From a virus: a stretch of 64,000 nt of DNA. Of the stretch, positions 1 to 64,000 are shown piece by piece. The stretch is taken from the IMG/VR virus record IMGVR_UViG_3300031952_000015, positions 1 through 64,000 of that record. One strand, written 5' to 3'. The position numbers and the translations under genes were made by a program. The notes under the pieces were generated by a model, which searched no databases, was not told where the DNA came from, and saw nothing but the letters and a program-made list of their open reading frames with translations. Position 1 is the first letter of the stretch. Every line of letters begins with the position of its first letter.

Positions 1-1524
1 CTTCATCATTCTTACAGTCTCATCAACGAAGGTCTTCTGTTGTTGGGTGAGTTCATCATACCTCTTCTTGAACAGTTTGAGAGCCCAATCATTTTTTTTA
101 AAATTCGCCTCCTTGAAGGACTCATCGAAGGCTCTCCCGATGAACATCGTGTGGGCAATCTTGAGCTCTTTCCAACTCTTGTCAACCATCTCATCAACGT
201 TCTGCTGACTCAATCCAGTGGCAAGCAGTTTCGCTTCCCTCTGCTCGGGAGTCATCTTGTCCCAGATTCTGCCAATCTGTTCAAGTGTCTTCCCTTCCTT
301 GAAAGACTCGACTCTCCTTATGCTGTAATCTCCCTCGTTGAAGTTCTTAACGTAGTCCCGAGCTTCTTCCTCGGTATCAAAATACCAGAGGTCTCCAGCG
401 ACGGTGAGGACAGAATATCCCTTCCAGTTCGGGTCTGCCTTATGTGGGTCAGTTGGGAATGTGCTTTTCTGCCTCGGATCTCTTGAATGGAATGCTTCCC
501 TGGATGATTCGGTCTGAGCTCTCCGGATGACCTTCTCGGCCTCAGCCTTTGTAGCTCCCTCGTCGATGAGCATCTTAATTATTTCATCGATCGGCTCAGT
601 CTTGAGAAGCTTCTTGACCATCTTCCGCTGCTGCTCGAATTCTGGCTCTTGGCCGATCGGCGCATGGACTTGCTCAACCTTGATTCTTGCGCCAATCTTA
701 TCGCAGTTGATCGGATCAATCTGGTGTCGCTCAGGGATCCGATCAAGCGCATCCTGAGACTTGTCGAAGTCCTCATCAGCGATGACGATCTTTCCAGGAA
801 CTAGATTGTCATCATGGTTAATCCTTGCGATGTCGAATGCTCGCTTGATCTTCGTCATGCCAAGATCGTTATCAGTCCAATATGCCCAAGACTCTTTGAA
901 CGACTCCATCTTTGTATACTTCCCGTCGGGAGCGTCCATGATCATGTCCTCAGTCACTGTTCTGCCGCACCTCGGGCACTCCATGCTACGCACGACTCCC
1001 TCTTTGAGCGATTCTGAGATCCCAAGGCTTCTCCTGACCTTTTTCCTCTCCTCTCCAGAGAGCGAATCGTAAGACTTGCCAAACATCTTTTTCGCAGCCG
1101 GATCGAGTGATGCAGTTGCAGGCTGTGCTTTCTTGCCGAGCGTGACCTCTTTGACCTCACTCTTTTTCACAGTCTTTGTCGTGCCAGTGTCGACGTTCTT
1201 GAGTGAGACATTGTCGCCAGAAATCGTAATGATCTCCCATGTCTCATCTCCAGTCGGTGACCAATAATTCCCGACTTCAAGATTTGATGATTCGTTGAGC
1301 CTCTTAAGGTCTTCCCTGAATGCCATTCCAGCCTCAGCCTTCTTGGCTCCCTCCCAAAATGCCCCGACAACTTCCCACTCTCCCGAGTTGATGAGGTCCT
1401 CTTCTTCCTTTGCTTGGGGAGGATCGTTCTCGTCGAATTTCCGTTCTTTCCCGGTCTTCTTATTTCGCAGGATAGTAATCTCCACCGATTCGTTGAGCCT
1501 CTTAAGGTCTTCTCTGAATGCCAT
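1..1524 (-). CDS. Large protein of unknown function, C-terminus outside window
   Basis: The reading frame is open from an ATG at 1524 to the left edge, 508 codons, so the C-terminus is missing. GGAGG lies just upstream of the ATG. I do not recognise a family. The N-terminus contains an internal duplication: residues 1-13 (MAFREDLKRLNES) recur about 66 residues later, with the matching DNA repeat at 1291-1330 and 1488-1527. About 200 residues in is a CxxC pair (CPRCG). The rest is charged and probably helical. It is the last gene seen downstream of the portal in the direction of transcription, so a head-morphogenesis or internal virion role is possible. An AATCATTTTTAAATA promoter lies about 90 bases upstream. 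Confidence 0.7.
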   Translation of the reverse strand, partial: MAFREDLKRLNESVEITILRNKKTGKERKFDENDPPQAKEEEDLINSGEWEVVGAFWEGAKKAEAGMAFREDLKRLNESSNLEVGNYWSPTGDETWEIITISGDNVSLKNVDTGTTKTVKKSEVKEVTLGKKAQPATASLDPAAKKMFGKSYDSLSGEERKKVRRSLGISESLKEGVVRSMECPRCGRTVTEDMIMDAPDGKYTKMESFKESWAYWTDNDLGMTKIKRAFDIARINHDDNLVPGKIVIADEDFDKSQDALDRIPERHQIDPINCDKIGARIKVEQVHAPIGQEPEFEQQRKMVKKLLKTEPIDEIIKMLIDEGATKAEAEKVIRRAQTESSREAFHSRDPRQKSTFPTDPHKADPNWKGYSVLTVAGDLWYFDTEEEARDYVKNFNEGDYSIRRVESFKEGKTLEQIGRIWDKMTPEQREAKLLATGLSQQNVDEMVDKSWKELKIAHTMFIGRAFDESFKEANFKKNDWALKLFKKRYDELTQQQKTFVDETVRMMK

Positions 1525-1527
1525 TCT
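1288..1527. repeat. Direct repeat pair inside the 1..1524 gene
   Basis: About 40 bases at 1291-1330 and 1488-1527 are nearly identical, with a few substitutions. Both copies encode the peptide MAFREDLKRLNES in the same frame. This looks like a local duplication of the start of the gene. Confidence 0.75.
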
Positions 1528-1611
1528 CCTCCCTCCATGACTATATCTGAAAGAGTGATTCGCTATGCGCACGTGACTACGACGCTACCATGGATAGGCT
1601 ACGGCGTCGCT

Positions 1612-1628
1612 GGTATTTAAAAATGATT
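1612..1628 (-). promoter_or_regulatory. Class A archaeal-type promoter (AATCAT + TATA)
   Basis: On the minus strand the sequence reads AATCATTTTTAAATACC. It overlaps the stop codon of the small winged-helix gene and faces the large gene starting at 1524. The same arrangement recurs at 6339, 45117, 55359 and 62955. Confidence 0.6.
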
Positions 1629-1836
1629 AAATAACCCGATAGTACCACATGCGGTTCGTCTTCCCGGCGACGCGCAGCTGCATCGGCTTGATGAGCTTCG
1701 CCCGCTCTGCCCACTTGAGCAGATGGTAGCTCTGGGTCTCAGAGATGTCGAACTTCTTCTCGATCTCCTCGCGAGTGCGGTACTCCGCCAAGAACTCCAG
1801 GAATTCTTTTGTCTCAGGAGTATGATTAGTCATCAT
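1627..1836 (-). CDS. Small winged-helix DNA-binding protein
   Basis: This 69-residue protein has a helix-turn-helix pattern: a helix with REEIEKKFDISETQSYHLLKW, then a short basic wing-like C-terminus ending in MWYYRVI. It is probably a viral transcription regulator. Its ATG overlaps the TGA of the gene before it (ATGATGA), so translation is coupled. The stop codon is embedded in a class A promoter, which places the regulator just ahead of a new transcription unit. Confidence 0.7.
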   Translation of the reverse strand: MMTNHTPETKEFLEFLAEYRTREEIEKKFDISETQSYHLLKWAERAKLIKPMQLRVAGKTNRMWYYRVI

Positions 1837-2120
1837 TCCTCGACTTTGCCGAGCTCCTTGATCCCCTTGGCGAGGTTCTTCGCGTCGAACTCGAGCTGCT
1901 TGCGCATCGCCTCGATCTGCTCAGCCATGGTCTTCTTTCCGTCAGCTAAGTGCTTGTCATAGTTCTTGAGCCACTCGCGCTTCGACTTCAGCTCCTTCTT
2001 CCACTCGTTCAGCATGTTGTTGTACGCCTCTTGAGTGTAGGCTTGCTCTTGATGCGCGATGAGGATTATTCTTCCGTCCCGGCGCACTGCTTTCCTGATG
2101 TCCACCAAAAGTTCTACCAT
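1833..2120 (-). CDS. Small coiled-coil protein
   Basis: The start is the ATG at 2120, which has GGAGGG about 7 bases upstream; upstream in-frame ATGs lack this. The product is 95 residues, with a short hydrophobic N-terminus (MVELLVDIRKAV) and then a highly charged helical stretch with many Lys and Glu, consistent with a coiled coil. No family recognised. It overlaps the winged-helix gene by 4 bases. Confidence 0.65.
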   Translation of the reverse strand: MVELLVDIRKAVRRDGRIILIAHQEQAYTQEAYNNMLNEWKKELKSKREWLKNYDKHLADGKKTMAEQIEAMRKQLEFDAKNLAKGIKELGKVEE

Positions 2121-2155
2121 CTCAGCTCCCTCCGGCATCCCGCCATGAGAATGAT

Positions 2156-2206
2156 GGGGACGGCGCAAGAAAGATTATTGTCCGATGAGGTGATACTGCC
2201 GTCCCC
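2156..2206. other. 9-bp stem hairpin between genes
   Basis: GGGGACGGC at 2156-2164 is exactly complementary to GCCGTCCCC at 2198-2206, with a 33-base loop. It lies in the only sizeable gap between neighbouring genes here, directly upstream of the 1833..2120 gene. It could be an RNA structure that modulates translation or a processing site. No U-tract follows, so it is not a typical terminator. Confidence 0.5.
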
Positions 2207-2210
2207 GCAA

Positions 2211-2639
2211 TCATGCCCCATACCTCCGCTGCGACTCCTCGCTGAGACCTTCCATATACCGGCAGCCGTGGCCGCAGGTGTACAGGTCTCCAGTGATGAG
2301 TCCCTTGCCGAGCATCGTGGTCTGGTATCCAGCCGTCTCGCGGTAGAATCGAGAGTTGTGCTTCGCGCAACGCCGGTCAGAGCAGATCCATCCGTCTGAG
2401 GGCCTCACACCGTTCGTCGCGACCTGGACTGTCCTGTTCGGATCAGCCCAGACCTCGTGCTTTACTCCCTTGAGATCCCAATCTGGGCGGTCTAAGCTGA
2501 TCGTCCCTACCCGGGAGAGCGGTTCGCCCTTGAGCGAGATCGCAAAATCATCGCCGCGATCTTGGATGAACTTCTCATTGAACTTCTTTATGAACTGCTC
2601 GTAATGCACCACGTTGAGCCGCTCGCGGAAAGATCTCAT
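2211..2639 (-). CDS. Unknown protein with C-terminal zinc-binding cysteines
   Basis: A 142-residue product starting at an ATG preceded by GGAGG. The C-terminal half has CSDRRCAKH and CGHGC, a plausible Cys/His zinc site. The N-terminal half has charged helices. No family recognised. It follows the small membrane protein at 2641 with almost no spacer, and is probably expressed together with the portal operon. Confidence 0.65.
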   Translation of the reverse strand: MRSFRERLNVVHYEQFIKKFNEKFIQDRGDDFAISLKGEPLSRVGTISLDRPDWDLKGVKHEVWADPNRTVQVATNGVRPSDGWICSDRRCAKHNSRFYRETAGYQTTMLGKGLITGDLYTCGHGCRYMEGLSEESQRRYGA

Positions 2640-2640
2640 T

Positions 2641-2769
2641 TCAGAACCTCCAGTAAGCGAGCGCGATCAGGAACAGGATTCCTAATGCCATCGCGAAGAT
2701 GATGAGCATCTCAAGCAATCCGACATCTTGCTTCTCGTTCATCAGATACCTGATCGCTCTCCTGCTCAT
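2641..2769 (-). CDS. 42-residue single-pass membrane protein
   Basis: A short frame reading MSRRAIRYLMNEKQDVG followed by about 20 hydrophobic residues (LLEMLIIFAMALGILFLIAL) and AYWRF. The basic N-terminus suggests it stays in the cytoplasm. The stop codon lies one base before the next ATG. Function unknown; a small viral membrane modulator or lysis accessory is possible. Confidence 0.55.
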   Translation of the reverse strand: MSRRAIRYLMNEKQDVGLLEMLIIFAMALGILFLIALAYWRF

Positions 2770-2783
2770 CGTAATCACTCGAT

Positions 2784-3275
2784 TTATTTTCCCATAAACC
2801 GACCATCGTCTCCAATGATCAATTCCTTATAATGGAGAGCATGATGTGCTGAAATTTTTATTAATTCAAGATTCTCTATCCGATTGTCAAGTCGATCTCC
2901 GTTCCGATGATGGATGACCTTTCCGTCCGGAATTTTTCCATGATATTTCTCCCAGACATATTTATGTTCATACATCCTTCCTTTAGTTGTGATGATGACA
3001 TAATATCCGCGCTTCCCAATCTGGCGGGTAAAATTCCCAGTTTCCTCTCTCATGCGAGTGCGTTCTCTAAGGAATTCATGAGATCCTTCAGTGATTTTAT
3101 GCGGATCACGAATTCCAACTCTATACTCATAAGCCATCTGGCATTTGCCATTGCAATAGCAATTCCGCTTCGCCCTTGCTGGTGTTCTAAGGATCTTAAC
3201 TCTGCATTCTGCACAGATAGTTTCAACAAGATAGAATGGTCCGCTTGGCTTCATGACCTTGATTCTCTTATTCAT
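2784..3275 (-). CDS. Free-standing HNH homing endonuclease
   Basis: The product is 163 residues from the ATG at 3275. The N-terminal part has a zinc-binding cluster (CAEC, then CYCNGKC), and the C-terminal part carries the HNH core VIHHRNGDRLDNRIENLELI with downstream HHALHY. This is the HNH type that also shares an AP2-like layout. Its start overlaps the stop of the portal gene by 8 bases. The portal gene contains a mini-intein that lacks its own nuclease domain, ending only about 20 bases upstream, so this enzyme may act in trans for that intein. It is more AT-rich than its neighbours, consistent with mobility. Confidence 0.85.
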   Translation of the reverse strand: MNKRIKVMKPSGPFYLVETICAECRVKILRTPARAKRNCYCNGKCQMAYEYRVGIRDPHKITEGSHEFLRERTRMREETGNFTRQIGKRGYYVIITTKGRMYEHKYVWEKYHGKIPDGKVIHHRNGDRLDNRIENLELIKISAHHALHYKELIIGDDGRFMGK

Positions 3276-5934
3276 AGGCGACATAAGTACACCGACAATT
3301 GTGGACCTTGATCCCATTCGCGACATAGCTCTCGTCTTCCTCGACCTCGATGTTGTACACGACGCACTTGGCATACTCAGCGTCATTGCTGAGTTTCTTG
3401 AGTGGGATGAACCTCCCCTTGATGAAGATTGGATGGCCAGGAGTCCCGATGAGCGCTTTGTAGCGATAGAGATCTCCGACGTACTTCCGGCTCATTGTTC
3501 CTATGACCAGACGCCATCTGTTTTTGTGTGTTCTGACGACGTCCCCGACCTTGATCTTCTCGATCGGCTTCTCTCCAGATCTAGTAAGAATCTTCGTCCC
3601 TGCCGGGAAGCAGTTTGGATGTAAGGGGATCCGGTCCTCATCATTCGACAGAAGGTAGTCGATCTCGAAGACCCTGCGGTTGAACTCTCGATCCTTCTCC
3701 CCGGTCTTGTCGTCGATGACGGTGAGGTGCTCGACCTTAGAGAACCCCATCTCCTTCCACTTGGAGAGCTTCATCAAGATGGTGCCGTTTGCCAGCTCTG
3801 TCCGGGCCACGCGGTCGATCTTCCAGTCCTGAGGGTTCTCCTTGGTCTTGTAGTAAGAGTACTCGTCCTTGAGCTCTTGCTTGAGCTCTCCGATCGGCTT
3901 GTTGGTGACCACCGCGTCGCTCAGCCGCCTGAAGATGTCCTGCTTCATCGAGCCGTGCATGGTCTTCAGCTCGTTGTGCACCCGCTGCTTGATGATCTCA
4001 GCGATCTCTCTTAATTTCTGCCTGGCCTTGTCATCTGCCGCTACGTCTCTCCCGAGCACGTCGATCTTCTGGATCGCGATGCCGTACAAGTCCTCGACTG
4101 CCTTGGCGACGATGTCGCTCAAGCGCGCATCGAAGCGAGCGAAGATTTGATCAAGCTTCGGCAGCATGTCCTTCCCTAAGACCATCTGCTCCTTGAAGCC
4201 CTCAGAGTGGACCTTGCTCTGTCCCAGCTGCTTGAAGACCTCCTCGACGGCCTCTACGTTGACCCGCTTGACCTCGTCGAAGAAGGCATCCCATACCTTG
4301 TGCTCGATGAGCTCTTGGTCATAGAAGTCATCCAGGGACCTCTCGCGCTTGACTACGGTGACATCGTAGAACGCCTGAGCAGCAGGGCGCTCGTCTGGCA
4401 AGAAGTCCTTCAGCAGACTCTTGCCATCGTAGACTAAGTACCCAGTCTCAGCCTTGACCAATCTGATCTTCTTCCCGCGGATCTCCCTGGATTGGATTAT
4501 TGAGGTGCTTCCTTCTGCAGCTCTTAAGAACTTCGAGTCCTCTGGCGAAAGCTGCTCCTTCAGGATCCGAAAGGCTGAACCGCCTCTTGACTCGCTCCGC
4601 GGGGCTGGCATCGGCCTCCCGCCGGTGATCGTCGCTGTCGTGTCGACCAGGTCCTTGAGGAACTTGTCACCGCTCTCGACGGTCTCGTAGCCGACCAGCT
4701 TCCTGAACTCGTTGAGGGTGATGATGTTCGCCGTGAAGAGGGTGTTCCCGTACCTCACCTTCTCATCCTTAGTCTCGAAGTCGATAACACCGCAAGTGAA
4801 GGTAGCGTCATCAGCGAGCCATGTGTAGACCTTCCTGAGCTCCTTGATTATTAATCTGTTCAAGAACTCCATCATCTCCTGCCTGAAGGAGTTGATCTCT
4901 AATTCGAATGGGATCTTAGCTTCCATCGCTGTCGCGCGGTTCACCTCAGAGTTCCACGGCGTGAGGTAGTTCGGCACGAGACCAGAAGAGATGTCCTTCC
5001 TGAGGAAGTCGACCTGGTTCTGCATCGGATCGTTCTCGTTTGTGTACGACAGCGGCTCTGACTTAAACGGCTTGTTGATGATGAGGTGCTCGTTCTCTGG
5101 GAGCGAGTTGAGGTCATCCCGGATCTTCAAGATATCCTCAGTGCCGGCGACGTTCTCAACGTCGCCGATCGAGATGATCTTCCTGCCGATCGCTCGGTAC
5201 CTGGCGATTGTCGCGAAGTTCTTGAGGATCTCAGTGAGAATCTCGCCATCGTCGATGCAGGATGCCAAGAATCCCCTGCCGTAGATGCCGTCTCTGGACC
5301 ACCCGAACTTGCAGTGGTCGATCTTCGACTGATGGATCCCGACTGCCCAGATCATCTTCGCGTAGAGGTATGAAGCGTAGACGTAATTGACCTTCCAGAA
5401 TTTTGGCCTGAGGTTCACCCCGCCAAACGGCGCCTGCCGGATCTCGATCGGCACCTCGTAGAGCCAGTAAGAGTCCATCCGCTCCTCGGCGGTCTGGTTC
5501 TCCTTCGACTGCGCGTCCAGATTATAGTAGACGCGGCTCACGTCATTGATATTGAAGACGTTGTCGAGGACCCACTGGTGGTTCACCATCTCCTTCCAGG
5601 ATCGCTCCGCGAAGACGTTGTTTGTGCACAGCGCGGAGACGCACATGTTGGAGACCTCGTTCTGCAAGTTCTCGCGCTGCTTGATCCAGGCATTCAGGAA
5701 GTCGTGCGACCGCTGATCAGCTGACTTAGCTGAGATGGTCCCGCCGATGATGAACCGCGCGAGCTGCTTGACGGCCGAGTTGATCATCGGCCGCATCTCG
5801 AAGAGCTCCAACGAGCGGTGCATCTCGTAGTGGGGAGTGCGCTTCTCGTCCCGGAAGATGTTCGTCGGGAAGCTGATTGCTCCGAGCCGAGTGACTGTGC
5901 GCTGCGCTGTGAACATCTCCCTCAATGAAACCAT
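3268..5934 (-). CDS. Portal protein fused to a MuF-like domain, interrupted by a mini-intein
   Basis: An 888-residue precursor. Residues 1 to about 470 resemble tailed-virus portal proteins and would form the ring at the capsid vertex. Residues about 500-775 resemble the SPP1 gp7 / Mu gpF head-morphogenesis domain, ending in the signature HPN|CRCTYVAYE. A 105-residue intein-like segment sits exactly between HPN and CRC. After splicing the product would be 783 residues. Portal and MuF proteins are usually separate genes, though fusions are known in some phages. The start ATG at 5934 has GGTGAG upstream. It lies downstream of the terminase in the transcription direction, as expected for a packaging module. 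Confidence 0.85.
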   Translation of the reverse strand: MVSLREMFTAQRTVTRLGAISFPTNIFRDEKRTPHYEMHRSLELFEMRPMINSAVKQLARFIIGGTISAKSADQRSHDFLNAWIKQRENLQNEVSNMCVSALCTNNVFAERSWKEMVNHQWVLDNVFNINDVSRVYYNLDAQSKENQTAEERMDSYWLYEVPIEIRQAPFGGVNLRPKFWKVNYVYASYLYAKMIWAVGIHQSKIDHCKFGWSRDGIYGRGFLASCIDDGEILTEILKNFATIARYRAIGRKIISIGDVENVAGTEDILKIRDDLNSLPENEHLIINKPFKSEPLSYTNENDPMQNQVDFLRKDISSGLVPNYLTPWNSEVNRATAMEAKIPFELEINSFRQEMMEFLNRLIIKELRKVYTWLADDATFTCGVIDFETKDEKVRYGNTLFTANIITLNEFRKLVGYETVESGDKFLKDLVDTTATITGGRPMPAPRSESRGGSAFRILKEQLSPEDSKFLRAAEGSTSIIQSREIRGKKIRLVKAETGYLVYDGKSLLKDFLPDERPAAQAFYDVTVVKRERSLDDFYDQELIEHKVWDAFFDEVKRVNVEAVEEVFKQLGQSKVHSEGFKEQMVLGKDMLPKLDQIFARFDARLSDIVAKAVEDLYGIAIQKIDVLGRDVAADDKARQKLREIAEIIKQRVHNELKTMHGSMKQDIFRRLSDAVVTNKPIGELKQELKDEYSYYKTKENPQDWKIDRVARTELANGTILMKLSKWKEMGFSKVEHLTVIDDKTGEKDREFNRRVFEIDYLLSNDEDRIPLHPNCFPAGTKILTRSGEKPIEKIKVGDVVRTHKNRWRLVIGTMSRKYVGDLYRYKALIGTPGHPIFIKGRFIPLKKLSNDAEYAKCVVYNIEVEEDESYVANGIKVHNCRCTYVAYE
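3298..3612 (-). mobile_element. 105-residue mini-intein in the portal-MuF protein
   Basis: The segment begins with Cys in block A (CFPAGTKILT), has a block B-like GTPGHPIF with the conserved Thr and His, a block F-like VVYNIEVEEDESYVANG, and ends IKVHN followed by Cys (+1 residue). These are the expected splicing residues. There is no endonuclease domain. At 105 residues it is shorter than the roughly 130 residues of well-known mini-inteins. Removing it restores the HPNCRC motif of the MuF family. Splicing activity is inferred. Confidence 0.8.
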
Positions 5935-5944
5935 AATGCCTCAC

Positions 5945-6316
5945 CTACCCCTTGAACCGAAACGATGTCGCGACTCCCCTGACATGCTTGAAGATCTCCT
6001 TGATCATGAACCACAACCCAAGCGATGCGAGCAGATTCTCTTTAGTCCACCCATACCCTGCAAGTTTGAGCGCTAAGAAGACAAAGATGAACGAGATGTC
6101 GAAGCTAATAATCTTCTGGACAATCCACCGACTGTAGATCCATCGCAGCTTAGCGACTAAGATCGCTCTCTGGCGAGCGAATACAATCTTGATCTCCTCG
6201 CGCCGCTTGCGGATCCCGATCTTCGCAAGGTCGAATTTGTCCCTCATCATGAAGATCGGCCTCCAGACTCTTGAAGGTTCAACTGAATCGCTTGTCACAC
6301 CAGCATCTGTCCCCAT
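5945..6316 (-). CDS. Membrane protein of unknown function
   Basis: The start is set at the ATG at 6316, six bases after GGAGGT; the TTG at 6319 is too close to the ribosome site. The N-terminal half is strongly basic (RKRREEIKIVFARQR), followed by two hydrophobic stretches around IISFDISFIFVFLALKLAGYG and LLASLGLWFMI. It precedes the portal gene by about 10 bases and has its own class A promoter. Topology suggests a soluble basic head and two membrane helices. Confidence 0.6.
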   Translation of the reverse strand: MGTDAGVTSDSVEPSRVWRPIFMMRDKFDLAKIGIRKRREEIKIVFARQRAILVAKLRWIYSRWIVQKIISFDISFIFVFLALKLAGYGWTKENLLASLGLWFMIKEIFKHVRGVATSFRFKG

Positions 6317-6338
6317 CAATGGACCTCCGATTCTCCTG

Positions 6339-6355
6339 TATTTAAATATGATTAC
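6339..6355 (-). promoter_or_regulatory. Class A promoter upstream of the portal unit
   Basis: Minus strand TAATCATATTTAAATAC. The TAA is the stop codon of the nuclease gene at 6352..7122. It faces the 6316 gene and the portal, with the TATA-like core about 25-30 bases before that start. Confidence 0.65.
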
Positions 6356-7122
6356 TTTTCAGCGTAAGCCTTGCCCTTAAGGAACGTCTGCTTGACCGTC
6401 AAGAACCGCCTCTCAAGTCCCAAGAGGTCTCGCTCCAAGAGCTTCACCTGGCTCGGCAAGTTGAACCCCATCATGATGACCTTCTGCTCCTCTGTGAACG
6501 GCCAGAACTTCTTATAGCTCCTCTGCATGTAGTCTCGCTCCGCGAAGAACCGATTGAAAAGAATATTGCGCCGCACTCCCTCGATGATGTCGAGATAGCT
6601 CATCACCTTATCAGCGTTCCCGCCGAACCCATTCGCGCTGAACAGCAAGTCGCGCTCTGACTCAGTTGCCACCTCAGTCCAATGGATCATCTTCGGCCAG
6701 ACTTCGACTGTCATTGACCCATCATCAAAAACCCTGAGGACTCCGATCCCTCGCGGAAGATACTCAGGAGACTTCTTCTTGTGGACAACCAGAAAAGTGT
6801 AGTCGCAGCCGAACATGTAAGAATCAATCTGAGACGGAAGGAGAGTGTACGCATCGCCATCGCCCTTAATCTCAAATCCAATAAGAGTAAGCGTTTCCTG
6901 GTCTCCAGCGATTAAGTCGAACGGGTGCCCATCGATCCCAGAGATCGAGCGCTCCTCCCTCAGCAAGAAATTCTTCGGCTCTAAGCAGTCCCTTAAGATC
7001 TTGCGGATCTCGAGCTCATTGAGGACCTTCTCTACCGAGACATTCGCCAGCTTCTTTTTGTACTCGTCTCGTTCATCAAAAGCTGGCGGACTATGGAATG
7101 GCAGCTCGAAGAACTTCATCAT
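6352..7122 (-). CDS. PD-(D/E)XK nuclease-like protein
   Basis: A 256-residue protein. Around residues 65-105 it has IDGHPFDLIAGD, then GFEIKGDGDAYTLLPSQIDSY, which matches the D ... ExK ... Q arrangement of the restriction-endonuclease-like fold. Such proteins process DNA ends or act in repair or defence. The C-terminal third is helical and basic. The start overlaps the previous stop (ATGATGAAG). The family could not be named further. Confidence 0.65.
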   Translation of the reverse strand: MMKFFELPFHSPPAFDERDEYKKKLANVSVEKVLNELEIRKILRDCLEPKNFLLREERSISGIDGHPFDLIAGDQETLTLIGFEIKGDGDAYTLLPSQIDSYMFGCDYTFLVVHKKKSPEYLPRGIGVLRVFDDGSMTVEVWPKMIHWTEVATESERDLLFSANGFGGNADKVMSYLDIIEGVRRNILFNRFFAERDYMQRSYKKFWPFTEEQKVIMMGFNLPSQVKLLERDLLGLERRFLTVKQTFLKGKAYAEK

Positions 7123-7526
7123 TGGATGATGAGATAGTGCGCAGTCGTCTCTCCCTTCACGATCGGGCAGATAGTGTAGTCTCCCAAGATGGTGCGCGGC
7201 TTGTGCGCTGGCATGAAGATTTCAGCATCCTTCACGACCTCGCGCTTGAGCTTTGATGGATCCATATCTAAGATGAGATCATTCTCATCCCAGCGGGAGA
7301 TCGTCGCGTGCGGCAGCATTTGACGGATCATTCGCTCGATCTCTGGCTTCGACAATCTTGTTTCCACTTTGACTGACCTCCTTGACAGGAACCTGAACAG
7401 TTCAGACTCGTTTGACTTGAACCACCCTTGACCATTGATGTATGCGATAAGCTCCTTCATGAAGTTCTCCTCGCGGTGAGTCTTCACCTGCCAGAAGGCT
7501 TCAAGATGAGCTTGGTCGAATATCAT
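7119..7526 (-). CDS. Unknown 135-residue protein
   Basis: No family recognised. The N-terminal 60 residues are charged and helical; the rest alternates hydrophobic and polar residues, consistent with a mixed fold. Its ATG overlaps the TGA of the zinc-ribbon gene at 7523, and its end overlaps the nuclease start, so it is part of a tightly coupled chain of small genes. Confidence 0.6.
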   Translation of the reverse strand: MIFDQAHLEAFWQVKTHREENFMKELIAYINGQGWFKSNESELFRFLSRRSVKVETRLSKPEIERMIRQMLPHATISRWDENDLILDMDPSKLKREVVKDAEIFMPAHKPRTILGDYTICPIVKGETTAHYLIIQ

Positions 7527-7687
7527 GATTTCAGCGCCAGTTCAGGTTGTGCGGGCTCTGCAGTCTTCTTCTTGAAGCCGAGATAAGTCGCGCCGCACTT
7601 ATTGCAGCTGACCTTTAGATCTTCATCCGTATCGACTATCCTGAAGACCTTACTTTGGCACTGCGGGCACTTGATTCTCTTGTCCAT
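7523..7687 (-). CDS. 54-residue zinc-ribbon protein
   Basis: MDKRIKCPQC near the start and CNKCG 18 residues later form a classic two-knuckle zinc ribbon, followed by a Lys/Pro-rich tail. Such ribbons in archaeal viruses commonly bind nucleic acid or other proteins. It ends in an ATGA overlap with the next gene. Confidence 0.7.
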   Translation of the reverse strand: MDKRIKCPQCQSKVFRIVDTDEDLKVSCNKCGATYLGFKKKTAEPAQPELALKS

Positions 7688-7690
7688 CTC

Positions 7691-7954
7691 TTACTTTGCC
7701 TCCGTCTTGACAGGCGCTTCCTTCGGATACGGCTGAGGTTCTTTCGGCTTGCTCGTGAAGTTGAGTGCGAAGTCCTCTGCACTCATCCCAGGAAACCCAA
7801 GTTTTGCCCTCTGTGCGTTGAACATCTTGAAACATTCGCCCTGCGTTATGGCTTTGCTGCTCGCCAGCTGGAACACAGATTGGATGTCCATCCAGATCTT
7901 AGCGATGTCTCCGTTCTCTATCTTCTTCATGGTCTCTTTTGCTTGCATATTCAT
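7691..7954 (-). CDS. Small helical protein, unknown
   Basis: An 87-residue product, starting at an ATG immediately after GGAGGG (a second ATG two codons later is an alternative). It is predicted mainly helical (KIWMDIQSVFQLASSKAITQGECFKMFNAQ) with a Pro/Lys-rich tail. It resembles no family I know. Confidence 0.6.
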   Translation of the reverse strand: MNMQAKETMKKIENGDIAKIWMDIQSVFQLASSKAITQGECFKMFNAQRAKLGFPGMSAEDFALNFTSKPKEPQPYPKEAPVKTEAK

Positions 7955-7966
7955 TTCCCTCCTCGC

Positions 7967-8032
7967 TTATTCTTCTTCTCCTGAATCATCAAAATCCTCG
8001 GCATCGTCCCATCCGTCGTCTTCCACTCTCAT
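7967..8032 (-). CDS. 21-residue acidic micropeptide
   Basis: The frame MRVEDDGWDDAEDFDDSGEEE starts in an ATGA overlap with the previous stop. More than half of the residues are Asp or Glu. Translational coupling is the main support; it may be a DNA mimic fragment or merely a leader. Confidence 0.4.
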   Translation of the reverse strand: MRVEDDGWDDAEDFDDSGEEE

Positions 8033-8277
8033 CTCTCCGAAAAGTAGTCGCCATAATCGTTCTCTGGCGAGCTCTCTGGTATGTCGATGATTGGCGCTCC
8101 GAGTTGATTAAGCGACTCGCGATGCCATGTGATGAGAAGCTCTTTGCTCTCGATCGAAAGACCGCGATGGACCCACTCCATGATCGCTTTAGGGGAATAC
8201 TTCCGGCACAAAGCTTTCAACGCTGCCTTCTCTACATTTTGCCCTTCCCATTCCTTGTCAAGTTCTTCGAGAATCAT
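8029..8277 (-). CDS. Unknown 82-residue protein
   Basis: GGAGG precedes the ATG by about nine bases. The sequence is helical and charged, with a single Cys (KALCRKYSP) and an acidic tail. It overlaps both neighbours by four bases. No family recognised. Confidence 0.6.
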   Translation of the reverse strand: MILEELDKEWEGQNVEKAALKALCRKYSPKAIMEWVHRGLSIESKELLITWHRESLNQLGAPIIDIPESSPENDYGDYFSER

Positions 8278-8588
8278 CGCCTCTTTCCTCCGTGTCGTCT
8301 TGCCATCTGAGGTCGTGGTCTTATACCTTTCACAAGCCGGACTTCCTTAACTGCTTTCTTTATCCACGGAAACGGCTGCATCACCGCGTCAGGAACGAAT
8401 CCGTTCTTCGACTCCGGGTAGATGACTGACCTCGCCTTGAATGTGCGAAGGAAATCTCTGAACATCCAGAGGAATGCAATGGCCGCGGGAGTGAAGAGTG
8501 CGATAGCGAACAGTACTTCCCAATGGTGGGTGTTCCTAATATGCTGAATGAACTCTGCCCACATCGCATCGGTCACTATGCAAGTCAT
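8274..8588 (-). CDS. Membrane protein with basic C-terminus
   Basis: A 104-residue product with one clear transmembrane helix (WEVLFAIALFTPAAIAFLWMF) at residues 23-43 followed by an Arg/Lys-rich cytoplasmic tail ending HGGKRR. GGGTGA lies just before the ATG at 8588. Function unknown. Confidence 0.6.
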   Translation of the reverse strand: MTCIVTDAMWAEFIQHIRNTHHWEVLFAIALFTPAAIAFLWMFRDFLRTFKARSVIYPESKNGFVPDAVMQPFPWIKKAVKEVRLVKGIRPRPQMARRHGGKRR

Positions 8589-8749
8589 CCTTTCACCCTC
8601 GGAAGATAGTTCTTAAAATGCTTGTCAATCCATTCAGCAATACATTTAAAGCAGTAGATCCCAACCGGCTTACCATCCTCAGATACAGTAATTGCCGCAG
8701 ATTTGCCATGCTTGCTGCAATCCACCCATCTACTAGGTATATCAACCAT
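8585..8749 (-). CDS. Small zinc-binding protein
   Basis: The start is the ATG at 8749, behind GGAGGCGGAG. The 54-residue product has CSKHGKSA and, 20 residues later, YCFKCIAEW, a CxxH/CxxC zinc site. The fold resembles a shortened zinc ribbon. It overlaps the following gene by four bases. Confidence 0.65.
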   Translation of the reverse strand: MVDIPSRWVDCSKHGKSAAITVSEDGKPVGIYCFKCIAEWIDKHFKNYLPRVKG

Positions 8750-8924
8750 TTTTCTCCGCCTCCGGCTTCTTGATGATAAGCGCACTCATGGTCAATGGCA
8801 GATTCCAATCGCTCGCGTCGTTTAGCTTGATTGCGCCGCACTGGACGCACCAAACGATCCGCATGACGACCTCGCCATTCTTCGTCTTGATGACGATCTC
8901 GCTCGGCGCGTGCTCATGCTCCAT
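8742..8924 (-). CDS. Small CxxC protein
   Basis: The start is the ATG at 8924 with GGAG seven bases upstream. A 60-residue protein with a single WCVQCG knuckle and otherwise beta-like content (EIVIKTKNGEVVMRIVW). One CxxC can bind zinc as a dimer or be a redox pair. Unknown. Confidence 0.55.
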   Translation of the reverse strand: MEHEHAPSEIVIKTKNGEVVMRIVWCVQCGAIKLNDASDWNLPLTMSALIIKKPEAEKNG

Positions 8925-9630
8925 TGTCAAGCTCCAAGTGAGATTCGCTCCAATCCATATTTTTCATCGTCCAATCATAGAGCTCATCCACTCCATCTAA
9001 AAATTTCTGGCCGTCGCCATGGAGGTTGATCGCCTCAATATTGCTCAAAACAACTTCCCGATGCTCAACGCTAAGTGAGTTGGCTGCGACTCGCGTCCTC
9101 GGTGGAACGTTCACTTGGTACCACTTAGTCAAGACTTTCGGAACCGACGCAATAGTATTCCGTCGCATATTAATCAATGTCATCGTGAAGTCAAAATTCT
9201 TCATCTTCCGATCTGGCCCGAAGAATTGCATGATGTGCGGCCGAATGCACTCCTTGTCGAACTTCTTTAAAGACTTAGTTCTCTCCACATTCAAGGAGTG
9301 GAACCTGCGCATCGATCTCGGCACAGTATATTGTGTTGCGCCGATCAGCGTAAGCTCAATGTTTCGCATCTGGTTCTCCTGCTCCATAAGCCGAAGTACC
9401 TTGATCGTTGCTACAGTGTCAAGCAGCTCCTCTTGATTATTTTGCCACTTATGAGCCTTTGGCTCAATGACCGCGAAATTAGTCAAAACGCGTTCAACCT
9501 TGACATCGAATGACGTGTATGTCTTGTAGACAAGGTGATAGCATGAATTCTTTTGGTCCCAGATCTGGGTGATCATGACGTAGATCACCGGGAAGTTCGA
9601 GATCGGGACTAAGCTCTTGCGCTCACTCAT
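8914..9630 (-). CDS. Unknown 238-residue protein
   Basis: The ATG at 9630 overlaps the previous stop (ATGAGTGA), and GGAGG lies about 11 bases upstream; the longer frame to 9759 is a shadow of the coiled-coil gene. The product has a beta-rich first half (FPVIYVMITQIW, YHLVYKTYTSFDVKVERVLTNF) and a basic second half. It may be an RNA- or DNA-binding protein. No family recognised. Confidence 0.6.
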   Translation of the reverse strand: MSERKSLVPISNFPVIYVMITQIWDQKNSCYHLVYKTYTSFDVKVERVLTNFAVIEPKAHKWQNNQEELLDTVATIKVLRLMEQENQMRNIELTLIGATQYTVPRSMRRFHSLNVERTKSLKKFDKECIRPHIMQFFGPDRKMKNFDFTMTLINMRRNTIASVPKVLTKWYQVNVPPRTRVAANSLSVEHREVVLSNIEAINLHGDGQKFLDGVDELYDWTMKNMDWSESHLELDNGA

Positions 9631-9904
9631 CATGCAGGAATTCCTCCAGCCGCTTCTTCTTCGCACTGATGACCTTGTCGCACTCATCAATCTTTCCCTC
9701 AAGCTCAGTGATCTGCTCCTCGAGCTTCTGCTTCTGAAGCTCAAAGAACTTAATCCCATCGCCTAAGTCTCGCACCATGTCTGCTTTGTCGATTGTTGCT
9801 TTCTTTGTTGATTCTGCCATAGTATCTACCTCATCGGTCTCCTTGACTGGTACTGAGACCATCTTCCCATTTATAATCTTTGCTTCGATCCGATCATAAT
9901 TCAT
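9623..9904 (-). CDS. Coiled-coil protein
   Basis: A 93-residue product. From about residue 50 it is a continuous heptad-like stretch (KFFELQKQKLEEQITELEGKIDECDK). The N-terminus is a short beta-like segment. Likely a structural or multimerising accessory protein. Confidence 0.6.
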   Translation of the reverse strand: MNYDRIEAKIINGKMVSVPVKETDEVDTMAESTKKATIDKADMVRDLGDGIKFFELQKQKLEEQITELEGKIDECDKVISAKKKRLEEFLHDE

Positions 9905-9905
9905 C

Positions 9906-10310
9906 TCACTCTTCGAGCAGTCTCCTCGCCTCCTTGATCAAGTTCTCGATCTGGCCGCAATTTGTGTCAAATCCCCAGACGCTCCCATCCGGGTCGATGT
10001 TGGCCGTGAGCGCGATGACGTCCGAGATTACTATGTCATTGATAGATTCTTTTTCCGTGACGAATACCGCGATCAGATTGCTCTTAGCAAGTATCACGAC
10101 GTCGCCAGGCCTAGTCTTAATGAATTTCATCTTGCCATTCCGTCTGAAGTTTGGTACAAAGGCTTTCCCATGTCGTATGTGGGAGATCGGCTCATCCGGC
10201 TTGAGTTCAAACTCCTGTTCGCCATCAATCATGATGACTCGGATCCCAAAGACATTCCCATAATCGCTGTAGTCGACCTTAATCGTTTCCCCGATCTTTG
10301 CAATCTCCAT
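9906..10310 (-). CDS. Beta-rich unknown protein
   Basis: Starts at the ATG at 10310, which overlaps the TGA of the micro zinc protein (TGATG). The 134-residue product is rich in short strands (IKVDYSDYGNVFGIRVIMIDG, GDVVILAKSNLIAVFVT) like an OB or SH3-type barrel, and ends with a helix (ENLIKEARRLLEE). Unknown function. Confidence 0.6.
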   Translation of the reverse strand: MEIAKIGETIKVDYSDYGNVFGIRVIMIDGEQEFELKPDEPISHIRHGKAFVPNFRRNGKMKFIKTRPGDVVILAKSNLIAVFVTEKESINDIVISDVIALTANIDPDGSVWGFDTNCGQIENLIKEARRLLEE

Positions 10311-10396
10311 CAGATGAACCTCTTGCAACTGCACTTCAAGCACTTCCCCTTCTTGTTGTGCCAGTACTTCGGATGCCCGCAAACGCAGATGCACAT
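10310..10396 (-). CDS. 28-residue zinc micropeptide
   Basis: The frame MCICVCGHPKYWHNKKGKCLKC followed by SCKRFI contains six Cys and two His, enough for one zinc site, and nothing else. AAGGA precedes the ATG. It overlaps the next gene by one base. Zinc clusters this small are frequent in this genome. Confidence 0.5.
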   Translation of the reverse strand: MCICVCGHPKYWHNKKGKCLKCSCKRFI

Positions 10397-10409
10397 ATCC
10401 TTGTTGACT

Positions 10410-10757
10410 TTAGCCGAAATAAGATTTGTCACGCTCCTCACTCTCCTTCTCCTGTACTTGCGCTCCTAAAGCCATCTGCTTGAGCTTGGTATGGATGAGT
10501 ATAGCGTCAGTGGCGGCTTCAGACAGCATCGACTCATTCATCTGATCTCGGAATTCCTTATCATGAAGGAGCATCGGATCGTCGACGATCTTGATGATCT
10601 CATTCAAGACGCTCGCTCGGATCGCGCCGGAGACCCACGCGCACGTCCAATTGATGAAGTACTTGCTATTTTTGAAGTCATCACAGATCTCCTTCTGTAA
10701 GACCTCGATCTCGACGATGCAGTTCCCTGACTTTTCAAATGTGGTCTTGACCCTCAT
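10410..10757 (-). CDS. Unknown 115-residue protein
   Basis: Contains a beta-like N-terminus (MRVKTTFEKSGNCIVEIEV) and then helices; the C-terminus is charged (QEKESEERDKSYFG). It shares an ATGA overlap with the gene at 10754. No family recognised. Confidence 0.6.
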   Translation of the reverse strand: MRVKTTFEKSGNCIVEIEVLQKEICDDFKNSKYFINWTCAWVSGAIRASVLNEIIKIVDDPMLLHDKEFRDQMNESMLSEAATDAILIHTKLKQMALGAQVQEKESEERDKSYFG

Positions 10758-11032
10758 AATTCGCCTGGTATCGCAATCTTGATCTTGAACCGCTTCTCAA
10801 GCTTCTTCCGATCATTGAGCAAATTCTTGTTGAGTGTGATAAATATGTCAATTAGTTCAGATGAGATCGCATTCTTGATAGCACAATCAAGGAGCTGGAT
10901 GAATGAGTCATTTCCATGGGCGCAGACATACCTCCGATGGTACTCTCGATAGTACTCATTCTCAGTGATGAGTCCGCGCATGATCGCCTCATCGAGAATC
11001 TTCTGCTCATCGAACTTCAGGTCATCGGCCAT
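10754..11032 (-). CDS. Unknown 92-residue helical protein, first gene after a promoter
   Basis: The first gene behind the class B promoter at 11054-11073, whose TATA-like element lies about 25-30 bases before the start. Mostly helical, with a central YVCAHGNDSFIQLLDC segment. It follows terminase with a 39-base gap. Confidence 0.6.
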   Translation of the reverse strand: MADDLKFDEQKILDEAIMRGLITENEYYREYHRRYVCAHGNDSFIQLLDCAIKNAISSELIDIFITLNKNLLNDRKKLEKRFKIKIAIPGEL

Positions 11033-11053
11033 TTTATATCTGCAACGTGCTCC

Positions 11054-11073
11054 GCTTTTTAATCATTGCTATC
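11054..11073 (-). promoter_or_regulatory. Class B promoter (GCAATGATTAAAAA)
   Basis: Minus strand GATAGCAATGATTAAAAAGC, just after the terminase stop codon and facing the 11032 gene. The same core occurs at 20642 and 32287. Confidence 0.65.
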
Positions 11074-13888
11074 AAAATCTTCCGCTGCCTCGAGCCTGCC
11101 GTTTCATCCAAGCGATCTTCTCAGGCCAAGTGACTTGGGCGAGGGTTTTCCTCAGCTCCTCAGTGTCCCGCTTCTCGAGGATCGGAAGCTTTTGCGGTCC
11201 CGGAACCGGGACAGTCGATGAATAATCTACAGTCGAGCCGATGCCAGACCTGAATCCCTCCTTAAGCAGCGCGAGAGCGTTTGCCCAGAACAGGTCTGCG
11301 TGTCCTTCAAGCCGCTTGTGGTCAGCCTTGAAGTCATAGTTCACTGCGTTCAAGTGCTTTACCTGCAGATCATCTCCGATGAAGCTCACTGAATCGTCCT
11401 GCATCATGTGCTTCATGTTTGTCGCCATCCGGTCGATGATCGGAAGCCGCTTCCCCCCTTGGCCAGATCTGACTCTCTCCGAGAACTGGATGCCCTCGAC
11501 CATCGACCCATGCCGGCGTCTGAGGTAGTCGAACAGCCCAGTGCCGACGCCAGTCATGTCAATCCGGACCTTCACGATGCTCGGGAAGTGCCTGAAGAGG
11601 CTTGAAATTAGCGCTTCTTGATCTGGAGTGGAGACGTTCTTCAAGAGGCCGATGAATCGCTGTGTCATCCGCAGCTTTCCGTCCTCTGGATCGATGGTCT
11701 TCTCGAACAATGAGACTGCGGTGAAGTCTCGGCTCCGAGCGACATCGATCCCTATGTACATCGGATTGTCAGTCTTGAAGACGAACTCAGAATCCTTTAT
11801 GATGTCCTCATAGTAATTCTTCAGCTCATTGTCGATGCACTGCATGATAAGAGAGTATGGTAAGAAGCTAAGTGAATCATCAAGGAACGAGCAATTATGA
11901 ACGATCCCGATCTCAGTCAAATAGGTACTGTCGCCATCAACATCAAGATTCCAAACATCTCCAGAATAATCTTTAAAATCTATAGTTCTTATCTTAAGAA
12001 GATCAAATTTATCAAATTGAAAGACCTTGCTATGACGAACGCCCTGATGCGCTATACCAAAGAATTTAGATAGTCTTTCGAATGATTTACCATATATCTG
12101 GATTTGATAGGGGGGATTTCGGTTGACTTTCCTTCCAAGCAACATTGCAGTTTTCCGCTTGTCTTTTGAAACATGCACACTCGAATAGACATTGTTCATA
12201 AGAAGCACGAGATTGATCTCTTTAGCCAATCTCTCCGAGATGGTCCCATAAATATATTTTTTCTCGGTCCGACAACCATCGCCATCAAAACACCCATTCA
12301 AAAGCCACATCATCTGATCCCTTGAAAGGTCCCAAACAAATTCTGGAAGGTGTTTATTCTTAGCTCCTATACCGAACAGTATGCGAAAGACGTCATGGAG
12401 AAGCTTATTAAAACAGACCACTTCTGTCGATGTCGGCCGAGTATCATGATTTGAAATTGATGCTCGTTTCCCAAAGTACATCTCTATCGTCGTCTGGACT
12501 TCAGAAATTAATTGGCTCTCGCTCGATGAAAACCCAAACCTCAATTGATTGCCAACGGCAGACCCTTCAGCAATATAAAGTCCAAACAGTCTAAGAACAT
12601 CTCTATTAAGCGGGATCTCATCATATATTGAATTTTTAGGTTCGTTAAGTGGCAAAGAATTTCCTTTTGTCCATTTGACCTTATGATAAATCCGATCCCC
12701 AGATCTAATGAATGTGTCTCCAAGATATGCACTCAATCTGATGCTCTTAATGCCCCTGCGGCCATTCAATCTTGGAAATAGGATATAATCTCCAGGCTTG
12801 AGTTCCCCTGCCAACCTGAACTCTGGCGAGATCTTAAGGTACTCTCTCCTTGACTTGTTATTCTTGATTGAAAGGATTGGGTGATTTTTCGTGAGAGACA
12901 TCTCGTTCCCTCCCCATACCTGCATCTTAACGCATTCTTCAGATATTTTACGAGAGAGTATTCCCTTAACGATAGAAACCCCGCCATCTCGATTCAGTAT
13001 CCTATCTCCAATGGAGATATTCTTGATTTGCATTGGTTTTTCTCCGAGGACGACTGTGTCAGGATGCAAGCACATTTGTTCCTGTTTGAAGATCTCAATA
13101 TCTCTCTGCCGCTTCGTCTCAAGCTTCTTGACATTGATCCACGGCGCAATCGGAATAAGATTCTGAGGTTCCAGTGGCTTAAAGATGTCGACCTTGCTCG
13201 GATCATAGACTGGGAGGTTGAACACTCGGAATCCGACTGGTTTGTTGACAAGCCTGAAGAAATTATTGTTCCTGCCGTACGGCGTCGAGCCGATGATCGT
13301 CTGCGAGAGGCTTCCGATCATCGCATCCTGGACTGCTGCCAAAAGCTCATCTGATCTATTCTGGAACGCGTACTCATCGACCAGGCAGCGCATCAAGCGA
13401 AGACTTCTGACTGAATCCGCTGCGCTTCCAGACGGATATGACGCGATGACTGATCCGGTCTTCTTGTTCCGGAGTTCAGTCTCCTTGAACTCAAACTGAT
13501 CCTTGAGATTCCCGCAAGAGTTTAAAATGAACCACTTGCAGAGCTTGACTATGTAATTCGATGCCTTCTGTCGCTGCGCGATGACTGGGATAGTCTGGTT
13601 GTCGAAGATGCTCGCGGTCGTGATGATGTCGACACATGATGATGACGTGAACGACACTCCCCTTGCTTTGATGTAAAGGATGTCCTTCGCATCAACCCCC
13701 TTGATGTTGAGCGACTCCAAGTGGAATTGCGCTTGGTACTTTGTCGGGACGTACGGGATCGGCTGGCCAGTCTCACTTCGCATCCTGAATGTGTTCGTAA
13801 GAAGCAGAAGGTACTCTTGCTGCTGAGCAGTCAACTCGATAGTCGGATCATACCAGCTCGGCAAGTACTTGATCTCAGGGAGCTCCAT
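11072..13888 (-). CDS. terL: Terminase large subunit with a LAGLIDADG intein
   Basis: A 938-residue precursor; 545 residues after intein removal. Terminase packages DNA into the prohead with an ATPase and a nuclease domain. The N-extein shows a Walker A-like YIKARGVSFTSSS (a variant of the KARQxGfS type, without the usual GKT), Walker B RCLVDEYAF, and the motif III-like IIGSTPYG. The C-extein holds the nuclease with YIGIDVARSRD, RIDMTGVG and a late HADLFWANALAL. The intein is inserted at QEQM|CSF, a position at the end of the ATPase domain. The ATG at 13888 has no ribosome site; a tRNA-like element ends two bases before it. Confidence 0.92.
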   Translation of the reverse strand: MELPEIKYLPSWYDPTIELTAQQQEYLLLLTNTFRMRSETGQPIPYVPTKYQAQFHLESLNIKGVDAKDILYIKARGVSFTSSSCVDIITTASIFDNQTIPVIAQRQKASNYIVKLCKWFILNSCGNLKDQFEFKETELRNKKTGSVIASYPSGSAADSVRSLRLMRCLVDEYAFQNRSDELLAAVQDAMIGSLSQTIIGSTPYGRNNNFFRLVNKPVGFRVFNLPVYDPSKVDIFKPLEPQNLIPIAPWINVKKLETKRQRDIEIFKQEQMCLHPDTVVLGEKPMQIKNISIGDRILNRDGGVSIVKGILSRKISEECVKMQVWGGNEMSLTKNHPILSIKNNKSRREYLKISPEFRLAGELKPGDYILFPRLNGRRGIKSIRLSAYLGDTFIRSGDRIYHKVKWTKGNSLPLNEPKNSIYDEIPLNRDVLRLFGLYIAEGSAVGNQLRFGFSSSESQLISEVQTTIEMYFGKRASISNHDTRPTSTEVVCFNKLLHDVFRILFGIGAKNKHLPEFVWDLSRDQMMWLLNGCFDGDGCRTEKKYIYGTISERLAKEINLVLLMNNVYSSVHVSKDKRKTAMLLGRKVNRNPPYQIQIYGKSFERLSKFFGIAHQGVRHSKVFQFDKFDLLKIRTIDFKDYSGDVWNLDVDGDSTYLTEIGIVHNCSFLDDSLSFLPYSLIMQCIDNELKNYYEDIIKDSEFVFKTDNPMYIGIDVARSRDFTAVSLFEKTIDPEDGKLRMTQRFIGLLKNVSTPDQEALISSLFRHFPSIVKVRIDMTGVGTGLFDYLRRRHGSMVEGIQFSERVRSGQGGKRLPIIDRMATNMKHMMQDDSVSFIGDDLQVKHLNAVNYDFKADHKRLEGHADLFWANALALLKEGFRSGIGSTVDYSSTVPVPGPQKLPILEKRDTEELRKTLAQVTWPEKIAWMKRQARGSGRF
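11894..13072 (-). mobile_element. Intein with LAGLIDADG homing endonuclease in TerL
   Basis: 393 residues. It starts with Cys (CLHPDTVVLG, block A), has block B LTKNHPIL, two LAGLIDADG motifs (LFGLYIAEGSA and WLLNGCFDGDGC), block F-like DVWNLDVDGDSTYLTEIG, and ends VHN followed by Cys. All splicing residues are present. The DNA is visibly more AT-rich than the flanking terminase, which supports separate origin. Confidence 0.92.
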
Positions 13889-13890
13889 GA

Positions 13891-14009
13891 TGCGCAGCGA
13901 TGGATTCGAACCATCGGACGAGGATCAACCTCGCCTCCGTGATCAAATGGTGCGCAAACCACGAGGTGGATCCTCAAATCACGGAGCAGCTCCCGGCTGC
14001 CTGCTGCGC
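13891..14009 (-). tRNA. tRNA-like element (T-arm and acceptor stem clear; class II with possible intron)
   Basis: The minus strand contains a good T-arm (GATGG, loop TTCGAAT, CCATC) followed by GCTGCGC and A. The exact complement GCGCAGC lies at 14003-14009. Between them are a GCAG/CTGC D-like arm, a CCGTGAT/ATCACGG stem with an over-long loop (intron of about 30 bases), and a CGAGG-TTGAT-CCTCG variable arm, as in Ser or Leu tRNAs. The anticodon register is ambiguous (UGA Ser or GAG Leu). Against it: U8 and A14 are missing, and the 5' part overlaps the end of the zinc-protein gene. It could instead be a tRNA-derived attachment site. Confidence 0.4.
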
Positions 14010-14177
14010 AATCTTTTTCTTTCGGCATGCTGGACACAAGTATGGTCCTTTCCTTCTCATTGTAAAGTATTTCTCAATGCACTCGCTGCACAACTTCAGC
14101 CTCGGCTGAGACTTATATTCTCGCCCTCGCGCGGTATAATGCCCCCACGATTGGTCTTTCTTGTCAATAAGCCTCAT
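13974..14177 (-). CDS. Zinc-finger protein, 67 residues
   Basis: Starts at an ATG overlapping the previous TGA (AGATGAGG). CSEC and CPAC are 21 residues apart and make a treble-clef-like zinc site amid basic residues (YFTMRRKGPYLCPACRKKK). Likely nucleic-acid binding. Its last 12 codons overlap the 5' part of the tRNA-like element. Confidence 0.65.
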   Translation of the reverse strand: MRLIDKKDQSWGHYTARGREYKSQPRLKLCSECIEKYFTMRRKGPYLCPACRKKKIAQQAAGSCSVI

Positions 14178-14311
14178 CTGATGACCTTCGGTCTTGATGC
14201 CTTGCAATTCAAGCAATATCTCAATGGATCTCGGGTCTTCCGATTCAGCCGGATTGTCGGATTCACTGTGCCGCACTTCTGACAATACCACTCCTCCGGG
14301 TAGCGCGTCAT
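14174..14311 (-). CDS. Zinc-ribbon protein, 45 residues
   Basis: The frame MTRYPEEWYCQKCG ... RYCLNCKASRPKVIR has two CxxC knuckles 19 residues apart, a compact zinc ribbon. Both ends overlap neighbours in ATGA arrangement, supporting it as a real coupled gene. Confidence 0.65.
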   Translation of the reverse strand: MTRYPEEWYCQKCGTVNPTIRLNRKTRDPLRYCLNCKASRPKVIR

Positions 14312-14589
14312 TTGGATTTCCTCTTTAAGTCATCACTAATCCCTGTATCAAAAATCTTAATAAAGCATTTGGCATAAGGATTCTTCTCATTGAGTTGGTA
14401 GAAACTTCCAGAATTAATAACATACCCGAGCTTCACCAATCGCGTGATTGTTGCTGAGATAGATTCTGATGAATACTTGAAATCGCTAGAGATTTCCTTC
14501 TCAGTGTAAGCCATGCCTCGCCATGTAATGAAAAATTCTAAGATACGCATGAATCGTGTCTTACCTACCTTGTCCGTGAACAATGTCAT
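14308..14589 (-). CDS. Winged-helix transcription regulator
   Basis: 93 residues from the ATG at 14589, with GGTGAG just upstream. The sequence FMRILEFFITWRGMAYTEKEIS, then SSESISATITRLVKLGYVI, is a typical MarR/ArsR-like winged helix with a wing around INSGSFYQLNEKNPY. Probably a DNA-binding regulator of nearby virion or early genes. It overlaps the zinc protein at 14586. Confidence 0.75.
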   Translation of the reverse strand: MTLFTDKVGKTRFMRILEFFITWRGMAYTEKEISSDFKYSSESISATITRLVKLGYVINSGSFYQLNEKNPYAKCFIKIFDTGISDDLKRKSK

Positions 14590-14738
14590 GCTCTCACCCA
14601 CCGTGGAGTTGCTACGTGGTTGTATGGGCATCGTGTCGGGAATTTGAGAGTTCCATCCACAATGAGGATGCATGGCATGTCCTCCAAGATGTGCTGTTCT
14701 CGGCAAACGTGGCACTCGAACTTGATCCCTTCAGCCAT
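14586..14738 (-). CDS. Small cysteine-rich protein, 50 residues
   Basis: GGAGG lies seven bases before the ATG. It carries CHVCREQH at residues 9-16 and later CPYNH, compatible with a zinc site. The remainder is beta-like (CILIVDGTLKF). Unknown function. Confidence 0.6.
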   Translation of the reverse strand: MAEGIKFECHVCREQHILEDMPCILIVDGTLKFPTRCPYNHVATPRWVRA

Positions 14739-14740
14739 GA

Positions 14741-14944
14741 TTATTCCTCCAAGTCCTCATCCTTATCGACGCACTCCCACTCGCCGGTCCAGCCGCACTC
14801 TCCGCAAGCTGGCCGTCGCACTCGATGCGACTGCTCAGCAGCAAACCGCTGCTCGCCGACTGGACCTCCTCCGCCTCCAGACTCGCCCTCCTCCCAGTCA
14901 CATTGGATCAGGTAGCCACTCTCCTTGCAATTAGGGCAATTCAT
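14741..14944 (-). CDS. Zinc-ribbon protein with glycine linker
   Basis: 67 residues: MNCPNCKESG and CGECGWTGEWEC flank a Gly-rich linker (EGESGGGGGPVGEQ). The two knuckles form a zinc ribbon like those of archaeal transcription-factor ribbons. The ATG has GAGGTGA upstream. An acidic tail follows (KDEDLEE). Confidence 0.65.
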   Translation of the reverse strand: MNCPNCKESGYLIQCDWEEGESGGGGGPVGEQRFAAEQSHRVRRPACGECGWTGEWECVDKDEDLEE

Positions 14945-14948
14945 TGTT

Positions 14949-15227
14949 TCACCTCGACGCTCTCAAAATGCCGATCACGAAGTCAAGACTGTTGATCCTG
15001 ATCATCTCCCAATTCAACCACCCTGGCTTGAATTCTGCCACTCTGATCTTCCGTCCCGGAATGAAGTGGCATCTCCGATCGTACTGGTATCGGTTTTGCG
15101 GCATCGTCCCCACCTTGATGAGGATGGTCGGGAATCGCCGGAATGATCTTCGAGTCCTTGTTATCTGATATGTGAACTTCTTCTTGAACGTCCAGCTTTC
15201 CGCCAGTTCCCTGATCTTTGGCCTCAT
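14949..15227 (-). CDS. Basic beta-rich protein overlapping the 15852 gene
   Basis: 92 residues with a strong GGAGGTAA ribosome site seven bases before the ATG. The sequence alternates basic and hydrophobic residues (FTYQITRTRRSFRRFPTILI) and looks like a real beta-barrel protein. It overlaps the C-terminal 82 codons of the larger gene in another frame over 245 bases. Either both frames are used, or the larger gene really ends earlier through a frameshift. Confidence 0.6.
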   Translation of the reverse strand: MRPKIRELAESWTFKKKFTYQITRTRRSFRRFPTILIKVGTMPQNRYQYDRRCHFIPGRKIRVAEFKPGWLNWEMIRINSLDFVIGILRASR

Positions 15228-15852
15228 CTTGTCTTACCTCCGTGAACTTCGCGTCCACGACCTTCTCATGGTACTGCGTGATCTTGCGCATGAGCTCAGT
15301 GTAGTCCACCTCGCCCTTGACCTCGACCTTCTCGGCGAGGACGTTGATTGTATTCTTCGGCCCGAGCCCATGGACAGTCTCACCCATCTTGAGAACTAAT
15401 TCCTGGAACTGATGTCGGTGGAATGGGGTCACAAGCCGCCCCTTCCGCTCCATCCCGATCTCCCACGCCTTCAAGATCAGCTCGTACTCTGCCATCCCGA
15501 GCTTGATCGCCTCGACGTACTCGAGCGCAGTGTTCGCTCCCGCGAAAGCTGAGATCAACTTCGCCTGATTGATCTTGTCCTTGATCGTGACGCCGACTGC
15601 CCTCTCCTCCTTTGAGACCATGACCGCCTTGAGGACTTCTGGAGTCCTTACATACTTCCCTGACCGAGAAGCATTCAGACTCGCAGCGATCCGCTTCCGA
15701 AGACTCATCCCATGCCCGCCCTTCTTACCGATCTCCTTCGCGCGCTCTGAAGTCAATTTGTACCGATGTGGCTTGGTGTTCCTGATCCAAGTCGCAGCTC
15801 GGTCAGTGCCGTCAGTCTTCGCCAAGTCCTCCGGCGTGACAATGTCGTCCAT
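14983..15852 (-). CDS. Candidate small terminase subunit or DNA-binding protein
   Basis: 289 residues from the ATG at 15852 (a TTG at 15870 is also possible). The N-terminal part has AKEIGKKGGHGMSLRKRIAAS and a Lys/Arg-rich helical region like terminase small subunits or other helix-turn-helix adaptors; the centre is helical (ALEYVEAIKLGMAEYELILKAWEIG). It lies two coding blocks upstream of terL in the operon direction, as small terminases often do. The last third is Pro/Asp/Gln-rich and of low complexity in the overlap with the 14949 gene. The assignment is tentative. Confidence 0.5.
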   Translation of the reverse strand: MDDIVTPEDLAKTDGTDRAATWIRNTKPHRYKLTSERAKEIGKKGGHGMSLRKRIAASLNASRSGKYVRTPEVLKAVMVSKEERAVGVTIKDKINQAKLISAFAGANTALEYVEAIKLGMAEYELILKAWEIGMERKGRLVTPFHRHQFQELVLKMGETVHGLGPKNTINVLAEKVEVKGEVDYTELMRKITQYHEKVVDAKFTEVRQDEAKDQGTGGKLDVQEEVHISDNKDSKIIPAIPDHPHQGGDDAAKPIPVRSEMPLHSGTEDQSGRIQARVVELGDDQDQQS

Positions 15853-15857
15853 TTCTT

Positions 15858-16124
15858 TCACTTCTTCCAAATCTTTTGGAATGATCGTTTCAACCGCTTG
15901 AAACTTAAGGCATTCCGCTTCTTGTGCACCCGATGAAATAATCTGCTCACCCTCGCAAAGCTCAAGTCGATGCCCCAGAACCCGAAGTAGAAGCTGAACC
16001 AGGTGCCAACATCGAGGAACTCGACGTCAATGCCCACGTGGAAGGCACCCCTGAGCTCCCAGAATGACACAGAAACCACATAGTTCTTTAGCTTGATGAT
16101 GTCTATGGTCTTGATCCGGGTCAT
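15858..16124 (-). CDS. Small basic, aromatic-rich protein
   Basis: 88 residues from the ATG at 16124. Middle segment rich in aromatic and hydrophobic residues (VSVSFWELRGAFHVGIDVEF, WFSFYFGFWGIDL) followed by a very basic tail ending KIWKK. It could be membrane-attached or a beta sandwich. No family recognised. Confidence 0.5.
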   Translation of the reverse strand: MTRIKTIDIIKLKNYVVSVSFWELRGAFHVGIDVEFLDVGTWFSFYFGFWGIDLSFARVSRLFHRVHKKRNALSFKRLKRSFQKIWKK

Positions 16125-16175
16125 CTTAGAGGTCACTCTGGTAGTCCAGTATTAAAATCTTGCCTGCGGCAGCCA

Positions 16176-16526
16176 TTACTTCCTACCCTCGATCGGTTCA
16201 TCTGGAAGCGGATGGACTGGCCTGACGATGTCAAGATCTTCATAGAGGTCTAGATCTTGCGGCCTGACGTGCGATGCGATCAAATCCTTCCTGGTTAAAG
16301 ATCTCTCTTGACAGGACGTCGTGTTCGTAATGTCCATGACAAATTCATTGATCTTCGCCAGCTCGTCTGGGTAAATCTCAATCTGACCGACTCTCGGGAT
16401 GAACGCCCACGCCTGATGACCGACATTGAACTTGATCTCGCCGAGCAGATATTCTCCAATAAACACGTCATACTTTGTCGGCACTTCCTCAAATCTCATC
16501 CGCTTTCTTAATTGATCTTCGCTCAT
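16176..16526 (-). CDS. Unknown 116-residue protein
   Basis: Beta-like centre (YDVFIGEYLLGEIKFNVGHQAWAFI) and an acidic C-terminus (DLYEDLDIVRPVHPLPDEPIEG). The ATG overlaps the previous stop codon. Unknown. Confidence 0.6.
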   Translation of the reverse strand: MSEDQLRKRMRFEEVPTKYDVFIGEYLLGEIKFNVGHQAWAFIPRVGQIEIYPDELAKINEFVMDITNTTSCQERSLTRKDLIASHVRPQDLDLYEDLDIVRPVHPLPDEPIEGRK

Positions 16527-16837
16527 TTTAGTTTGCCTCCGTCTGGAGCTTCCGGCTTCTTAATGAGCTTCATTGCCTTGACATGCGAGTGCGCGAGCGT
16601 CTCAGTCTCGCCAGCGAATGCCTCAATGTGCGCGATGGTCAAGTCTTTACTTTCGAGTGAGAATGCGCCATTGCGGTAGAGCAAAAGCGAAAAGCCAGAC
16701 TCAAGCACGATAAGCCATGAGATGTCGTCAAGCTCAAGGACTGAGAGGATCTTCTCGCCCTCGAGAGCTTCCAAGACTCTGAAGCTCGTATGCCATGCGT
16801 TTGTATTCGGGTACTCCTTGATGAAATTCTCGATCAT
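16523..16837 (-). CDS. Unknown 104-residue protein
   Basis: Strand-rich protein (SWLIVLESGFSLLLYRNGAFSLESKDLTIAHIEAF) with several His residues near the C-terminus. ATGA overlaps on both sides. No family recognised. Confidence 0.6.
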   Translation of the reverse strand: MIENFIKEYPNTNAWHTSFRVLEALEGEKILSVLELDDISWLIVLESGFSLLLYRNGAFSLESKDLTIAHIEAFAGETETLAHSHVKAMKLIKKPEAPDGGKLK

Positions 16838-17100
16838 TGTTTTCCCTCCGTTCTCTCGATGACCCGCCGCTTGAAGTCATAGTAGTCGACTTTAGAGGCA
16901 ACGCTGTCCTTCCGCAAGAAGCACTCGCACTGATAGCCGTCCAATCCTAAGCAGTGGCATCGCCAGCCGATCTTAGAAAGTGTCGGCAGCTCCTCGAAGT
17001 GAGTCAACAACGCGTGGCCGCAGATGCAGCACATCTTCTCTGGAAGCTTCTCAGGATGCTCAATCATCTTCGCGACCAATGCCATTGGATCAGATTCCAT
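16834..17100 (-). CDS. Zinc-binding protein with two Cys/His pairs
   Basis: 88 residues with CCICGHALLTHF, then CHCLGLDGYQCECF, giving a Cys-rich zinc site in the middle. The ends are charged helices. Probably binds nucleic acid or protein. It lies directly after the ParB-like gene. Confidence 0.6.
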   Translation of the reverse strand: MESDPMALVAKMIEHPEKLPEKMCCICGHALLTHFEELPTLSKIGWRCHCLGLDGYQCECFLRKDSVASKVDYYDFKRRVIERTEGKQ

Positions 17101-17101
17101 C

Positions 17102-17809
17102 TCACCCCTCCAAGATCTTATCGCACATGAACATCACTGCAGCCAAATGATCTCTCATCCCAGTCTCACGAGCCGCGCTCTGGAACTTGTCGAACTCCTC
17201 GTCGTTCATCAGTAATTTTACCTCATTGTACTTCGGCCTGTCCCTGAGAACCTTGACGTCTGCCTCGGCAGCGAGCTGGTCCATCTCCAAGAGCGTCTTG
17301 TGGCTCTCAATGATCTCTGGGGCGGTGTTAAGGATCTCTCCCAACTGCTTCACCTCGATGACCTTCGTCATCTCAAGGTAAGTAGCGCCGCGCTTCACTG
17401 GGTCTGGTTCTCCCTTGATGTCATTCATGAGGACGGTGAGGATCCGGACGACGACTGAGTAGAAGTCTTCATTGATCTCGTCTGGCAACGGCAGCGGGAT
17501 CAGTCCTTCCTCATGCATCACCTTAGAGAAGTTGACAATGTCCTTGTCAGTGATGACGACACAGTCAATCGTCTTCGCTCCGCGATCCTTGTCAGCATTC
17601 CAGCGGTGCTCGCCGTCGATGATGATGTTCCTTGTCGCTGGGATGATCCCGCGAGTGCGATCGACATGGCTCCAGACTAGGATAGGCTGGAGATTGCCAA
17701 ACCTCGACATCGTCCGCTTGAGATGGGCGAACATCCCGTCGCTCATGAGGTTGTCGTTCCAGCCATTCGGCTCGAGAGAGTCGATGTTAAGAGTCTTGAT
17801 CTCACTCAT
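17102..17809 (-). CDS. ParB-like N-terminal domain protein
   Basis: 235 residues. The first 100 match the ParB/Srx-like fold: LNIDSLEPNGWNDNLMS, FGNLQPILV, IIIDGEHRWNADKDRGAKTIDCVVI, with the GEHR box that binds CTP or ATP in this superfamily. The C-terminal part is helical. In viruses such proteins act in partition, transcription control or as small nucleases; the exact role is open. It overlaps the upstream zinc-ribbon gene by 8 bases. Confidence 0.75.
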   Translation of the reverse strand: MSEIKTLNIDSLEPNGWNDNLMSDGMFAHLKRTMSRFGNLQPILVWSHVDRTRGIIPATRNIIIDGEHRWNADKDRGAKTIDCVVITDKDIVNFSKVMHEEGLIPLPLPDEINEDFYSVVVRILTVLMNDIKGEPDPVKRGATYLEMTKVIEVKQLGEILNTAPEIIESHKTLLEMDQLAAEADVKVLRDRPKYNEVKLLMNDEEFDKFQSAARETGMRDHLAAVMFMCDKILEG

Positions 17810-17987
17810 CTGGCTCCTCCTCGAAGATCTTAGTCCGGCAATTAGGATTCTTACAAGTCCAATCTCTAGTCAGTGTCCCATCCTTCTTGGTATATCCAGT
17901 CTGAGGCGCATCGCTCCGCATCTTGCAAGTCGGGCACTTGTTCAAGACTTTCTCCTTCTCCTTGATCCCCTTCCCCTTAAATGGCAT
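17802..17987 (-). CDS. Zinc-ribbon protein, 61 residues
   Basis: CPTC and CKNPNC are separated by 26 residues, with a Lys-rich N-terminus (FKGKGIKEKEKVLNK) and an acidic tail. This has the layout of archaeal zinc ribbons in transcription or translation proteins. Confidence 0.65.
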   Translation of the reverse strand: MPFKGKGIKEKEKVLNKCPTCKMRSDAPQTGYTKKDGTLTRDWTCKNPNCRTKIFEEEPDE

Positions 17988-18191
17988 TTACTCCCTCTTC
18001 TTCTCCTTGAGCACATCAATCTTCTCGCGGATCTGCTTGACCTCGTCCTCAAGGGTCACGATAGATCTCAGGATCGCCTTCTGGCGCTCCCACTCCACCT
18101 TGAGCTCGTCAATCTTCGACTCAAGCACTTTTTCCTTTGCAGTGATGAGCTCCTCGAGCTCCTCAATCCTCACCTTGTTGTCGTCGATCAT
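17988..18191 (-). CDS. Coiled-coil protein
   Basis: The start is the ATG at 18191 (overlapping the previous TGA), with GGAGG five to six bases upstream; an earlier in-frame ATG is inside the ribbon-helix-helix gene. 67 residues, nearly all charged helix (VRIEELEELITAKEKVLESKIDEL). Probably a dimerising partner of the neighbouring regulator. Confidence 0.65.
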   Translation of the reverse strand: MIDDNKVRIEELEELITAKEKVLESKIDELKVEWERQKAILRSIVTLEDEVKQIREKIDVLKEKKRE

Positions 18192-18340
18192 TTTGATTTC
18201 CTCCCTGAACAATCATGCGTCCTAAACGCTCGTATGATCTCATTCAACGCGTTCTCAAGACTATCTGTATGGTTCTCGTCTCGAAACCTTGCCAAGAACT
18301 CCATGTTCTCGTCATCAAGAGCCGCGTTGATTCGCTTCAT
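18188..18340 (-). CDS. Ribbon-helix-helix (Arc/MetJ-like) regulator, 50 residues
   Basis: The sequence MKRINAALDDENMEFLARF, then NHTDSLENALNEIIRAFR, shows the strand-helix-helix pattern of Arc/CopG repressors, with a short basic tail. It is too short to appear in a normal gene call. It sits directly behind a TATA-like box and a perfect palindrome, so it likely represses its own promoter and that of the following genes. The ATG is about 26 bases from the TATA box, so the message is probably leaderless. Confidence 0.7.
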   Translation of the reverse strand: MKRINAALDDENMEFLARFRDENHTDSLENALNEIIRAFRTHDCSGRKSK

Positions 18341-18360
18341 ATTGTAATAATAATTACAAT
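18341..18360. promoter_or_regulatory. Palindromic operator ATTGTAAT-AATA-ATTACAAT
   Basis: Perfect 8-bp arms with a 4-base spacer, lying between the TATA-like box (18362-18371) and the start codon of the ribbon-helix-helix gene. It is placed to block transcription initiation. Likely bound by that protein; this is inferred from position and symmetry. Confidence 0.65.
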
Positions 18361-18361
18361 A

Positions 18362-18375
18362 GATTTAAATGCTTT
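18362..18375 (-). promoter_or_regulatory. Promoter with TATA-like ATTTAAAT
   Basis: Minus strand AGCAAAGCATTTAAATC, within and after the end of polB. It shares the GCAAAG element with the boxes at 31161 and 35741. It drives the ribbon-helix-helix gene. Confidence 0.6.
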
Positions 18376-20596
18376 GCTCCTTTTTCCGTGACTTAGGAGC
18401 TTTCTTGATGTCCAATGTCTCCCACGGGTAGTCCTGGAAGACAGACCTCAGGATGCGCTCAGATGGCGGCCAGATGATGTGCGACCAATAATGGTCTTGA
18501 TCGTATCCTGACGTGTAGCTCTCAGAGTAGATCGGCATCTTTCCCTTCGGGCCCTTGATGTAGATGTGCGAGATCTTCTGGCCGACCATGACCTCAGCGC
18601 CGCACTCGATCATCTGCTTCGCGACCAGCACATGCGGGATCGCGGTCTTGTACTCGATGATTGGCTTCGTCAGCTCCTTGTAGAGGAGGACATCGTCCTT
18701 CGTCAACTGACCAATCTGAACCAACGTCCGCTGAGCTGAGAGGTATTCGAAGATCTCTAGCGAGGACTTGCCATTGAAGATCATGTCGATCACTGTCCGC
18801 TGCATCCTTAAAGCAAAGGCCGACTGGTCAGTCCTCACGAGCTCGATCCCCTTGCAGAAGAATCTCGGTTCGATCTTCTTACCCTCATCCCAAGTCTGGA
18901 CTCCAGCGTAGCGCTTCTTCGTGCCCTTCTCCTTATCGCCGACGAAGATCATCTGCTTGACTACCTTCTCGAACTTCATCTCAATCTTTCGGTCCTCTGG
19001 CGCGATGTTGAAGTTCCCAAGCAACGTCAAGTAAAAATCATTAAGCTCCTGCGTGAGCTTCTGTCCCAATGCAATCTGCTCGTCCAAGTTGTCCTTGTTG
19101 ATCTTCACGAACAGGGAATCAGTGTCGATGTAGATAACTTGATAGCCCTTCTCCTCAAGGAAATTCTTGCTGATCTTGATGAGCCATCTCCCTGCCCGGG
19201 TGACTGAGCCAGCGATGTCGATGTGGTAGTATCTTGAGACTGGGTTGCCCATGACGCCGTAAAAACTGAGCAGGATGACCTTCGGCACCTTCTCCAAGAT
19301 GTCATACAAGACCCACTCTGGCGTCCCCTTATCGAACGCATTGCGCTTCCGCAAGTAATAATTCCGCTCATCCTCAAGTCCAGTAAGAATTTGAGGGATG
19401 ACTCCCTTGATGTCCTTCGCAAACCAAGCTGAATCATCTTCTGGGACGTAGATCTTCTCCTTGCCAGCTCGCAGCGTTTCTGGTGAGATATTCCAACTTT
19501 GCATGATGCGATTGTAGAGCGACTTGAAGTCCAATATCAAGATACCTCGATGCAATCCGGCCGGCGGCTCCTGCACATATCCTCCAACGAACGAGGTGCG
19601 CGTCGCCTTTGACTTCGGCCGGTACGGGAACCTTAACCCGAGCTTCAGCTCTCTCACCTTCCTAAGAATCATGTTGTCGATGATGATGGTCGGGAATCTT
19701 ACCTCCTCAAGAAGACAATTCGTCTTTGAGCTCAACGAGTCTAAGATCTGAGTGATCTGGAACTTCTCATCTATTTTCTTCATGAGCTTGCAATCCATGA
19801 CATTGTACTCCATCAGCTTCTGCTTGTCCTCAAGGTAGGTCTCGATCACCTTCTTGCCCAGCTTGATCTTCGTTTCTCCGAGCTCTGCGAGCGCGACATC
19901 ATTCAGCGCGTACGACCGCATCCGCTTCATTTTGATGAACCTAGCCATGATGTCAAACTTCTGGAAGTATCTCCAGTTCAACTCTATCCCAAGCCAATTG
20001 CATCGCTCCTCCAAGTATGGGAAGTCAAACCCGTCGCCGTACCACGCGACCAAGACATCGTAATCCTTCACAGCATTGTAGAAATCGCGGATAAGCCTCC
20101 GCTCGCAGTCTCGGTCCTTGTGGTTCTCGTTGATGAAGAACTTTACCTTATCATTCTGATCGACGCACGCGATGCTCAAGATCGGATACCGACCAACATG
20201 AATCTCTGAGATCGTGTCATCTGTCTCGATGTCGATGTAGAGGATCTTGAGTTTGTCAGTCCCTACCGGGGTGAGTGTGTCAATCAAGTACCGTCTCCAA
20301 TATGGGATGTCTGACTCATAGGTCTTGACTCCAGCAACCTCAAGCGCGTCTCGGATCTTGTAGACCATGCCAGCTCTCTTGAGATACAGCTTAGCATACT
20401 TCCCCGTATACTCGACATCTGAGATCTCGCGAATCCGGGTGTACCGTTCGACTGCAGGATGCCCGCGATCGCCAGCTCCGATGATGATGTAATGCCTGAA
20501 CACGGGGTAGTCGATCACCTGCTCGAACTTGTTGTCGCCATCCCGGTAAAGCAAAGTTATGGCATTGAACTTCGTCCAAGCAGAAACAATCCTCAA
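18365..20596 (-). CDS. polB: B-family DNA polymerase
   Basis: 743 residues, slightly shorter than cellular archaeal PolB. The proofreading exonuclease motifs are present: LYIDIETDD (Exo I), AWYGDGFDFPYL (Exo II) and YNVMDCKLM (Exo III). The polymerase motifs are LDFKSLYNRIMQSWNISPET (A), KVILLSFYGVMG (B, with Leu where most enzymes have Asn) and VIYIDTDSLF (C). It should replicate the viral genome. The start is a TTG at 20596 with GAGGGGGA upstream. A class B promoter lies about 45-60 bases upstream. Confidence 0.93.
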   Translation of the reverse strand: MRIVSAWTKFNAITLLYRDGDNKFEQVIDYPVFRHYIIIGAGDRGHPAVERYTRIREISDVEYTGKYAKLYLKRAGMVYKIRDALEVAGVKTYESDIPYWRRYLIDTLTPVGTDKLKILYIDIETDDTISEIHVGRYPILSIACVDQNDKVKFFINENHKDRDCERRLIRDFYNAVKDYDVLVAWYGDGFDFPYLEERCNWLGIELNWRYFQKFDIMARFIKMKRMRSYALNDVALAELGETKIKLGKKVIETYLEDKQKLMEYNVMDCKLMKKIDEKFQITQILDSLSSKTNCLLEEVRFPTIIIDNMILRKVRELKLGLRFPYRPKSKATRTSFVGGYVQEPPAGLHRGILILDFKSLYNRIMQSWNISPETLRAGKEKIYVPEDDSAWFAKDIKGVIPQILTGLEDERNYYLRKRNAFDKGTPEWVLYDILEKVPKVILLSFYGVMGNPVSRYYHIDIAGSVTRAGRWLIKISKNFLEEKGYQVIYIDTDSLFVKINKDNLDEQIALGQKLTQELNDFYLTLLGNFNIAPEDRKIEMKFEKVVKQMIFVGDKEKGTKKRYAGVQTWDEGKKIEPRFFCKGIELVRTDQSAFALRMQRTVIDMIFNGKSSLEIFEYLSAQRTLVQIGQLTKDDVLLYKELTKPIIEYKTAIPHVLVAKQMIECGAEVMVGQKISHIYIKGPKGKMPIYSESYTSGYDQDHYWSHIIWPPSERILRSVFQDYPWETLDIKKAPKSRKKEQSI

Positions 20597-20641
20597 CTCG
20601 TCCCCCTCTCAACTCGACTTGAGAAGAGAAGCCGTCATCTG

Positions 20642-20659
20642 TTTTTAATCATTGCTATC
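20642..20659 (-). promoter_or_regulatory. Class B promoter for polB
   Basis: Minus strand GATAGCAATGATTAAAAA. AGCAATGATTAA also encodes the last residues SND and stop of the upstream gene, so promoter and coding end are fused. Confidence 0.65.
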
Positions 20660-21202
20660 TAAGCGATACTTCAAAAGAAGTTTCCGGCCACGGGTGACAA
20701 CGTCCTTCATCCAAATCTTATCATCGAGCAGTGGAGTCGACATTTGATCATCATCTGACGAGCGCAAACAGATGCTGTACACGCATCCCGGAAGAGTCTC
20801 GAGCGTCACCCACATCGGAGATGCTTTGATCCCGTGCTCTGGGCGATCAACGATGCCGAACGTGAGGTCCATGATCGAGTCCTCAAGCAAGAAACATACA
20901 AGGTAATGGAAATCGTCTTTGGCCCACCCAAGCCCAATGATCCATCCGCCGCGAGCGATGACCTCGTCCTTTGAGAGCATGATCCCGGTCTTATCATATT
21001 CTTCGAGGATCTTCCGGCCCTCATCATTCACAATCAGAATTTCTACTCGCCTGACTGAGCAGACATACCCAAGCCTTATGAGGATCTCTCTGACGAGAAT
21101 CGAAGAAGTCAAACAAATTCCGTCCTTGTCAATGTCATGTCCTCGCTTGCCAAGTTCATCCTTCAAGAAAGAGTAAAGGTCTCGCAGAAGATCTTGATTC
21201 AC
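20645..21202 (-). CDS. Transglutaminase/papain-like fold candidate
   Basis: 185 residues from the GTG at 21202 (GTGA overlap with the previous stop, GAGGTG upstream; a GTG at 21211 is possible). GICLTSSILVREILIRLGYVC, FHYLVCFLL and IMDLTFG give Cys, His and Asp in the order of transglutaminase-like and N-acetyltransferase-like thiol enzymes. If active it could be a peptidase or transferase; no substrate is evident. Ends with SND inside the polB promoter. Confidence 0.5.
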   Translation of the reverse strand: MNQDLLRDLYSFLKDELGKRGHDIDKDGICLTSSILVREILIRLGYVCSVRRVEILIVNDEGRKILEEYDKTGIMLSKDEVIARGGWIIGLGWAKDDFHYLVCFLLEDSIMDLTFGIVDRPEHGIKASPMWVTLETLPGCVYSICLRSSDDDQMSTPLLDDKIWMKDVVTRGRKLLLKYRLDSND

Positions 21203-21348
21203 TTCATCCACCTCTTAACCTTGAAACGTGACTCGCACGAACGGCAGACCACTATCGCGAGATCGCGCCACGCCGACCACTCTTTGCATGATGGATGAGA
21301 TAGAGTTTTCTTCCCGCATGTGGGACATTTCTTTCCCTTGAGCTTCAT
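21199..21348 (-). CDS. 49-residue zinc-ribbon protein
   Basis: MKLKGKKCPTCGKKTL, a further single Cys, and CRSCESRF make a zinc ribbon. It is very basic. The TGA overlaps the start of the next gene. Confidence 0.65.
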   Translation of the reverse strand: MKLKGKKCPTCGKKTLSHPSCKEWSAWRDLAIVVCRSCESRFKVKRWMK

Positions 21349-21349
21349 C

Positions 21350-21823
21350 TTACTTCCGCTCCGTCATCATTTCTCCCAATGCTTTAGACCGCTCCTGGCG
21401 GATTTTTAAGACCTCATTGTTGAGCTGATGGATTTCATCCCGGATCTTAGTATGCTCCGCTGGATCGTACGTGTCCGCGTCTTTGATGTGGAGAGCATTG
21501 AGCTTTTTATAGATCTCGGTGAGCCGAGGGTCCTCTGCATTCTTGACCTCCTTCGCCTTCTCGATCACCTCATCAACCTTCTCAATCGCCTGAGACATGC
21601 AAACCTTGCACCGCTTATGCTTGCGGTACTCGCGCTGAGCATTTGGTTCCTGCGGAAGCGATGACTTGCAGACCTTGCACTTCTGATACCATGCACGGTT
21701 CTGCTCGACCTTTGGTTGACCATCCTTCTCATGCGAGCGCGCATGTGCAGCTTGAGCGAGCCCGCACGATGAGATGATCTTGCCGCACTTGGGGCACGGT
21801 CCTCGTCCAAATGATTGTCCCAC
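21350..21823 (-). CDS. Zinc-finger and coiled-coil protein
   Basis: Start set at the GTG at 21823, four bases after GAGGTGAT; longer in-frame starts lack this. 157 residues: CPKCGKIISSCG, CKVCKSSLP and CKVCMSQ supply several CxxC knuckles in the first half, and the C-terminal 90 residues form a charged coiled coil (EKVDEVIEKAKEVKNAEDP, LNNEVLKIRQERSKALGEMM). Probably a nucleic-acid-binding adaptor. Confidence 0.6.
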   Translation of the reverse strand: MGQSFGRGPCPKCGKIISSCGLAQAAHARSHEKDGQPKVEQNRAWYQKCKVCKSSLPQEPNAQREYRKHKRCKVCMSQAIEKVDEVIEKAKEVKNAEDPRLTEIYKKLNALHIKDADTYDPAEHTKIRDEIHQLNNEVLKIRQERSKALGEMMTERK

Positions 21824-21871
21824 GTTTATCACCTCAGTCAGTGAACTACCCACACCTGCCATCATGAAAGC

Positions 21872-21921
21872 GCAGGCGGCAGGGCGAGATGAGACAAGCA
21901 CCCGATGCCCTGCCTTCCTGC
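21872..21921. ncRNA. Long stable hairpin in an intergenic leader
   Basis: GCAGG + GGCAGGGC (21872-21885) pair with GCCCTGCC + CCTGC (21907-21921), 13 base pairs with a small internal loop and a 21-base apical loop. It lies between the zinc-finger peptide and the GTG start at 21823. No T-tract follows in either direction, so attenuation, processing or RNA-protein binding are more likely than termination. Confidence 0.5.
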
Positions 21922-21939
21922 TGCGTGGTCATTGTGTCC

Positions 21940-22032
21940 TCAATGGGTCGGGAAGTCTGCATGGCAGTGCTTCTCTCGCTCGTCCCTATCCTTGATCGAC
22001 TTGCCGCACCACTTGCACTTGTGAGTTTTCAT
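21940..22032 (-). CDS. 30-residue C2H2-type zinc-finger peptide
   Basis: CKWCGKSIKDRDEREKHCH has Cys-x2-Cys and His-x-His spacing of a single C2H2-like finger. GGAGGTGA precedes the ATG, and an AT-rich promoter lies directly upstream, so this is probably the first gene of an early unit. Confidence 0.65.
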   Translation of the reverse strand: MKTHKCKWCGKSIKDRDEREKHCHADFPTH

Positions 22033-22054
22033 TTTGTTTCACCTCCAGCCATGC

Positions 22055-22097
22055 TGGTATATATAAAGTATGCACTACTGTTTATAAACCTTTCTAC
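22055..22097 (-). promoter_or_regulatory. Class C promoter (GAAAGGTTTATAAAC)
   Basis: Minus strand GAAAGGTTTATAAACAG followed by GCATACTTTATATATACC: a BRE/TATA-like core plus a second AT-rich block. Closely similar to the sites at 37470 and 38276. Confidence 0.65.
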
Positions 22098-22125
22098 TCC
22101 GCATAGATAGAATATTCCATTCTAG

Positions 22126-22536
22126 CTACAATCCGAGCCGCTTTCGGAGCGCTCGCTCTATCCCAGCCCAATCGTCTGGCAGCTTTGAGATGTCAATGAC
22201 GATGACGTCCCGGATGGTATGGTGCGCGGTCAGCGTGACATAGCTCGCGAGCTTCACTGATTCCTTCTTCGGCCCAGCCGTCGTCTCGAACTCGATTGCA
22301 GTCCAAGTCGTGAGGTCGAAGACATCGGCGACTACCTTGTTCTTGAATTCATACTCAGTGAGGTACTCGTGGTTGGAATCGTATAAGATCTTCGCGCAGA
22401 CGCACTTGCACAGGTAATGCTTCCATGTCTCTCCCGAGCTACCGCGGTTGTGATGCCGCACCATATTAAGGGTGTAGAGTCGCGGGATCTGCAGCCCTCG
22501 CATCCGCATCATGTAGACAAGATTCTGAAAGTTCAT
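22126..22536 (-). CDS. Nuclease-like protein (PD-(D/E)XK candidate)
   Basis: 136 residues. HYLCKCVCAKIL near the N-terminus and YEFKNKVVADVFDLTTWTAIEFET fit the helix plus D...ExE arrangement of small restriction-like nucleases. It might repair or process DNA. The catalytic Lys is replaced by Thr (EFET), so activity is uncertain. Confidence 0.5.
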   Translation of the reverse strand: MNFQNLVYMMRMRGLQIPRLYTLNMVRHHNRGSSGETWKHYLCKCVCAKILYDSNHEYLTEYEFKNKVVADVFDLTTWTAIEFETTAGPKKESVKLASYVTLTAHHTIRDVIVIDISKLPDDWAGIERALRKRLGL

Positions 22537-22548
22537 CGCAAGTCCTTC

Positions 22549-23403
22549 TTACGCATACCACATTTCAATCGCGCCAAATGCTTCTTTGACTTCTTCATTG
22601 TCAATATATTCAAGTAGAAGTTCATCTGCCTCGATGTGGTCGGTTTCTGGGTCTCCGCTTTTTCTCTCAACGATTGCCTTCAATGCTTTCACAAGTTCCT
22701 GTTTGCTCATCTTCGTCCTCAGTGGTTCGCTCCGCGCAGGTCTGAACACTTCTTTCCACACCGAGCAGTTCCCGTTGAGGGATTCATCTCCGTGCGCATG
22801 GACAACTGCAAGTCCAATCATCTCAGCGTCCTTCATAATCGCGCCATCCGCATCCTCTTCAATGCTCTTGCTCAGGAACATCGGAGCGACTGTCAGATTC
22901 GTTGGATAGTGTTTCCTGCGACATCTATTGTCCCTATCCAACTCTACGTCGCAGACAATCTCATCACCTTCACAATGACAGTTCGTGAATCTCCCGATTG
23001 ATCTGTTCTCATCAAAGTTGTCAGTGATGACTCCGTCGCTCTTGAGAGATATAATCGCACTTGTTGGGATAAGGATATGATTCTTCGTCATTTGACCGAG
23101 TCGAAACACAACCACACGCTTCATCATCCTCAGTGGTTCGTCTTTATTTCTTTGAACTGTTGAGAGATTTACTCTACGATTAAACTCAGCTTCGGATATC
23201 TTCTCTTCAAACCAACTAAATTGAAAATTCCGCCTATCCCAACCGTCTGGGTCAAGAACTTTAAATTGACAATTCTTTGACCACTCCTCGCTTGTTTTCA
23301 GTGGTTCATCATGTGTCATTGGCAATCCACATTCGGCACAAGGGTATTCTCCGGATTGTCCATTGTCTATCTGTCCGCATTTCTTGCACGGTTCGTCTGC
23401 CAT
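22549..23403 (-). CDS. Modular protein with repeated DEPLK segments and zinc ribbon
   Basis: 284 residues. It starts MADEPCKKCGQIDNG ... CAECG, a zinc ribbon, and then contains the segment DEPLKT, DEPLRMMKR and SEPLRTKMSK at about residues 32, 88 and 230. The same short segment begins several proteins encoded at 28.7-29.8 kb, and the DNA repeat CAGTGGTTCG underlies it. The C-terminal 50 residues (MSKQELVKALKAIVERK) look like an independent small domain. It seems to have been assembled from small gene modules. Function unknown. Confidence 0.6.
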   Translation of the reverse strand: MADEPCKKCGQIDNGQSGEYPCAECGLPMTHDEPLKTSEEWSKNCQFKVLDPDGWDRRNFQFSWFEEKISEAEFNRRVNLSTVQRNKDEPLRMMKRVVVFRLGQMTKNHILIPTSAIISLKSDGVITDNFDENRSIGRFTNCHCEGDEIVCDVELDRDNRCRRKHYPTNLTVAPMFLSKSIEEDADGAIMKDAEMIGLAVVHAHGDESLNGNCSVWKEVFRPARSEPLRTKMSKQELVKALKAIVERKSGDPETDHIEADELLLEYIDNEEVKEAFGAIEMWYA

Positions 23404-23412
23404 CGTCCTCAG

Positions 23413-24102
23413 TCACCCCCTTGCTTTCTGCTTCCGCAGTTGTGCCTTGATAAGTGAGATGAGCTTCTTCTCGGTGGCTGCTGCGTAGGCTGCGTAGTAG
23501 GCTGCGGAGGCTGCGTAGTAGGCTGCGTTGGCTGCGTAGGCTGCTGCGTAGGCTGCGTAGGCTGCTGCGTAGGCTGCTGCGGAGGCTGCTGCGTAGGCTG
23601 CGTAGTAGGCTGCTGCGGAGGCTGCTACGTCGGCTGCTGCGTAGGCTGCGTAGTAGGCTGCGGAGGCTGCTATGCGATTTTCTTCGCTCGGCTCTTTCAG
23701 CCATGCCTCTGCCGCTTCTATCGCCTGTCGCGGTCTTTTGTCCTGCGGATATTTCGTCTCGAAATTCTTAAGGCATTTCTTCGCTGCCCAAATCGCGAAC
23801 TTCACCGATACCTCTTTGAGGTTCTCGACCTCTTGCACGATGCGCATCTCCTCTGAACAGAACTTGTCGTCCTTCTCGTGCAGCACCTTGCCCCGTGCCT
23901 CAACGATAAACAGCCGAGGGCCATACACGTAAGACTGGAATGCCTTAAGCGGCGATTCGCAGGCATGGAAGCCCGCATTGCACATCTCCAGTTTGCCCTC
24001 GTGCTTCTTCCACGCGCCGAGCTTCCACTTCTCGATAGTGCCGTTCTTGCTTGTCATGTCCTCCTTGAGGAACTTATAGCCTTTGATTGTCTTTGCTCTC
24101 AT
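23413..24102 (-). CDS. DUF7666-like protein with a long Ala/Tyr repeat
   Basis: 229 residues. The N-terminus (KGYKFLKEDMTSKNG, then CNAGFHACESPLKAF and RLFIVEARGKVLHEKDDKFCSEEM) resembles a family found in phages and bacteria near low-complexity tails. Residues about 140-215 are a repeat of AAYAA-type units and may form an extended helix; the DNA is a run of GCTGCGTAG units. The C-terminus is Lys-rich. No activity is known to me. Confidence 0.6.
   Translation of the reverse strand: MRAKTIKGYKFLKEDMTSKNGTIEKWKLGAWKKHEGKLEMCNAGFHACESPLKAFQSYVYGPRLFIVEARGKVLHEKDDKFCSEEMRIVQEVENLKEVSVKFAIWAAKKCLKNFETKYPQDKRPRQAIEAAEAWLKEPSEENRIAASAAYYAAYAAADVAASAAAYYAAYAAASAAAYAAAYAAYAAAYAANAAYYAASAAYYAAYAAATEKKLISLIKAQLRKQKARG
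23476..23675. repeat. Tandem low-complexity repeat encoding Ala/Tyr
   Basis: About 200 bases made of variants of GCTGCGTAG and GCTGCTGCG units. In the minus-strand reading frame they give Ala-Ala-Tyr-Ala repeats. Repeat length is expected to vary between isolates. Confidence 0.8.
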
Positions 24103-24147
24103 CGCTCAGTCACCCCCTCGCTGCTTCATCATCGCAAAGAACCATCA

Positions 24148-24384
24148 TCATGTCGCCTCTGTCGCCTTGTAGAGGTACTTCATGCCGAACTTGAGCTTCA
24201 CCTCGCGGCGCTCGACGCCTCGGACTATCTTGTCCCCCATCTTCGTCTTCCAGCTGTAGAGCTTCAATGTCGCTCGCGCGATGCTTGATGATGATACGTC
24301 AAAGTGCTTTGACAAGAAGTCAGTGTCGAATTCTGTTCCTGGATTCTCACGCAGGAAGTCCCTCAGCTGATATTCCCCCGCCAT
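24148..24384 (-). CDS. Helix-turn-helix DNA-binding protein
   Basis: 78 residues: YQLRDFLRENPGTEFDTDFLS, SSSSIARATLKLYSWKT and a beta-wing like GDKIVRGVERREVKLKF. A winged-helix regulator is the best guess. It overlaps the nuclease gene by 38 bases. Confidence 0.65.
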   Translation of the reverse strand: MAGEYQLRDFLRENPGTEFDTDFLSKHFDVSSSSIARATLKLYSWKTKMGDKIVRGVERREVKLKFGMKYLYKATEAT

Positions 24385-24889
24385 CTCTCGTCTCCTCCCT
24401 CATCTTAGGTATGAACTTCTCAATCGATGTGAGCTCGCCCAACTGGAGCGAGTAAAGTTTTCGTCCATTGAGCTCAACTACATTGATCCGTCCAGTCTTG
24501 ATCCTCGTCCTGAGCGTCTGCTTCGTGATGTACCCTACGCCGACGACTCTTATTGCTCCGCTATCTGGGATCTCGCTATACCGAGCGCCCAAGTAGATGT
24601 CGAAGTCTGGATCCTTGAACGGCAGGTAGAGATTCCCAGTAGTCGTCGTCTTAACATCAATCGTCTTCTTCTTGACCTTGAAGTCTGGCTTGTCCCACTC
24701 TGGCTTGATGAACTCGATCCACTCGTGCGGGATCTTGTTCTCAGTGAGCCATCGGTCGAAGCAGTGCTCGCCGAGGTAGCCGATGAAGTTAAGCTTCTGA
24801 TCTGCCTCTGGATAAGCTTTCTGCTGGTCAAACTCTCGAGTCTTCTCTCGCGCGAGCGCGAGCAATGCCGGCGAAATCTCATACCACAA
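24347..24889 (-). CDS. PD-(D/E)XK nuclease-like protein
   Basis: 180 residues from the TTG at 24889 (GAGGT eight bases upstream; the upstream in-frame ATG would start inside another gene). GEHCFDRWLTENKIPHEWIEF, PDFKVKKKTIDVKTTTTGN has the E...D...DxK nuclease signature. The fold resembles endonucleases such as those of McrBC or very-short-patch repair; type not assignable. It follows the Hjc-like resolvase. Confidence 0.6.
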   Translation of the reverse strand: MWYEISPALLALAREKTREFDQQKAYPEADQKLNFIGYLGEHCFDRWLTENKIPHEWIEFIKPEWDKPDFKVKKKTIDVKTTTTGNLYLPFKDPDFDIYLGARYSEIPDSGAIRVVGVGYITKQTLRTRIKTGRINVVELNGRKLYSLQLGELTSIEKFIPKMREETRDGGGISAEGLPA

Positions 24890-25175
24890 TTTGCCTGACC
24901 TCAAACCCGAATCGGTCCTTCCAGACCCAGACCTCTCTCGTCGCCCAGATTGGCACGACAAGGGTCTTGATCTCGCGAATCCCGATCTTCAATTGGCTAT
25001 TGACGCGCGACTTTGTCCGCTTGACTTGGATGAACCGGACTGTCTCCGCACTGGTCGCGACAAGATCGGCTGGCGATTGAGATCCGGTCGCGCGGATCAC
25101 TTGGAATCCATTCATGATCAGCTCAGCTTTCGCCTGCAGCTCAACTTGATACCCGCGCTGATAGTTTGTGACCAT
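24879..25175 (-). CDS. hjc: Hjc-like Holliday junction resolvase
   Basis: 98 residues. The archaeal Hjc pattern is seen: YQRGYQVELQAKAELIMNGF, VIRATGSQSPADLVAT, and RFIQVKR, i.e. Glu ... Asp ... Gln-x-Lys catalytic residues. It would resolve branched DNA before packaging. The ATG at 25175 overlaps the previous TGA. Lengths of Hjc proteins are usually 120-140, so this one is short at the C-terminus. Confidence 0.8.
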   Translation of the reverse strand: MVTNYQRGYQVELQAKAELIMNGFQVIRATGSQSPADLVATSAETVRFIQVKRTKSRVNSQLKIGIREIKTLVVPIWATREVWVWKDRFGFEVRQIVV

Positions 25176-25555
25176 CAGGATGGGCACCCGTACTCGAATG
25201 GAGGGAGATCGTCATCCTCGTCCCAGATCTTAGCTCCGCTTGGGTAGATGACCCCGCTGTGATAGATCCCAGCATGACCAGCATCATCGTGGATCTGGAC
25301 GTGCTTTGTCTTAGGATTCCAAGCGATTGAGACGCTCCCGACCCAATCATCTGGATACCGATGGTAGTTGACTGCGGTCGCGACTTGCCCGATCAAGCTG
25401 TAGAGATTACCGATAGTTGGAGCATCCGCAGTGCAGCTCTCTTGGAAGAATTCTAAAAGATCTTCATACTCGATGTAGTCCTCCAATCCAGATGGAATCC
25501 GCTTGAAGATCCCGGTATCAGAATCCATGATCTCAAGTTGTGGTTTGTCGCTCAT
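25175..25555 (-). CDS. Unknown acidic protein
   Basis: 126 residues with many Asp, Glu, Tyr and His (HDDAGHAGIYHSGVIYPSG). No family recognised. It lies between the hydroxymethylase-like gene and the resolvase and overlaps both. Confidence 0.6.
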   Translation of the reverse strand: MSDKPQLEIMDSDTGIFKRIPSGLEDYIEYEDLLEFFQESCTADAPTIGNLYSLIGQVATAVNYHRYPDDWVGSVSIAWNPKTKHVQIHDDAGHAGIYHSGVIYPSGAKIWDEDDDLPPFEYGCPS

Positions 25556-26238
25556 TTGTTCTCCTCCAATAGCTTGTCCATCTTATCCCAATGCTTCTCG
25601 TAGATGTGGAGGCTGCCGCAGTGGTGGAAGTACTTTCCGACTCCCACGTTGAGCTCTGAGGCCATCCGCTTCTGCATCTGAGTGAAGCAATAGATGTCAT
25701 TCCGAGTCCCGTAGTAGATGTCTTGCGACCGCATGTAGGTGTGCCAGTCGAGATTCCCGTCGCGCAAGAAGACGTGGAGGTACATTGTGCAGGGGAGATC
25801 CTTCGTCGGCTTCTCCTTATCATACGCTGAGTTGATGTTGATGACGCACTGCCGAGAATCTGGATCCTCCCTGAGCTTCTTGACCACCCAATCCCACTGG
25901 TTGATTCCGATCTTAGGGTCCTTACCGAAGATCCGATAGCCATAGGCCGAATTCACAGTGATGCCGTCGTCTGAGAACTTCTCCCACGTCCGCTTGATAG
26001 TATCTGAGAAGTCGATCCGATTCGAGCCAGAGTAGTACCACTTGAGCTCCTCCTCAGCGTACTCAACGTTCGTCTCGAACCCCGGCAGAGTCACCTCATT
26101 GTAGCACGGATTAATCTCAAAGGTGAATCCAAAGACCTCTCTGACACTCATCCTGCGCGGAGCGGTGACGAGTCCCGCATCTCTCAACGTCCTGAGAGCT
26201 CTCAAGTACTCATGATTCACTGTCTCCACCAGATCCAT
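25552..26238 (-). CDS. Thymidylate-synthase-fold enzyme, dCMP hydroxymethylase-like
   Basis: 228 residues, a reduced thymidylate synthase fold. Recognised: EELKWYYSG, NSAYGYRIFG, DLPCTMYLHVF with the catalytic Cys (His of PCH replaced by Thr), YMRSQDIYYG (RSxD), and GSLHIYEKH. At the position of the conserved Asn in TS (PFNI), the sequence is RNDI, so Asp occupies it. In the T4 enzyme family this substitution marks use of dCMP and formation of hydroxymethyl-dCMP. Substrate is inferred. The neighbours include dUTPase. Confidence 0.75.
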   Translation of the reverse strand: MDLVETVNHEYLRALRTLRDAGLVTAPRRMSVREVFGFTFEINPCYNEVTLPGFETNVEYAEEELKWYYSGSNRIDFSDTIKRTWEKFSDDGITVNSAYGYRIFGKDPKIGINQWDWVVKKLREDPDSRQCVININSAYDKEKPTKDLPCTMYLHVFLRDGNLDWHTYMRSQDIYYGTRNDIYCFTQMQKRMASELNVGVGKYFHHCGSLHIYEKHWDKMDKLLEENK

Positions 26239-26560
26239 CGTTCTCTCCGAGCTTTACTTGAATCTCATCGAACTCCTCCTTGAACTGAGTCTTGATCTGC
26301 AGTATATAAATCAAGACTTCATTCAGGTCGTCATCCAATGTCTCATTGTATCGCCGCTCTGATAAGACCGCAGACATCTCGGCTGGAGTCTTTGCTGAGA
26401 GGAATCTCACGATATACTCTGAAATTTCAACCAACCTCAGCGCGATGCTCAGGCTCCCGTGCTTCTCAAGTTCGCAAAATCTAGTCCGATTCTGATCATA
26501 GTACGCGAGCGCGTCGCACATGGCCTCGTTGGCATTCCGTTTAATCTCATCTTGTCCCAT
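26210..26560 (-). CDS. Helical protein of unknown function
   Basis: 116 residues, with helix-rich sequence (SIALRLVEISEYIVRFL, LNEVLIYILQIKTQFKEEFDEIQ). It overlaps the start of the hydroxymethylase-like gene by 29 bases. It may be a partner in nucleotide metabolism; no motif shows it. Confidence 0.55.
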   Translation of the reverse strand: MGQDEIKRNANEAMCDALAYYDQNRTRFCELEKHGSLSIALRLVEISEYIVRFLSAKTPAEMSAVLSERRYNETLDDDLNEVLIYILQIKTQFKEEFDEIQVKLGENDGSGGDSES

Positions 26561-26608
26561 CTCGTCTCCTCCATCAACTACTGCCTACTGCGGTAATGTA
26601 TTGAAAGC

Positions 26609-26863
26609 CTAACTTTGTAAAACCGACGGATATGCGTCATTGTACCGTGGATCTCGCTTGAGAGCAGACGCATCCGGACGAGGATACATCTCGATGAGCG
26701 GAGTGCTCTCCATCTCCTTGATCTTCTTGTCGATTGCGGCGATCTGCCGAAGCAACCCATCCTTGTCGGTGAGGTGCCGTTCCATGTCAATGACGTAGAG
26801 AAGCTTCCGCAATTTCTCTACGTTCTCTGCCGCTATCTTTGTCAATTCCTTGTTGTCTTCCAT
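26609..26863 (-). CDS. Small helical protein
   Basis: 84 residues from the ATG at 26863 with GGAGGG upstream. Charged helices followed by a Pro/Arg tail (EMYPRPDASALKRDPRYNDAYP). Unknown. Confidence 0.55.
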   Translation of the reverse strand: MEDNKELTKIAAENVEKLRKLLYVIDMERHLTDKDGLLRQIAAIDKKIKEMESTPLIEMYPRPDASALKRDPRYNDAYPSVLQS

Positions 26864-26880
26864 GTCTTGTCCCTCCGGGC

Positions 26881-27276
26881 TCAATAGCCCTCATCTTGTC
26901 TCTTGTGGTTGATCCCATTTTTCACACAATAAAGCCGGTAGAGTTCGTCTGCATCCATGTCGACTGCAATGCACCGGTTCATGAAGAAGTGGAATTCATC
27001 GACCAGTTCCATCTTAGCTCGCTCAATATTCCGCTCCGTTAAGATCTGAGAGACCTTCCAAGGCTTCCATGGGAATTCTCTCAAGTACTCCATAATCTCG
27101 TCGATGTTCGCAAGCGTCATCACTCGGATAAATTGGATCCGAGCTTCATTAGATTTAAATGGGATCGTCTTCAGCCGAAGTTGGAGCTTCTTCTGAAGTT
27201 CAAACATCTCTCCGAGCCGATCAAGGACTGGCATTCTCACAGAACTTCCCTCATCTCTTGTCTCGTCTTGTCCCAT
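26881..27276 (-). CDS. Dimeric dUTPase (MazG-like all-alpha)
   Basis: 131 residues from the ATG at 27276 (GGGGG six bases upstream). The C-terminus carries the family signature ELVDEFHFFMNRCIAVDMD ... ELYRLYCVKNGINHKRQDEGY. Mid-protein EARIQFIRVMTLANIDEIMEYL fits the first metal-binding helix region. It would hydrolyse dUTP to dUMP, lowering uracil in DNA and feeding the TS-type enzyme downstream. Confidence 0.8.
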   Translation of the reverse strand: MGQDETRDEGSSVRMPVLDRLGEMFELQKKLQLRLKTIPFKSNEARIQFIRVMTLANIDEIMEYLREFPWKPWKVSQILTERNIERAKMELVDEFHFFMNRCIAVDMDADELYRLYCVKNGINHKRQDEGY

Positions 27277-27327
27277 CTGGATCCCCCTCATCTATGCGTA
27301 TGAATTCTGACTCGTTTATTAAGTTTT

Positions 27328-27516
27328 CTATGGCGCATTTTTCCCTTGCTCAGATTCAACTATTGGTTCCATCGGCTTCTCTGGCTCCCTGAGATTTAAG
27401 AGCAGCTCATTGATCTGATCCTTTGTACTCTTGCTTGCCGTCATCTGAAAGAGCAGATCTAGTGCTCGGATGATGAGCTTCATGTCAGGATCGGCGAACT
27501 CAATTAGCTTTGACAT
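27328..27516 (-). CDS. Small helical protein
   Basis: 62 residues from the ATG at 27516, behind GGAGG. DPDMKLIIRALDLLFQM then Pro/Glu-rich tail. No family recognised. Overlaps the Cas4-like gene by 17 bases. Confidence 0.55.
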   Translation of the reverse strand: MSKLIEFADPDMKLIIRALDLLFQMTASKSTKDQINELLLNLREPEKPMEPIVESEQGKNAP

Positions 27517-28219
27517 CTTGCGCCTCCGTTGCCGGCAGTCCAGACTCGCCTGGCTTCGTCCGCTCGCACTCCTCAAAGTACGGACACTTGATGTTCTCCT
27601 TCTTCTGATGGCAATGCCAGTCGTTCGGGAATCCCTCCAGTCTCTCCGGGCTCTTCTTCGTCAACACTGCTGTGTAGATCCGCTTGAAGCCCTCGATCGT
27701 CTCATCGTAGATCTTTTCGCTAAACTTGATGGCGTGCTCCACGATCTTGAAGGATGCCTTCTCAATGTAAGTTACTTGGCCGTGGCTCCGGTTCAATGCC
27801 TTCATGTAGAGCATCAGCTGCCGGACATGGCCGTCATCCGGCTTCTCCTCGCTGAATGAAAGCCAGGCAGTAGACTTCAGCTCGTCTAGCTCTGACATCT
27901 CGACATGGTCTGCATGGCCGACGATGACAAGTCCCTCCTGCTCAATCTTCAGCGTCGGCTCATTGGCGATCCCCTCTCCCTTAGGCAAGACATGCTCTTG
28001 GAAGAAGTCGTGGATGATGTCTCCGACCAGCATCTTCTTTCGGGTCACTATGTCGAAGTCTCGCCTGCCGAGGATCTTCTCAAAGTAGACTTTTCGCATG
28101 CAACCTCCAGCTTGGCTTGCGTAGAAGACATTGTCAGCCGGTGGAGTCGGGTGCTCGCGCTCCTTCATCGCCTTGAACTGTTCCAGATATGCGTTCAAAT
28201 AGTTTTCAACTCGTCCCAT
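27500..28219 (-). CDS. Cas4/RecB-like nuclease with Fe-S cysteines
   Basis: 239 residues from the ATG at 28219 (GGAGGATC upstream). YASQAGGCMRKVYFEKILG gives the first Cys. LVGDIIHDFFQEHVLP, VGHADHVE, ELKSTAWLSF, QLMLYM match the His/Asp/Glu-x-Lys/Gln nuclease motifs. C-terminal WHCHQKKENIKCPYFEECER supplies three Cys, so a 4Fe-4S cluster is likely. Cas4-like enzymes of archaeal viruses process DNA ends during recombination; near radA this fits. No CRISPR array is in the window. Confidence 0.82.
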   Translation of the reverse strand: MGRVENYLNAYLEQFKAMKEREHPTPPADNVFYASQAGGCMRKVYFEKILGRRDFDIVTRKKMLVGDIIHDFFQEHVLPKGEGIANEPTLKIEQEGLVIVGHADHVEMSELDELKSTAWLSFSEEKPDDGHVRQLMLYMKALNRSHGQVTYIEKASFKIVEHAIKFSEKIYDETIEGFKRIYTAVLTKKSPERLEGFPNDWHCHQKKENIKCPYFEECERTKPGESGLPATEAQDVKAN

Positions 28220-28319
28220 CTTGATCCTCCATCCCCATCGCCATCCTCCTGTGGTATTTCTGCTGCTCTTCGCTCGACTCGTGCTCATCCTCGAGTATCA
28301 TCTCTTGCTCGTCATTCAT
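28206..28319 (-). CDS. 37-residue acidic protein
   Basis: GGAGGGAATGAA precedes the ATG at 28319. MNDEQEMILEDEHESSEEQQK is highly acidic. It overlaps the Cas4-like start by 14 bases. Unknown. Confidence 0.5.
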   Translation of the reverse strand: MNDEQEMILEDEHESSEEQQKYHRRMAMGMEDQDGTS

Positions 28320-28320
28320 T

Positions 28321-28443
28321 TCATTCCCTCCGGTCCCTCGGTATCCATTTCTTCCCGTCAAAGACGAGTGATTCGTTATTGGGGACAAACGATTCAAAGA
28401 TGTCTCCCTTCTGCATTCCCTTCAGTTTCCGCGGCCGACTCAT
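28321..28443 (-). CDS. 40-residue basic protein
   Basis: The ATG at 28443 has AAGGAGGAATTGAG upstream. The sequence MSRPRKLKGMQKGDIFESF ... GKKWIPRDRRE is basic at both ends. Unknown. Confidence 0.5.
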   Translation of the reverse strand: MSRPRKLKGMQKGDIFESFVPNNESLVFDGKKWIPRDRRE

Positions 28444-28444
28444 C

Positions 28445-28693
28445 TCAATTCCTCCTTCCATGCTGTTTTTGGAAGTCTTCAAACTTCTGCGGTTTAAGTT
28501 TGTACAAGTCATCTCCGAATTTGTTGAATGGACCAGTTGGCGTATGGAGAAAAACTCTGCCTTGCTCCCAGTTAATAATGAACTCACAGAGAATGTCATT
28601 AACTGCTTCCGTCTTGGTCATCTTGTGTTCGACAGCCCAGTGTCTAACGAATTTGTCTGTGTTATCTGTCAGGTCAAGTTGTATCAATGTCAT
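28445..28693 (-). CDS. Ribbon-helix-helix-like protein
   Basis: 82 residues; MTLIQLDLTDNTDKFVRHW, HKMTKTEAVNDILCEFI fits strand-helix-helix. The C-terminus is longer than in Arc-type repressors. Likely DNA binding. GGAGG lies upstream of the ATG. Confidence 0.6.
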   Translation of the reverse strand: MTLIQLDLTDNTDKFVRHWAVEHKMTKTEAVNDILCEFIINWEQGRVFLHTPTGPFNKFGDDLYKLKPQKFEDFQKQHGRRN

Positions 28694-28977
28694 TTCAAGT
28701 CCTCCTCCGTCAGATTGAATGTCCCCACTACCCAGTTATATGCTCCGGCAAGTTGCTCCATCCCCAACGCACCACGATTTCCTATCCTCACAAGATTGTT
28801 GAACTCGTGCTTGTCCATCGCTTCTTTCAATCGTCTTGCGTGACGAATCGCCTCGGCTCTGAGGTCTGCTTTTCTAATCCATAGATTCTTATCAAAAGTA
28901 GCACCGTCACTCACTTGCCATACCATCTCCTTGAGAGATTTTAATTCCTTCAGCGTCTTCAGTGGTTCGTCTGCCAT
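28690..28977 (-). CDS. DEPLK-leader protein
   Basis: 95 residues beginning MADEPLKTLKELKSLKEMV, followed by a helical body (ADLRAEAIRHARRLKEAMDK) and ending AYNWVVGTFNLTEEDLK. It is a paralogue of the 29377..29805 protein (shared DLRAEAI, NLTEEDLK/NLTEKDLK). The starting segment is shared with other genes here. Confidence 0.6.
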   Translation of the reverse strand: MADEPLKTLKELKSLKEMVWQVSDGATFDKNLWIRKADLRAEAIRHARRLKEAMDKHEFNNLVRIGNRGALGMEQLAGAYNWVVGTFNLTEEDLK

Positions 28978-29180
28978 TATAGACCTAACTCCGCTTTCAC
29001 CTGGCGTATTTCTTTCCGTAGTTGTTCTATTGCTTCTCTCTTAGGATAAGGAATTGGAAATGCATTTTCTGGCATCCATCTTGCGCCTACCATATTGTGA
29101 AGACGTTTCTCCAATAATGTTAAAACTTCAATGTTATACTTTCTTGATTTCGCTGGAAAACTTAGTGGTTCGTCTGCCAT
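28977..29180 (-). CDS. DEPLS-leader small protein
   Basis: 67 residues from the ATG at 29180 with GGTGACTGAG upstream. Begins MADEPLSFPAKSRKYNIEVL, then a helical body ending RKEIRQVKAELGL. The body differs from the other family members although the first five residues match. Confidence 0.55.
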   Translation of the reverse strand: MADEPLSFPAKSRKYNIEVLTLLEKRLHNMVGARWMPENAFPIPYPKREAIEQLRKEIRQVKAELGL

Positions 29181-29181
29181 C

Positions 29182-29373
29182 TCAGTCACCATACCACTCG
29201 TCATACTCGTCTTTAGACTTGGTGTATTTCCGGTTCTCGCGGTTGGCTTCTTTGCCTTCCTGTTTCCTGCTTTCGTCCGTGTATGTCATCGCCTCAGTCA
29301 TCCCCTCGCCTTGTCTCGTCTCTTGAGTTCTGCCGCAGCCACAACAAACCGCTTTCTCAGATTCTTCATCCAT
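29182..29373 (-). CDS. Small protein with CCGCG zinc knuckle
   Basis: 63 residues. VCCGCGRTQE near the start and a highly charged, Lys/Glu-rich rest (KQEGKEANRENRKYTKSKDEYDEWYGD). GGAGGACTTGAAAG precedes the ATG. Unknown. Confidence 0.5.
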   Translation of the reverse strand: MDEESEKAVCCGCGRTQETRQGEGMTEAMTYTDESRKQEGKEANRENRKYTKSKDEYDEWYGD

Positions 29374-29376
29374 CTT

Positions 29377-29805
29377 TCAAGTCCTCCTCCACACGCTCTC
29401 TTTATCTTTCCAATGTGTTGCTCCACAATCAAGACACTCTTCCATCCCAGGAAATGAATAAACGCAAGTTCCAACATCTATTTTTCGCTTATGCTGGCAG
29501 GTTTCAAATGAGTCTTTGAGGTCCTTCTCTGTCAGATTGAAGAATCTTTTAAGAAGCCAATTCATATACTCCTCAGCAAGTCGTTGTGGCCCCCACGATT
29601 CACTATCCATAGCGGCATCAAGAACATCTATGCCTTCGTTGTTCTCCATCTCATACGCAAACTTCTCAAAGAGATGGTGATTCTTGTTCTTTCCTAAAAG
29701 TTGAATCGCCTCGGCTCTGAGGTCAAAAACATACGCAAATTGTTGTAGCCCATCCTTAGTTGAGACTATCATCTCCTTCAGCGTCTTCAGTGGTTCGCCG
29801 GCCAT
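29377..29805 (-). CDS. GEPLK-leader protein with C-terminal zinc site
   Basis: 142 residues from the ATG at 29805 (GAGGG upstream). MAGEPLKTLKEMIVSTKDG matches the DEPLK family; shared body DLRAEAIQLL ... NLTEKDLKDSF. It is followed by CQHKRKIDVGTCVY and MEECLDCG, a zinc-binding extension absent from its paralogue at 28690. Confidence 0.6.
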   Translation of the reverse strand: MAGEPLKTLKEMIVSTKDGLQQFAYVFDLRAEAIQLLGKNKNHHLFEKFAYEMENNEGIDVLDAAMDSESWGPQRLAEEYMNWLLKRFFNLTEKDLKDSFETCQHKRKIDVGTCVYSFPGMEECLDCGATHWKDKESVWRRT

Positions 29806-29963
29806 CATTCCCTCATGATGCTGTCCTGAAGCACTGAACTTGAGACAGTGCTTGTTCGGTACAGCTTGACGCAATTCCCCTTGTGGAACCATCTTTCTCG
29901 GAATCTCACGGCGCTACTATCCATCGGACTGACTTGCTCTCCGCAACCGGGGCACTTAGACAT
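29805..29963 (-). CDS. 52-residue zinc protein
   Basis: MSKCPGCGEQVSPMDSSAVRF, RWFHKGNCVKLYR gives CxxC...HxxxC. The ATG has GGAGGGATCAAAG upstream and overlaps the end of radA by 8 bases. Confidence 0.6.
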   Translation of the reverse strand: MSKCPGCGEQVSPMDSSAVRFRERWFHKGNCVKLYRTSTVSSSVLQDSIMRE

Positions 29964-30915
29964 CTTTGATCCCTCCACGGGTGATGATGAATGGTGCCTC
30001 GCCGTCCGGGAGGTGCGGAGCGTCGACCAGCTTCGCGACCTTAGTCCCCCTGGACCCCTTCCGCAAGTAGATGCGGTACATCGCATTGTGGCCGACGATA
30101 TGGCCGCCAACTGCTCGAGTCGGATCGCCGAACAATTGGCCTGGATTCACCATGACTTGGTTTGTGACATAGACGATGACGTTGTAGATGTCGGCGAGCC
30201 GTGTGAGGTGCTGGAGATGTTTGTTGAGCTTCTGTTGCCTCTCAGCGAGCGTCCCTCGCCCGAGGTACTCCCCCCTGAACGCGGCAGTAAGACTGTCGAC
30301 GACGATGAGCTTCACAGGGAGCTTGTCGTCGGTGATCAGCCTCTCTGCCTTCTCAGCTAAGAGCATCTGATGGTCGGTCGAGTAGGATCGCGCATATTTT
30401 ATGTTCTTCAAGACCAACTCTCCATCGATGCCGGCAGCCTCCGCGATCTCCCGGATCCGCTGCGGCCTGAAGGACCCCTCGCTGTCAATCCAAATGCACA
30501 CGCCGCTGTGGGGCTCTTTTTGGACGTTCACTGCGAGCTGATGGGCGATCTGCGTCTTGCCAGAGCTGAACTCGCCATAGCACTCAGTGATGCTCCCAGA
30601 CTCGAACCCGCCGTCGATGAGCGCGTCGAGCTTCTCGCTCCCGATCTTGACATGGAAGATCTTCTTCCGATATTCTTCCTGCTCGAACCCAGTCTTGAAG
30701 TCTAATCCGCAGAGCTCTCGCGCCGCGTTGATCAGCTTCATGGTGGAGAGCTTGTTCATCTCAGTGAGATCCATCACGTCGGCCACTGAGGCAGTCGCGA
30801 TCTTCATCAAGGTGGAGTAGCCGGCGTTGATCAGCTTCTCCGCAGTCGCTGGTCCGACTCCAGGCAGGTCGGTGATCTCAGAAACAGTCTCCTCAGTCTC
30901 GGGCTTCTTCTTCAT
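29956..30915 (-). CDS. radA: RadA recombinase
   Basis: 319 residues, full archaeal RadA length. The N-terminal helix-hairpin-helix domain reads ITDLPGVGPATAEKLINAGY. Walker A GEFSSGKTQI, Walker B LIVVDSLTAAFRGEYLGRG, and the L2-region NPGQLFGDPTRAVGGHIVGH are all intact. It forms filaments on single-stranded DNA and catalyses strand exchange. In a virus it would serve recombination-dependent replication. Very close to cellular archaeal genes, so acquired from a host. Confidence 0.96.
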   Translation of the reverse strand: MKKKPETEETVSEITDLPGVGPATAEKLINAGYSTLMKIATASVADVMDLTEMNKLSTMKLINAARELCGLDFKTGFEQEEYRKKIFHVKIGSEKLDALIDGGFESGSITECYGEFSSGKTQIAHQLAVNVQKEPHSGVCIWIDSEGSFRPQRIREIAEAAGIDGELVLKNIKYARSYSTDHQMLLAEKAERLITDDKLPVKLIVVDSLTAAFRGEYLGRGTLAERQQKLNKHLQHLTRLADIYNVIVYVTNQVMVNPGQLFGDPTRAVGGHIVGHNAMYRIYLRKGSRGTKVAKLVDAPHLPDGEAPFIITRGGIKDV

Positions 30916-31102
30916 CTTGATCCTCGTCCAGCTTCATCTTCTCGATGTTGCTCAGGTTGATCGCTTGGACTCCGCTCCGAGCGAGCTCGATCTTCGCGAA
31001 CTGCCCGCCGTCGATCCCAAGGAACACTCCGTGGAGCGCCTTGATCGCATCGCCGTCCTTGATGACCATCTTGACCCGCTTGTTCAGGAACTCTTCAAAC
31101 AT
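30893..31102 (-). CDS. Small Sm-like fold candidate
   Basis: 69 residues: NKRVKMVIKDGDAIKALHGVFLG, then GGQFAKIELARSGVQAINLSNIEKM resembles the five-strand pattern of Sm/LSm proteins, with an acidic tail. GGAGGG precedes the ATG and it overlaps radA by 23 bases. It could bind RNA. Confidence 0.55.
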   Translation of the reverse strand: MFEEFLNKRVKMVIKDGDAIKALHGVFLGIDGGQFAKIELARSGVQAINLSNIEKMKLDEDQDEEEARD

Positions 31103-31160
31103 GTGCTACCCTCCGAGAATTTGACTCATCTCGCCTCGCCTGCAGTGATGAATTCATTGC

Positions 31161-31180
31161 CATTTTTAATCTTTGCCCTC
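31161..31180 (-). promoter_or_regulatory. Promoter (GCAAAGATTAAAAATG)
   Basis: Minus strand GAGGGCAAAGATTAAAAATG, at the stop of the 31166 gene, facing the Sm-like gene and radA. A class B relative with GCAAAG instead of GCAATG. Confidence 0.6.
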
Positions 31181-31615
31181 CTGACGCCACATTTTGAACT
31201 TCTCAAGACTCTGGTCATATCGCTTGCCCTTCCCGTACTTCTCATCATCTGAAAGAGCATCCCATTCTTGATGACACTTCGAAGAACAAAAATACGAATA
31301 TGTTGTGCCTCTAAAGTATCGAATAAGCCCGGGCGTTCCGCAGTTCGGGCAGTAAGAGACATATTCTCCAACTCCACACTCTTCATCATCAGGCAATTGT
31401 CCTCCTGTCAAATCCCACAACGGAAGCTTTGAACTGACAGAGTTAAACTTTGCACATTGGGCGGTTATCCCGAACTTATCATAGAACCATTGACGGATCG
31501 GCTTCCCCTCCATCGACATCGAACTTGAGAGATGAAACGCATACCTGCTCGTTTCCTTAAGTGCATCGCAATATTGGTCAATCACTTTCTGCACTGCCAT
31601 CTGTGTATAGTTCAT
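31166..31615 (-). CDS. Zinc-binding protein of unknown function
   Basis: 149 residues. YCPNCGTPGLIRYF and FCSSKCHQEWD form a zinc ribbon or treble clef in the second half. The N-terminal half is helical (IDQYCDALKETSRYAFHLSSS). Ends with basic KMWRQEGKD. No family recognised. Confidence 0.6.
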   Translation of the reverse strand: MNYTQMAVQKVIDQYCDALKETSRYAFHLSSSMSMEGKPIRQWFYDKFGITAQCAKFNSVSSKLPLWDLTGGQLPDDEECGVGEYVSYCPNCGTPGLIRYFRGTTYSYFCSSKCHQEWDALSDDEKYGKGKRYDQSLEKFKMWRQEGKD

Positions 31616-31616
31616 T

Positions 31617-31958
31617 TCACTTCGCCTCCTGGATGATCTTCTTCATCTCCCTAATCTTATTTGCCTTATCTTCGATCTTCTGCCGGATCTGGTCGATCTC
31701 AGCATTGTGCTCGCCGATCTCCTTCTTCAAGATCGCCATCTTGAAGGAGACGTGAGACTTGGACTTAGAATCTTTGGTGATGTCAAGGTCGCGGTCGAGC
31801 GAGATCAGCTTGTTGAGATATTGGTTGAGCGTGATGCGGTCAGCTCTCGTCTTCTGCTTCATCGTCCTTAGATCAATGAACCCAAGCTCGCCCAGGAATT
31901 TTTCATTGTCCTTGTGGACTATGAAGTGGCCCAAAAATCTCACTCGTCTCTTCTTCAT
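31617..31958 (-). CDS. Coiled-coil protein
   Basis: 113 residues with a basic N-terminus (MKKRRVRFLGHFIVHKD) and a C-terminal coiled coil (EIGEHNAEIDQIRQKIEDKANK). The N-terminal overlap of 56 bases with the next upstream gene is unusual. Near the putative origin, so a DNA-binding role is possible. Confidence 0.55.
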   Translation of the reverse strand: MKKRRVRFLGHFIVHKDNEKFLGELGFIDLRTMKQKTRADRITLNQYLNKLISLDRDLDITKDSKSKSHVSFKMAILKKEIGEHNAEIDQIRQKIEDKANKIREMKKIIQEAK

Positions 31959-32085
31959 TCTCTTCCTCGTCTTTCATTACTGAAGAGTTAAGGGTGCCAC
32001 CTGAGGGTGCCACCCGATCTTTTAGGTGCCACCTGACAGGTGGCACCTGACTCTTCTTCTTAACTGGCTTCTTATCTTTTCTCAT
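31903..32085 (-). CDS. Small protein overlapping palindromic repeats
   Basis: 60 residues, Lys-rich at the start (MRKDKKPVKKKSQVPPVRWH), then acidic. GGTGAT lies before the ATG and a TTTATAAAA box is about 55-75 bases upstream. The middle of the gene is formed by the palindromic repeat array, so coding may be incidental. Confidence 0.4.
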   Translation of the reverse strand: MRKDKKPVKKKSQVPPVRWHLKDRVAPSGGTLNSSVMKDEEENEEETSEIFGPLHSPQGQ

Positions 32086-32236
32086 CTTTTGATCACCAAA
32101 GACCTATAAACCTGAGGTCCACCAATACGTTGAGACAGTCCTTTTATAAACTGTTTCTGGTCCAGGATTTTTTAGTCAAACTTTTTGAAAGCACCTCATC
32201 TTCTGGAATTGCAGGTGCCACCTGACAGGTGGCACC
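31993..32236. repeat. Six copies of GGTGSCACC arranged as palindromes; possible origin
   Basis: GGTGCCACC or GGTGGCACC occurs at 31993, 32006, 32025, 32039, 32214 and 32228. The pairs at 32024-32048 and 32212-32238 make long palindromes, with 12- and 13-base arms (CAGGTGCCACCTG) around a single A. They lie in the largest gap between well-supported genes and near radA. Iteron-like arrays in such gaps often mark replication origins or operators. Confidence 0.65.
32139..32158 (-). promoter_or_regulatory. Promoter-like TTTATAAAAGG box
   Basis: Minus strand AAACAGTTTATAAAAGGACT between the two groups of palindromes, facing 32085. TATA-like core resembling the class C sites. Confidence 0.5.
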
Positions 32237-32244
32237 TGTTTTTT
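32212..32244 (+). terminator. Palindrome followed by T-run (plus-strand orientation)
   Basis: The 13-base arms are followed on the plus strand by TTTTTT. This has the form of an intrinsic terminator for plus-strand transcription, though no plus-strand gene was found; it may be fortuitous and belong to the repeat array. Confidence 0.35.
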
Positions 32245-32286
32245 ATATCATGAGTTCTCATCGGAAACACCTTTAGACTTCTTGTC

Positions 32287-32306
32287 GTTTTTAATCATTG
32301 CTCTCA
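32287..32306 (-). promoter_or_regulatory. Class B promoter
   Basis: Minus strand GAGAGCAATGATTAAAAACG, overlapping the SND-stop end of the kinase-methyltransferase gene, and facing the repeat region and downstream genes. Confidence 0.6.
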
Positions 32307-33742
32307 TTCTTCATCCCTAGATAAAATTTCTCCTCCTTGAGCTGGCAGACCCAGATGCAGTTCCTAGACTGCTTCGGGAACAGCGGCGCGAAGATGACTG
32401 AGACCAGATTGCAGTCATAGTACTCGCTGAGCTCATCGAAGAGTTGTCTCTGAGCAGGAGTCATCAGCTTCTCATAGTCCTTCTGGGATGCGAACGTGCC
32501 GTAGACCTTCTTGATCTTGAAGTACTTCGACAGCAGCATCTCCATCTCAGCGTACGTCAGCTCGCCGACCTCTCCCTCGATCATGTGGTTGTCTGCGGCG
32601 CCGACCTTCGCGTCATAGCATGGCGTCGAGATCATCAGGACAGTATTCTGGTTCATGTGTGATTGGATGTTCATCATGAACTGGTTATGGTTCTTCTTCC
32701 CGATGTGCTCGAGGACCTCGAAGCAGGTGATGAAGTCCCAACTATTCCCATACTTCCCAGCGGGCGCCGCGATGTCTCCAGCCATCGTCGGATCGCACAG
32801 GTCTTCAACCTCAAATCTTACCCACTTGGTGACGAGATTCGCATACTTCTCCTTGAGCGATTCGATCGTCTTATCTCGGATGTCGATCCCGAGATAGCTC
32901 TTAATGCAGCGGCGGTTGTGGTACAGCGTCGCCAGATTGCCACCATCACCACAGCCCCAGTCCAAGAGAGTCTTCTCATGGAAGTTCGGCGTGATGAGCT
33001 TCAATAGATAGCTCCACCGGAGGTAGTGGGCGAAGATGTCGCGGTGGAACACATGGTTCTCGAACGAGACCTCAGGGTAGAGTTGGGTTCGGTTATACTT
33101 AGTTTTCCTCTTGACTGGACTCTCTGCAGGCTTCGGCGCATTATGCTCCTCAGCATCGATCTCCTGGTGCATTGCCTTGTCCTTCTCATAGTGCTCGAAC
33201 ATTTCTGCCACATTAACCTCCTCCACCGGCTTTGAGTACCCAGCTTCCCACTCCATGATGTAGTCGTAGATCATCTCTGGAGTCATGTCGTCAACGAACA
33301 CAAGCAGCTTGCGCTTGATGTTCGACGCTGCGAACTCTCGCCCGAATCGTATCAAGATCTCCGGGATCTGCTCTGGCTTGATGAACTTCCCGTCGAACCT
33401 TGACAGCACAAGCTCAGGCGATGCAGTCAAGACAATCAAGATTGTATTCTCATTGAGCGTTCTCTCTAATTCTCGCATGTAGTCTGGATAGTAGTTTCTG
33501 AAGATCGGCCCATAAATGCACTCGCCGAGAAGAAATCTGTCATAGATGATGTCGCAGCCCGCATTGAGATCCTTGATTCCTCGGATGTACTCTTGCCGAG
33601 CATACTCCTTCTGATCGCTTTGCGAGAGGTTGATCGGCGGGTTCTTGCAGTGGCGGACATCAAATGTCCCATGCTTGAGGAACTCGTTGATCAATGTAGT
33701 CTTTCCAGTACAGTCACATCCACAAATTAAATAATTTGTCAT
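32291..33742 (-). CDS. P-loop nucleotide kinase fused to SAM methyltransferase
   Basis: 483 residues. Residues 1 to about 175 match thymidylate/deoxynucleoside kinases: YLICGCDCTGKTTLINEFL (P-loop), GCDIIYDRFLLGECIYGPIF (DR motif) and a possible lid region after. A linker of charged residues follows. Residues about 230-483 are a methyltransferase: KTLLDWGCGDGGNLATL (motif I), SYLGIDIRD, DFITCFEVLEHI. The combination suggests base modification at nucleotide or DNA level. A class B-like promoter lies upstream. The last residues SND overlap a promoter. Confidence 0.85.
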   Translation of the reverse strand: MTNYLICGCDCTGKTTLINEFLKHGTFDVRHCKNPPINLSQSDQKEYARQEYIRGIKDLNAGCDIIYDRFLLGECIYGPIFRNYYPDYMRELERTLNENTILIVLTASPELVLSRFDGKFIKPEQIPEILIRFGREFAASNIKRKLLVFVDDMTPEMIYDYIMEWEAGYSKPVEEVNVAEMFEHYEKDKAMHQEIDAEEHNAPKPAESPVKRKTKYNRTQLYPEVSFENHVFHRDIFAHYLRWSYLLKLITPNFHEKTLLDWGCGDGGNLATLYHNRRCIKSYLGIDIRDKTIESLKEKYANLVTKWVRFEVEDLCDPTMAGDIAAPAGKYGNSWDFITCFEVLEHIGKKNHNQFMMNIQSHMNQNTVLMISTPCYDAKVGAADNHMIEGEVGELTYAEMEMLLSKYFKIKKVYGTFASQKDYEKLMTPAQRQLFDELSEYYDCNLVSVIFAPLFPKQSRNCIWVCQLKEEKFYLGMKNESND

Positions 33743-33756
33743 TTACGTTCCCTCCG

Positions 33757-33775
33757 TAATTTTTTAATAGATCGC
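33757..33775 (-). promoter_or_regulatory. Promoter-like ATTAAAAAATTACGG
   Basis: Minus strand GATCTATTAAAAAATTACGG directly upstream of the kinase-methyltransferase start at 33742, with GGAGGGAACG ribosome site between. Confidence 0.5.
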
Positions 33776-33795
33776 GGCATATCCATAGTCTTCAT

Positions 33796-34500
33796 CTACT
33801 TTGACATCGCCTCCTTGCGAATCTTCTCGACATGAGCTTCGACTCCCTTATTAAACCTTATCACATAGCTCGGGTGCTGGACTGTGACGACCTCAGGCAT
33901 TGGGTGCTTTAAGTCTGAGAAGGCTTTCTCGGCATGCTTCAGGGCTCCCTGGACCCCCTTAGATGCGACGCTGCCGAGGCATATAATCTTCTTAGGCTTG
34001 AGGTTCTTGATGGCCGCAGTGAGATCCTGGATGCCCTCCTCAATGACCTCCTTGAGATCTTTCATCTGAGCTCCTGGGCAGTATGTGTTGAAGACATTCG
34101 TCAAGTAGATGTTGTGCAGTCCCTTGATAGCCTTCTCGATCAGATCTCCGGTCCGGTTGCCGTGGAAGACCTCAAGATTCTGGTCCTTCTTCCGCTGGCG
34201 TCCTGGGCACATGCCGACAATCATCGTGCAATTATTCGTCCGATCGACGTCTCTCGGCGAGTACTTGATCCGCTTGCTCGTGTCAGGGATCCTCGCCATC
34301 GGCTCGACTGCATTGATTGGTTTCTCGACCTTGACCTCATCCTTCTTCAGCTTCAGTCCTTTCCCACCGCACTTCGGGCACTCGAGATCTCTTTCGAGCC
34401 CATAGCATTTCTTCTCATAGTTGCACACAGTGCAGCTCCAAATATCATAGCATCCGCTGCGGTCTTCTATTGTCATTAAATTCTTCTTCTCCCATACCAC
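33796..34500 (-). CDS. Uracil-DNA glycosylase superfamily protein with N-terminal zinc finger
   Basis: 234 residues from the GTG at 34500 (GAGGTG six bases upstream). N-terminus: CYDIWSCTVCNYEKKCYG, then CPKCGG, zinc binding. Glycosylase part: TMIVGMCPGRQRKKDQ (motif A, with the GxxPG core), IYLTNVFNTYCPG, KIICLGSVASKG and VTVQHPSYVIRF (motif with HPS). This matches family 4/5-like UDGs without the 4Fe-4S cluster Cys pattern. It would remove uracil or other damaged bases from DNA. Confidence 0.78.
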   Translation of the reverse strand: MVWEKKNLMTIEDRSGCYDIWSCTVCNYEKKCYGLERDLECPKCGGKGLKLKKDEVKVEKPINAVEPMARIPDTSKRIKYSPRDVDRTNNCTMIVGMCPGRQRKKDQNLEVFHGNRTGDLIEKAIKGLHNIYLTNVFNTYCPGAQMKDLKEVIEEGIQDLTAAIKNLKPKKIICLGSVASKGVQGALKHAEKAFSDLKHPMPEVVTVQHPSYVIRFNKGVEAHVEKIRKEAMSK

Positions 34501-34565
34501 GTCGTTCACCTCACTTCCTTCTTCAAAGATTCTACTGACTCGATGTTCTCATTTGTGCCATTCGT

Positions 34566-34859
34566 CTACCGTTTCCATGAGTTCTTGATCGTCTCCTTCT
34601 TGTCCCATCCCCGAAGGTAGTGCGCATCCTCTCCATCCTTCCAACGATTGCAGAAGATCCAAGCTTGAGTCTCCATCTCCTTCTCTGACTTCGCGATCGT
34701 GCCGTCGATCTGGACCCCAGCCTGGTTGAATGCCATGATGTCATAGATGATCGGAGAGTCTGCGCACGAGAACATCAATGACTTAGTCACCTTCACTGAG
34801 ATCCCAGACTTCAGATCAATCCTCTTGATGGCCAGTTTCCCGTTTACGTGCTCAACCAT
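34566..34859 (-). CDS. Unknown 97-residue protein
   Basis: GAGGA precedes the ATG. A beta-like first part (LAIKRIDLKSGISVKVTKSLMF) and a Trp-rich second part (TQAWIFCNRWKDGEDAHYLRGWDKK). No family recognised. Overlaps the SWIM gene by 8 bases. Confidence 0.6.
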   Translation of the reverse strand: MVEHVNGKLAIKRIDLKSGISVKVTKSLMFSCADSPIIYDIMAFNQAGVQIDGTIAKSEKEMETQAWIFCNRWKDGEDAHYLRGWDKKETIKNSWKR

Positions 34860-35166
34860 GGCGCTTCCTCAAGAAGTACTTGAACGTCTCGACATAATCA
34901 CCAAGCCCGATGTAGAGGAATGCGGCCATAACATGAGAGCAGAGCGTCCCGTTCGAGATGCCTTGGATCCCCATGAAGTCGCAATCGCACTTCCACTTGA
35001 AGATTGAGTTGCCTCCGTCCCGGCTCTCATAGAAGACTTCGACATTGAACTCTCTCCCGTCCTCGTTTTTTACCACGAAGTATGTCGACTTCGGCGTCTC
35101 AGCTGTCTTGCGGATGAGATCCTTCCGGAGCAGGTCTCGTGCTCTGGCGAAGAGGTAGGGCCTCAT
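34852..35166 (-). CDS. SWIM zinc-finger protein
   Basis: 104 residues from the ATG at 35166. FKWKCDCDFMG ... GTLCSHVMAAFLY is the CxCx(n)CxH SWIM motif. SWIM domains bind DNA or proteins; viral ones often accompany recombination genes. The N-terminal part is beta-like (TYFVVKNEDGREFNVEVFYES). It lies next to the ssDNA-binding candidate. Confidence 0.75.
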   Translation of the reverse strand: MRPYLFARARDLLRKDLIRKTAETPKSTYFVVKNEDGREFNVEVFYESRDGGNSIFKWKCDCDFMGIQGISNGTLCSHVMAAFLYIGLGDYVETFKYFLRKRHG

Positions 35167-35174
35167 GCCCTGCC

Positions 35175-35642
35175 TCACAAGACTCCCTTGTCCTTAAGCT
35201 GTCGCGTCACGAAGATGAACATCGAGTTGATGTGCTGGCCGAGCGAGTCCTTGTACTTTTCCTTGTCCTCAGGCGAGTTGAAGATCTCCTTCTCAGCAGC
35301 ATTCTTCACCGCGAGCATGACGTTCTTCGCGATGTTAACCGTCTGGTCGACGATGATCGCCTTCTCCTCAGCAGAGAGCGCGATCTTCCCTTGTTGGCCG
35401 AAAGTCTCAGTCTTCTTCGGCGCTGCAGGACCATCATCAGGAACTGCGTCGAGGATCTTCACAAAGTGGATCTTCCGATCTTGGTCGACGTCAAGCTGCA
35501 CTCGGTCGCCCTTCTGGAGCTTCACGACGTACTGCTTCGTGCGCTCAGTTGCGTTGTACCATGTGTCGTCGATGTTGACGCCACCGTCGTACTTAGATGT
35601 CGCGGCTTTGACGAAGCCGCTCACTTTCGTCAGGTCTGTCAT
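35175..35642 (-). CDS. OB-fold single-stranded DNA-binding candidate
   Basis: 155 residues. First 65 residues have OB-like strand spacing (VNIDDTWYNATERTKQYVVKLQKGDRVQLDVDQ cut across strands; IHFVKIL). The C-terminus is helical (SLGQHINSMFIFVTRQLKDKG). Position with the SWIM, RadA, and UDG genes suits an SSB role; confidence is moderate. Confidence 0.5.
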   Translation of the reverse strand: MTDLTKVSGFVKAATSKYDGGVNIDDTWYNATERTKQYVVKLQKGDRVQLDVDQDRKIHFVKILDAVPDDGPAAPKKTETFGQQGKIALSAEEKAIIVDQTVNIAKNVMLAVKNAAEKEIFNSPEDKEKYKDSLGQHINSMFIFVTRQLKDKGVL

Positions 35643-35740
35643 GTCGTTTACCTCCTCATCCTTTGTTCACCGTTGGATGAGAATGATCTCTCGTCTTTAC
35701 TCGAACCTGCAATGAGGCTCACGCTTAGAGAACTGTTCCC

Positions 35741-35760
35741 CTTTTTATTCTTTGCTCTTG
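35741..35760 (-). promoter_or_regulatory. Promoter (GCAAAGAATAAAAAGG)
   Basis: Minus strand GAGCAAAGAATAAAAAGGGG, class B relative, near the end of the 35762 gene and facing the OB-fold gene; the distance to the ATG is about 100 bases. Confidence 0.55.
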
Positions 35761-35761
35761 T

Positions 35762-36145
35762 CTATTTCTCTAGGATCAGGACTTTTACCTTCCGGTCGAT
35801 CCACTTCTTCGGGAGATAGATGTATCCAGAGCTCCCAGTCGAGGTCCCCTTGATGGTGTCATCGTAGATCTCCTCAACGTTGTCGAACTCGACTTGGATG
35901 TGTTGGTCCTCATGTTTCTGCATGCCAGAGTCTCCACCATGCTGCCGCTTGACCATGCCTTGAGCTCTCTCGAAGTCAATTGCAGACACATGAAGAATCC
36001 CATTCTTCGCAGTGTACTCGATCCCAGCATTATGTAGGATTTCCTTCTGTCGTTCGACAGTCAGCGTCGAGAACAGCGCAACGACCATCTTCTTCCGCTT
36101 CCTGGCATAATCCTTGATTCCTTCTTTAGTTCGTATGTACCTCAT
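35762..36145 (-). CDS. DUF2080-type AbrB-like protein
   Basis: 127 residues from the ATG at 36145 with GGAGG upstream. The C-terminal 45 residues (YDDTIKGTSTGSSGYIYLP, KKWIDRKVKVLILEK) match the small archaeal DUF2080 family, a SpoVT/AbrB-like DNA-binding barrel found near transposons and viruses. The N-terminal 75 residues are helical with ERQKEILHNAGIEYTAKNG. Likely a regulator. Confidence 0.7.
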   Translation of the reverse strand: MRYIRTKEGIKDYARKRKKMVVALFSTLTVERQKEILHNAGIEYTAKNGILHVSAIDFERAQGMVKRQHGGDSGMQKHEDQHIQVEFDNVEEIYDDTIKGTSTGSSGYIYLPKKWIDRKVKVLILEK

Positions 36146-36290
36146 TTCGATCCTCCTTGATTGCTTGGTCAAGCCAGTTCTCAAATGTATTCATGAACTG
36201 GATTGCTCTGCAGTCCAACACTGAGTCTTTGAAGTTAATGACGCTCATAAAGTAAATGAACTCATCCTTGAACTCCTGCCTTGCGCTCAT
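36126..36290 (-). CDS. Small helical protein, 54 residues
   Basis: MSARQEFKDEFIYFMSVIN and FENWLDQAIKEDRNE form amphipathic helices. It ends in an ATGA-like overlap region with the DUF2080 start. Unknown. Confidence 0.55.
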   Translation of the reverse strand: MSARQEFKDEFIYFMSVINFKDSVLDCRAIQFMNTFENWLDQAIKEDRNEVHTN

Positions 36291-36544
36291 TCTGGTTCCT
36301 GCCGCGGGATCACGATGAAATTCTCCGCATACTCGATGCAGACTATCGCGATGGTCTCTGCCTCGAACGGCCTGAGCGGCTTGTGGTCATCAGGCGAGTC
36401 GCCATCTGGCCAATTGTCCATCAGCGGCTTGATCGCTCGAAATATCGCGCACGTCTTCATGTGGCCGCACTTGAGGCAGGAGGGCGGGGTGACTACCCCG
36501 CCCTTGACGCTCTCTCTTGCCCGCTTGATGTCAGCTTGGTTCAT
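36287..36544 (-). CDS. Zinc-binding unknown protein
   Basis: 85 residues from the ATG at 36544 (GGTGATG upstream). CLKCGHMKTC in the first third, then an acidic Pro-rich stretch and beta-like end (AIVCIEYAENFIVIP). It has an ATGA overlap with the DUF932 gene. Confidence 0.55.
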   Translation of the reverse strand: MNQADIKRARESVKGGVVTPPSCLKCGHMKTCAIFRAIKPLMDNWPDGDSPDDHKPLRPFEAETIAIVCIEYAENFIVIPRQEPE

Positions 36545-37440
36545 CTTGACATCACCTGCGGCGCGATCTTGACTGCCTTGTGGAGCGAGTCGAACATCGC
36601 CTTCTTGCTCGTGTAGCCAGTCTTGTCGTTGTGCCAGATCCCAGCAGTGAGGTCGTTGTAGACCTCCCACATCGCCGGCGCCCGCGCAAGGGTGACCTTA
36701 TCCTTCTTCTTGTCGATGGAGATGTAGCTTGGTATGTACTTCTTCGGGACTGCCTTGATGAGCTCTCTCGCTGTCGCGATGGTCAAGGTCTCCTTCTGGA
36801 GCCGCTTGTACTCGCCGATGATTGCTCGTCCCTGTTCGACTACGTTGAGCATCGTCTGCTTCAGCGTGTCAGTGGTCAAGTTCTTCGTGTGCCGCTTCGT
36901 GACATAGTTTAAGACATTGCGGTCGTCGAATGCTTGCCCGCGTCCCTTCACGCCGATCAAGACCATGTTGGCGCATGCGTGTCTGAATGTAAAGGTCGAC
37001 ATGCTCAGCCCGAGGGAGCTATCTATAGAGTTGTGGACAGCAAACCCAAGCTGGATGGTGTCTCCCTTGCCAAGATCATACGGGTCGTCAAATGCGTACA
37101 GCGCATGGCCTTGAGCGCGCTTCTCGCCAGTCAAGAATGTGTGCTTGTCGACCTTCTGGTACCAGCTCCCCTTGAACTCAGAGAACGGCACGGCGCCGAC
37201 CAGCGTCGCGATCTCATCGGCCGCGCTGAACATCTCCTCATTCGGCAGGAGCTTGTACTTGTCGCCGACAATCGACGCAAGCTGCCCTTTCTGGATGATC
37301 GCCTTGAATGGGACATCCGTGCCCTTGTGCTGCAGAAACTGCTCCTGCAAGCCATGCGACTTCCACTTGTCGTCTACCTTCCCGACCGTGAATGTGTATA
37401 TGGTCGGGTCTTTCGTTGCTGTGCTCGTCTTGTCTCTCAT
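36541..37440 (-). CDS. DUF932-like protein
   Basis: 299 residues. The layout (PFKAIIQKGQLASIVGDKYKL, QLGFAVHNSIDSSLGLSMS, FRHACANMVLIG, KRHTKNL) resembles the DUF932 family, common in tailed phages and plasmids. Its function is unknown; in some elements it sits in early regions. Strong GGAGGTGA site and a class C promoter directly upstream suggest high, early expression. Confidence 0.7.
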   Translation of the reverse strand: MRDKTSTATKDPTIYTFTVGKVDDKWKSHGLQEQFLQHKGTDVPFKAIIQKGQLASIVGDKYKLLPNEEMFSAADEIATLVGAVPFSEFKGSWYQKVDKHTFLTGEKRAQGHALYAFDDPYDLGKGDTIQLGFAVHNSIDSSLGLSMSTFTFRHACANMVLIGVKGRGQAFDDRNVLNYVTKRHTKNLTTDTLKQTMLNVVEQGRAIIGEYKRLQKETLTIATARELIKAVPKKYIPSYISIDKKKDKVTLARAPAMWEVYNDLTAGIWHNDKTGYTSKKAMFDSLHKAVKIAPQVMSR

Positions 37441-37469
37441 CTCGTATCACCTCCGAATATCTCGGATAG

Positions 37470-37505
37470 TATGTATAAAATGCATACCTATTTATAAATC
37501 TTTCC
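37470..37505 (-). promoter_or_regulatory. Class C promoter with imperfect palindrome
   Basis: Minus strand GGAAAGATTTATAAATAGG, then GTATGCATTTTATACATAC, a near-perfect 19-base palindrome. BRE/TATA-like core followed by a candidate operator, upstream of the DUF932 gene. Confidence 0.7.
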
Positions 37506-37519
37506 TTAGGTCGGAAAGC

Positions 37520-37708
37520 TTATCTATGCTGCCGGTCATGCTCATCATCTCGTATCAGATGGAGTTTATGAAGCTTAGACCTGACTGACTGGTCGGACCG
37601 ATTGAGTTTCAGACTGATGGCAGCATTGGTAAGCCGATCAATGTTGCGCCTGAGATACACGATCTCCCTCTCAGTCCATGATCTCCTGATGTGAATTATC
37701 AAGCTCAT
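37520..37708 (-). CDS. Small helix-turn-helix (SANT/Myb-like) protein
   Basis: 62 residues: RRSWTEREIVYLRRNIDRL, NAAISLKLNRSDQSVRSKL, HKLHL has Trp and helix spacing of Myb/SANT-type DNA-binding domains. It sits between the class C promoter and the wHTH gene. Likely a DNA-binding protein. Confidence 0.65.
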   Translation of the reverse strand: MSLIIHIRRSWTEREIVYLRRNIDRLTNAAISLKLNRSDQSVRSKLHKLHLIRDDEHDRQHR

Positions 37709-37718
37709 CTCGTCCGCC

Positions 37719-38258
37719 TCACTTCATCATCGAGAACTTCGTGGCGATCTTCGTCGTCTCGTCGAGCATCATCGTCTCAGATGTCTTTGAGATGCGCTCG
37801 ACCGGCTTTGGATCTCCAGCATAATGGATGCAGATTGGATTCCCCTTCCCAGCTGAGCGATGAGTGAACTTCCGATCAATGATGACGCGAGGCTGTTCTT
37901 TGAGCCACTCAAGATCGGTCGATATTGTCGAGTAGTTCACCTTGATGACCTTCGCAAGATCTCCGATGTGCCAGACCCGATCATCCTTAGCTACCAATGC
38001 AAGGATCGTCTGGCGCCGCTCGTCGATAGAGTACGGCTTCCGGTCATACCCGAATACGTCAGTCAATCCGCCTGGCGTCGCAGATTGCGGATACTTGATC
38101 GGGATGCACGCCATCTCATTCTCGATCTTCGGCATCTTAGATAGGACATTGTACCCAATTGCCCATCTAAGGATCCAGAAGACCTGCTTCGCCGTCAGTA
38201 GGACGATCGACCCGTTGTCAAGTTTCACCTGTACCGATTTCTGCTCATTGTCGCTCAT
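37719..38258 (-). CDS. Winged-helix regulator
   Basis: 179 residues from the ATG at 38258 (GAGGC upstream). ERRQTILALVAKDDRVWHIGD, LAKVIKVNYSTISTDLEWLKE is a winged helix; the N-terminal part (VLLTAKQVFWILRWAIG) may be a dimerisation helix. It is the first gene of the early side of the genome and has a class C promoter, so it is a candidate master regulator. Confidence 0.7.
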   Translation of the reverse strand: MSDNEQKSVQVKLDNGSIVLLTAKQVFWILRWAIGYNVLSKMPKIENEMACIPIKYPQSATPGGLTDVFGYDRKPYSIDERRQTILALVAKDDRVWHIGDLAKVIKVNYSTISTDLEWLKEQPRVIIDRKFTHRSAGKGNPICIHYAGDPKPVERISKTSETMMLDETTKIATKFSMMK

Positions 38259-38275
38259 CTTGTCTTGCCTCATCT

Positions 38276-38330
38276 CATACATATAATATAAGAATGAGAA
38301 ACCTACAGCTATATATAAATCTTTCTATAG
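38276..38330 (-). promoter_or_regulatory. Class C promoter
   Basis: Minus strand GAAAGATTTATATATAGC followed by an AT-rich stretch flanked by CTCAT and ATGAG. Upstream of the winged-helix gene; candidate self-regulated promoter. Confidence 0.65.
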
Positions 38331-38352
38331 CCGATCTTCTATCAATAAAAGA

Positions 38353-38634
38353 TCAGATGCCGAAGTACTTGCGGATCCGCCTGACGCTGCGCGTCTTCGC
38401 CATCCCTGACTTGGCGCCAGTCGCCTTCGGTTTGCTGAGCCGCTCCAGCTCATCCGCGAGGACTCGTAGGAACCCCAGAGAGCCACCGATGACCGCCCCA
38501 GATATGATAGCATCCAAGTCAGTCTGGCCTTGTCTGAGGGCCTCTGAGATGGCGTAGATGGCCGCTACGACAGCACCTGAGACGGCGTGCCCCAGCACCA
38601 GCAAGATCTGCTCTTTCACATGCTCCATGTCCAT
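38353..38634 (-). CDS. Small membrane protein, holin-like candidate
   Basis: 93 residues with a helix at residues about 9-31 (ILLVLGHAVSGAVVAAIYAI) and another at 43-60 (IISGAVIGGSLGFLRVLA), then a strongly basic tail (RSVRRIRKYFGI). Size, two helices and basic tail fit holins. It is next to the transglutaminase-like gene. GGAGGTAGAG lies before the ATG. Confidence 0.55.
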   Translation of the reverse strand: MDMEHVKEQILLVLGHAVSGAVVAAIYAISEALRQGQTDLDAIISGAVIGGSLGFLRVLADELERLSKPKATGAKSGMAKTRSVRRIRKYFGI

Positions 38635-38650
38635 TCGACTCTACCTCCCT

Positions 38651-39553
38651 CTACTTGATGATAATGTTCCGGAACCGGTCGCGAGACTTGTATGACTTCT
38701 TTGCCGACGCGGTCGCGAATGTGTGTCGTGCGACGTCAGAGTTGAAGCTCCACCAGACGTCCTTGAGATTGCTCTCATCAATGGGATCCTTGTTCTTCGG
38801 GAGCATGTGGAAATTCGACAGCGGAGTCGAGGTTAACGTCGTCTCAAAGTGCCGGTAGCAGTCGTCTCTGAAGTCGTAGAAGTAGCACGTCGAGTGCCCG
38901 AATCCTGAGAATGTCCCGCCGCAGACATTCCAGTAGAACGATCGGAGGATCCCGTCGAATCCAGCTGCTTCGAGCAATGCCATGAACTCCAATGTAGAGT
39001 TCTCGCAGTCCATCTTCCGGATATACCACGTCTCAAGCAATGATGCCCACTGTTCATCTACTCCGAAAAGGTCGAAATCGAAGATATAGACCTTTGACTT
39101 GAGATATTCCTTCCAGATCTTGAACGCAGATTGGTTGAGTGCTTCTCCGAATTCCATGCTCGGGTTCGCTGCGAGGAATTCCTTTAGGCTGAGCTTGCGC
39201 GAGCGAATCCACTCCCGATGCCCGGGCAGGACATGGATGAAGTCCTGAACCACTATCTCCGGCTTCAGTATCGAGTCCTTGAGTTTGATGGTGTAGCCAG
39301 CGTATCTGATGTTCGCAATCGGATAAGACTCTCTCTCCTTGTCCGCTCTCTTCAGGATTTCCTCTGGAATCTGAATCGAAGACGATTCTTTCAAAGTCTT
39401 TATCTGGATGTTCAGTGTCGAGACTTGCTCCTGCAATGCCTTCTTTTCTGTCAAGACTTGGTCGAGGTCAGCGTCCAGAGAACCTATTACTTTAGACTCT
39501 GCCTTGCAGCAAGCCGATTTGAGCATCGCCCGAAGGGATTCAAACAAACTCAT
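38651..39553 (-). CDS. Transglutaminase-like cysteine enzyme, lysin candidate
   Basis: 300 residues. N-terminus: coiled coil (residues about 28-60). Then IRYAGYTIKLKDSILKP. Cys in RKMDCENSTLEFMALLEAAG, His in FSGFGHSTCYFYDF, followed by Asp residues, resemble the Cys-His-Asp triad of transglutaminase-like peptidases, the fold of pseudomurein endoisopeptidases. It follows the tail fibre genes and precedes a holin-like membrane protein. It might be a lysin or a tail-tip enzyme. Confidence 0.55.
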   Translation of the reverse strand: MSLFESLRAMLKSACCKAESKVIGSLDADLDQVLTEKKALQEQVSTLNIQIKTLKESSSIQIPEEILKRADKERESYPIANIRYAGYTIKLKDSILKPEIVVQDFIHVLPGHREWIRSRKLSLKEFLAANPSMEFGEALNQSAFKIWKEYLKSKVYIFDFDLFGVDEQWASLLETWYIRKMDCENSTLEFMALLEAAGFDGILRSFYWNVCGGTFSGFGHSTCYFYDFRDDCYRHFETTLTSTPLSNFHMLPKNKDPIDESNLKDVWWSFNSDVARHTFATASAKKSYKSRDRFRNIIIK

Positions 39554-39554
39554 C

Positions 39555-40127
39555 TCAGTAAATCCTCATCACCCAGACCGCGTTGTAATATGGCGGAAGC
39601 GTGCCTGCTGAACTTGTCTCAGGCAAGCCAATTGGGCCAAGAATCAAATCGTTTCCACCTGTCCCGAGTGAGATGCTCTTGCTAAATATATTGCAAGTCT
39701 CAGTATGAGTGTGGCTTGTAGTGCCCCCAGTCGCACCGCTTGAAGTGTTGCCCCGGATAAATCTGTTCTGATTGTTCATCGGTGGAGTGGTCTGTCCGTT
39801 CATCGGCGAAAGCCCATTGTTGATGACGCTCCCATCGCACTCTTGGAAATTCACTGACAGCGCAGGGCAGCCCGGGATGTTCTTCGCCCACGGAATGATT
39901 CCGCCTATCGGAACGTACGGCAGATTAGTCAGTTTGCTCCCGTCCTTCGCGGGCATCTTGCCGTCTGAGTCCAGCGAGATTACTTCCCTGTCCGCAGCAG
40001 AGTCTCTCATCTTGAGTTTGTGAATCCCCGAATCGTAGAACACTTCACCCTCAGTTGCAGTGGGCGATGAACCCTGCGGTGTCAATGCGATGCTCTTCGT
40101 GACTTCCTTCTTCCCGACTGTCTTCAT
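39555..40127 (-). CDS. Tail fibre tip with collar domain
   Basis: 190 residues from the ATG at 40127 (GGAGG upstream). The fragments PIGGIIPWAKNIPGCP, NFQECDGSVI, NRFIRGNTSSGATGG and TSHTHTE, then PPYYNAVWVMRIY match phage tail collar domains. The HTH-type His cluster binds metal in the T4 relative. Probably receptor binding. Confidence 0.82.
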   Translation of the reverse strand: MKTVGKKEVTKSIALTPQGSSPTATEGEVFYDSGIHKLKMRDSAADREVISLDSDGKMPAKDGSKLTNLPYVPIGGIIPWAKNIPGCPALSVNFQECDGSVINNGLSPMNGQTTPPMNNQNRFIRGNTSSGATGGTTSHTHTETCNIFSKSISLGTGGNDLILGPIGLPETSSAGTLPPYYNAVWVMRIY

Positions 40128-40129
40128 TT

Positions 40130-42754
40130 TTAAGCGCCTCCGTCTGCTATCTGAACCCAAGAGTAGGCTCCCGCGTCGGACTTCAGGCACATAAAGAGTT
40201 TGTCCCTGACTCCTGCTCCGCCCTGTTCAACGAAGAGTTGCGTCCTCACGCTTGCATCTGCGGCGACCTTTGCTCCAGTGGTGTTGAATCCGAGTCCGTA
40301 GGTTGCCTTCGGCTGAATGGTCGTCCCTGCTGTCGCCCCGCTCGTGTCAAGAAGGCCGTCTGAGAGGTCAAAAATCTTCTGACCTGTTCCTATCTCATAT
40401 GTTGAAGTCTCGTCCGGAGTGACATCCCAATCAGAATCAATAGTCAAAGTATCGGAAGTATTACTCTCTACATTCTTCTCTTGTCCTTCACCAGTTCCGC
40501 CAGAGATACGGACATTCCCTCCCCCCCATTGATTCTCATCCCAGGTCTTTGAAGTATCCTGAAGCGTAGTTGGGGTTTGGATTCCAGTTGCCGTTCCAGA
40601 GTCTCCACTTACCTTAAAGGCTCGCACTATTCCATTACGTGCCGCAAAGATATTCCGGTTTCCAATCCTGAACTCAAATGCGCCCCATCCAGAACCAAGA
40701 GCACTAGAATTGAGGTTGAAAATCTGTTGCGTCCCAAATTCGGAGCCATCATTTACGGACTCAATGTTATCTGTCCCGTTGAACCTGATTGTTCTTGCAA
40801 TTCCGGTCATTCCAGATAGGTCAAGAATGCCGTCTTCAACCTTGAGGATGCTCGTCTCAGCAGTCCCTATGTCGTATGTTGAAGTTCCATCCGGTGTGAC
40901 ATCCCAATCCGGGCTTATGGTCAAGGTGTCCGAGGTATTGCTATCAACATTCCTGTCCTGTCCCTCACCGGTTCCGCCGGAAATATGGACATTCCTTCCT
41001 GACCACTGGTTCTCGCCCCAGGTCTTCGTGGTGTCCTGAAGTGTCGTTGAGGACTGAGTTCCTGTTGCAGTTCCGGAATCGCCATCCAGTTTTTTCCGAA
41101 GGTCGAGCAGGCCATCCTCGACTGAAAAAATCCAGTTCCCACCACCGCCTATTCTAAGAATATCCTCTCCAAGTTCCAAAAAGTCAGCAACAGAATCCCC
41201 ACCTATGTGCCAAAGTTGGTCTATTCCATTCCACCGGATAACTCCCCCATTCACAACAGTTGTCGAGTCTGTGAACCCGAGGCGCATCCCATCCGAGGTT
41301 GGATGGGCGTTGAGATAAGCGATTGAATCTGTGAACCCTTCATCAGCAGCATTATTTGAGAACTGCATACACGGGACATCTCCACTTTTTATCCAGATAG
41401 TCCGCCCGCCTTTCCCTTTCAGCGTTGTCCCGGCTGTGGCGCACGAGAAGTCCAGGAGCCCGTCGGACAGGTATGCGAAGTCCACATCGGGGTTGAAAGG
41501 CGCTCCTGACGCTCCGAAGAATGTGAACTTGCCGGTGTCACCAAGATATGACACGCCGCCGTTGTTTTGGTTCACGGTATCCATAAGACGGAGGAATCCG
41601 TTGCCGAGAGGTCCGAGAGCGGCTGCGATAGACAGTTTAGAGCCACCTGCACCGTCAGGCACCCAGAGCACGATAGCGCTTCCGGCAAAGTCCGAGCCGA
41701 TGCCAGCGAAACCGGTGGGTGAGACAATTGTGGTGTCGTCGAACAGTCTGATGAAACCTGATTGCGTCCCGTCTGCAAGCGGCACGAGGTTAAGCCCGTC
41801 GGCTACTGACATTCCGAATATGGGAATATCAGAGGCTAATCCGGCATCCCTTCCAGTCAGCATCCATCTGTTCTCTGCGTCATCAAAATAGATGCTCGGC
41901 GGGAATCCAGAGGCTGTGTTCGTGACCTGAAACATAAGCCGGACTCTCGGCGACATACCAGCGAAGGTTGTTTGGTCCTCCCGTCCAAACGTATAAAGCA
42001 TCGTGCCAGCAGGGCCGAAGACTCCTCCGAGGTCTTTAGTAAATCCGAACGCCTGCTCCTGGTTCGTTGTCCCTTCCACAAGAAAAGAATACGAATCAGC
42101 CCCGAAACCAGCACCTAAATCTTTCGTGTATCGGAGAACACTATCGCCAACACCTCCGAGAGACGCAACTGCAAGTTTGAAATACTTATCGTTGGTTGAT
42201 GCTCCTGAGAGGTCAATGAACCCATCTCCAACTTTGAAAGGATTTCCACCCCAGGGGTCAATGTAGAGTTCAAAATTCATTGTGTTATCAGTATTATCGT
42301 AATACCAATTAGCCGCTTTCACTCCGGGGTCGTTGTAGCAGTTAATCTGAGCATAGGTTGGTTTCCCGTCTCCGAGGCGGAGTTCGTTCAGGAATACCCC
42401 CCCACCGAAGTCCCTGCTTGAGATTGTTGCGACAACCGCATCGCCTGTCTTTCTGAAGTCATACCGGGAGAGAATTGTTCCAGATACTCCCGGGATGTCA
42501 AGAAGTCCAGCCCTAAAAATGTGGTCATTCTTGAACTTGAGGTCAATCAAATCAGGTGTCCCGCCCGACAGGTCGAGAAAGCCATCGCTCACGCCGAGCA
42601 GGTCGTTCGTGCCGTCGTTCACTTTGAACGCCTTTGTCACTGGTATCTTGAGTGTGACATCTCCCGCTGCGTTTGAGTAGTCAAGCACCCCGGGAGTGAA
42701 TGTGAGAGTGTTCGTCCCGTCAATCTTGAGTTCAACCTGTCCGTATAGCTTCAT
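40130..42754 (-). CDS. Long tail fibre protein with internal repeats
   Basis: 874 residues of mainly beta-type sequence with recurring units DGLLDLSGATAGT and DGFIDLSG. Two almost identical blocks of about 95 residues (GDSGTATG ... TSTYDIGTA and GDSGTATG ... TSTYEIGTG) lie near residues 590-720 and 720-840. The beginning resembles fibres with shaft repeats. Binds host or forms shaft. Starts at 42754 with GAGGTGA. Confidence 0.72.
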   Translation of the reverse strand: MKLYGQVELKIDGTNTLTFTPGVLDYSNAAGDVTLKIPVTKAFKVNDGTNDLLGVSDGFLDLSGGTPDLIDLKFKNDHIFRAGLLDIPGVSGTILSRYDFRKTGDAVVATISSRDFGGGVFLNELRLGDGKPTYAQINCYNDPGVKAANWYYDNTDNTMNFELYIDPWGGNPFKVGDGFIDLSGASTNDKYFKLAVASLGGVGDSVLRYTKDLGAGFGADSYSFLVEGTTNQEQAFGFTKDLGGVFGPAGTMLYTFGREDQTTFAGMSPRVRLMFQVTNTASGFPPSIYFDDAENRWMLTGRDAGLASDIPIFGMSVADGLNLVPLADGTQSGFIRLFDDTTIVSPTGFAGIGSDFAGSAIVLWVPDGAGGSKLSIAAALGPLGNGFLRLMDTVNQNNGGVSYLGDTGKFTFFGASGAPFNPDVDFAYLSDGLLDFSCATAGTTLKGKGGRTIWIKSGDVPCMQFSNNAADEGFTDSIAYLNAHPTSDGMRLGFTDSTTVVNGGVIRWNGIDQLWHIGGDSVADFLELGEDILRIGGGGNWIFSVEDGLLDLRKKLDGDSGTATGTQSSTTLQDTTKTWGENQWSGRNVHISGGTGEGQDRNVDSNTSDTLTISPDWDVTPDGTSTYDIGTAETSILKVEDGILDLSGMTGIARTIRFNGTDNIESVNDGSEFGTQQIFNLNSSALGSGWGAFEFRIGNRNIFAARNGIVRAFKVSGDSGTATGIQTPTTLQDTSKTWDENQWGGGNVRISGGTGEGQEKNVESNTSDTLTIDSDWDVTPDETSTYEIGTGQKIFDLSDGLLDTSGATAGTTIQPKATYGLGFNTTGAKVAADASVRTQLFVEQGGAGVRDKLFMCLKSDAGAYSWVQIADGGA
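40380..41080. repeat. Tandem duplication in the tail fibre gene
   Basis: Two copies of about 175-200 bases, around 40420-40620 and 40845-41090, encode the GDSGTATG...DWDVTPD(G/E)TSTY blocks. They are nearly identical in protein, less so in DNA, consistent with an old duplication. Confidence 0.7.
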
Positions 42755-42765
42755 CTTTAGTCACC

Positions 42766-44031
42766 TCATATCAACACGACTGCTCTTCCCGCGAGCGGGC
42801 TTCCAAATGTGATTGTCAGATTGTTTGCATCGACCAGCACGACTGTCGCTGGAATCACCATGTTGTCAGTGCCATCATACACCTGCACGATAGCATACTT
42901 CTGGTTCAGCGCGTGATTCACATTCCACGTTGAACTCGGTGCAGCTTGGATGTGACAGTAGTATCCGCCGCCCCCGCCTCCGCCCGCTTGCGGCTCCCAT
43001 TGGCTCGCGCCATCGTTCCAAGTGAGGACATTCGTGTTCGCAGGCGCGGCAGCCGAGACATTCCTGCCCTGAAGTTTGTTCGCGTTCCACTGGGCGGTGT
43101 CTTTCCCCACCTGAGTAGCGGTGACTGAGTGCGGGTTTGACGTGCTGGCGATGTGAGAATCTATCGTGCTGTGAGCATTCGTTCCTGCGCCGGAGAGGTT
43201 CTGATGGACGATGTTGCCCTCTGCGATGTTTATTCCGACATCATTCGCATTCGCGGTCAGAGTAATCTTGCTGCTGCTCGCGGTGAGGCTCTTGAACTGC
43301 AAATCAACGCCTATCTTCTGCTTGTATACCCCGTAAGTGGTGACTCCGAGGTTTGAGGCAGTATTGGCTTCACCGCCTCCGCCGCCAGGAGATGCCTGAC
43401 CGCCCAGTATCTTCGCCTTGCCTGTGATAGCAGAACCGAAGGTGACGATGAGATTGTTGCTATCGCTGACTGTGATGCTCTCAGGCTCTATCGGATTCCC
43501 GCCCGAATCAAAGCACAGGACACCCGGCTGCAAGTCGCCCAAGTTGTGTGCAACGCTCCAAGTCGCGCTCGCGCCTGATTGGTTGTGGAGATAGGTCGCG
43601 ACTCCCGCTGCGCCGTAGCCGAACTCATTGAGAACTCTCAAGTCAGTGATGTCCGCGTTGACAATCTGCGTCACTGAATCCTGAATATAGACTCTTGCTA
43701 AGACGACGTAGATGAGAGGATTGTAGGTTGGAGTGTGCGGTTCTGTTGATGCGGTTCCAGTTATCGCGCTTGCGGTTCCCGCGCTATTCACGACTATCAG
43801 GTCAATCCTGTCAAACGAAGGGTGCGCGGCAGCTATCGAGACAGTCTGCGGCACGACATTGATGTTTGAGATTCCGAAGAACACCGTTCCTGTGGCAACC
43901 TTCACACTCATTCCGAGTGGGGCATCTTCAGTGACTAAACATCCACTCCTCACAGCGTTCTTCATCAGAAGAGCTAAGTTGTTTAAATCGCTGACGTATG
44001 CTCTTTCACTCGGATTAAAAGTCAATACCAT
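42766..44031 (-). CDS. Tail fibre or baseplate-attached protein
   Basis: 421 residues. The first 140 residues (MVLTFNPSERAYVSDLNNLA ... YNPLIYVVLARVYI) resemble an N-terminal baseplate-attachment domain. Then Gly-rich linkers (GGQASPGGGGGEANT, GGGGGGGYYCH) separate two similar C-terminal domains (each ends NNLIVTFGS/NNLTITFGSPLAGRAVVLI). Likely the adhesin adapter. Confidence 0.65.
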   Translation of the reverse strand: MVLTFNPSERAYVSDLNNLALLMKNAVRSGCLVTEDAPLGMSVKVATGTVFFGISNINVVPQTVSIAAAHPSFDRIDLIVVNSAGTASAITGTASTEPHTPTYNPLIYVVLARVYIQDSVTQIVNADITDLRVLNEFGYGAAGVATYLHNQSGASATWSVAHNLGDLQPGVLCFDSGGNPIEPESITVSDSNNLIVTFGSAITGKAKILGGQASPGGGGGEANTASNLGVTTYGVYKQKIGVDLQFKSLTASSSKITLTANANDVGINIAEGNIVHQNLSGAGTNAHSTIDSHIASTSNPHSVTATQVGKDTAQWNANKLQGRNVSAAAPANTNVLTWNDGASQWEPQAGGGGGGGYYCHIQAAPSSTWNVNHALNQKYAIVQVYDGTDNMVIPATVVLVDANNLTITFGSPLAGRAVVLI

Positions 44032-44041
44032 TTTTCATCCC

Positions 44042-44482
44042 TCACACATTCGCAAATGCAATCGTGAATTTCACTCTCGCCCCGTCGATCGTTGTCTTGT
44101 CAAAGTCAATCACTACTCGGTTGAGCATCGTTCCGCTCGATGCGCTGTTGAAGATTCCGCACTCGCGCCAGTGGCCTATCGCTTCAGAATCGATAAAGAT
44201 GGTCTCCGCGGTAAGTATGCCGATGGCTGTGCTGATGTCTGAGCAGACTTTCCGAGCGAGTTCCGAACCGAGCGTAGTCTGAGTCAGCGCAGCAGCAGTC
44301 CCGTCAGTCCCGACGGCGATGTGCGACACAGGATTAGGAGTGCCCGCTTTCAGCCTGTCCGTAATCATCGAAAGCCCGGAATTGACGATGAGATTCCTCG
44401 ATACGTACATAAGTTCCCCTGTCCTTAAGTTGTAGATTTCGACCATCCCGGTCACTTTGATGCGCTCAGAGCCATTCACCAT
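44042..44482 (-). CDS. Tail/baseplate-associated protein
   Basis: 146 residues, beta-rich: VEIYNLRTGELMYVSRNLIVN, SHIAVGTDGTAAALTQTTLG, RVVIDFDKTTIDGARVKFTIAF. Similar in style to small phage tail-fibre connectors. Overlaps the next gene upstream. Confidence 0.55.
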   Translation of the reverse strand: MVNGSERIKVTGMVEIYNLRTGELMYVSRNLIVNSGLSMITDRLKAGTPNPVSHIAVGTDGTAAALTQTTLGSELARKVCSDISTAIGILTAETIFIDSEAIGHWRECGIFNSASSGTMLNRVVIDFDKTTIDGARVKFTIAFANV

Positions 44483-45087
44483 AGCAACTTCCCCCCGTCA
44501 ATCAGACTCGACTCCCAGATGAACCAAGGCAGTTCAGTGAGATGCTTCGCTTCTGCAACGTCAGACACCGCCATATCTTCAGTCAGGAGTTCTCCGCTTA
44601 GCAGCCATTCATAGAACGGAAAGATCCCAGCTGCCTTCACGTCAAGGACGGTGCTCTTCGTCGCGGGGATCCGCAGCATCTGCTCTGGCGTCAAGATCGG
44701 CACTGAGATCCTGAGCTTCATCGGCTCAAACTCATTGATCGCGATGTCGCCGACCGGGATCTCCATGATGTCTGAGATCGCCCTCTTGATCGCGTAGAGA
44801 GTGCCGCCTCCCTGGAAGCTCGGCACGAATGCCTTGATCCGCTGCCTGAATGAATCATCTGTCTCGCTCGGCAACCTTGTGAGCTTGAAGATCTTGCCCA
44901 AGTCATCAAGATATATTCCAGTCGCAGCGTTGACAAAGACCTCAAGATGAAGCCGCGCAGTCTCGTCCGAGAGGCCATCGAGCTCGCTCACCAATGACAG
45001 GAGGATCTTGTACGTCCTGCTCTCGGGGCTCTTCGCCCACCAGTGAGGCAGGTTCTCAAGTATCGAGTCGACTCGCTCAGCTCCCAT
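44476..45087 (-). CDS. Baseplate wedge protein, tail protein I / DUF2313-like
   Basis: 203 residues from the ATG at 45087 (GAGGAC upstream). LPHWWAKSPESRTYKILLSL, DLGKIFKLTRLPSETDDSF and KAFVPSFQGGGTLYAIKRAI fit the P2 I / YmfQ family. It lies directly downstream of the J-like protein, the usual order. Confidence 0.75.
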   Translation of the reverse strand: MGAERVDSILENLPHWWAKSPESRTYKILLSLVSELDGLSDETARLHLEVFVNAATGIYLDDLGKIFKLTRLPSETDDSFRQRIKAFVPSFQGGGTLYAIKRAISDIMEIPVGDIAINEFEPMKLRISVPILTPEQMLRIPATKSTVLDVKAAGIFPFYEWLLSGELLTEDMAVSDVAEAKHLTELPWFIWESSLIDGGKLLW

Positions 45088-45116
45088 TGTCCTCAAGCCC
45101 TATCTCCGCTTTTCCC

Positions 45117-45133
45117 GTATTTAAATGCGATTC
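45117..45133 (-). promoter_or_regulatory. Class A promoter
   Basis: Minus strand GAATCGCATTTAAATAC, 30-45 bases before the tail protein I start. It splits the baseplate genes from the fibre genes. Confidence 0.6.
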
Positions 45134-45138
45134 TTTCA

Positions 45139-47226
45139 TCAGAGCGATCCCACCGTCACCGTCCCGGCACGCGCGACCTCTCCGCTTGAGATCAAGACGT
45201 CAGCTGCTGGGACGTTCACGACCACATTGATCACTCCAGGCGTCTCCATCACCTGGTCAATGATCTCGGCGAGGTAGACATCAGATCCGATGTCCTTCGC
45301 GTTCAGGAAGTCCTCGATGACCGACTTAACTGCGGCACTGACGGTTGTGAATGTGTGCCCTCCAACCACGTCGACCGCGATGTCGACGTCGACATTGACT
45401 GGGACGACCGTCGGCTCTGCCCAGGTAGCGTCGATCCCTGCCGACCGAGTGTCATCGATCGCGGCAGTGACCAATACCCCGATCGCTGGCGGGAGCGGGA
45501 TCGTCGACCCGATGACAAAGATCTCGACGTGCCCGAGCCACCGGTAATTGTAGTCAGTGTAGAAGATTGTGCTGTTGTCTGGGTTTTTCGCGTCATCGAC
45601 CCAGAACACCTCTGAGTCAGAGATATAATAGTCAGTATTCTTGACGAATGTGACTGGGGCGCCTCCACGAGTTCCCGTGATCTCGAAGTCGGGATCGTCC
45701 TGCGCGACCTCGAAGTCCAGTGCTTGGCTCGGCGTCGCAGCAAAGCTGATGTGGGTGTGCGCTTCATTTGATTTCGTCTTGGACGGCATATCATCAACCA
45801 CGACTGAAATGATGCCCTCGATCGCCAAGATGTTCTGCCTCAATGCTTCTGCTGTAGCCTTTGATGCCAAGTGGACAGCATTCTTGATTCTCTCCCTGAG
45901 GTCATCATCTGCCTCGACATCCGTGCCGCCAGATTGCGAGACATAGTTCATCACTGAGTCGACATTCACGATGAACGATACCTTGTAGAGGATCTTCATC
46001 CGGTTGACGTTGTACTTCGTCCCGACAGCCTCTGAATCGCACAATGCCTCCTTGCTCAGCGGGACATAGCTCGTTAAGAAGTTCGTCCCAGTGTCTGGCA
46101 GCGTCCCAGTCTGGATGAACTGCACGGCGTCGCCGACGTAGTCTTGAGACTCAGAGACTATCCAGTAGTCCATCTTCAAGTCACCAGACGCCATTGTGTC
46201 GGTTGCTAAATTTGTCGTGATGGTGAACCTGAGATAGTTCATCGCCTGATGGTTCGGGAATCCCTGCGTGATCGTCTCAGCTGCGTTGAATGGGATCTTC
46301 AGCGGATTCCAGCCGATTGCGAGATCTCTCTGGTAGAGCTTGTAGGAGAATGAGTTCGCGCTGCTCCCGCCAGATCCGAACGCTATCGTCAAGTAATTTA
46401 TCTTCGCGAGTGTGCCAGCGCCATTGACGTAGATCCACAAGAATCCGTCCCGGCCGGTCGCATCCTTCACTGAGCCGAGGGTCTTGTCATAGTAGACTGT
46501 CGCTGCGCCAGCGGTCGACTTCCCGAGCTTGAGCGATCCAGTGCCCTGCTTGAAATCAGCGTTGTCGAGCGCGATGGCAGTCGCTCCTGCGCCCGAATTC
46601 CAATCCGTCGTCGCATCACACGCGTCGCACTCAACAATTGTGTTGACGTCGATGACAACATTTGAAACATTCCGGATGACTTGGAAGTCGACTCCCTCAG
46701 TGAACGTGAACCCTCCGCCGCCGGCGGTCCCAGTGAGGCTCGAGATGCTCGAGATGAACCGCTCATCGAGAGCGTAGTCATAGATGCCGTTCACGAACTT
46801 GTTGGACTCGCCGGCAATCGTTGCTGAGAACGTCGTATTCGCGCTCACCACGAATCTCAATTGCTCTTCAGCGGTGTTCGGCTGAGTGCTGACGATGGTC
46901 CCAGCTGGGATGGTGAAGTCGCCAAGTGCTGGAGTCCGCCGGATGAAGCTCACGTTCCCCTCAGACTTCGTCCCCTGCTTCCGCACAACCCCGACCAGCT
47001 CTCCGAGATTGTCGAGGTCGATGCCGGTCGAATAGTCGATCCGAGTCCCCTGGTAGACGTTGTCGAGCTGGATGTAGAGGTCGTAGAGCTCGGCGCTGAT
47101 CGCTTCGACGAACGAGCGGAGCACTGACCCGACATTCACGTCAGTGACCTCATCTACGTTGACGACGATCTCGATGAGGATCCCGTTGACGATCTCTTCC
47201 TGCGTTTTTTCCGTGAACACTCCCAT
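45139..47226 (-). CDS. Baseplate J-like protein
   Basis: 695 residues from the ATG at 47226 (GAGGTGA upstream). N-terminus: TQEEIVNGILIEIVVNVDEVTDV ... GSVLRSFVEAISAELYDLYIQL, IDLDNLGELVGVVRKQGT as in gpJ/gp6-type proteins. C-terminus: DDLRERIKNAVHLASKATAEAL, IEGIISVVVDD, typical of baseplate J. A central insert (about residues 220-400) with NSGAGATAIALDNA is extra compared with P2 J (302). Forms the baseplate wedge. Confidence 0.85.
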   Translation of the reverse strand: MGVFTEKTQEEIVNGILIEIVVNVDEVTDVNVGSVLRSFVEAISAELYDLYIQLDNVYQGTRIDYSTGIDLDNLGELVGVVRKQGTKSEGNVSFIRRTPALGDFTIPAGTIVSTQPNTAEEQLRFVVSANTTFSATIAGESNKFVNGIYDYALDERFISSISSLTGTAGGGGFTFTEGVDFQVIRNVSNVVIDVNTIVECDACDATTDWNSGAGATAIALDNADFKQGTGSLKLGKSTAGAATVYYDKTLGSVKDATGRDGFLWIYVNGAGTLAKINYLTIAFGSGGSSANSFSYKLYQRDLAIGWNPLKIPFNAAETITQGFPNHQAMNYLRFTITTNLATDTMASGDLKMDYWIVSESQDYVGDAVQFIQTGTLPDTGTNFLTSYVPLSKEALCDSEAVGTKYNVNRMKILYKVSFIVNVDSVMNYVSQSGGTDVEADDDLRERIKNAVHLASKATAEALRQNILAIEGIISVVVDDMPSKTKSNEAHTHISFAATPSQALDFEVAQDDPDFEITGTRGGAPVTFVKNTDYYISDSEVFWVDDAKNPDNSTIFYTDYNYRWLGHVEIFVIGSTIPLPPAIGVLVTAAIDDTRSAGIDATWAEPTVVPVNVDVDIAVDVVGGHTFTTVSAAVKSVIEDFLNAKDIGSDVYLAEIIDQVMETPGVINVVVNVPAADVLISSGEVARAGTVTVGSL

Positions 47227-47239
47227 TTTTCTTTTCACC

Positions 47240-47665
47240 TCAGATCCATAGCGCATAAATCAAATTCAGCGGCTCCAAACTATTGATCGGCAGCACGATG
47301 ATGTCGATGTCGATGATCTGCTTGCTGCTCAGCGCCCTGAAGTTCGGCCGGATCCTCGTGATCTCATTGATCCTCGGCTCCTGGAGCAGCGCCTCTCGGA
47401 CGTTCATCTCAGCGATCGAGAGCGTGAGGCTGTTCGCATTTGTCCCGACCAGCTCATTGAGCCGGCAGCCGTAATATGGGTGCAATGACAGCTCACCGAT
47501 CGCGGTGCGGAGCCGATTGATGATCGCCTGCTTGAGGTCGTCGTAGTATCTCATCGTCTTGAAGTCTTGGGTCGAACCGATCTCTAAGTCTGAGTCTGAG
47601 TTCAAGAATAGGTCTCTGCCGAGATGTTCTTCTGGGAAAAGCTCTGCTTGCTCCTTTGAAATCAC
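47240..47665 (-). CDS. gp25-like baseplate wedge protein (lysozyme-like fold)
   Basis: 141 residues; GTG start with GGAGGTGACATT. AIINRLRTAIGELSLHPYYGCRL, LSLTIAEMNVREALLQEPRI, DIDIIVLP matches the W/gp25 family that joins wedges to the tube. Confidence 0.82.
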   Translation of the reverse strand: MISKEQAELFPEEHLGRDLFLNSDSDLEIGSTQDFKTMRYYDDLKQAIINRLRTAIGELSLHPYYGCRLNELVGTNANSLTLSIAEMNVREALLQEPRINEITRIRPNFRALSSKQIIDIDIIVLPINSLEPLNLIYALWI

Positions 47666-47997
47666 AATGTCACCTCCACGAAGCCGTTCGACCCAGCTGA
47701 GTCGACCTCAGTCGGGTCAGCTGAATGTGAGTCGCCAACCAAGCACATCTTTAATCCCTGGACAGTGACAAATGACTGCTGGAAAACAGTCGGGCTGAAC
47801 GAGTGAGAGTGGAACAGCGGCGGCGTGACTTGGTACTGATGGTTCGGGATCTCCATAGTGCCGTCCTGGACCATGATCTGGGCTCCCAGGATGAAGCAGA
47901 AGCCATTCGAGCCAGGCAGGACTGATCCTTCTACAGGGCCGACGACTGTGGTCCCAGTGTGGACTGAGGAACCATCTGCGCAAGCTGCTTTGGCCAT
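47662..47997 (-). CDS. PAAR-like spike tip protein
   Basis: 111 residues from the ATG at 47997. AACADGSSVHTGTTVVGPVEGSV, LPGSNGF, MCLVGDSHSADPTEVD carry the spaced His/Cys of PAAR-type tips, which bind a metal and sharpen the spike. It follows the spike gene, and is the expected next gene. Confidence 0.7.
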   Translation of the reverse strand: MAKAACADGSSVHTGTTVVGPVEGSVLPGSNGFCFILGAQIMVQDGTMEIPNHQYQVTPPLFHSHSFSPTVFQQSFVTVQGLKMCLVGDSHSADPTEVDSAGSNGFVEVTL

Positions 47998-48593
47998 CAG
48001 AACACCCCCGGGACGTTCCGGTGATCGATGGCGACGCCCCGGAGCACCAAATTCCCAGCTGAGTCGCACTCGATCCCGAAATTCGCGGCGTTAAAGAGCT
48101 TGAAACCCCCGTCTGAGCTGAGCTTGATCCTCGCTCCATTGTTGAGGTCGCCGCTCGCGTCCGCGATCCAGATGATGACGTCGTTGTTGTCCTTCATGAG
48201 GATCAGCGATCCCTTCTCTCTCGCCACGATGATGAGCTCGTCGAGCTTGATGACTGGGACTGAGTCTGGGCTCGTGGTGAAGTAGTCGAAGAGAGCGCCC
48301 AAGATCATCGGCTCCTCGTCGATGAATGCCACCAGGACGAAGTCGCCGACTGAGGGATACTTGATGATCCCCTTCCCATGGCCTAATCCGATCCCGGCCA
48401 TCGGGACGTCGTCGTACGTCAGCTTGAAGTTCATGTGCTTGATGTTGCACTTGAAGTCTGTGATGTAGCCGTCATTCCCGCGCGACTTGACGTCAGTGAC
48501 TTGCCAGATGGAGACGCCTAATTTCTTCTCCTCGATCTGCTTGCTGATGAGATCTTTGATCACCTTCACCATATTCTTCGGCTCAGCGAACAT
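47997..48593 (-). CDS. Baseplate spike protein (gpV/gp5-like OB fold)
   Basis: 198 residues from the ATG at 48593 (GGAGGGGT upstream). VWQVTDVKSR..., GIGLGHGKGIIKYPSVGDFVLVAFI, PMILGALFDYF is the OB domain of V/VgrG-type spikes; the second half is a beta helix (LNNGARIKLSSDGGFKLFN). Confidence 0.8.
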   Translation of the reverse strand: MFAEPKNMVKVIKDLISKQIEEKKLGVSIWQVTDVKSRGNDGYITDFKCNIKHMNFKLTYDDVPMAGIGLGHGKGIIKYPSVGDFVLVAFIDEEPMILGALFDYFTTSPDSVPVIKLDELIIVAREKGSLILMKDNNDVIIWIADASGDLNNGARIKLSSDGGFKLFNAANFGIECDSAGNLVLRGVAIDHRNVPGVF

Positions 48594-49903
48594 CAGAGAC
48601 CCCTCCACTGGCGGATGTCTAATTCCTTGTCCCTCAGCTGCAGCGTGTCGACGTCCAAGATCCCAGTGTCGCTCAGCTGGAGATTCGCTGGGACGAATGT
48701 GCTCCCCTGAGTGATGCCAGTGATTGCCGCTGAGACATCATTCTTCGCGATCGTCCAAGTCAATCTCTTGATCAAGAAGACCTCGTTTCCGGTGAACCGG
48801 TCGTTGTCGTTCAGCGTGAATGGCTGGCCGACCATGAAGTCAGGATGGAATTTCGTCTTGATGGTCAGCGAGTAGTTCTGCGCGAGCTTGAGATACTCCG
48901 ACCTCGCGATCTTCTGGCACTCCTCATCTCCCTTCGCCTTCCGGTTCTCAAGGATCTGATAGTTGATGTGCCCTCCGTTGTTCTGCACTGCGATCGGGTC
49001 GACCGCGACGCCGTAGCTCGGCGGCGCGCCGAGGACTACGACTGCATTGTACTGCGCAGTCAAGTCGCCATACTGGATGATCGTCGTGTTCCCCTCGTTG
49101 ACGTCGAACCGCCATGAGTTCACTGAGAGGATCCCATCGCTCTGCGCGTTGAGCAAGTAGAACGGCGTCATGACATTCAAGTAGCCGTCGCCAGACTGGT
49201 GGACGATCAGCGCATACTTCTTCCTGAACTTCTCGAGGACGTCCTTCAGCGCAGTGCCGCCGTCAGTGATCAGGACTCGGTTCTTCGCGTCGAGGTCAAT
49301 GAACCGCAGCTTCCATGCTGGAATCAGGTCTCGCTCGACTGGCGAGACGTTGAACTGGCCTTTCTGGAGACCTGCGATCTGCAAGAGAGTCTGGAACAGC
49401 TCGTAAGCGTTCCCAGACTTGTGCGCGTACTCGAGATTCCGGTAGTTCGACAGCCCGATGGTGCCATGCGCGGTGATGGTGTATGGGATGCTCCCCTTCA
49501 TCCGCTCGAGCGTGATCTTCTCGATGTAGCCGTCGAAGATCAGCGACATCTCTTGGCTCCCAGCGAAGTATGTGTTCTCGACGATGTCAGTGAACGTCCC
49601 ATCTGAGTACTCGACGCTGAAGTTCCGCGTCCCCTGGATCACCTCGCCTGGGTCGCTCTCAGCCTCGCAGAAGTAGAGCTTCACGGTGTCGAACTTCTTG
49701 AGCCGGTTCGTATCTAATCCGATCTCATTCACTGGATGCTGGCGCTCGACGGAGCCTGGATAGTTGATGTAGTACGGCAACGAGAAGCTCAACGTGCCGC
49801 AGAGCGCGTCCATGTCGAACTCGCCAGACATGCTGTCGACTATCTCCGTCGCGATGGAGTTGTCTCCTGACCCGATCTCCAAAAGCACTTTTATGAATGT
49901 CAT
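48593..49903 (-). CDS. Baseplate hub protein (gpD/gp27-like)
   Basis: 436 residues. Resembles late-control D proteins: beta-barrel fragments such as EMSLIFDGYIEKITLER, then GTALKDVLEKFRKKYALIVHQSG and EYLKLAQNYSLTIKTKFHPDFMVGQPF. It caps the tail tube above the spike. The start at 49903 overlaps the upstream gene. Confidence 0.75.
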   Translation of the reverse strand: MTFIKVLLEIGSGDNSIATEIVDSMSGEFDMDALCGTLSFSLPYYINYPGSVERQHPVNEIGLDTNRLKKFDTVKLYFCEAESDPGEVIQGTRNFSVEYSDGTFTDIVENTYFAGSQEMSLIFDGYIEKITLERMKGSIPYTITAHGTIGLSNYRNLEYAHKSGNAYELFQTLLQIAGLQKGQFNVSPVERDLIPAWKLRFIDLDAKNRVLITDGGTALKDVLEKFRKKYALIVHQSGDGYLNVMTPFYLLNAQSDGILSVNSWRFDVNEGNTTIIQYGDLTAQYNAVVVLGAPPSYGVAVDPIAVQNNGGHINYQILENRKAKGDEECQKIARSEYLKLAQNYSLTIKTKFHPDFMVGQPFTLNDNDRFTGNEVFLIKRLTWTIAKNDVSAAITGITQGSTFVPANLQLSDTGILDVDTLQLRDKELDIRQWRGL

Positions 49904-50448
49904 ATCGTCCTCAACTGCAGTAATTTTTTAAATTCTTCTGCTGGAGCGAATGAGATCAAATTTACCGCAGTCCGTTTGAGGTTCGCCTGCCGGTACTCCT
50001 TCAGCAGCATCACGAAGGTCAAGTACGTCCTGATCCCAGCCTCGACTGTCCCGCTAAAGTTCTCGATGATGTACTGCCCGGTGTCATCGTTCCCGACGGG
50101 AGTGACAAGCGTGATCGGCCTTCCAGAGTTCTTGAGCTGCGCAAAAATGTTTTTCTGCTCATTGAGGTTCAAGAGCGGATCTTCTAATGCTGAGACTTCA
50201 ACGAGCCTGCCGCTCATCTCGATCTGCCGCGTGCGCATTGGCAGGAGCTTCCCAGTCAGCGTGATAGTATTCGACGACCTACCAGTCACGACGACGACTC
50301 CGCCGTTCGTGCCCGGCGCCTCGTACTCGATGATATTCTGCGCCCCGCCGAAGGTCTGAGTTTCCACCACCCTGAGCGGATACTGCTGGCCATCGGCGAT
50401 GATGATATAGTTCGAGGCAGTCGACAAGACAGTTTGTTCGTTCGCCAT
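49900..50448 (-). CDS. Hub-associated protein (gp53/XkdP-like candidate)
   Basis: 182 residues from the ATG at 50448 (GGAGGG). NYIIIADGQQYPLRVVETQTF, VVVTGRSSNTITLTGKL, VSALEDPLLNLNEQKNIFAQL resemble small phage proteins with a beta domain before the hub gene, e.g. LysM-type XkdP. The family remains uncertain. Confidence 0.55.
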   Translation of the reverse strand: MANEQTVLSTASNYIIIADGQQYPLRVVETQTFGGAQNIIEYEAPGTNGGVVVVTGRSSNTITLTGKLLPMRTRQIEMSGRLVEVSALEDPLLNLNEQKNIFAQLKNSGRPITLVTPVGNDDTGQYIIENFSGTVEAGIRTYLTFVMLLKEYRQANLKRTAVNLISFAPAEEFKKLLQLRTI

Positions 50449-50449
50449 C

Positions 50450-51766
50450 TTACCCTCCAATCGCGCGCGAGTCGCTGATGATCCTGCCAGCGATGATGTT
50501 CCCGATCCCGGGCGCGCTGCCCTCAGTGATCGGCCCAGCTGAGTAGACTGAGACGTTCGCGTTCGTGCTATACGACCTCTGGTTGTTCGCGATCTGAGAC
50601 ATGCTTGTCGGCTCTGACTTGATCCGCTTGACCTCCTTCTCTTCCTCCTCTGACTTGCCCTTGAAGACTCCTCCTAAGAGCCCGCCAGCTCTTGAGAGCC
50701 GGTCGGCAAGCTCGATGATCTTGGCGATGCCGTAGAGTATCGGTTTCAGGATCTCAGCCAACACCATGAACGCGAGCTTAAGAGGAGCCGACACGATCTT
50801 GACAAGAAACACGAGCGCTGGGATGAGCTTCTCGACGGCCTTCAAGATCATGTCCAACGCATTCGATGCGTCCTTTCCGCCGATGCCGACCGCCTTGAAC
50901 GGCTCAGTGAGCGCCTTGCCGAACTCCGCGATCATCTCGATCCCAGGCTTCGCGATCTCCATCACGATGCGGAGCGCCAGCCCGACGCTCTTGACGACGT
51001 GGCTGAGGATCAAGAACACTGGAGTCAAGACTGCGCTGATCAGCGGCCCCATCGTCCGGATAGCCGAGTCGAACTGCGCGACGAACTTGTACCACGTGTC
51101 CCGGATGCTCGCCGTGAATTGGAACCACTTGGTCTGCATCCCGCCGACATTATTGATCCACATCCGCTGTAGGACGAAGACCACCGCGATGATCCCCAAG
51201 ATGAACGGCAGAAGCGGAAGGAGCGTCGCGAAAAGGCCTGAGAATCCCGCAGTCAATGCCTTGATACCTACCCCCATCTGAGAGACCATCCCCTGCATCC
51301 CACCACCAAAGATGGTTTGGATCCCCTTGGTCACGCCCTCAACACTGTGTGAAAAGCTGCTAATGTAGTCAGTGAATCCTCCCATAAACCCGCCAGGCTC
51401 TGCTGCGACCTTCCGCATAGCGACCCCGATGCTTTCAAATCGGTTGACCATTGGAGTGATCACTCGGTTGAACCCTGGCAGGATGGCGCCCATCATGAGC
51501 TCGAACGGCTCTCTGACTTTCTTCGACTTCGCCGCCAGGTCTTCCATCTGGTCGCCGATCGCGCCGAGCTGGTCTCGCGAGAGGCTTTGCGCCCCCTCGA
51601 CGATCTCCCAAGCCCTGCGCTGCTGGAGGATGTCGCCAAGCACTGAATTCGCAGCGCCCTCATAGTAGACCATTGAGTTGTAGAGCGCTTTCTGCTGCGA
51701 TAGGATCCCTTCTTGCTCGGCCTTGACCTCCTTCAAGTTCGTGTTGAAGGTTAGTTTAGTCTCCAC
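50450..51766 (-). CDS. Tape measure protein
   Basis: 438 residues; GTG start (GAGGAAGAGC). Long helices, several hydrophobic segments (LFATLLPLLPFILGIIAVVFVL, LISAVLTPVFLILSHVVKSVG, LVFLVKIVSAPLKLAFMVLA), and a charged coiled tail. It is located right after the frameshifted tail chaperones, the normal position. The length predicts a short tail of roughly 65 nm at 1.5 angstrom per residue. Confidence 0.82.
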   Translation of the reverse strand: METKLTFNTNLKEVKAEQEGILSQQKALYNSMVYYEGAANSVLGDILQQRRAWEIVEGAQSLSRDQLGAIGDQMEDLAAKSKKVREPFELMMGAILPGFNRVITPMVNRFESIGVAMRKVAAEPGGFMGGFTDYISSFSHSVEGVTKGIQTIFGGGMQGMVSQMGVGIKALTAGFSGLFATLLPLLPFILGIIAVVFVLQRMWINNVGGMQTKWFQFTASIRDTWYKFVAQFDSAIRTMGPLISAVLTPVFLILSHVVKSVGLALRIVMEIAKPGIEMIAEFGKALTEPFKAVGIGGKDASNALDMILKAVEKLIPALVFLVKIVSAPLKLAFMVLAEILKPILYGIAKIIELADRLSRAGGLLGGVFKGKSEEEEKEVKRIKSEPTSMSQIANNQRSYSTNANVSVYSAGPITEGSAPGIGNIIAGRIISDSRAIGG

Positions 51767-51976
51767 GCTCTTCCTCCATCTCTTGACGAGCTTTTTCCGT
51801 CTCGAACTTTAATGCCTTGAAGTGCCTGAGCACCTCGCTGAACGGCCACTGAGCGACCTCGTGGATGGGGAGATTCCACCTGAGCGCCACTGCCGCCAAA
51901 AGCCACTCTTCGGTGTCATCGAGATACTCGTCGATGAACCGCTCTTCTCTGATCGCCTCCCCTACATCGACAAAAA
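51756..51976 (-). CDS. -1 frameshift extension of the tail assembly chaperone
   Basis: An open frame without a start codon in -1 relative to the 51962..52357 gene. The slippery heptamer T-TTT-TTG at 51971-51977 lies in the correct codon phase just before that gene's stop. The extension reads FFVDVGEAIREERFIDEYLDDTEEW, with LLAAVALRWNLPIHEVAQWPF. This is the T-domain pattern (as in lambda gpG-T and Mu-like relatives). Ends 11 bases into the tape measure. Confidence 0.78.
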
Positions 51977-52357
51977 ACTTTTTATGTCGTACATGTAGTT
52001 GACTGTCGCGCTGAGCTTCAACACGGTCGATGTCTTCAACTTCTTGATCTCGAGCTCGCCAAAGCTCCCTCTCGTCGAACCGTCTGGCATCTTCGCGCTC
52101 ACCATGCTCTCTGATATGAGCATGAGGCTGAAGGTGTCCAAATCGAGCCGCTCGCTCTGGCTGTTCCGGCCGTGAGTCGCTCGCCGCTTCGCCGCCAAGA
52201 CCTTCTCGTACGGGACGTCGGTGAACTCGAAGTCGCCTTGTCCTGTGTGGCAGACGAGGTTCCCGTTCTCGAGCTTAGTCAAGAACACTGGGATCTCGTC
52301 CTTGGGTCCGATGTCGTTGGTCTCCTCTATCTCACTTGTCTCTTGGTCTGGTTCCAT
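51962..52357 (-). CDS. Tail assembly chaperone (G-type)
   Basis: 131 residues from the ATG at 52357 (GGAGGGAACAG). The sequence LDLDTFSLMLISESMVSAKM, GELEIKKLKTSTVLKLSATVNYMYDIK fits small chaperones that coat the tape measure. A minority of ribosomes are expected to continue into the -1 extension. Confidence 0.75.
   Translation of the reverse strand: MEPDQETSEIEETNDIGPKDEIPVFLTKLENGNLVCHTGQGDFEFTDVPYEKVLAAKRRATHGRNSQSERLDLDTFSLMLISESMVSAKMPDGSTRGSFGELEIKKLKTSTVLKLSATVNYMYDIKSFLSM
51971..51977 (-). promoter_or_regulatory. Programmed -1 frameshift slippery site TTTTTTG
   Basis: T TTT TTG in the zero frame permits tRNAs to re-pair on TTT TTT after a shift, entering the downstream open frame. 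It is five codons before the zero-frame stop. Confidence 0.75.
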
Positions 52358-52550
52358 TCTCTGTTCCCTCCAAGGGCTTCTCGCCCTGCTTCTTGATGAA
52401 GCACTCATTGATGGTGAGGTATCCGTTCTTGTATGAGAGCTCGACGAGCGCTCCCTCAGTGATCAGCTTGAGCCAGTCGCCCTTCTTGAGCTCTGGCAGC
52501 GGCAGGTCGTATGTCCGCTTGTTCCGCTTCACGTCCGTGATCTGGCGCAC
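52332..52550 (-). CDS. Small tail-region protein
   Basis: 72 residues; GTG start with GAGGTGACTTGAC upstream. Beta-like (DWLKLITEGALVELSYKNGYLTIN) with a Lys/Glu-rich tail. Between tube and chaperone; unknown. Confidence 0.55.
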   Translation of the reverse strand: MRQITDVKRNKRTYDLPLPELKKGDWLKLITEGALVELSYKNGYLTINECFIKKQGEKPLEGTENGTRPRDK

Positions 52551-52592
52551 GTCAAGTCACCTCAATCGAATGAAAAACAAAAACATCTCCGC

Positions 52593-52994
52593 TTACTTTG
52601 CGAACTTCCAGTCAAGCGCCTTGAACGGCAGCTTGTTCTTCGCGTAGTCAGTGAGCCCGAGTCCTTCGATGTCCACCGAGTCGAACACCGCGCCGAAGAT
52701 CGTGATCTTGCGGCCAGGAGTCTTGCCGGACGTGATCGTCCCAGTGAGCGTGAAGCTCGGCGGAACTGCCTGCTTCGGCATGATGTCGTTCAGGAGGTCC
52801 ACGTCGAGGAAAGCTCGGCTGATCTCTCCGCTGATGTCAAATGCTCCGCCGACGATCTCGACTGGCATGTACGACGCTCCCTCATGAGCTACGACATTCG
52901 TGCGCTTTATGCTGACCGATGCGCTCTCGCACCCGCCGACAATCTTCTCGTTGAGCGCTATCTCAACGTCCCGCAGTGAAATCCTTTGATTCAT
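52593..52994 (-). CDS. Tail tube protein
   Basis: 133 residues with GGAGGTGA before the ATG. Beta-sheet protein: RDVEIALNEKIVGGCESASVSIKR, VEIVGGAFDISGEISRAFLD, FTLTGTITSGKTPGRKITIFGAVF matches inner tube proteins of contractile tails (XkdM/gp19 type). It directly follows the sheath gene, as expected. Confidence 0.78.
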   Translation of the reverse strand: MNQRISLRDVEIALNEKIVGGCESASVSIKRTNVVAHEGASYMPVEIVGGAFDISGEISRAFLDVDLLNDIMPKQAVPPSFTLTGTITSGKTPGRKITIFGAVFDSVDIEGLGLTDYAKNKLPFKALDWKFAK

Positions 52995-53008
52995 CTTCCA
53001 TCACCTCC

Positions 53009-54457
53009 TTATATCCTCGTGATCGCAAGCGTCACGTTTATAAAATTTATCGCGAACGTGGGCTGGACGCTCATGTTCACGTTGACGGTGTCAGGCGATA
53101 CTCCAAGGACGACCTCAGTCGGATTGTAGGCTGCCAGGACCTCATCTAAGACGTCCTGCTGCAGTACGCCATCAACTACTCTGGCCATTCGGTTCAAGAC
53201 CCGGTCGAGGTTCGCCTCGCCCAGGAATGGGTCGAGCTTCACGTTGACTTGGGCTTTGACGTAGTCGACGATCCGCTGGATGTTCAGCTCATAGAACACC
53301 GAACTAAGGTCGCTGACGCGCGTGACGCCCCTCGCCACCTTGATCTCGCCGTTGATGAGGCTCACTGGGATGATCCCTACCCCAAGGAGCTCCTCCATCT
53401 CGTCGTTGGTGTAGTACTTCTTCGACACGGTCGAGTCAGCCATAATCCCAGCCACGGTCAGGCTCTTGCGGGTGACTGCTGACTCCACATCTCGCCGTGC
53501 GATCTGGCCTGCCACCGCGGCAGCAAGGTATGTGCCGTCGAACTGGATTGCGACCGTCGCATAGCTCGGCTTGTACATGGCGTTCGGCGAGCACAATGCC
53601 AATCTTGATCCGACCGACGTCCTCGCCTTCTGTGTCGCGATCGACTCGTTCACGGCTGGTCCAGCCATGAAGATGGCGAACTTCTTGTCAGTCGCTGCGC
53701 GAGCGTCGAGCTTCGCGACCATCGTCGCATGGTCTGCATCCGACGTCCACTCTGGCAAGAGCAAGATGTCGAAGTCCTCGAGCTTGAGCACGTTGTCGAA
53801 CGCTGTCGTCACGTCAGAGAACGCGAGTCCTGAGACGCCGTCATTCCCGCCAGTCAAGTACGTCAATGTCACTGCGGTCACGAGCGCTGCGTTGTTGACT
53901 GCGATCGTCGCTAAGCTTGAGTTCAAGTTCACTGCAGCTGCGATCTCAGCGTTCGATGCGTAGCCGTTCGCATTGTTGTTGTTCGTGAAGTACTCAGTCG
54001 TCTTTCCGTCGGTGACGGTCATCGTCCGGCCAGATCCCTTCGTCAGGATCGTGACTGCGACGTTGTCGCCGTACGTCCCCTTGTACTTCGCGCTGACAGT
54101 GATGACGTCAGGCACGGCTCCAGCGCCAGCGAAGCTCTTGACAGACTTGGCTGCGCCAGCTGCGCCGATCCGGACGCACTTCACAGTCGACGCGCCGTTC
54201 ATGTACGCTAGGTCAGTCGCCTTCGCCAGCGTCAATCCCGACTTGTCGGCCTTGAAGTACTGCAGGAGCGTCGCGTACGAGCTGAAGCTCTGCACAGTGT
54301 TCATGTCGCCCCACTTGGCGGTCCCGACGACCGCCAAGATCGCAGGCGCTCCCGGCGTGGTGAGCGTTATGTTCTCCTGCGTGGCGATCTCGATCTTTGG
54401 TAGGTATCCCACGTTATGCACCTCGTTGTTTCTTGAGCTCTTCGAACTCAGATTCAT
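53009..54457 (-). CDS. Tail sheath protein
   Basis: 482 residues. PKIEIATQENITLTTPGAPAI, ILAVVGTAKWGDMN, then an inserted middle domain, C-terminus MADSTVSKKYYTNDEMEELLGVG, RGVTRVSDLSSVFYELNIQRIVDYV is the FI/gp18 sheath fold. It builds the contractile sheath. The start overlaps the upstream small gene by 44 bases, with AAGGAG before its ATG. Confidence 0.88.
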   Translation of the reverse strand: MNLSSKSSRNNEVHNVGYLPKIEIATQENITLTTPGAPAILAVVGTAKWGDMNTVQSFSSYATLLQYFKADKSGLTLAKATDLAYMNGASTVKCVRIGAAGAAKSVKSFAGAGAVPDVITVSAKYKGTYGDNVAVTILTKGSGRTMTVTDGKTTEYFTNNNNANGYASNAEIAAAVNLNSSLATIAVNNAALVTAVTLTYLTGGNDGVSGLAFSDVTTAFDNVLKLEDFDILLLPEWTSDADHATMVAKLDARAATDKKFAIFMAGPAVNESIATQKARTSVGSRLALCSPNAMYKPSYATVAIQFDGTYLAAAVAGQIARRDVESAVTRKSLTVAGIMADSTVSKKYYTNDEMEELLGVGIIPVSLINGEIKVARGVTRVSDLSSVFYELNIQRIVDYVKAQVNVKLDPFLGEANLDRVLNRMARVVDGVLQQDVLDEVLAAYNPTEVVLGVSPDTVNVNMSVQPTFAINFINVTLAITRI

Positions 54458-54593
54458 TCATTGTCTCCTTGTCCCACCAGGCAAACAGATCGGGGTCCAA
54501 TCCCCTCTCTTGTGCCCACTCGGTAGGACGCATCCTCCTCGCTTCGCGCGTGATCTGAGGATCTTCAATGCTTGTCTTCTTTTTCTTTCCCAT
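54414..54593 (-). CDS. 59-residue helical protein overlapping the sheath start
   Basis: MGKKKKTSIEDPQITREARRM, WAQERGLDPDLFAWWDKETM. It is basic at the start and Trp-rich. The ATG has GGTGG upstream. Its end overlaps the sheath gene in another frame by 44 bases. Confidence 0.6.
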   Translation of the reverse strand: MGKKKKTSIEDPQITREARRMRPTEWAQERGLDPDLFAWWDKETMNESEFEELKKQRGA

Positions 54594-55229
54594 CTATGCC
54601 ACCGTCACATTCAGGTTGATGTTCGCGATGTTCTCGACAGTGCTCGCCGGGTCAGTGAGGTCCATCTCCCACTCGTCGAACATTGTGATCGTCGCCGAGA
54701 TCGTCTTCGCATGCAAGAAGTTGTTGTCCTCGTAGGCCTGCGAGACTGAATTCACCCTGATGTCCATATTGCTCACGATGAAGTATGCTGAGCGGTAAGT
54801 CTCGAGCAGCTTCGCGACCTTGTCGCCCATGAAGTCAGTCTGCTTCGTGTTCTGCATCGCGACAGTCGATCCGTCGTAGAGCGTGACGACGTGAGACTGG
54901 TTCCGCTTTGTGAAGACTGTGACTGTGACTGGAAGCGTGATGACCCTTCCGTAGATGATGCGGACGACGTTCCCAGCGATCTTCTCGTTCCGGACGAAGT
55001 TCCCAGGACCATAATCAGAGTAAGATGCTGCGCCGCAAAGGATCGCCACCCTCGGATAGCTTTCGTCGTTCGCCTCTGGAGTGCTCGGGTAGATCCACTG
55101 CCGCTCGCGGGCGGTCGGCTTAGCAGCGCGGACAGGATTGATGTCTGCGACCTTCTGAGAGATCAGATTGTACAGCGCCTGCATCGGGGCGAAGCTCGCG
55201 TGATTCCGTCCCTTGAATACTTCTGCCAT
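54594..55229 (-). CDS. Tail terminator / neck candidate
   Basis: 211 residues, directly upstream of the sheath, behind a class A promoter. MQALYNLISQKVADINPVRAAKP, GNFVRNEKIAGNVVRIIYGRVI, SQAYEDNNFLHAKTISATITMF. Size and position suit a tail terminator or sheath initiator. The identification is tentative. Confidence 0.5.
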   Translation of the reverse strand: MAEVFKGRNHASFAPMQALYNLISQKVADINPVRAAKPTARERQWIYPSTPEANDESYPRVAILCGAASYSDYGPGNFVRNEKIAGNVVRIIYGRVITLPVTVTVFTKRNQSHVVTLYDGSTVAMQNTKQTDFMGDKVAKLLETYRSAYFIVSNMDIRVNSVSQAYEDNNFLHAKTISATITMFDEWEMDLTDPASTVENIANINLNVTVA

Positions 55230-55358
55230 TCTCGCTCTCCCGGTCAGCCGGGTTCGACCTCCGAGTCATTTCGAAGGTGGGTGGCATGCTGGATTCACTG
55301 GAGCTGCGTGGCAATCAGACCCGGCATGCCAGATCCCAGACATCCTACGGCAAGAGGA

Positions 55359-55376
55359 CTATTTAAATATGATTAT
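55359..55376 (-). promoter_or_regulatory. Class A promoter for the tail genes
   Basis: Minus strand ATAATCATATTTAAATAG; the TAA is the stop codon of the upstream gene. A 140-base gap to 55229 contains no gene; a 25-codon frame there has no convincing ribosome site. Confidence 0.65.
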
Positions 55377-55915
55377 GCTCTGGCGAGCGCTGACTCGATC
55401 GCCGACTTGAACTTCTCCTCGAGTCCCTTGTCCTGGAGGATGTCGAAGATGAAGTGGATGCCCTTGAAGCCAGGGTGGTTCACCTTCCGGGCGAAGCAGA
55501 AGTACCTTGAGCCCTCCTTAGAGTACCCTAAGACCGGCATCCCAAGCTTATTGTAATACCAGATCTGGCCGTGCTCTCTGAAGATCCGCTGATCTTTCGA
55601 TGTCCTCAAGGTGGGCGCCACCCAATTCCCCTCGGAGTCCTTCAGCGGGAACTTGAGCATCTTCTTCGACTTCGGCCTGATGACGTGAGCTTTTGTCCCC
55701 TCCTCCAAGAACGCGATGACGTCTCCCTTCGGGTTGGTGATCGCGTACGAGAAGTCGCCGAGCGAGAACGACTCCCACTGGGACGCAGTGAATCCAGTGA
55801 GCTTCGGCGTCCGCTTGATGAGCTCCGCGACGTAGACTTTCTCCAAGGCCTTGAGGATCTCCTTGTCCAGCTTGTCGAAGTCGATGAACCGCTTCGGGAA
55901 CAAGACCTCAGGCAT
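55373..55915 (-). CDS. HK97-gp10-like neck/tail completion protein
   Basis: 180 residues. VAELIKRTPKLTGFTASQWESFS, FLEEGTKAHVIRPKSKKMLKFP fits the HK97 gp10 family (the GTKxHxIxPK motif). It joins head and tail. The HIRPK region is typical. Confidence 0.75.
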   Translation of the reverse strand: MPEVLFPKRFIDFDKLDKEILKALEKVYVAELIKRTPKLTGFTASQWESFSLGDFSYAITNPKGDVIAFLEEGTKAHVIRPKSKKMLKFPLKDSEGNWVAPTLRTSKDQRIFREHGQIWYYNKLGMPVLGYSKEGSRYFCFARKVNHPGFKGIHFIFDILQDKGLEEKFKSAIESALARA

Positions 55916-55916
55916 C

Positions 55917-56327
55917 TCATGCCTCCTGGTCGATCCTCGTCAAGTCGAAGTTGATGAACGCCACCTCGCCCGCGTAGGCGCTCTTGTTCAACCCAGTGAC
56001 GCGGTACACATAATTTCCGATCTTGATGATGTCAAGGCCTCGGATGTCCTCGCTTGACTTCGCGAATGCGCTGAGCTTCGTGTCAGGCGTGATGATGCCA
56101 GCCTCCATGCGCTTGTAGGCGTCAGTGCTCACGCCCTGGACGTTCAACCATACCTTCCGTCGGATCGTGCTCGACGACTCAGATTCCTTGAAGTAGTTTC
56201 CAGCGTCTGGGTTCTCCTGCCGGATCAGCTCTACCTCGATGATGTTCTTCTTCCAGATGAACTCGAAATCTTCTCTGACCTGAGCGATGTCAAGGTCCGC
56301 ATCTGAAGCGTAGTACTCATCTGCCAT
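55917..56327 (-). CDS. Neck or connector protein
   Basis: 136 residues. It sits between the putative adaptor and the gp10-like protein; beta-rich (IRRKVWLNVQGVSTDAY, IIKIGNYVYRVTGLNKSAYAG). Resembles head closure (stopper) proteins in size and position. Confidence 0.55.
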   Translation of the reverse strand: MADEYYASDADLDIAQVREDFEFIWKKNIIEVELIRQENPDAGNYFKESESSSTIRRKVWLNVQGVSTDAYKRMEAGIITPDTKLSAFAKSSEDIRGLDIIKIGNYVYRVTGLNKSAYAGEVAFINFDLTRIDQEA

Positions 56328-56336
56328 CTCGATGCC

Positions 56337-57482
56337 TCACGGCGTGTCTGGGACTGTCTGGAGCGTGCTCTTGATGAATGTGTATCGCTTGATCGTCGGC
56401 GCTCTTCCAGTCGTCCCGCGCGTGAAGACGCACTGCCAGTTCTGGATCAGCGCGTTGATCTCCTTCTTGTTCGCGTCGACGATCCCTTTCAGGCCGGTGA
56501 GATCTAATGTGACAGTGACGCTGTTGATGCTCCAATTGCTTATCCCGCGCTGCATCCGCCTGAACGGGATGTTCTGGAAGATGTAGTTCACGGCATAGAG
56601 AGTATTCAACCGCTCAACAATTGCTGCGTAGTCCTCCAGCTGCCGCTGAGTGCCGAAGTATTCCACGGCTAAGCTCTTGCTCCCAGTCGGGTGCTCTGAG
56701 CCGAATGTCAAGATCCTCCGGTCGATGTCAATCCCAGTGATGTCGCTCGAGACATACGTCCTGGTGCCATCTGGCGCTTGCTCGTAGACCACAAAGTCCT
56801 CCTTATTGATCTTGCCGTCGAGGTTCGCGTCGGCGAATTCGAGGTTCTCAGTGTTGATCTCCTGAGTCAATCCCCTCGCGGTCGTGACGAACTTCCCTGG
56901 AGCGTAGAGCTTGATCCGGATCTGCTTCGCGCCGCAATCTAAAGCTTGCGCGATGAACTCGTCCTCGCCCTCGATCTTCGTCAAGTTCTTGAACTGCTCG
57001 ACAGTCAAGTAGCCATAGATCGTCGGGACCTTGATCGGCGAGCTGAACTGGCTCAATGTGCTCGTCGTGTTGTAGTATTCTACTTTGTACCAGTAAGAAT
57101 CGCTCCCAGTCGGGTCGACAAAGACTGCCTGGTTGTGCATGTCCTGCCAGTCGACGTCCCTCGTATCGATCAGAGCATAGGTGATGTTGTCCGCTGAGCG
57201 GTAAAGCCGAATCTTGTTGAACAAGCTTTTCCGTACCGGTGCGAGCTTCCCATGGGCAAATGATGTCGCGGCAACTGTCATGGTGGAGATCGTCGGGATA
57301 GTCAAAACTTGCCGCATCTCGCATCGCTCATTTCCGACCGACTCGATGATGATGTAATCATTCACTGCGAATTCTGTCGTATTGATGACGGTCAAAGTAG
57401 TGACTAATGCGGCATGATCAGATGCCAGTTGCGTGACCTCAAGATCCGCGAGGTTCGGGTTCGGGTACTTAATGACTTTCAT
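56337..57482 (-). CDS. Virion protein with an EF-hand-like calcium loop
   Basis: 381 residues. The first half is beta-rich with fibronectin-like content (IRLYRSADNITYALIDTRDV, SYWYKVEYYNTTSTLSQFSSP). Then TVEQFKNLTKIEGEDEFI may be a gp6-like head-tail adaptor domain. FADANLDGKINKEDFVVYE has the DxNxDGxIxxxD calcium loop of dockerins. Possibly an adaptor with added surface domains. Confidence 0.55.
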   Translation of the reverse strand: MKVIKYPNPNLADLEVTQLASDHAALVTTLTVINTTEFAVNDYIIIESVGNERCEMRQVLTIPTISTMTVAATSFAHGKLAPVRKSLFNKIRLYRSADNITYALIDTRDVDWQDMHNQAVFVDPTGSDSYWYKVEYYNTTSTLSQFSSPIKVPTIYGYLTVEQFKNLTKIEGEDEFIAQALDCGAKQIRIKLYAPGKFVTTARGLTQEINTENLEFADANLDGKINKEDFVVYEQAPDGTRTYVSSDITGIDIDRRILTFGSEHPTGSKSLAVEYFGTQRQLEDYAAIVERLNTLYAVNYIFQNIPFRRMQRGISNWSINSVTVTLDLTGLKGIVDANKKEINALIQNWQCVFTRGTTGRAPTIKRYTFIKSTLQTVPDTP

Positions 57483-57637
57483 CGTCTTGACCTCTTCAAC
57501 TCTTTTAGAATTTCGATGAGGATCTGCTTCTCAGTCAGATTCTCCAGCCGTAAATCCTCTATCTCCCGGATGCTGTATTTGCTCCTATGCTCTTCTTTAA
57601 CACTTCCACTTTTTAAATGTTCTGGTTTGATTGCCAT
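57479..57637 (-). CDS. Small helical protein
   Basis: 52 residues: MAIKPEHLKSGSVKEEHRSKY, EDLRLENLTEKQILIEILKE. Helical, basic at the end. Its stop overlaps the 57482 start (ATGA). Unknown. Confidence 0.6.
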   Translation of the reverse strand: MAIKPEHLKSGSVKEEHRSKYSIREIEDLRLENLTEKQILIEILKELKRSRR

Positions 57638-59007
57638 CAGGGTGTCACCATGTTGCTCGGATTCGCATAGTACGTCAGGCTGAGGTCGTAGAGCTTCGGC
57701 GTTGTTGCCACATCAGTTGTCGTGAGGTCGGCCTTCCACTGGATGTACCTGCCGTTCAGCGTTATCGCCTCGCCGTTGGCCAGGGCCGCGCTCCAGTCAG
57801 ACCACGTGATTCCATCCACACTTGTCCGCACCTTGTACGTCGAGGTCGTGCCAACAGGCAGGCTCTGGTTGAAATAAATTTTGTCCCAGTCGTTGTTCGG
57901 ATAGGAGCTGTCATAAGAGTTGCTCGTGTACATTCCGGACGTCGGGTAATCCGCGCCCCACTCGCCCCCCGTGTAGCGCTGCAAGACCTGCGCCTCCGAC
58001 AATTCCTTGTCGTAGAGGATTGCCTCGTCGATGAGGCCACTGTAGGGCGCGGTCGCTGCGTTCCGCATCCCTATAAGGCAATTCCCTGCGAAGAGGATGC
58101 TGTAACTCAGAACCGTTCCGCTTGTTGTCGTTGAAGCGAGTGCTCCGTCGATGTAGACTTTCAGCCCTGAAAGCGCACAGTTGCCGTTGTACGTTGCGAT
58201 GACGTGATGCCAGTTGCTGTCGTTGAACTGCAAGTCTGTCGTCTTGGCGATGTAGTAGCCATTCGTGACATTCGCGCTGAGAATCATCTGGACTTTACCA
58301 TTGTTCATATTGAGCTCCCATCCGGCGTATGCGAGCCCGATGTGGGATCTCCTGGCGATGAGTGCCATCGTCGCAGTCGAATTTGTCTTGAACCAGCATT
58401 CGACGGAGAACTTGCTCGTGCGCTCCCAGTTCGCGATGTCGCCGCAGTTGACGTACATATTGACGCCATCAAACTGCAAGCAGTTGTAGAATCGGCCAGG
58501 CACCCATAGCGGCAAGTTGACAGTCGTGCCGTTCCGGTTGTTGCCAGTCGCGTCTGGGGCGTTCGTGCCGCTTGCTTCGTTGAGGTGCCAGCAGGCATAA
58601 GCAGTTGTTGAGCCGCCCTTGAGCGTGACCGCACCGCCGGATTCCGATATGACCTGCGTGTCTGAGAACGTGCCCTTGTTGAAATCGGTTTCAGTCGTCC
58701 ACCGGACTTCGATGCGCTCAAGGGGGTATGTCCGCAACGAGTTCATCACGACCATCTCAGGCGGGAACGACACGGCTGTAGCCGTTTCGCAGAAGCACGA
58801 CTCGGACGTGACCTCCTGGTCTTCGATGTCCTTCTCGTCGTCGTGCGTGAACCCATATATCACCTTCTTGGAACTTCCTGCTGTCCCTGTGCAGATGATG
58901 TACTCGTAGATGACGAAGTCGTACTGGTGCTCTATGATGCGCAGCGACTTGTCGACGTACCCTGTGAGCAGCTTTATCGAGTCCAGCTTGTCTTGCACTT
59001 TCACCAT
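57637..59007 (-). CDS. LamG-domain virion surface protein
   Basis: 456 residues. The middle 190 residues are a LamG/concanavalin-like domain: TTAYACWHLNEASGTNAPDA, CLQFDGVNMYVNCGDIANWE, FSVECWFKTNSTATMALIAR, HVIATYNGNCALSGLKVYIDG, LIDEAILYDKELSEAQVLQRY. LamG domains bind glycans. The flanks are beta-rich. A capsid surface or neck whisker that touches host sugars is likely. Confidence 0.8.
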   Translation of the reverse strand: MVKVQDKLDSIKLLTGYVDKSLRIIEHQYDFVIYEYIICTGTAGSSKKVIYGFTHDDEKDIEDQEVTSESCFCETATAVSFPPEMVVMNSLRTYPLERIEVRWTTETDFNKGTFSDTQVISESGGAVTLKGGSTTAYACWHLNEASGTNAPDATGNNRNGTTVNLPLWVPGRFYNCLQFDGVNMYVNCGDIANWERTSKFSVECWFKTNSTATMALIARRSHIGLAYAGWELNMNNGKVQMILSANVTNGYYIAKTTDLQFNDSNWHHVIATYNGNCALSGLKVYIDGALASTTTSGTVLSYSILFAGNCLIGMRNAATAPYSGLIDEAILYDKELSEAQVLQRYTGGEWGADYPTSGMYTSNSYDSSYPNNDWDKIYFNQSLPVGTTSTYKVRTSVDGITWSDWSAALANGEAITLNGRYIQWKADLTTTDVATTPKLYDLSLTYYANPSNMVTP

Positions 59008-59009
59008 CG

Positions 59010-59906
59010 TCAGACCTCATCATAAGCTATCGAGACGAACACTGACGTCGAGTTGGAAATGCCTGTAGTGTTCAGCACCACGCTCTCGTTGACTCCGCCC
59101 AATTTGTTTATAGGCATCCAGTTCGATGGCCCCTTCTGCTTCTCCATAAAGCACTGCCAGATGAGCACCCCTGCGCCACTCACGAAGTTGGCCTTCACTG
59201 AGATGACCGCCACTGTGTTGGAATCTATCAACACGCCATATGCGTGTATCCTCTTCCCTGTAGCTGGAGTTATCAGGTTTGTATTGGTCTGCTGACCCGT
59301 GTACGTCTGCTGGAACGAGCGCGGCGGCAGCTGGAAGAATCCTCCGCCTCCGCTCATCGTGGCATTCACATCCAGGCGGTTGTTTGTGACAGTGACGTCG
59401 TTCGCGCCGTCAGTCAGCTTCGTGCGCTGCGTGCCGTTGGCCTGACGCACAAAGATATTGTCAAGGACAATCTTGATAGTGTCGAGCACTCCCTTAACAA
59501 GCGCGAGCGTAGTCTGCGTTGCGAAGTCCTTGAGGTTCAGCGCGTCAAGCCTCGTGTGCGTGCCAGCGTCGGGGAAGTCAGCGGGCCAGTTGCTGACTCC
59601 GACCGTCTCGCCGTCGAGCGTCACCTTGAGATCATTTGCCCCATTGAACGTGAACTTGTCGATCTGGAGCTTGACGCCGTTGAGAGTTATCTCAGATGCG
59701 AGACTCTCAGACTGGACGAAGATCGCATTCTTAGTGGAGTCGAGAGCAACACTTACCTTGACGTCCAGCACGCCGTCTCGGATCTTGACGACGTCGCCAA
59801 CACCGCCGCCGCCAAGAGAATCTACGCACAGGCCGACCTTGCCGTCAAGCCTTAGGGCGGTGTCTACATATTGGGTCCCGTGCTGGTTGGTGAGGACTCC
59901 GGCCAT
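59010..59906 (-). CDS. Virion surface or whisker protein
   Basis: 298 residues from the ATG at 59906 (GGTTGAGG upstream). Beta repeats like the long tail fibre (IRDGVLDVKVSVALDSTKNA, VTLDGETVGVSNWP), a helical connection and a C-terminal jelly-roll-like part (RIHAYGVLIDSNTVAVISVK). Partner of the LamG protein. Confidence 0.55.
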   Translation of the reverse strand: MAGVLTNQHGTQYVDTALRLDGKVGLCVDSLGGGGVGDVVKIRDGVLDVKVSVALDSTKNAIFVQSESLASEITLNGVKLQIDKFTFNGANDLKVTLDGETVGVSNWPADFPDAGTHTRLDALNLKDFATQTTLALVKGVLDTIKIVLDNIFVRQANGTQRTKLTDGANDVTVTNNRLDVNATMSGGGGFFQLPPRSFQQTYTGQQTNTNLITPATGKRIHAYGVLIDSNTVAVISVKANFVSGAGVLIWQCFMEKQKGPSNWMPINKLGGVNESVVLNTTGISNSTSVFVSIAYDEV

Positions 59907-59908
59907 CC

Positions 59909-60202
59909 TCAACCACCCTTGCTCTTTATCAGGTCTTTGAGAAACATCACCACGAGGTTGAACACAATCGTCACCCCGCTCGCGATGGTTGCTACCGCCA
60001 TCTTGATGTTGTTCCTGAACTGCTCAAGCGAGTGAACCCGCGAATCTAAATCTTCAAGTTTCTTGACTGTGGATTGCTGCTGCTCTTTCATTGATATCTT
60101 TATCTCGATCTGCTCGTTGTGGATGTCCTCGAGCTTCGCCTTCACATAGCCCTGCCACTTGTCTGTCTTGGACTTCCAGCCATTGTGGTTATTGGCTGCC
60201 AT
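59909..60202 (-). CDS. XhlA-like coiled-coil membrane protein
   Basis: 97 residues. A coiled coil (EDIHNEQIEIKISMKEQQQ, KKLEDLDSRVHSLEQ) followed by a transmembrane helix (MAVATIASGVTIVFNLVVMFL) and KDLIKSKGG. This is the layout of XhlA/holin accessory proteins. It lies with virion genes, and could act in lysis or entry. Confidence 0.6.
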   Translation of the reverse strand: MAANNHNGWKSKTDKWQGYVKAKLEDIHNEQIEIKISMKEQQQSTVKKLEDLDSRVHSLEQFRNNIKMAVATIASGVTIVFNLVVMFLKDLIKSKGG

Positions 60203-60203
60203 C

Positions 60204-60518
60204 TTATGCCTCCGGGATCCCTCGGTCGAACAGGTAGTCGGCGTAGAACTTCAAGAGGATCGGATGGTCGTCCTTATCAGACAAGACAGCATCGCTTAGG
60301 TCTGCGTCAGCGTAGAGCTCCTTGATCTCAGCGTACGAGATGCCTGTGATGATGACTAAGCCGTCCCAGCTGAACGAGATCTCGATCCCGTCGGGCGACT
60401 TGCGGTAGAATAGTATGTGGTATGGAGGGTCAGGGCTCCTCAGTGCTTCCATGAAGTACTTCTTGTAGTCCGCGAACTTGATCCGCTTGACATCAGCCGC
60501 CTTGACTGTGATCTCCAT
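60204..60518 (-). CDS. Unknown head-region protein
   Basis: 104 residues. Beta-rich first part (YHILFYRKSPDGIEISFSWDG) then acidic helices. Overlaps the next gene by 26 bases. Unknown. Confidence 0.55.
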   Translation of the reverse strand: MEITVKAADVKRIKFADYKKYFMEALRSPDPPYHILFYRKSPDGIEISFSWDGLVIITGISYAEIKELYADADLSDAVLSDKDDHPILLKFYADYLFDRGIPEA

Positions 60519-60795
60519 CCTTCACCTTCTCCAGCTGCTTCGTATTCTCAGGAGTGACGATCTCCTTGATCGCCTTAGAAGTGTCAGGGACGTCGGTGAT
60601 GATCTTCGGCTCGCCACTCACCCTCGCGAGCTCCTCGTCAGTGACTACCTCGAGGATCCCGCCGTCCAAGGCGAGCTCGACGAGCTTGTTGCCTGGAGAT
60701 ACCTCGACTCCCACGCGGTCGTCCTTCCGCAGGGTGATGCCGTTGCCAGAATCCCAATACCAGTTGCTGTACTTCTCGCTAAGCCTTACGCGCAT
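60493..60795 (-). CDS. Unknown head-region protein
   Basis: 100 residues. Beta strands (KYSNWYWDSGNGITLRKDDRV) then an acidic C-terminus. Could be a small capsid accessory protein. Confidence 0.55.
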   Translation of the reverse strand: MRVRLSEKYSNWYWDSGNGITLRKDDRVGVEVSPGNKLVELALDGGILEVVTDEELARVSGEPKIITDVPDTSKAIKEIVTPENTKQLEKVKDGDHSQGG

Positions 60796-60830
60796 TTGTG
60801 TTCACCTTCTCGGTTGAACTAAAAAGTAAT

Positions 60831-60850
60831 CAGGGGGATCGCTCCCCCTG
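60831..60850 (-). terminator. Hairpin terminator after the decoration gene
   Basis: CAGGGGGA/TCCCCCTG stem of eight pairs with a four-base loop. On the minus strand it is followed within five bases by CTTTTTAG. Partial termination would make the head transcripts more abundant. Confidence 0.65.
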
Positions 60851-60877
60851 AAAAACTTGAGACGTTGTCAGCTCTGC

Positions 60878-61231
60878 TCAGATGAAGAGCAAGAGCACTC
60901 TCAGTCCGTTGTCCGGCGCAGTTGTCGTCTTGGTCTCGATGGCGATCGCGGTGAGCGTGCCAGCGGCGAGCGCGGTCAGCGTCTGGCCGTCTGCCTTCAG
61001 CTCAAGCTTGTCGCCGAAGCTGTAGGTCGCATTGTCAGTCAGCGGCGACTTGACGATGCCGCTCACGATGACGCCGACGAGCTCGCCGGCAACCTTCGTG
61101 GCGTTCGCCATGCCGATCGCTGTCGCTGCGCCGTCGTTGCCGACCACTCCGCCAGAGCCGTCCTGCTTGACGTACTGGTTCGCGAGGATGCCGCCAGTCC
61201 CGACGACAGCCCCGAGTATGTAGCTCTTCAT
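60878..61231 (-). CDS. Capsid decoration protein (DUF2190-like)
   Basis: 117 residues, small and Gly/Ala-rich: KSYILGAVVGTGGILANQYVK, GDKLELKADGQTLTALAAGTL. The style and position after the major capsid protein fit DUF2190-type cementing proteins. Confidence 0.6.
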   Translation of the reverse strand: MKSYILGAVVGTGGILANQYVKQDGSGGVVGNDGAATAIGMANATKVAGELVGVIVSGIVKSPLTDNATYSFGDKLELKADGQTLTALAAGTLTAIAIETKTTTAPDNGLRVLLLFI

Positions 61232-61273
61232 AGTCGTTTCCTCCTTCTTGGGTTTACTCCTGCTGGATGACCC

Positions 61274-61289
61274 CCTCCCTCGCGGGAGG
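61274..61289 (-). terminator. Hairpin CCTCCC-GCGA-GGGAGG
   Basis: Six-pair stem in the gap between decoration and capsid genes, no U-run. Perhaps an RNA stability or processing element. Confidence 0.45.
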
Positions 61290-61306
61290 AGTGTTCACCC
61301 GATGAG

Positions 61307-61321
61307 GAGAGCGATGCTCTC
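61307..61321 (-). terminator. Hairpin GAGAGC-GAT-GCTCTC
   Basis: Perfect 6-bp stem with a 3-base loop, eight bases after the capsid gene stop. With the neighbouring GC hairpin it may protect the 3' end of capsid mRNA. Confidence 0.45.
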
Positions 61322-61328
61322 AGTCTGC

Positions 61329-62306
61329 TCAGGCTGTGCCCTTGCAGATGGCGTACGGGTAGATCACGGCCAGCACGTACGACATGAGGCCGACGACCTC
61401 ACGATCGTATGGGCGACCCGGGATCGCGCCCTCGTAAGTCTGCAGATCTGACTCCTTGATCAGCATCGCAGCCTTCTTGTTGTCAAGCACAAGGTACTTG
61501 GCAGCTGTGAGGAACGGCGTCTCCACGAGCTTCAAGTTGCCGAATACCAACGCGGGGCGGTTGATGACGAACTCGTCACCAGGCCGTGCGTTGGCATAGT
61601 ACACGTGAGCTTTCCACTCAGCAGTCTTCTTGAGCGTGCCTGACTCAGATGTCGCAAGCACCAGGCGGTTCGCCAGGAAGCCGTAGGGCACGCCGTTCGC
61701 GTACACAGCAGCGTTGACCTTGGTCTCCGAGTTGATGATGTTGTCGTAGGTCGTTCCGCCGCCCTGTGAAGATCCGGCGCCGGCTGCGAGCCCGTTCACG
61801 ATGTCAGTGGCGAGCTTCCTTGTGATGGCGTCAGCTGCGTTCTGCAGGACGAACTTCACGAAGTCGGTCATGCCCCTCTTCATGATCTGCCATGTGAGCG
61901 CAGTGCCCGCGACCACTGGACGGCAGGTGACTGTGATTGAGTCAGCACCCTCGTCGAAGTAGTTCACGACCTGGCCTTCTGCGATCTCGTAAGCGATCGT
62001 GGGCAGCAAGCGCGGGATCTGGTATGCGCCGAATCCGCCCTTGTTCAGGAGATCGTTGTTCATGAAGACAAGCTCCATGATGTCCTTGATGTTCTCGATG
62101 GCCGCGCTGTAGAGCGTGGTCGAGAGCATTGTGGTGTAGGCGCCGCTACCGGTCGTTGTGGTCACGTCCTCCTTGAACGTGATGCCGAACGATTCGGCGA
62201 GCACTCGCGTCTCTGGCTTGGCTGCGAATGACTCAGCGAGCAGCTTTCCAGCCATCTCTGTCAACTGGTTGCCGTAGTTTGTGAACTGCGGCGCTTTGTA
62301 TGCCAT
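61329..62306 (-). CDS. Major capsid protein (HK97 fold)
   Basis: 325 residues. Follows protease and scaffold. Helical N-terminal segment to about residue 45, then FKEDVTTTTGSGAYTTML, then a sequence with HK97 character (AYEIAEGQVVNYFDEGADSIT, AGTALTWQIMKRGMTDFVKF, ARPGDEFVINRPALVFG). The KEDVTTTTG stretch is also present in the protease protein, so it may be the maturation cleavage site. About 40-50 residues would then be removed. Confidence 0.85.
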   Translation of the reverse strand: MAYKAPQFTNYGNQLTEMAGKLLAESFAAKPETRVLAESFGITFKEDVTTTTGSGAYTTMLSTTLYSAAIENIKDIMELVFMNNDLLNKGGFGAYQIPRLLPTIAYEIAEGQVVNYFDEGADSITVTCRPVVAGTALTWQIMKRGMTDFVKFVLQNAADAITRKLATDIVNGLAAGAGSSQGGGTTYDNIINSETKVNAAVYANGVPYGFLANRLVLATSESGTLKKTAEWKAHVYYANARPGDEFVINRPALVFGNLKLVETPFLTAAKYLVLDNKKAAMLIKESDLQTYEGAIPGRPYDREVVGLMSYVLAVIYPYAICKGTA

Positions 62307-62323
62307 AGTTGTCCCCCTCCGTT

Positions 62324-62914
62324 CTAACTGTACAGGACCCTGCTAAGAGCCCTTCCGATGTTCTCCTTGTCCGCTCTCTCGGTCTTCACCGTCTCGGTGA
62401 ATGCGTTGACGAGCTTCGCCTTCTCTGTGAGAGGCGGTTGCGGCTCCTCCTCGTCCTTCTCTGGAACTAAAGGAGCGGTACCTTGACCCTTTTCTCCCTC
62501 GAGCGCCTCGACTCTCTTCGAGAGCTTCTCGAGGATCTCGACGACCTTGCCCATGTCATCCTCATACTGCTCGCAGAAGTGCTCGAGCACAGTCTGCTCG
62601 GCTCCCTGCTTCTTCGAGAGGTCGTCCTGAGATGCGGTCTTGGCATTCAAGTCAGTCCCGCCAGCGGCGATGTTCGTCGCGGGCTCGGTCTGCTTGTCAT
62701 TCTCAAGTTCGCCCTCTTGGTACTTCTTCCCGAGGTCATCCTGAGATGCTTTCTCGGGATTCGGTGTCGTTGTCCCCTGGGTGATGTTCGCGCCAGGCTC
62801 TGCCTGGACATCTTTCTCACGTACGTTTTCCCTTTGACTTTTGGCCATCGCCAGATCCTCCCTCAACTTTCGATTCTCTTCCATGACATTCTTGAGCATT
62901 TCCCTTGGTTCCAT
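62324..62914 (-). CDS. Scaffold-like protein
   Basis: 196 residues from the ATG at 62914 (GGGTGTGA upstream; ATG at 62929 possible). Coiled-coil ends (REMLKNVMEENRKLREDL, MGKVVEILEKLSKRVEALEG) and low-complexity repeats in between (ANITQGTTTPNPEKASQDD, TNIAAGGTDLNAKTASQDD). This matches head scaffolds. Two SQDDL-type repeats of about 40 residues are visible. Confidence 0.7.
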   Translation of the reverse strand: MEPREMLKNVMEENRKLREDLAMAKSQRENVREKDVQAEPGANITQGTTTPNPEKASQDDLGKKYQEGELENDKQTEPATNIAAGGTDLNAKTASQDDLSKKQGAEQTVLEHFCEQYEDDMGKVVEILEKLSKRVEALEGEKGQGTAPLVPEKDEEEPQPPLTEKAKLVNAFTETVKTERADKENIGRALSRVLYS

Positions 62915-62954
62915 GGTCACACCCGCCATCCGATAGCCTGTCCTAGGCTTCTTA

Positions 62955-62973
62955 GTATTTAAAAATGATTCTT
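62955..62973 (-). promoter_or_regulatory. Class A promoter for scaffold and capsid
   Basis: Minus strand AAGAATCATTTTTAAATAC, just after the stop codon of the protease gene. It would raise scaffold and capsid synthesis above protease level. Confidence 0.65.
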
Positions 62974-64000
62974 AATGGTAGGAAAAGGGCGACCTCACGG
63001 TGCCCCGCTTGGCGTCCTCGAGTATCTTCGAGTAGACCGTCTCGGCATCAGTGGCGGTCGGGTAGGCGAACGTCCAGAAAGCAGAGCCTAGCTTGACGAT
63101 GTACCCGAAGCCCTCATACTCCTCGATGCTCAAGACCCCGAGCTTAGTCTCAGCCTTCTTGACTGTCTTCTGCTCTCTGAATCTCATCATCTCGGCGAGC
63201 GCCTCTGCCGGCGGGATCTCGCTCGTGATCTTCGATGCCTTGAGCTCATCCTCCATCTTCGCAAGGTGAGTGTAGTAGTCAGGGAATTCTGCGAGATGCG
63301 CCTTTGCGATCTGCTTCGCTAAGTCCTTGTCATCTGTGTGCTCAGTCTCAACCTCGGCTCCCGCAGCAAGCTGAGATGGATCGAATTTGTCGTCCGGGTC
63401 ATCTCCATGCTTGAGCGTCGAGAGCGCCTCCTTGAATGACTCAGTGTCCTTCTTGCCGACGATCTTCGTTGGCGCCATCGCGCCTCCCCCAGTCGTGGTT
63501 GTGACGTCCTCCTTGCACTCGGCGACTGCAGCTACTGGCCGAAGCTCCCCATACGGAGCCTCGGACTCAGAGCCGTCCTCCCACTTGACCTTCGCGGCAT
63601 TGGCCGAGAAGCCTGTCACGTCTCCCCTCCTTCCCTGGGCGTCGATGATCTTGTCGCCAATCTTGAACGGCACATCCATCTGCTCGAGATTGATATTTGT
63701 CCCTGGCGGGGATCCGAGGGCCTCCGCGAACTTCGCAGTAGTATCGAGGAATCCAGGCGCTGGGACAATGGATCCCTCGATGATGTCCGAGACCCATGCC
63801 TCAGTGAACGTCCTGCCAGTAGACTCCTCGAGCCGCTCGATGACCTTGCCGCCGAGGAGCTGGATCGAGACGTGCCGCAGGTCCTCGCGCTTGAGCTTGC
63901 CGATCAGTTCTTCCTCTCTTGGGTCGATGTCGGCCTTGTAGTGCCAGCCGTCGTCCTCAAGCCACGACTCGATGAAGTGGCCCTTCGGCATCATGTCAGT
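62972..64000 (-). CDS. Head maturation protease-like protein, N-terminus outside window
   Basis: The reading frame is open to the right edge (343 codons), and the first ATGs at 63994 are not preceded by a ribosome site, so it begins outside. MPKGHFIESWLEDDGW ... GKLKREDLRHVSIQLLGGKV ... IIEGSIVPAPGFLDTT has the His/Ser pattern of S78/U35-type prohead proteases (XkdF-like). The second half contains a KEDVTTTTGGGAMAPTK element, as in the capsid protein, then a helical region and a small beta domain (KLGVLSIEEYEGFGYIVKLG). Confidence 0.7.
   Translation of the reverse strand, partial: TDMMPKGHFIESWLEDDGWHYKADIDPREEELIGKLKREDLRHVSIQLLGGKVIERLEESTGRTFTEAWVSDIIEGSIVPAPGFLDTTAKFAEALGSPPGTNINLEQMDVPFKIGDKIIDAQGRRGDVTGFSANAAKVKWEDGSESEAPYGELRPVAAVAECKEDVTTTTGGGAMAPTKIVGKKDTESFKEALSTLKHGDDPDDKFDPSQLAAGAEVETEHTDDKDLAKQIAKAHLAEFPDYYTHLAKMEDELKASKITSEIPPAEALAEMMRFREQKTVKKAETKLGVLSIEEYEGFGYIVKLGSAFWTFAYPTATDAETVYSKILEDAKRGTVRSPFSYH

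Follow-up and report, generated by a model that had tools for sequence, protein, structure and literature searches.

Described Mini-Inteins and Related HINT Domains

The split intein gp41-1 (125 aa) has been called the smallest intein identified to date (2025; PMC12245125), and an earlier review placed the minimum for mini-inteins at 134 residues (2014; PMC4031507). Among HINT domains of known structure, that of Clostridium thermocellum (PDB 2lwy; 138 residues) was deposited as a BIL domain. An intein in a phage portal protein has been described for cluster C1 mycobacteriophages, in a paper whose main text makes no mention of a MuF or minor capsid protein (PMC5050341). For phage introns, collaborative homing has been described, with endonuclease turnover offered as an alternative (PMC10448857).

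The element considered here is a 105-residue insert in a portal-MuF fusion protein encoded by virus record IMGVR_UViG_3300031952_000015 (70,145 bp), of which positions 1 to 64,000 form the stretch hereafter called "the window". Like gp41-1 and other mini-inteins, the insert combines a (predicted) HINT fold and class 1 residues with the lack of an endonuclease, but it has 105 residues rather than 125 and is without the hairpin between blocks B and F; like the C1 mycobacteriophage intein, and unlike 2lwy, it sits in a phage portal protein. It is very likely a class 1 cis-splicing mini-intein at the HPN↓CRC site (arrow, insertion point) of the portal-MuF protein of an archaeal-type tailed virus, probably persisting as a long-established, immobile remnant.

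The Insert and Its Exteins

The portal-MuF precursor gene is an open frame of 888 aa on the minus strand (3268–5934, stop codon included), in which PHROGs portal families match residues 218–424 and 390–775. The insert is in frame, comprises exactly 315 bp (3298–3612, minus strand), and corresponds to residues 775–879. It is preceded by an N-extein (3613–5934, minus strand) that comprises the portal and most of MuF and ends ...EDRIPLHPN; the insert itself runs CFPAGT...IKVHN, and is followed by a C-extein of only nine residues, CRCTYVAYE-stop (3271–3297, minus strand). Joining the flanks gives a product of 783 residues with the C-terminus ...LHPNCRCTYVAYE. The open frame and its junctions thus reproduce exactly the coordinates, the length of 105 residues, and the spliced size of about 783 residues proposed in a preliminary description of this DNA, which had also held that removal of the insert restores the HPNCRC motif of the MuF family. 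The profile scores bear this out: with the insert present, TIGR01641 (MuF) scores 31.9 bits, below its cut-off of 39.65, and the match ends at profile position 101, whereas with the flanks joined it scores 44.6 bits (a gain of 12.7 bits) and reaches position 106 of 109. PF04233 matches only the joined sequence (positions 3–111 of 112; 24.8 bits, under the 29.6 cut-off), and the alignment with MuF proteins of Acinetobacter phages, which have no intein, continues across this junction (e.g., ...PLHPNCR). By these profile matches, the host domain of the insert is MuF, fused behind the portal.

The insert alone matches Pfam Hint_2 (6e-9; 36.8 bits, cut-off 28.4), Pfam Vint (1.3e-6; 28.8 bits, cut-off 27), and NCBIfam intein_Cterm (2e-7; 30.9 bits, about twice the cut-off of 15.6), the last also being found in the whole portal-MuF protein (5.1e-8); these intein matches are far beyond chance. 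In the profile search, scores for the Intein_splicing and intein_Nterm models were under their cut-offs. The Pfam search found neither a LAGLIDADG nor an HNH domain in the insert, as expected of a mini-intein. The splicing residues of blocks A, B, F, and G that had been noted from the letters alone are all present, and fall in columns that vary little or not at all in an alignment of 24 sequences (A2). The block A region CFPAGTKILTRSGEKPIEKIKVGDVVRTHK (3523–3612, minus strand) starts with the catalytic Cys1 (codon 3610–3612); the block B region (3424–3453, minus strand) contains TPGH, with Thr57-x-x-His60 (in the flanked-sequence numbering of A2, T60 is nearly invariant and H63 invariant); and blocks F and G, CVVYNIEVEEDESYVANGIKVHN (3298–3366, minus strand; intein_Cterm match), end in His104-Asn105, directly followed by Cys+1. 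An in-frame insert at a conserved site that other alleles lack, with Cys1, TxxH, His-Asn, and Cys+1, matches to curated Hint and intein models, and a predicted HINT fold, has the characters of a class 1 intein; that the insert is an intein is near certain.

An Intein-Free Relative

When viral contigs were scanned using the major capsid protein as query, one relative emerged (IMGVR_UViG_3300033150_001344), the capsid protein of which is 79% identical to that of the window virus. Pattern scans of viral contigs with the portal and terminase had returned no relatives, a false negative given that the relative was later reached via the capsid protein, so that a lack of matches in such scans does not equal absence; a scan with PolB also found nothing. 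The relative has a GC content of 34% vs. about 52% in the window despite the 79% identity of the capsid proteins, a large base-composition shift inside one virus group.

The portal-MuF protein of the relative, at 56% identity, lacks the insert, and its C-terminus reads ...NNEEDRIPLHPSCRCTYVAYE-stop. At the empty site, ...EDRIPLHPS is followed by CRCTYVAYE-stop, identical to the C-extein in the window, and the DNA is colinear on both sides. The search for intein-free alleles suggested in the preliminary description therefore yielded an intact junction in a related virus, in addition to the Acinetobacter phage proteins that align across the site, and the case that would have spoken against an intein, namely homologues carrying the segment as an obligate part of the protein, is excluded by the relative. 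No intein C-terminal motif and no HNH_3 gene were found in the 48.7-kb record of the relative, which may be a fragment. On the 3' side of the portal gene, the window has an HNH gene and other small open frames, whereas the relative runs directly from the portal to apparent homologues (judged by eye) of the window open frames at 1833–2168 and 1627–1836.

Predicted Fold and Size

An AlphaFold2 model of the insert has a complete HINT fold (mean pLDDT 95.7, pTM 0.86), although the 24-sequence input alignment consists of longer inteins and may bias the model toward this fold. Foldseek placed CthBIL 2lwy first among PDB matches (TM 0.81 by query length; 24% identity), followed by a Tetrahymena BIL, Vint domains, and gp41-1 (6riz; TMq 0.76), so that the structure prediction proposed earlier gave a HINT fold with inteins and BIL domains as its top matches. 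The rank of 2lwy, together with the Vint match above cut-off, could point to a resident regulatory or autoprocessing Hint domain of the host protein (BIL-like, Vint-like, or a pretoxin HINT) rather than a removable intein. However, a BIL domain belongs to the protein that contains it and is no insert with empty alleles, whereas the insert at HPN↓CRC has an empty allele in a related virus; it also interrupts a conserved motif, which its removal restores, and Cys+1 stands directly after Asn105. A resident Hint domain is thus highly improbable.

For comparison, the 135-residue intein at the same MuF site of another virus (L128) was modeled (pLDDT 86.9), and has strands at residues 91–96 and 99–123 (25 residues). 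The insert model has no counterpart of strand 91–96 and keeps 13 residues (81–93) of strand 99–123. Relative to the L128 intein, the insert is therefore without a beta-hairpin between blocks B and F, as seen both in the gap in alignments A2 and A3 and in the models; the site of this missing hairpin, which corresponds to the endonuclease-insertion loop of other inteins, is at 3379–3390 (minus strand). Because it would lie between blocks B and F, where same-site relatives carry an extra domain, we infer the missing hairpin to be the endonuclease-housing one. The suggestion that the fold must be very reduced accordingly agrees with the model, and the claim that the insert is below the size of the well-studied mini-inteins stands, except that its benchmark of about 130 residues should be 125 (gp41-1). 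With 105 residues, the insert is about 20 shorter than the smallest intein met in the literature, and none of the 226 distinct inteins collected across all loci is smaller (the next being 129–131 residues); this sample was obtained using a V[E/D]EDESY-type pattern and is no census. Among inteins of this known kind, its length is a new extreme, and its fold is reduced in the model.

Such small size and the missing hairpin might also be signs of decay. Since only nine residues follow the insert, loss of splicing might be tolerable, and the insert might be cleaving or inactive. A degenerating intein or intein-like domain that does not splice or only cleaves, and is tolerated because of the very short C-extein, is nonetheless quite unlikely: every catalytic position is intact, the frame is open, and intein_Cterm scores at twice its cut-off; the predicted fold is compact and of high confidence; and the relative has the C-extein CRCTYVAYE without a single change. 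The same short intein is not known from any close relative that would allow selection on its function to be gauged.

Boundaries, catalytic residues, predicted fold, empty allele, and the lack of the hairpin in alignment and model are direct observations; active splicing is likely. Splicing of the mini-intein would begin after translation with an N-S acyl shift at Cys1; Cys+1 of CRCTYVAYE would then take the N-extein by transesterification; Asn105 would cyclize, aided by His104; and the intein would be released, leaving a 783-residue portal-MuF protein with HPNCRC restored. If the insert splices, the lower size limit of natural inteins would fall from 125 to 105 residues, and the hairpin between blocks B and F would be dispensable; this would bear on the architecture of the splicing domain, and would provide a smaller tool for protein engineering.

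Inteins at the MuF Site

A scan with three aligned MuF inteins returned 250 related stretches, of which 80 were kept. Mapping gave many inteins at the MuF site HP[N/H/Q/S/R]↓C...HN↓C[R/M/Q/V][C/S], where about 50 distinct viral inteins of 130 to approximately 410 residues were counted in all, and the same-site inteins share the catalytic columns of the insert, as well as its insertion point (N↓C...HN↓CRC) and its type of block F/G motif (V[E/D]EDESY). They include an intein in Gordonia phages Barsten, Nordenberg, and Lennon (275 residues, measured in Barsten), where, in contrast to the portal fusion of the window, the MuF of Barsten is a separate protein. The Gordonia phage inteins are unannotated, the records referring to head morphogenesis or minor capsid proteins (Barsten gp15, 3506–6613 of locus L036); other Gordonia phages among the matches look like Barsten. 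Nyseid and locus L286, considered as sources of very short inteins, were rejected because their matches belong to inteins with inserted endonuclease-like sequence.

The MuF HPN↓CRC motif appears to be an intein hotspot in viruses that is little described. The literature covered, in which subscription papers are mostly not included, yielded no paper describing MuF inteins, and priority is accordingly provisional. The earlier remark that such inteins are not well described thus holds for the literature, but they are common in sequence data. Given that mini, full-length, and apparently split forms occur at one site, the hotspot would allow the gain and loss of endonucleases to be studied.

A tree of 188 splicing domains places 39 of the 51 inteins from the MuF site in a single group (98/74; 43 rows), with that of the window outside it; the latter groups with inteins of ribonucleotide reductases (96/77, under the starred level, on few columns). 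This tree comprises only 103 columns, and many of its forks are not resolved; within these bounds, it does not support descent of the window's intein from the main MuF lineage, and we read its placement as a probable independent entry into the MuF site. Among the loci recovered, an open frame for ribonucleotide reductase (L050, 5998–11007) contains two or more splicing domains of inteins, of which one has 149 aa and no endonuclease.

In a further set of loci (L066, 1740–4909, as well as L075, L057, L048, L078/L079, and L102), an open frame encoding MuF and the N-terminal intein part (IntN) stops after 88–93 intein residues. A second, overlapping frame encodes an HNH endonuclease (PF01844, in some cases with NUMOD3) fused to the C-terminal intein part (IntC) and the MuF C-terminus; its ATG lies at or just before the stop of the first frame (an ATGA overlap in four of six). 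These resemble natural split inteins, each broken by the endonuclease gene that it carries, or else cases of programmed frameshifting. Split inteins with endonucleases are reportedly the subject of an earlier published study. Elsewhere, the 641-aa open MuF frame of L055 has two nearby mini-inteins (129 and 153 aa), the second at HPN↓CRC, and in L012 an open frame of 325 aa (6079–7053, minus strand; no Pfam match) lies antisense within a 361-aa MuF intein.

The Neighbouring HNH Gene and Base Composition

A free-standing HNH gene (2784–3275, minus strand; 163 aa; PF13392, 3.1e-17) has its ATG just before the portal stop codon, which it overlaps, at a distance of about 20 bp from the end of the intein, and is the sole HNH_3 gene in the 70-kb record. 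A separate endonuclease gene thus adjoins the intein, and the relative lacks both; this would be the arrangement of a collaborative homing pair, as known for introns (PMC10448857), in which the HNH protein would cut MuF genes that have no intein close to the HPN↓CRC codons, and repair from the donor would copy both elements, keeping the intein mobile without an endonuclease of its own. In addition, the N-terminal zinc motif of the HNH proteins of the same-site split inteins resembles that of this HNH protein (40–50% over about 40–65 aa in the best cases). As a specific tie to MuF inteins, however, the motif was set aside as weak, such zinc-HNH proteins being widespread in phages, and the nuclease core (HNH_3) differs from the PF01844 core of the split inteins. 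The association also does not recur: a motif scan found no neighbouring HNH gene for any of about 19 other same-site mini-inteins, some of whose contigs end nearby. Base composition also differs strongly, with a GC3 of 0.38 for the HNH gene vs. 0.695 for the mini-intein, which is why the two probably did not arrive jointly. A homing pair of this kind is rather unlikely, and the fuller proposal, that a natural intein at or near the minimal functional size and without the endonuclease hairpin has passed its mobility to a free-standing HNH gene, so that collaborative homing would serve an intein instead of an intron, is unlikely.

The GC3 of the portal N-extein is 0.82 (0.686 to 0.914 in 105-codon windows), and a second, full-length intein, of the LAGLIDADG type (393 aa; 11894–13072, minus strand), has a GC3 of 0.41. 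Set against the portal and the HNH gene, these values make the mini-intein look the longer resident, and suggest that the HNH gene arrived later and independently; the HNH gene beside the portal could be a result of endonuclease turnover. The GC3 of the mini-intein, higher than those of both the LAGLIDADG intein and the HNH gene, fits an older, ameliorated resident; the mini-intein is probably an immobile remnant that was established long ago and is maintained through selection for splicing.

Other Features of the Virus

The LAGLIDADG intein lies in the terminase large subunit gene (11072–13888, minus strand), in which LAGLIDADG_3 and Terminase_6C match above cut-off and Intein_splicing below. 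In the relative, the terminase (50–60% identity) has the empty site KQEHM↓CDFLDD in place of this intein, which, given also its GC3, is probably a recent arrival. The virus further encodes Rad51/RadA with HHH_5, a family B polymerase, thymidylate synthase, and Baseplate_J, all above Pfam cut-offs; Pfam matches to tail sheath and HK97-type capsid proteins are weak. From this gene content, we infer that the virus is tailed and myovirus-like and probably has an archaeal host. At its C-terminus, one open frame of the window (23413–24102, minus strand) has an unusual Ala- and Tyr-rich repeat (AAYYAAYAA...).
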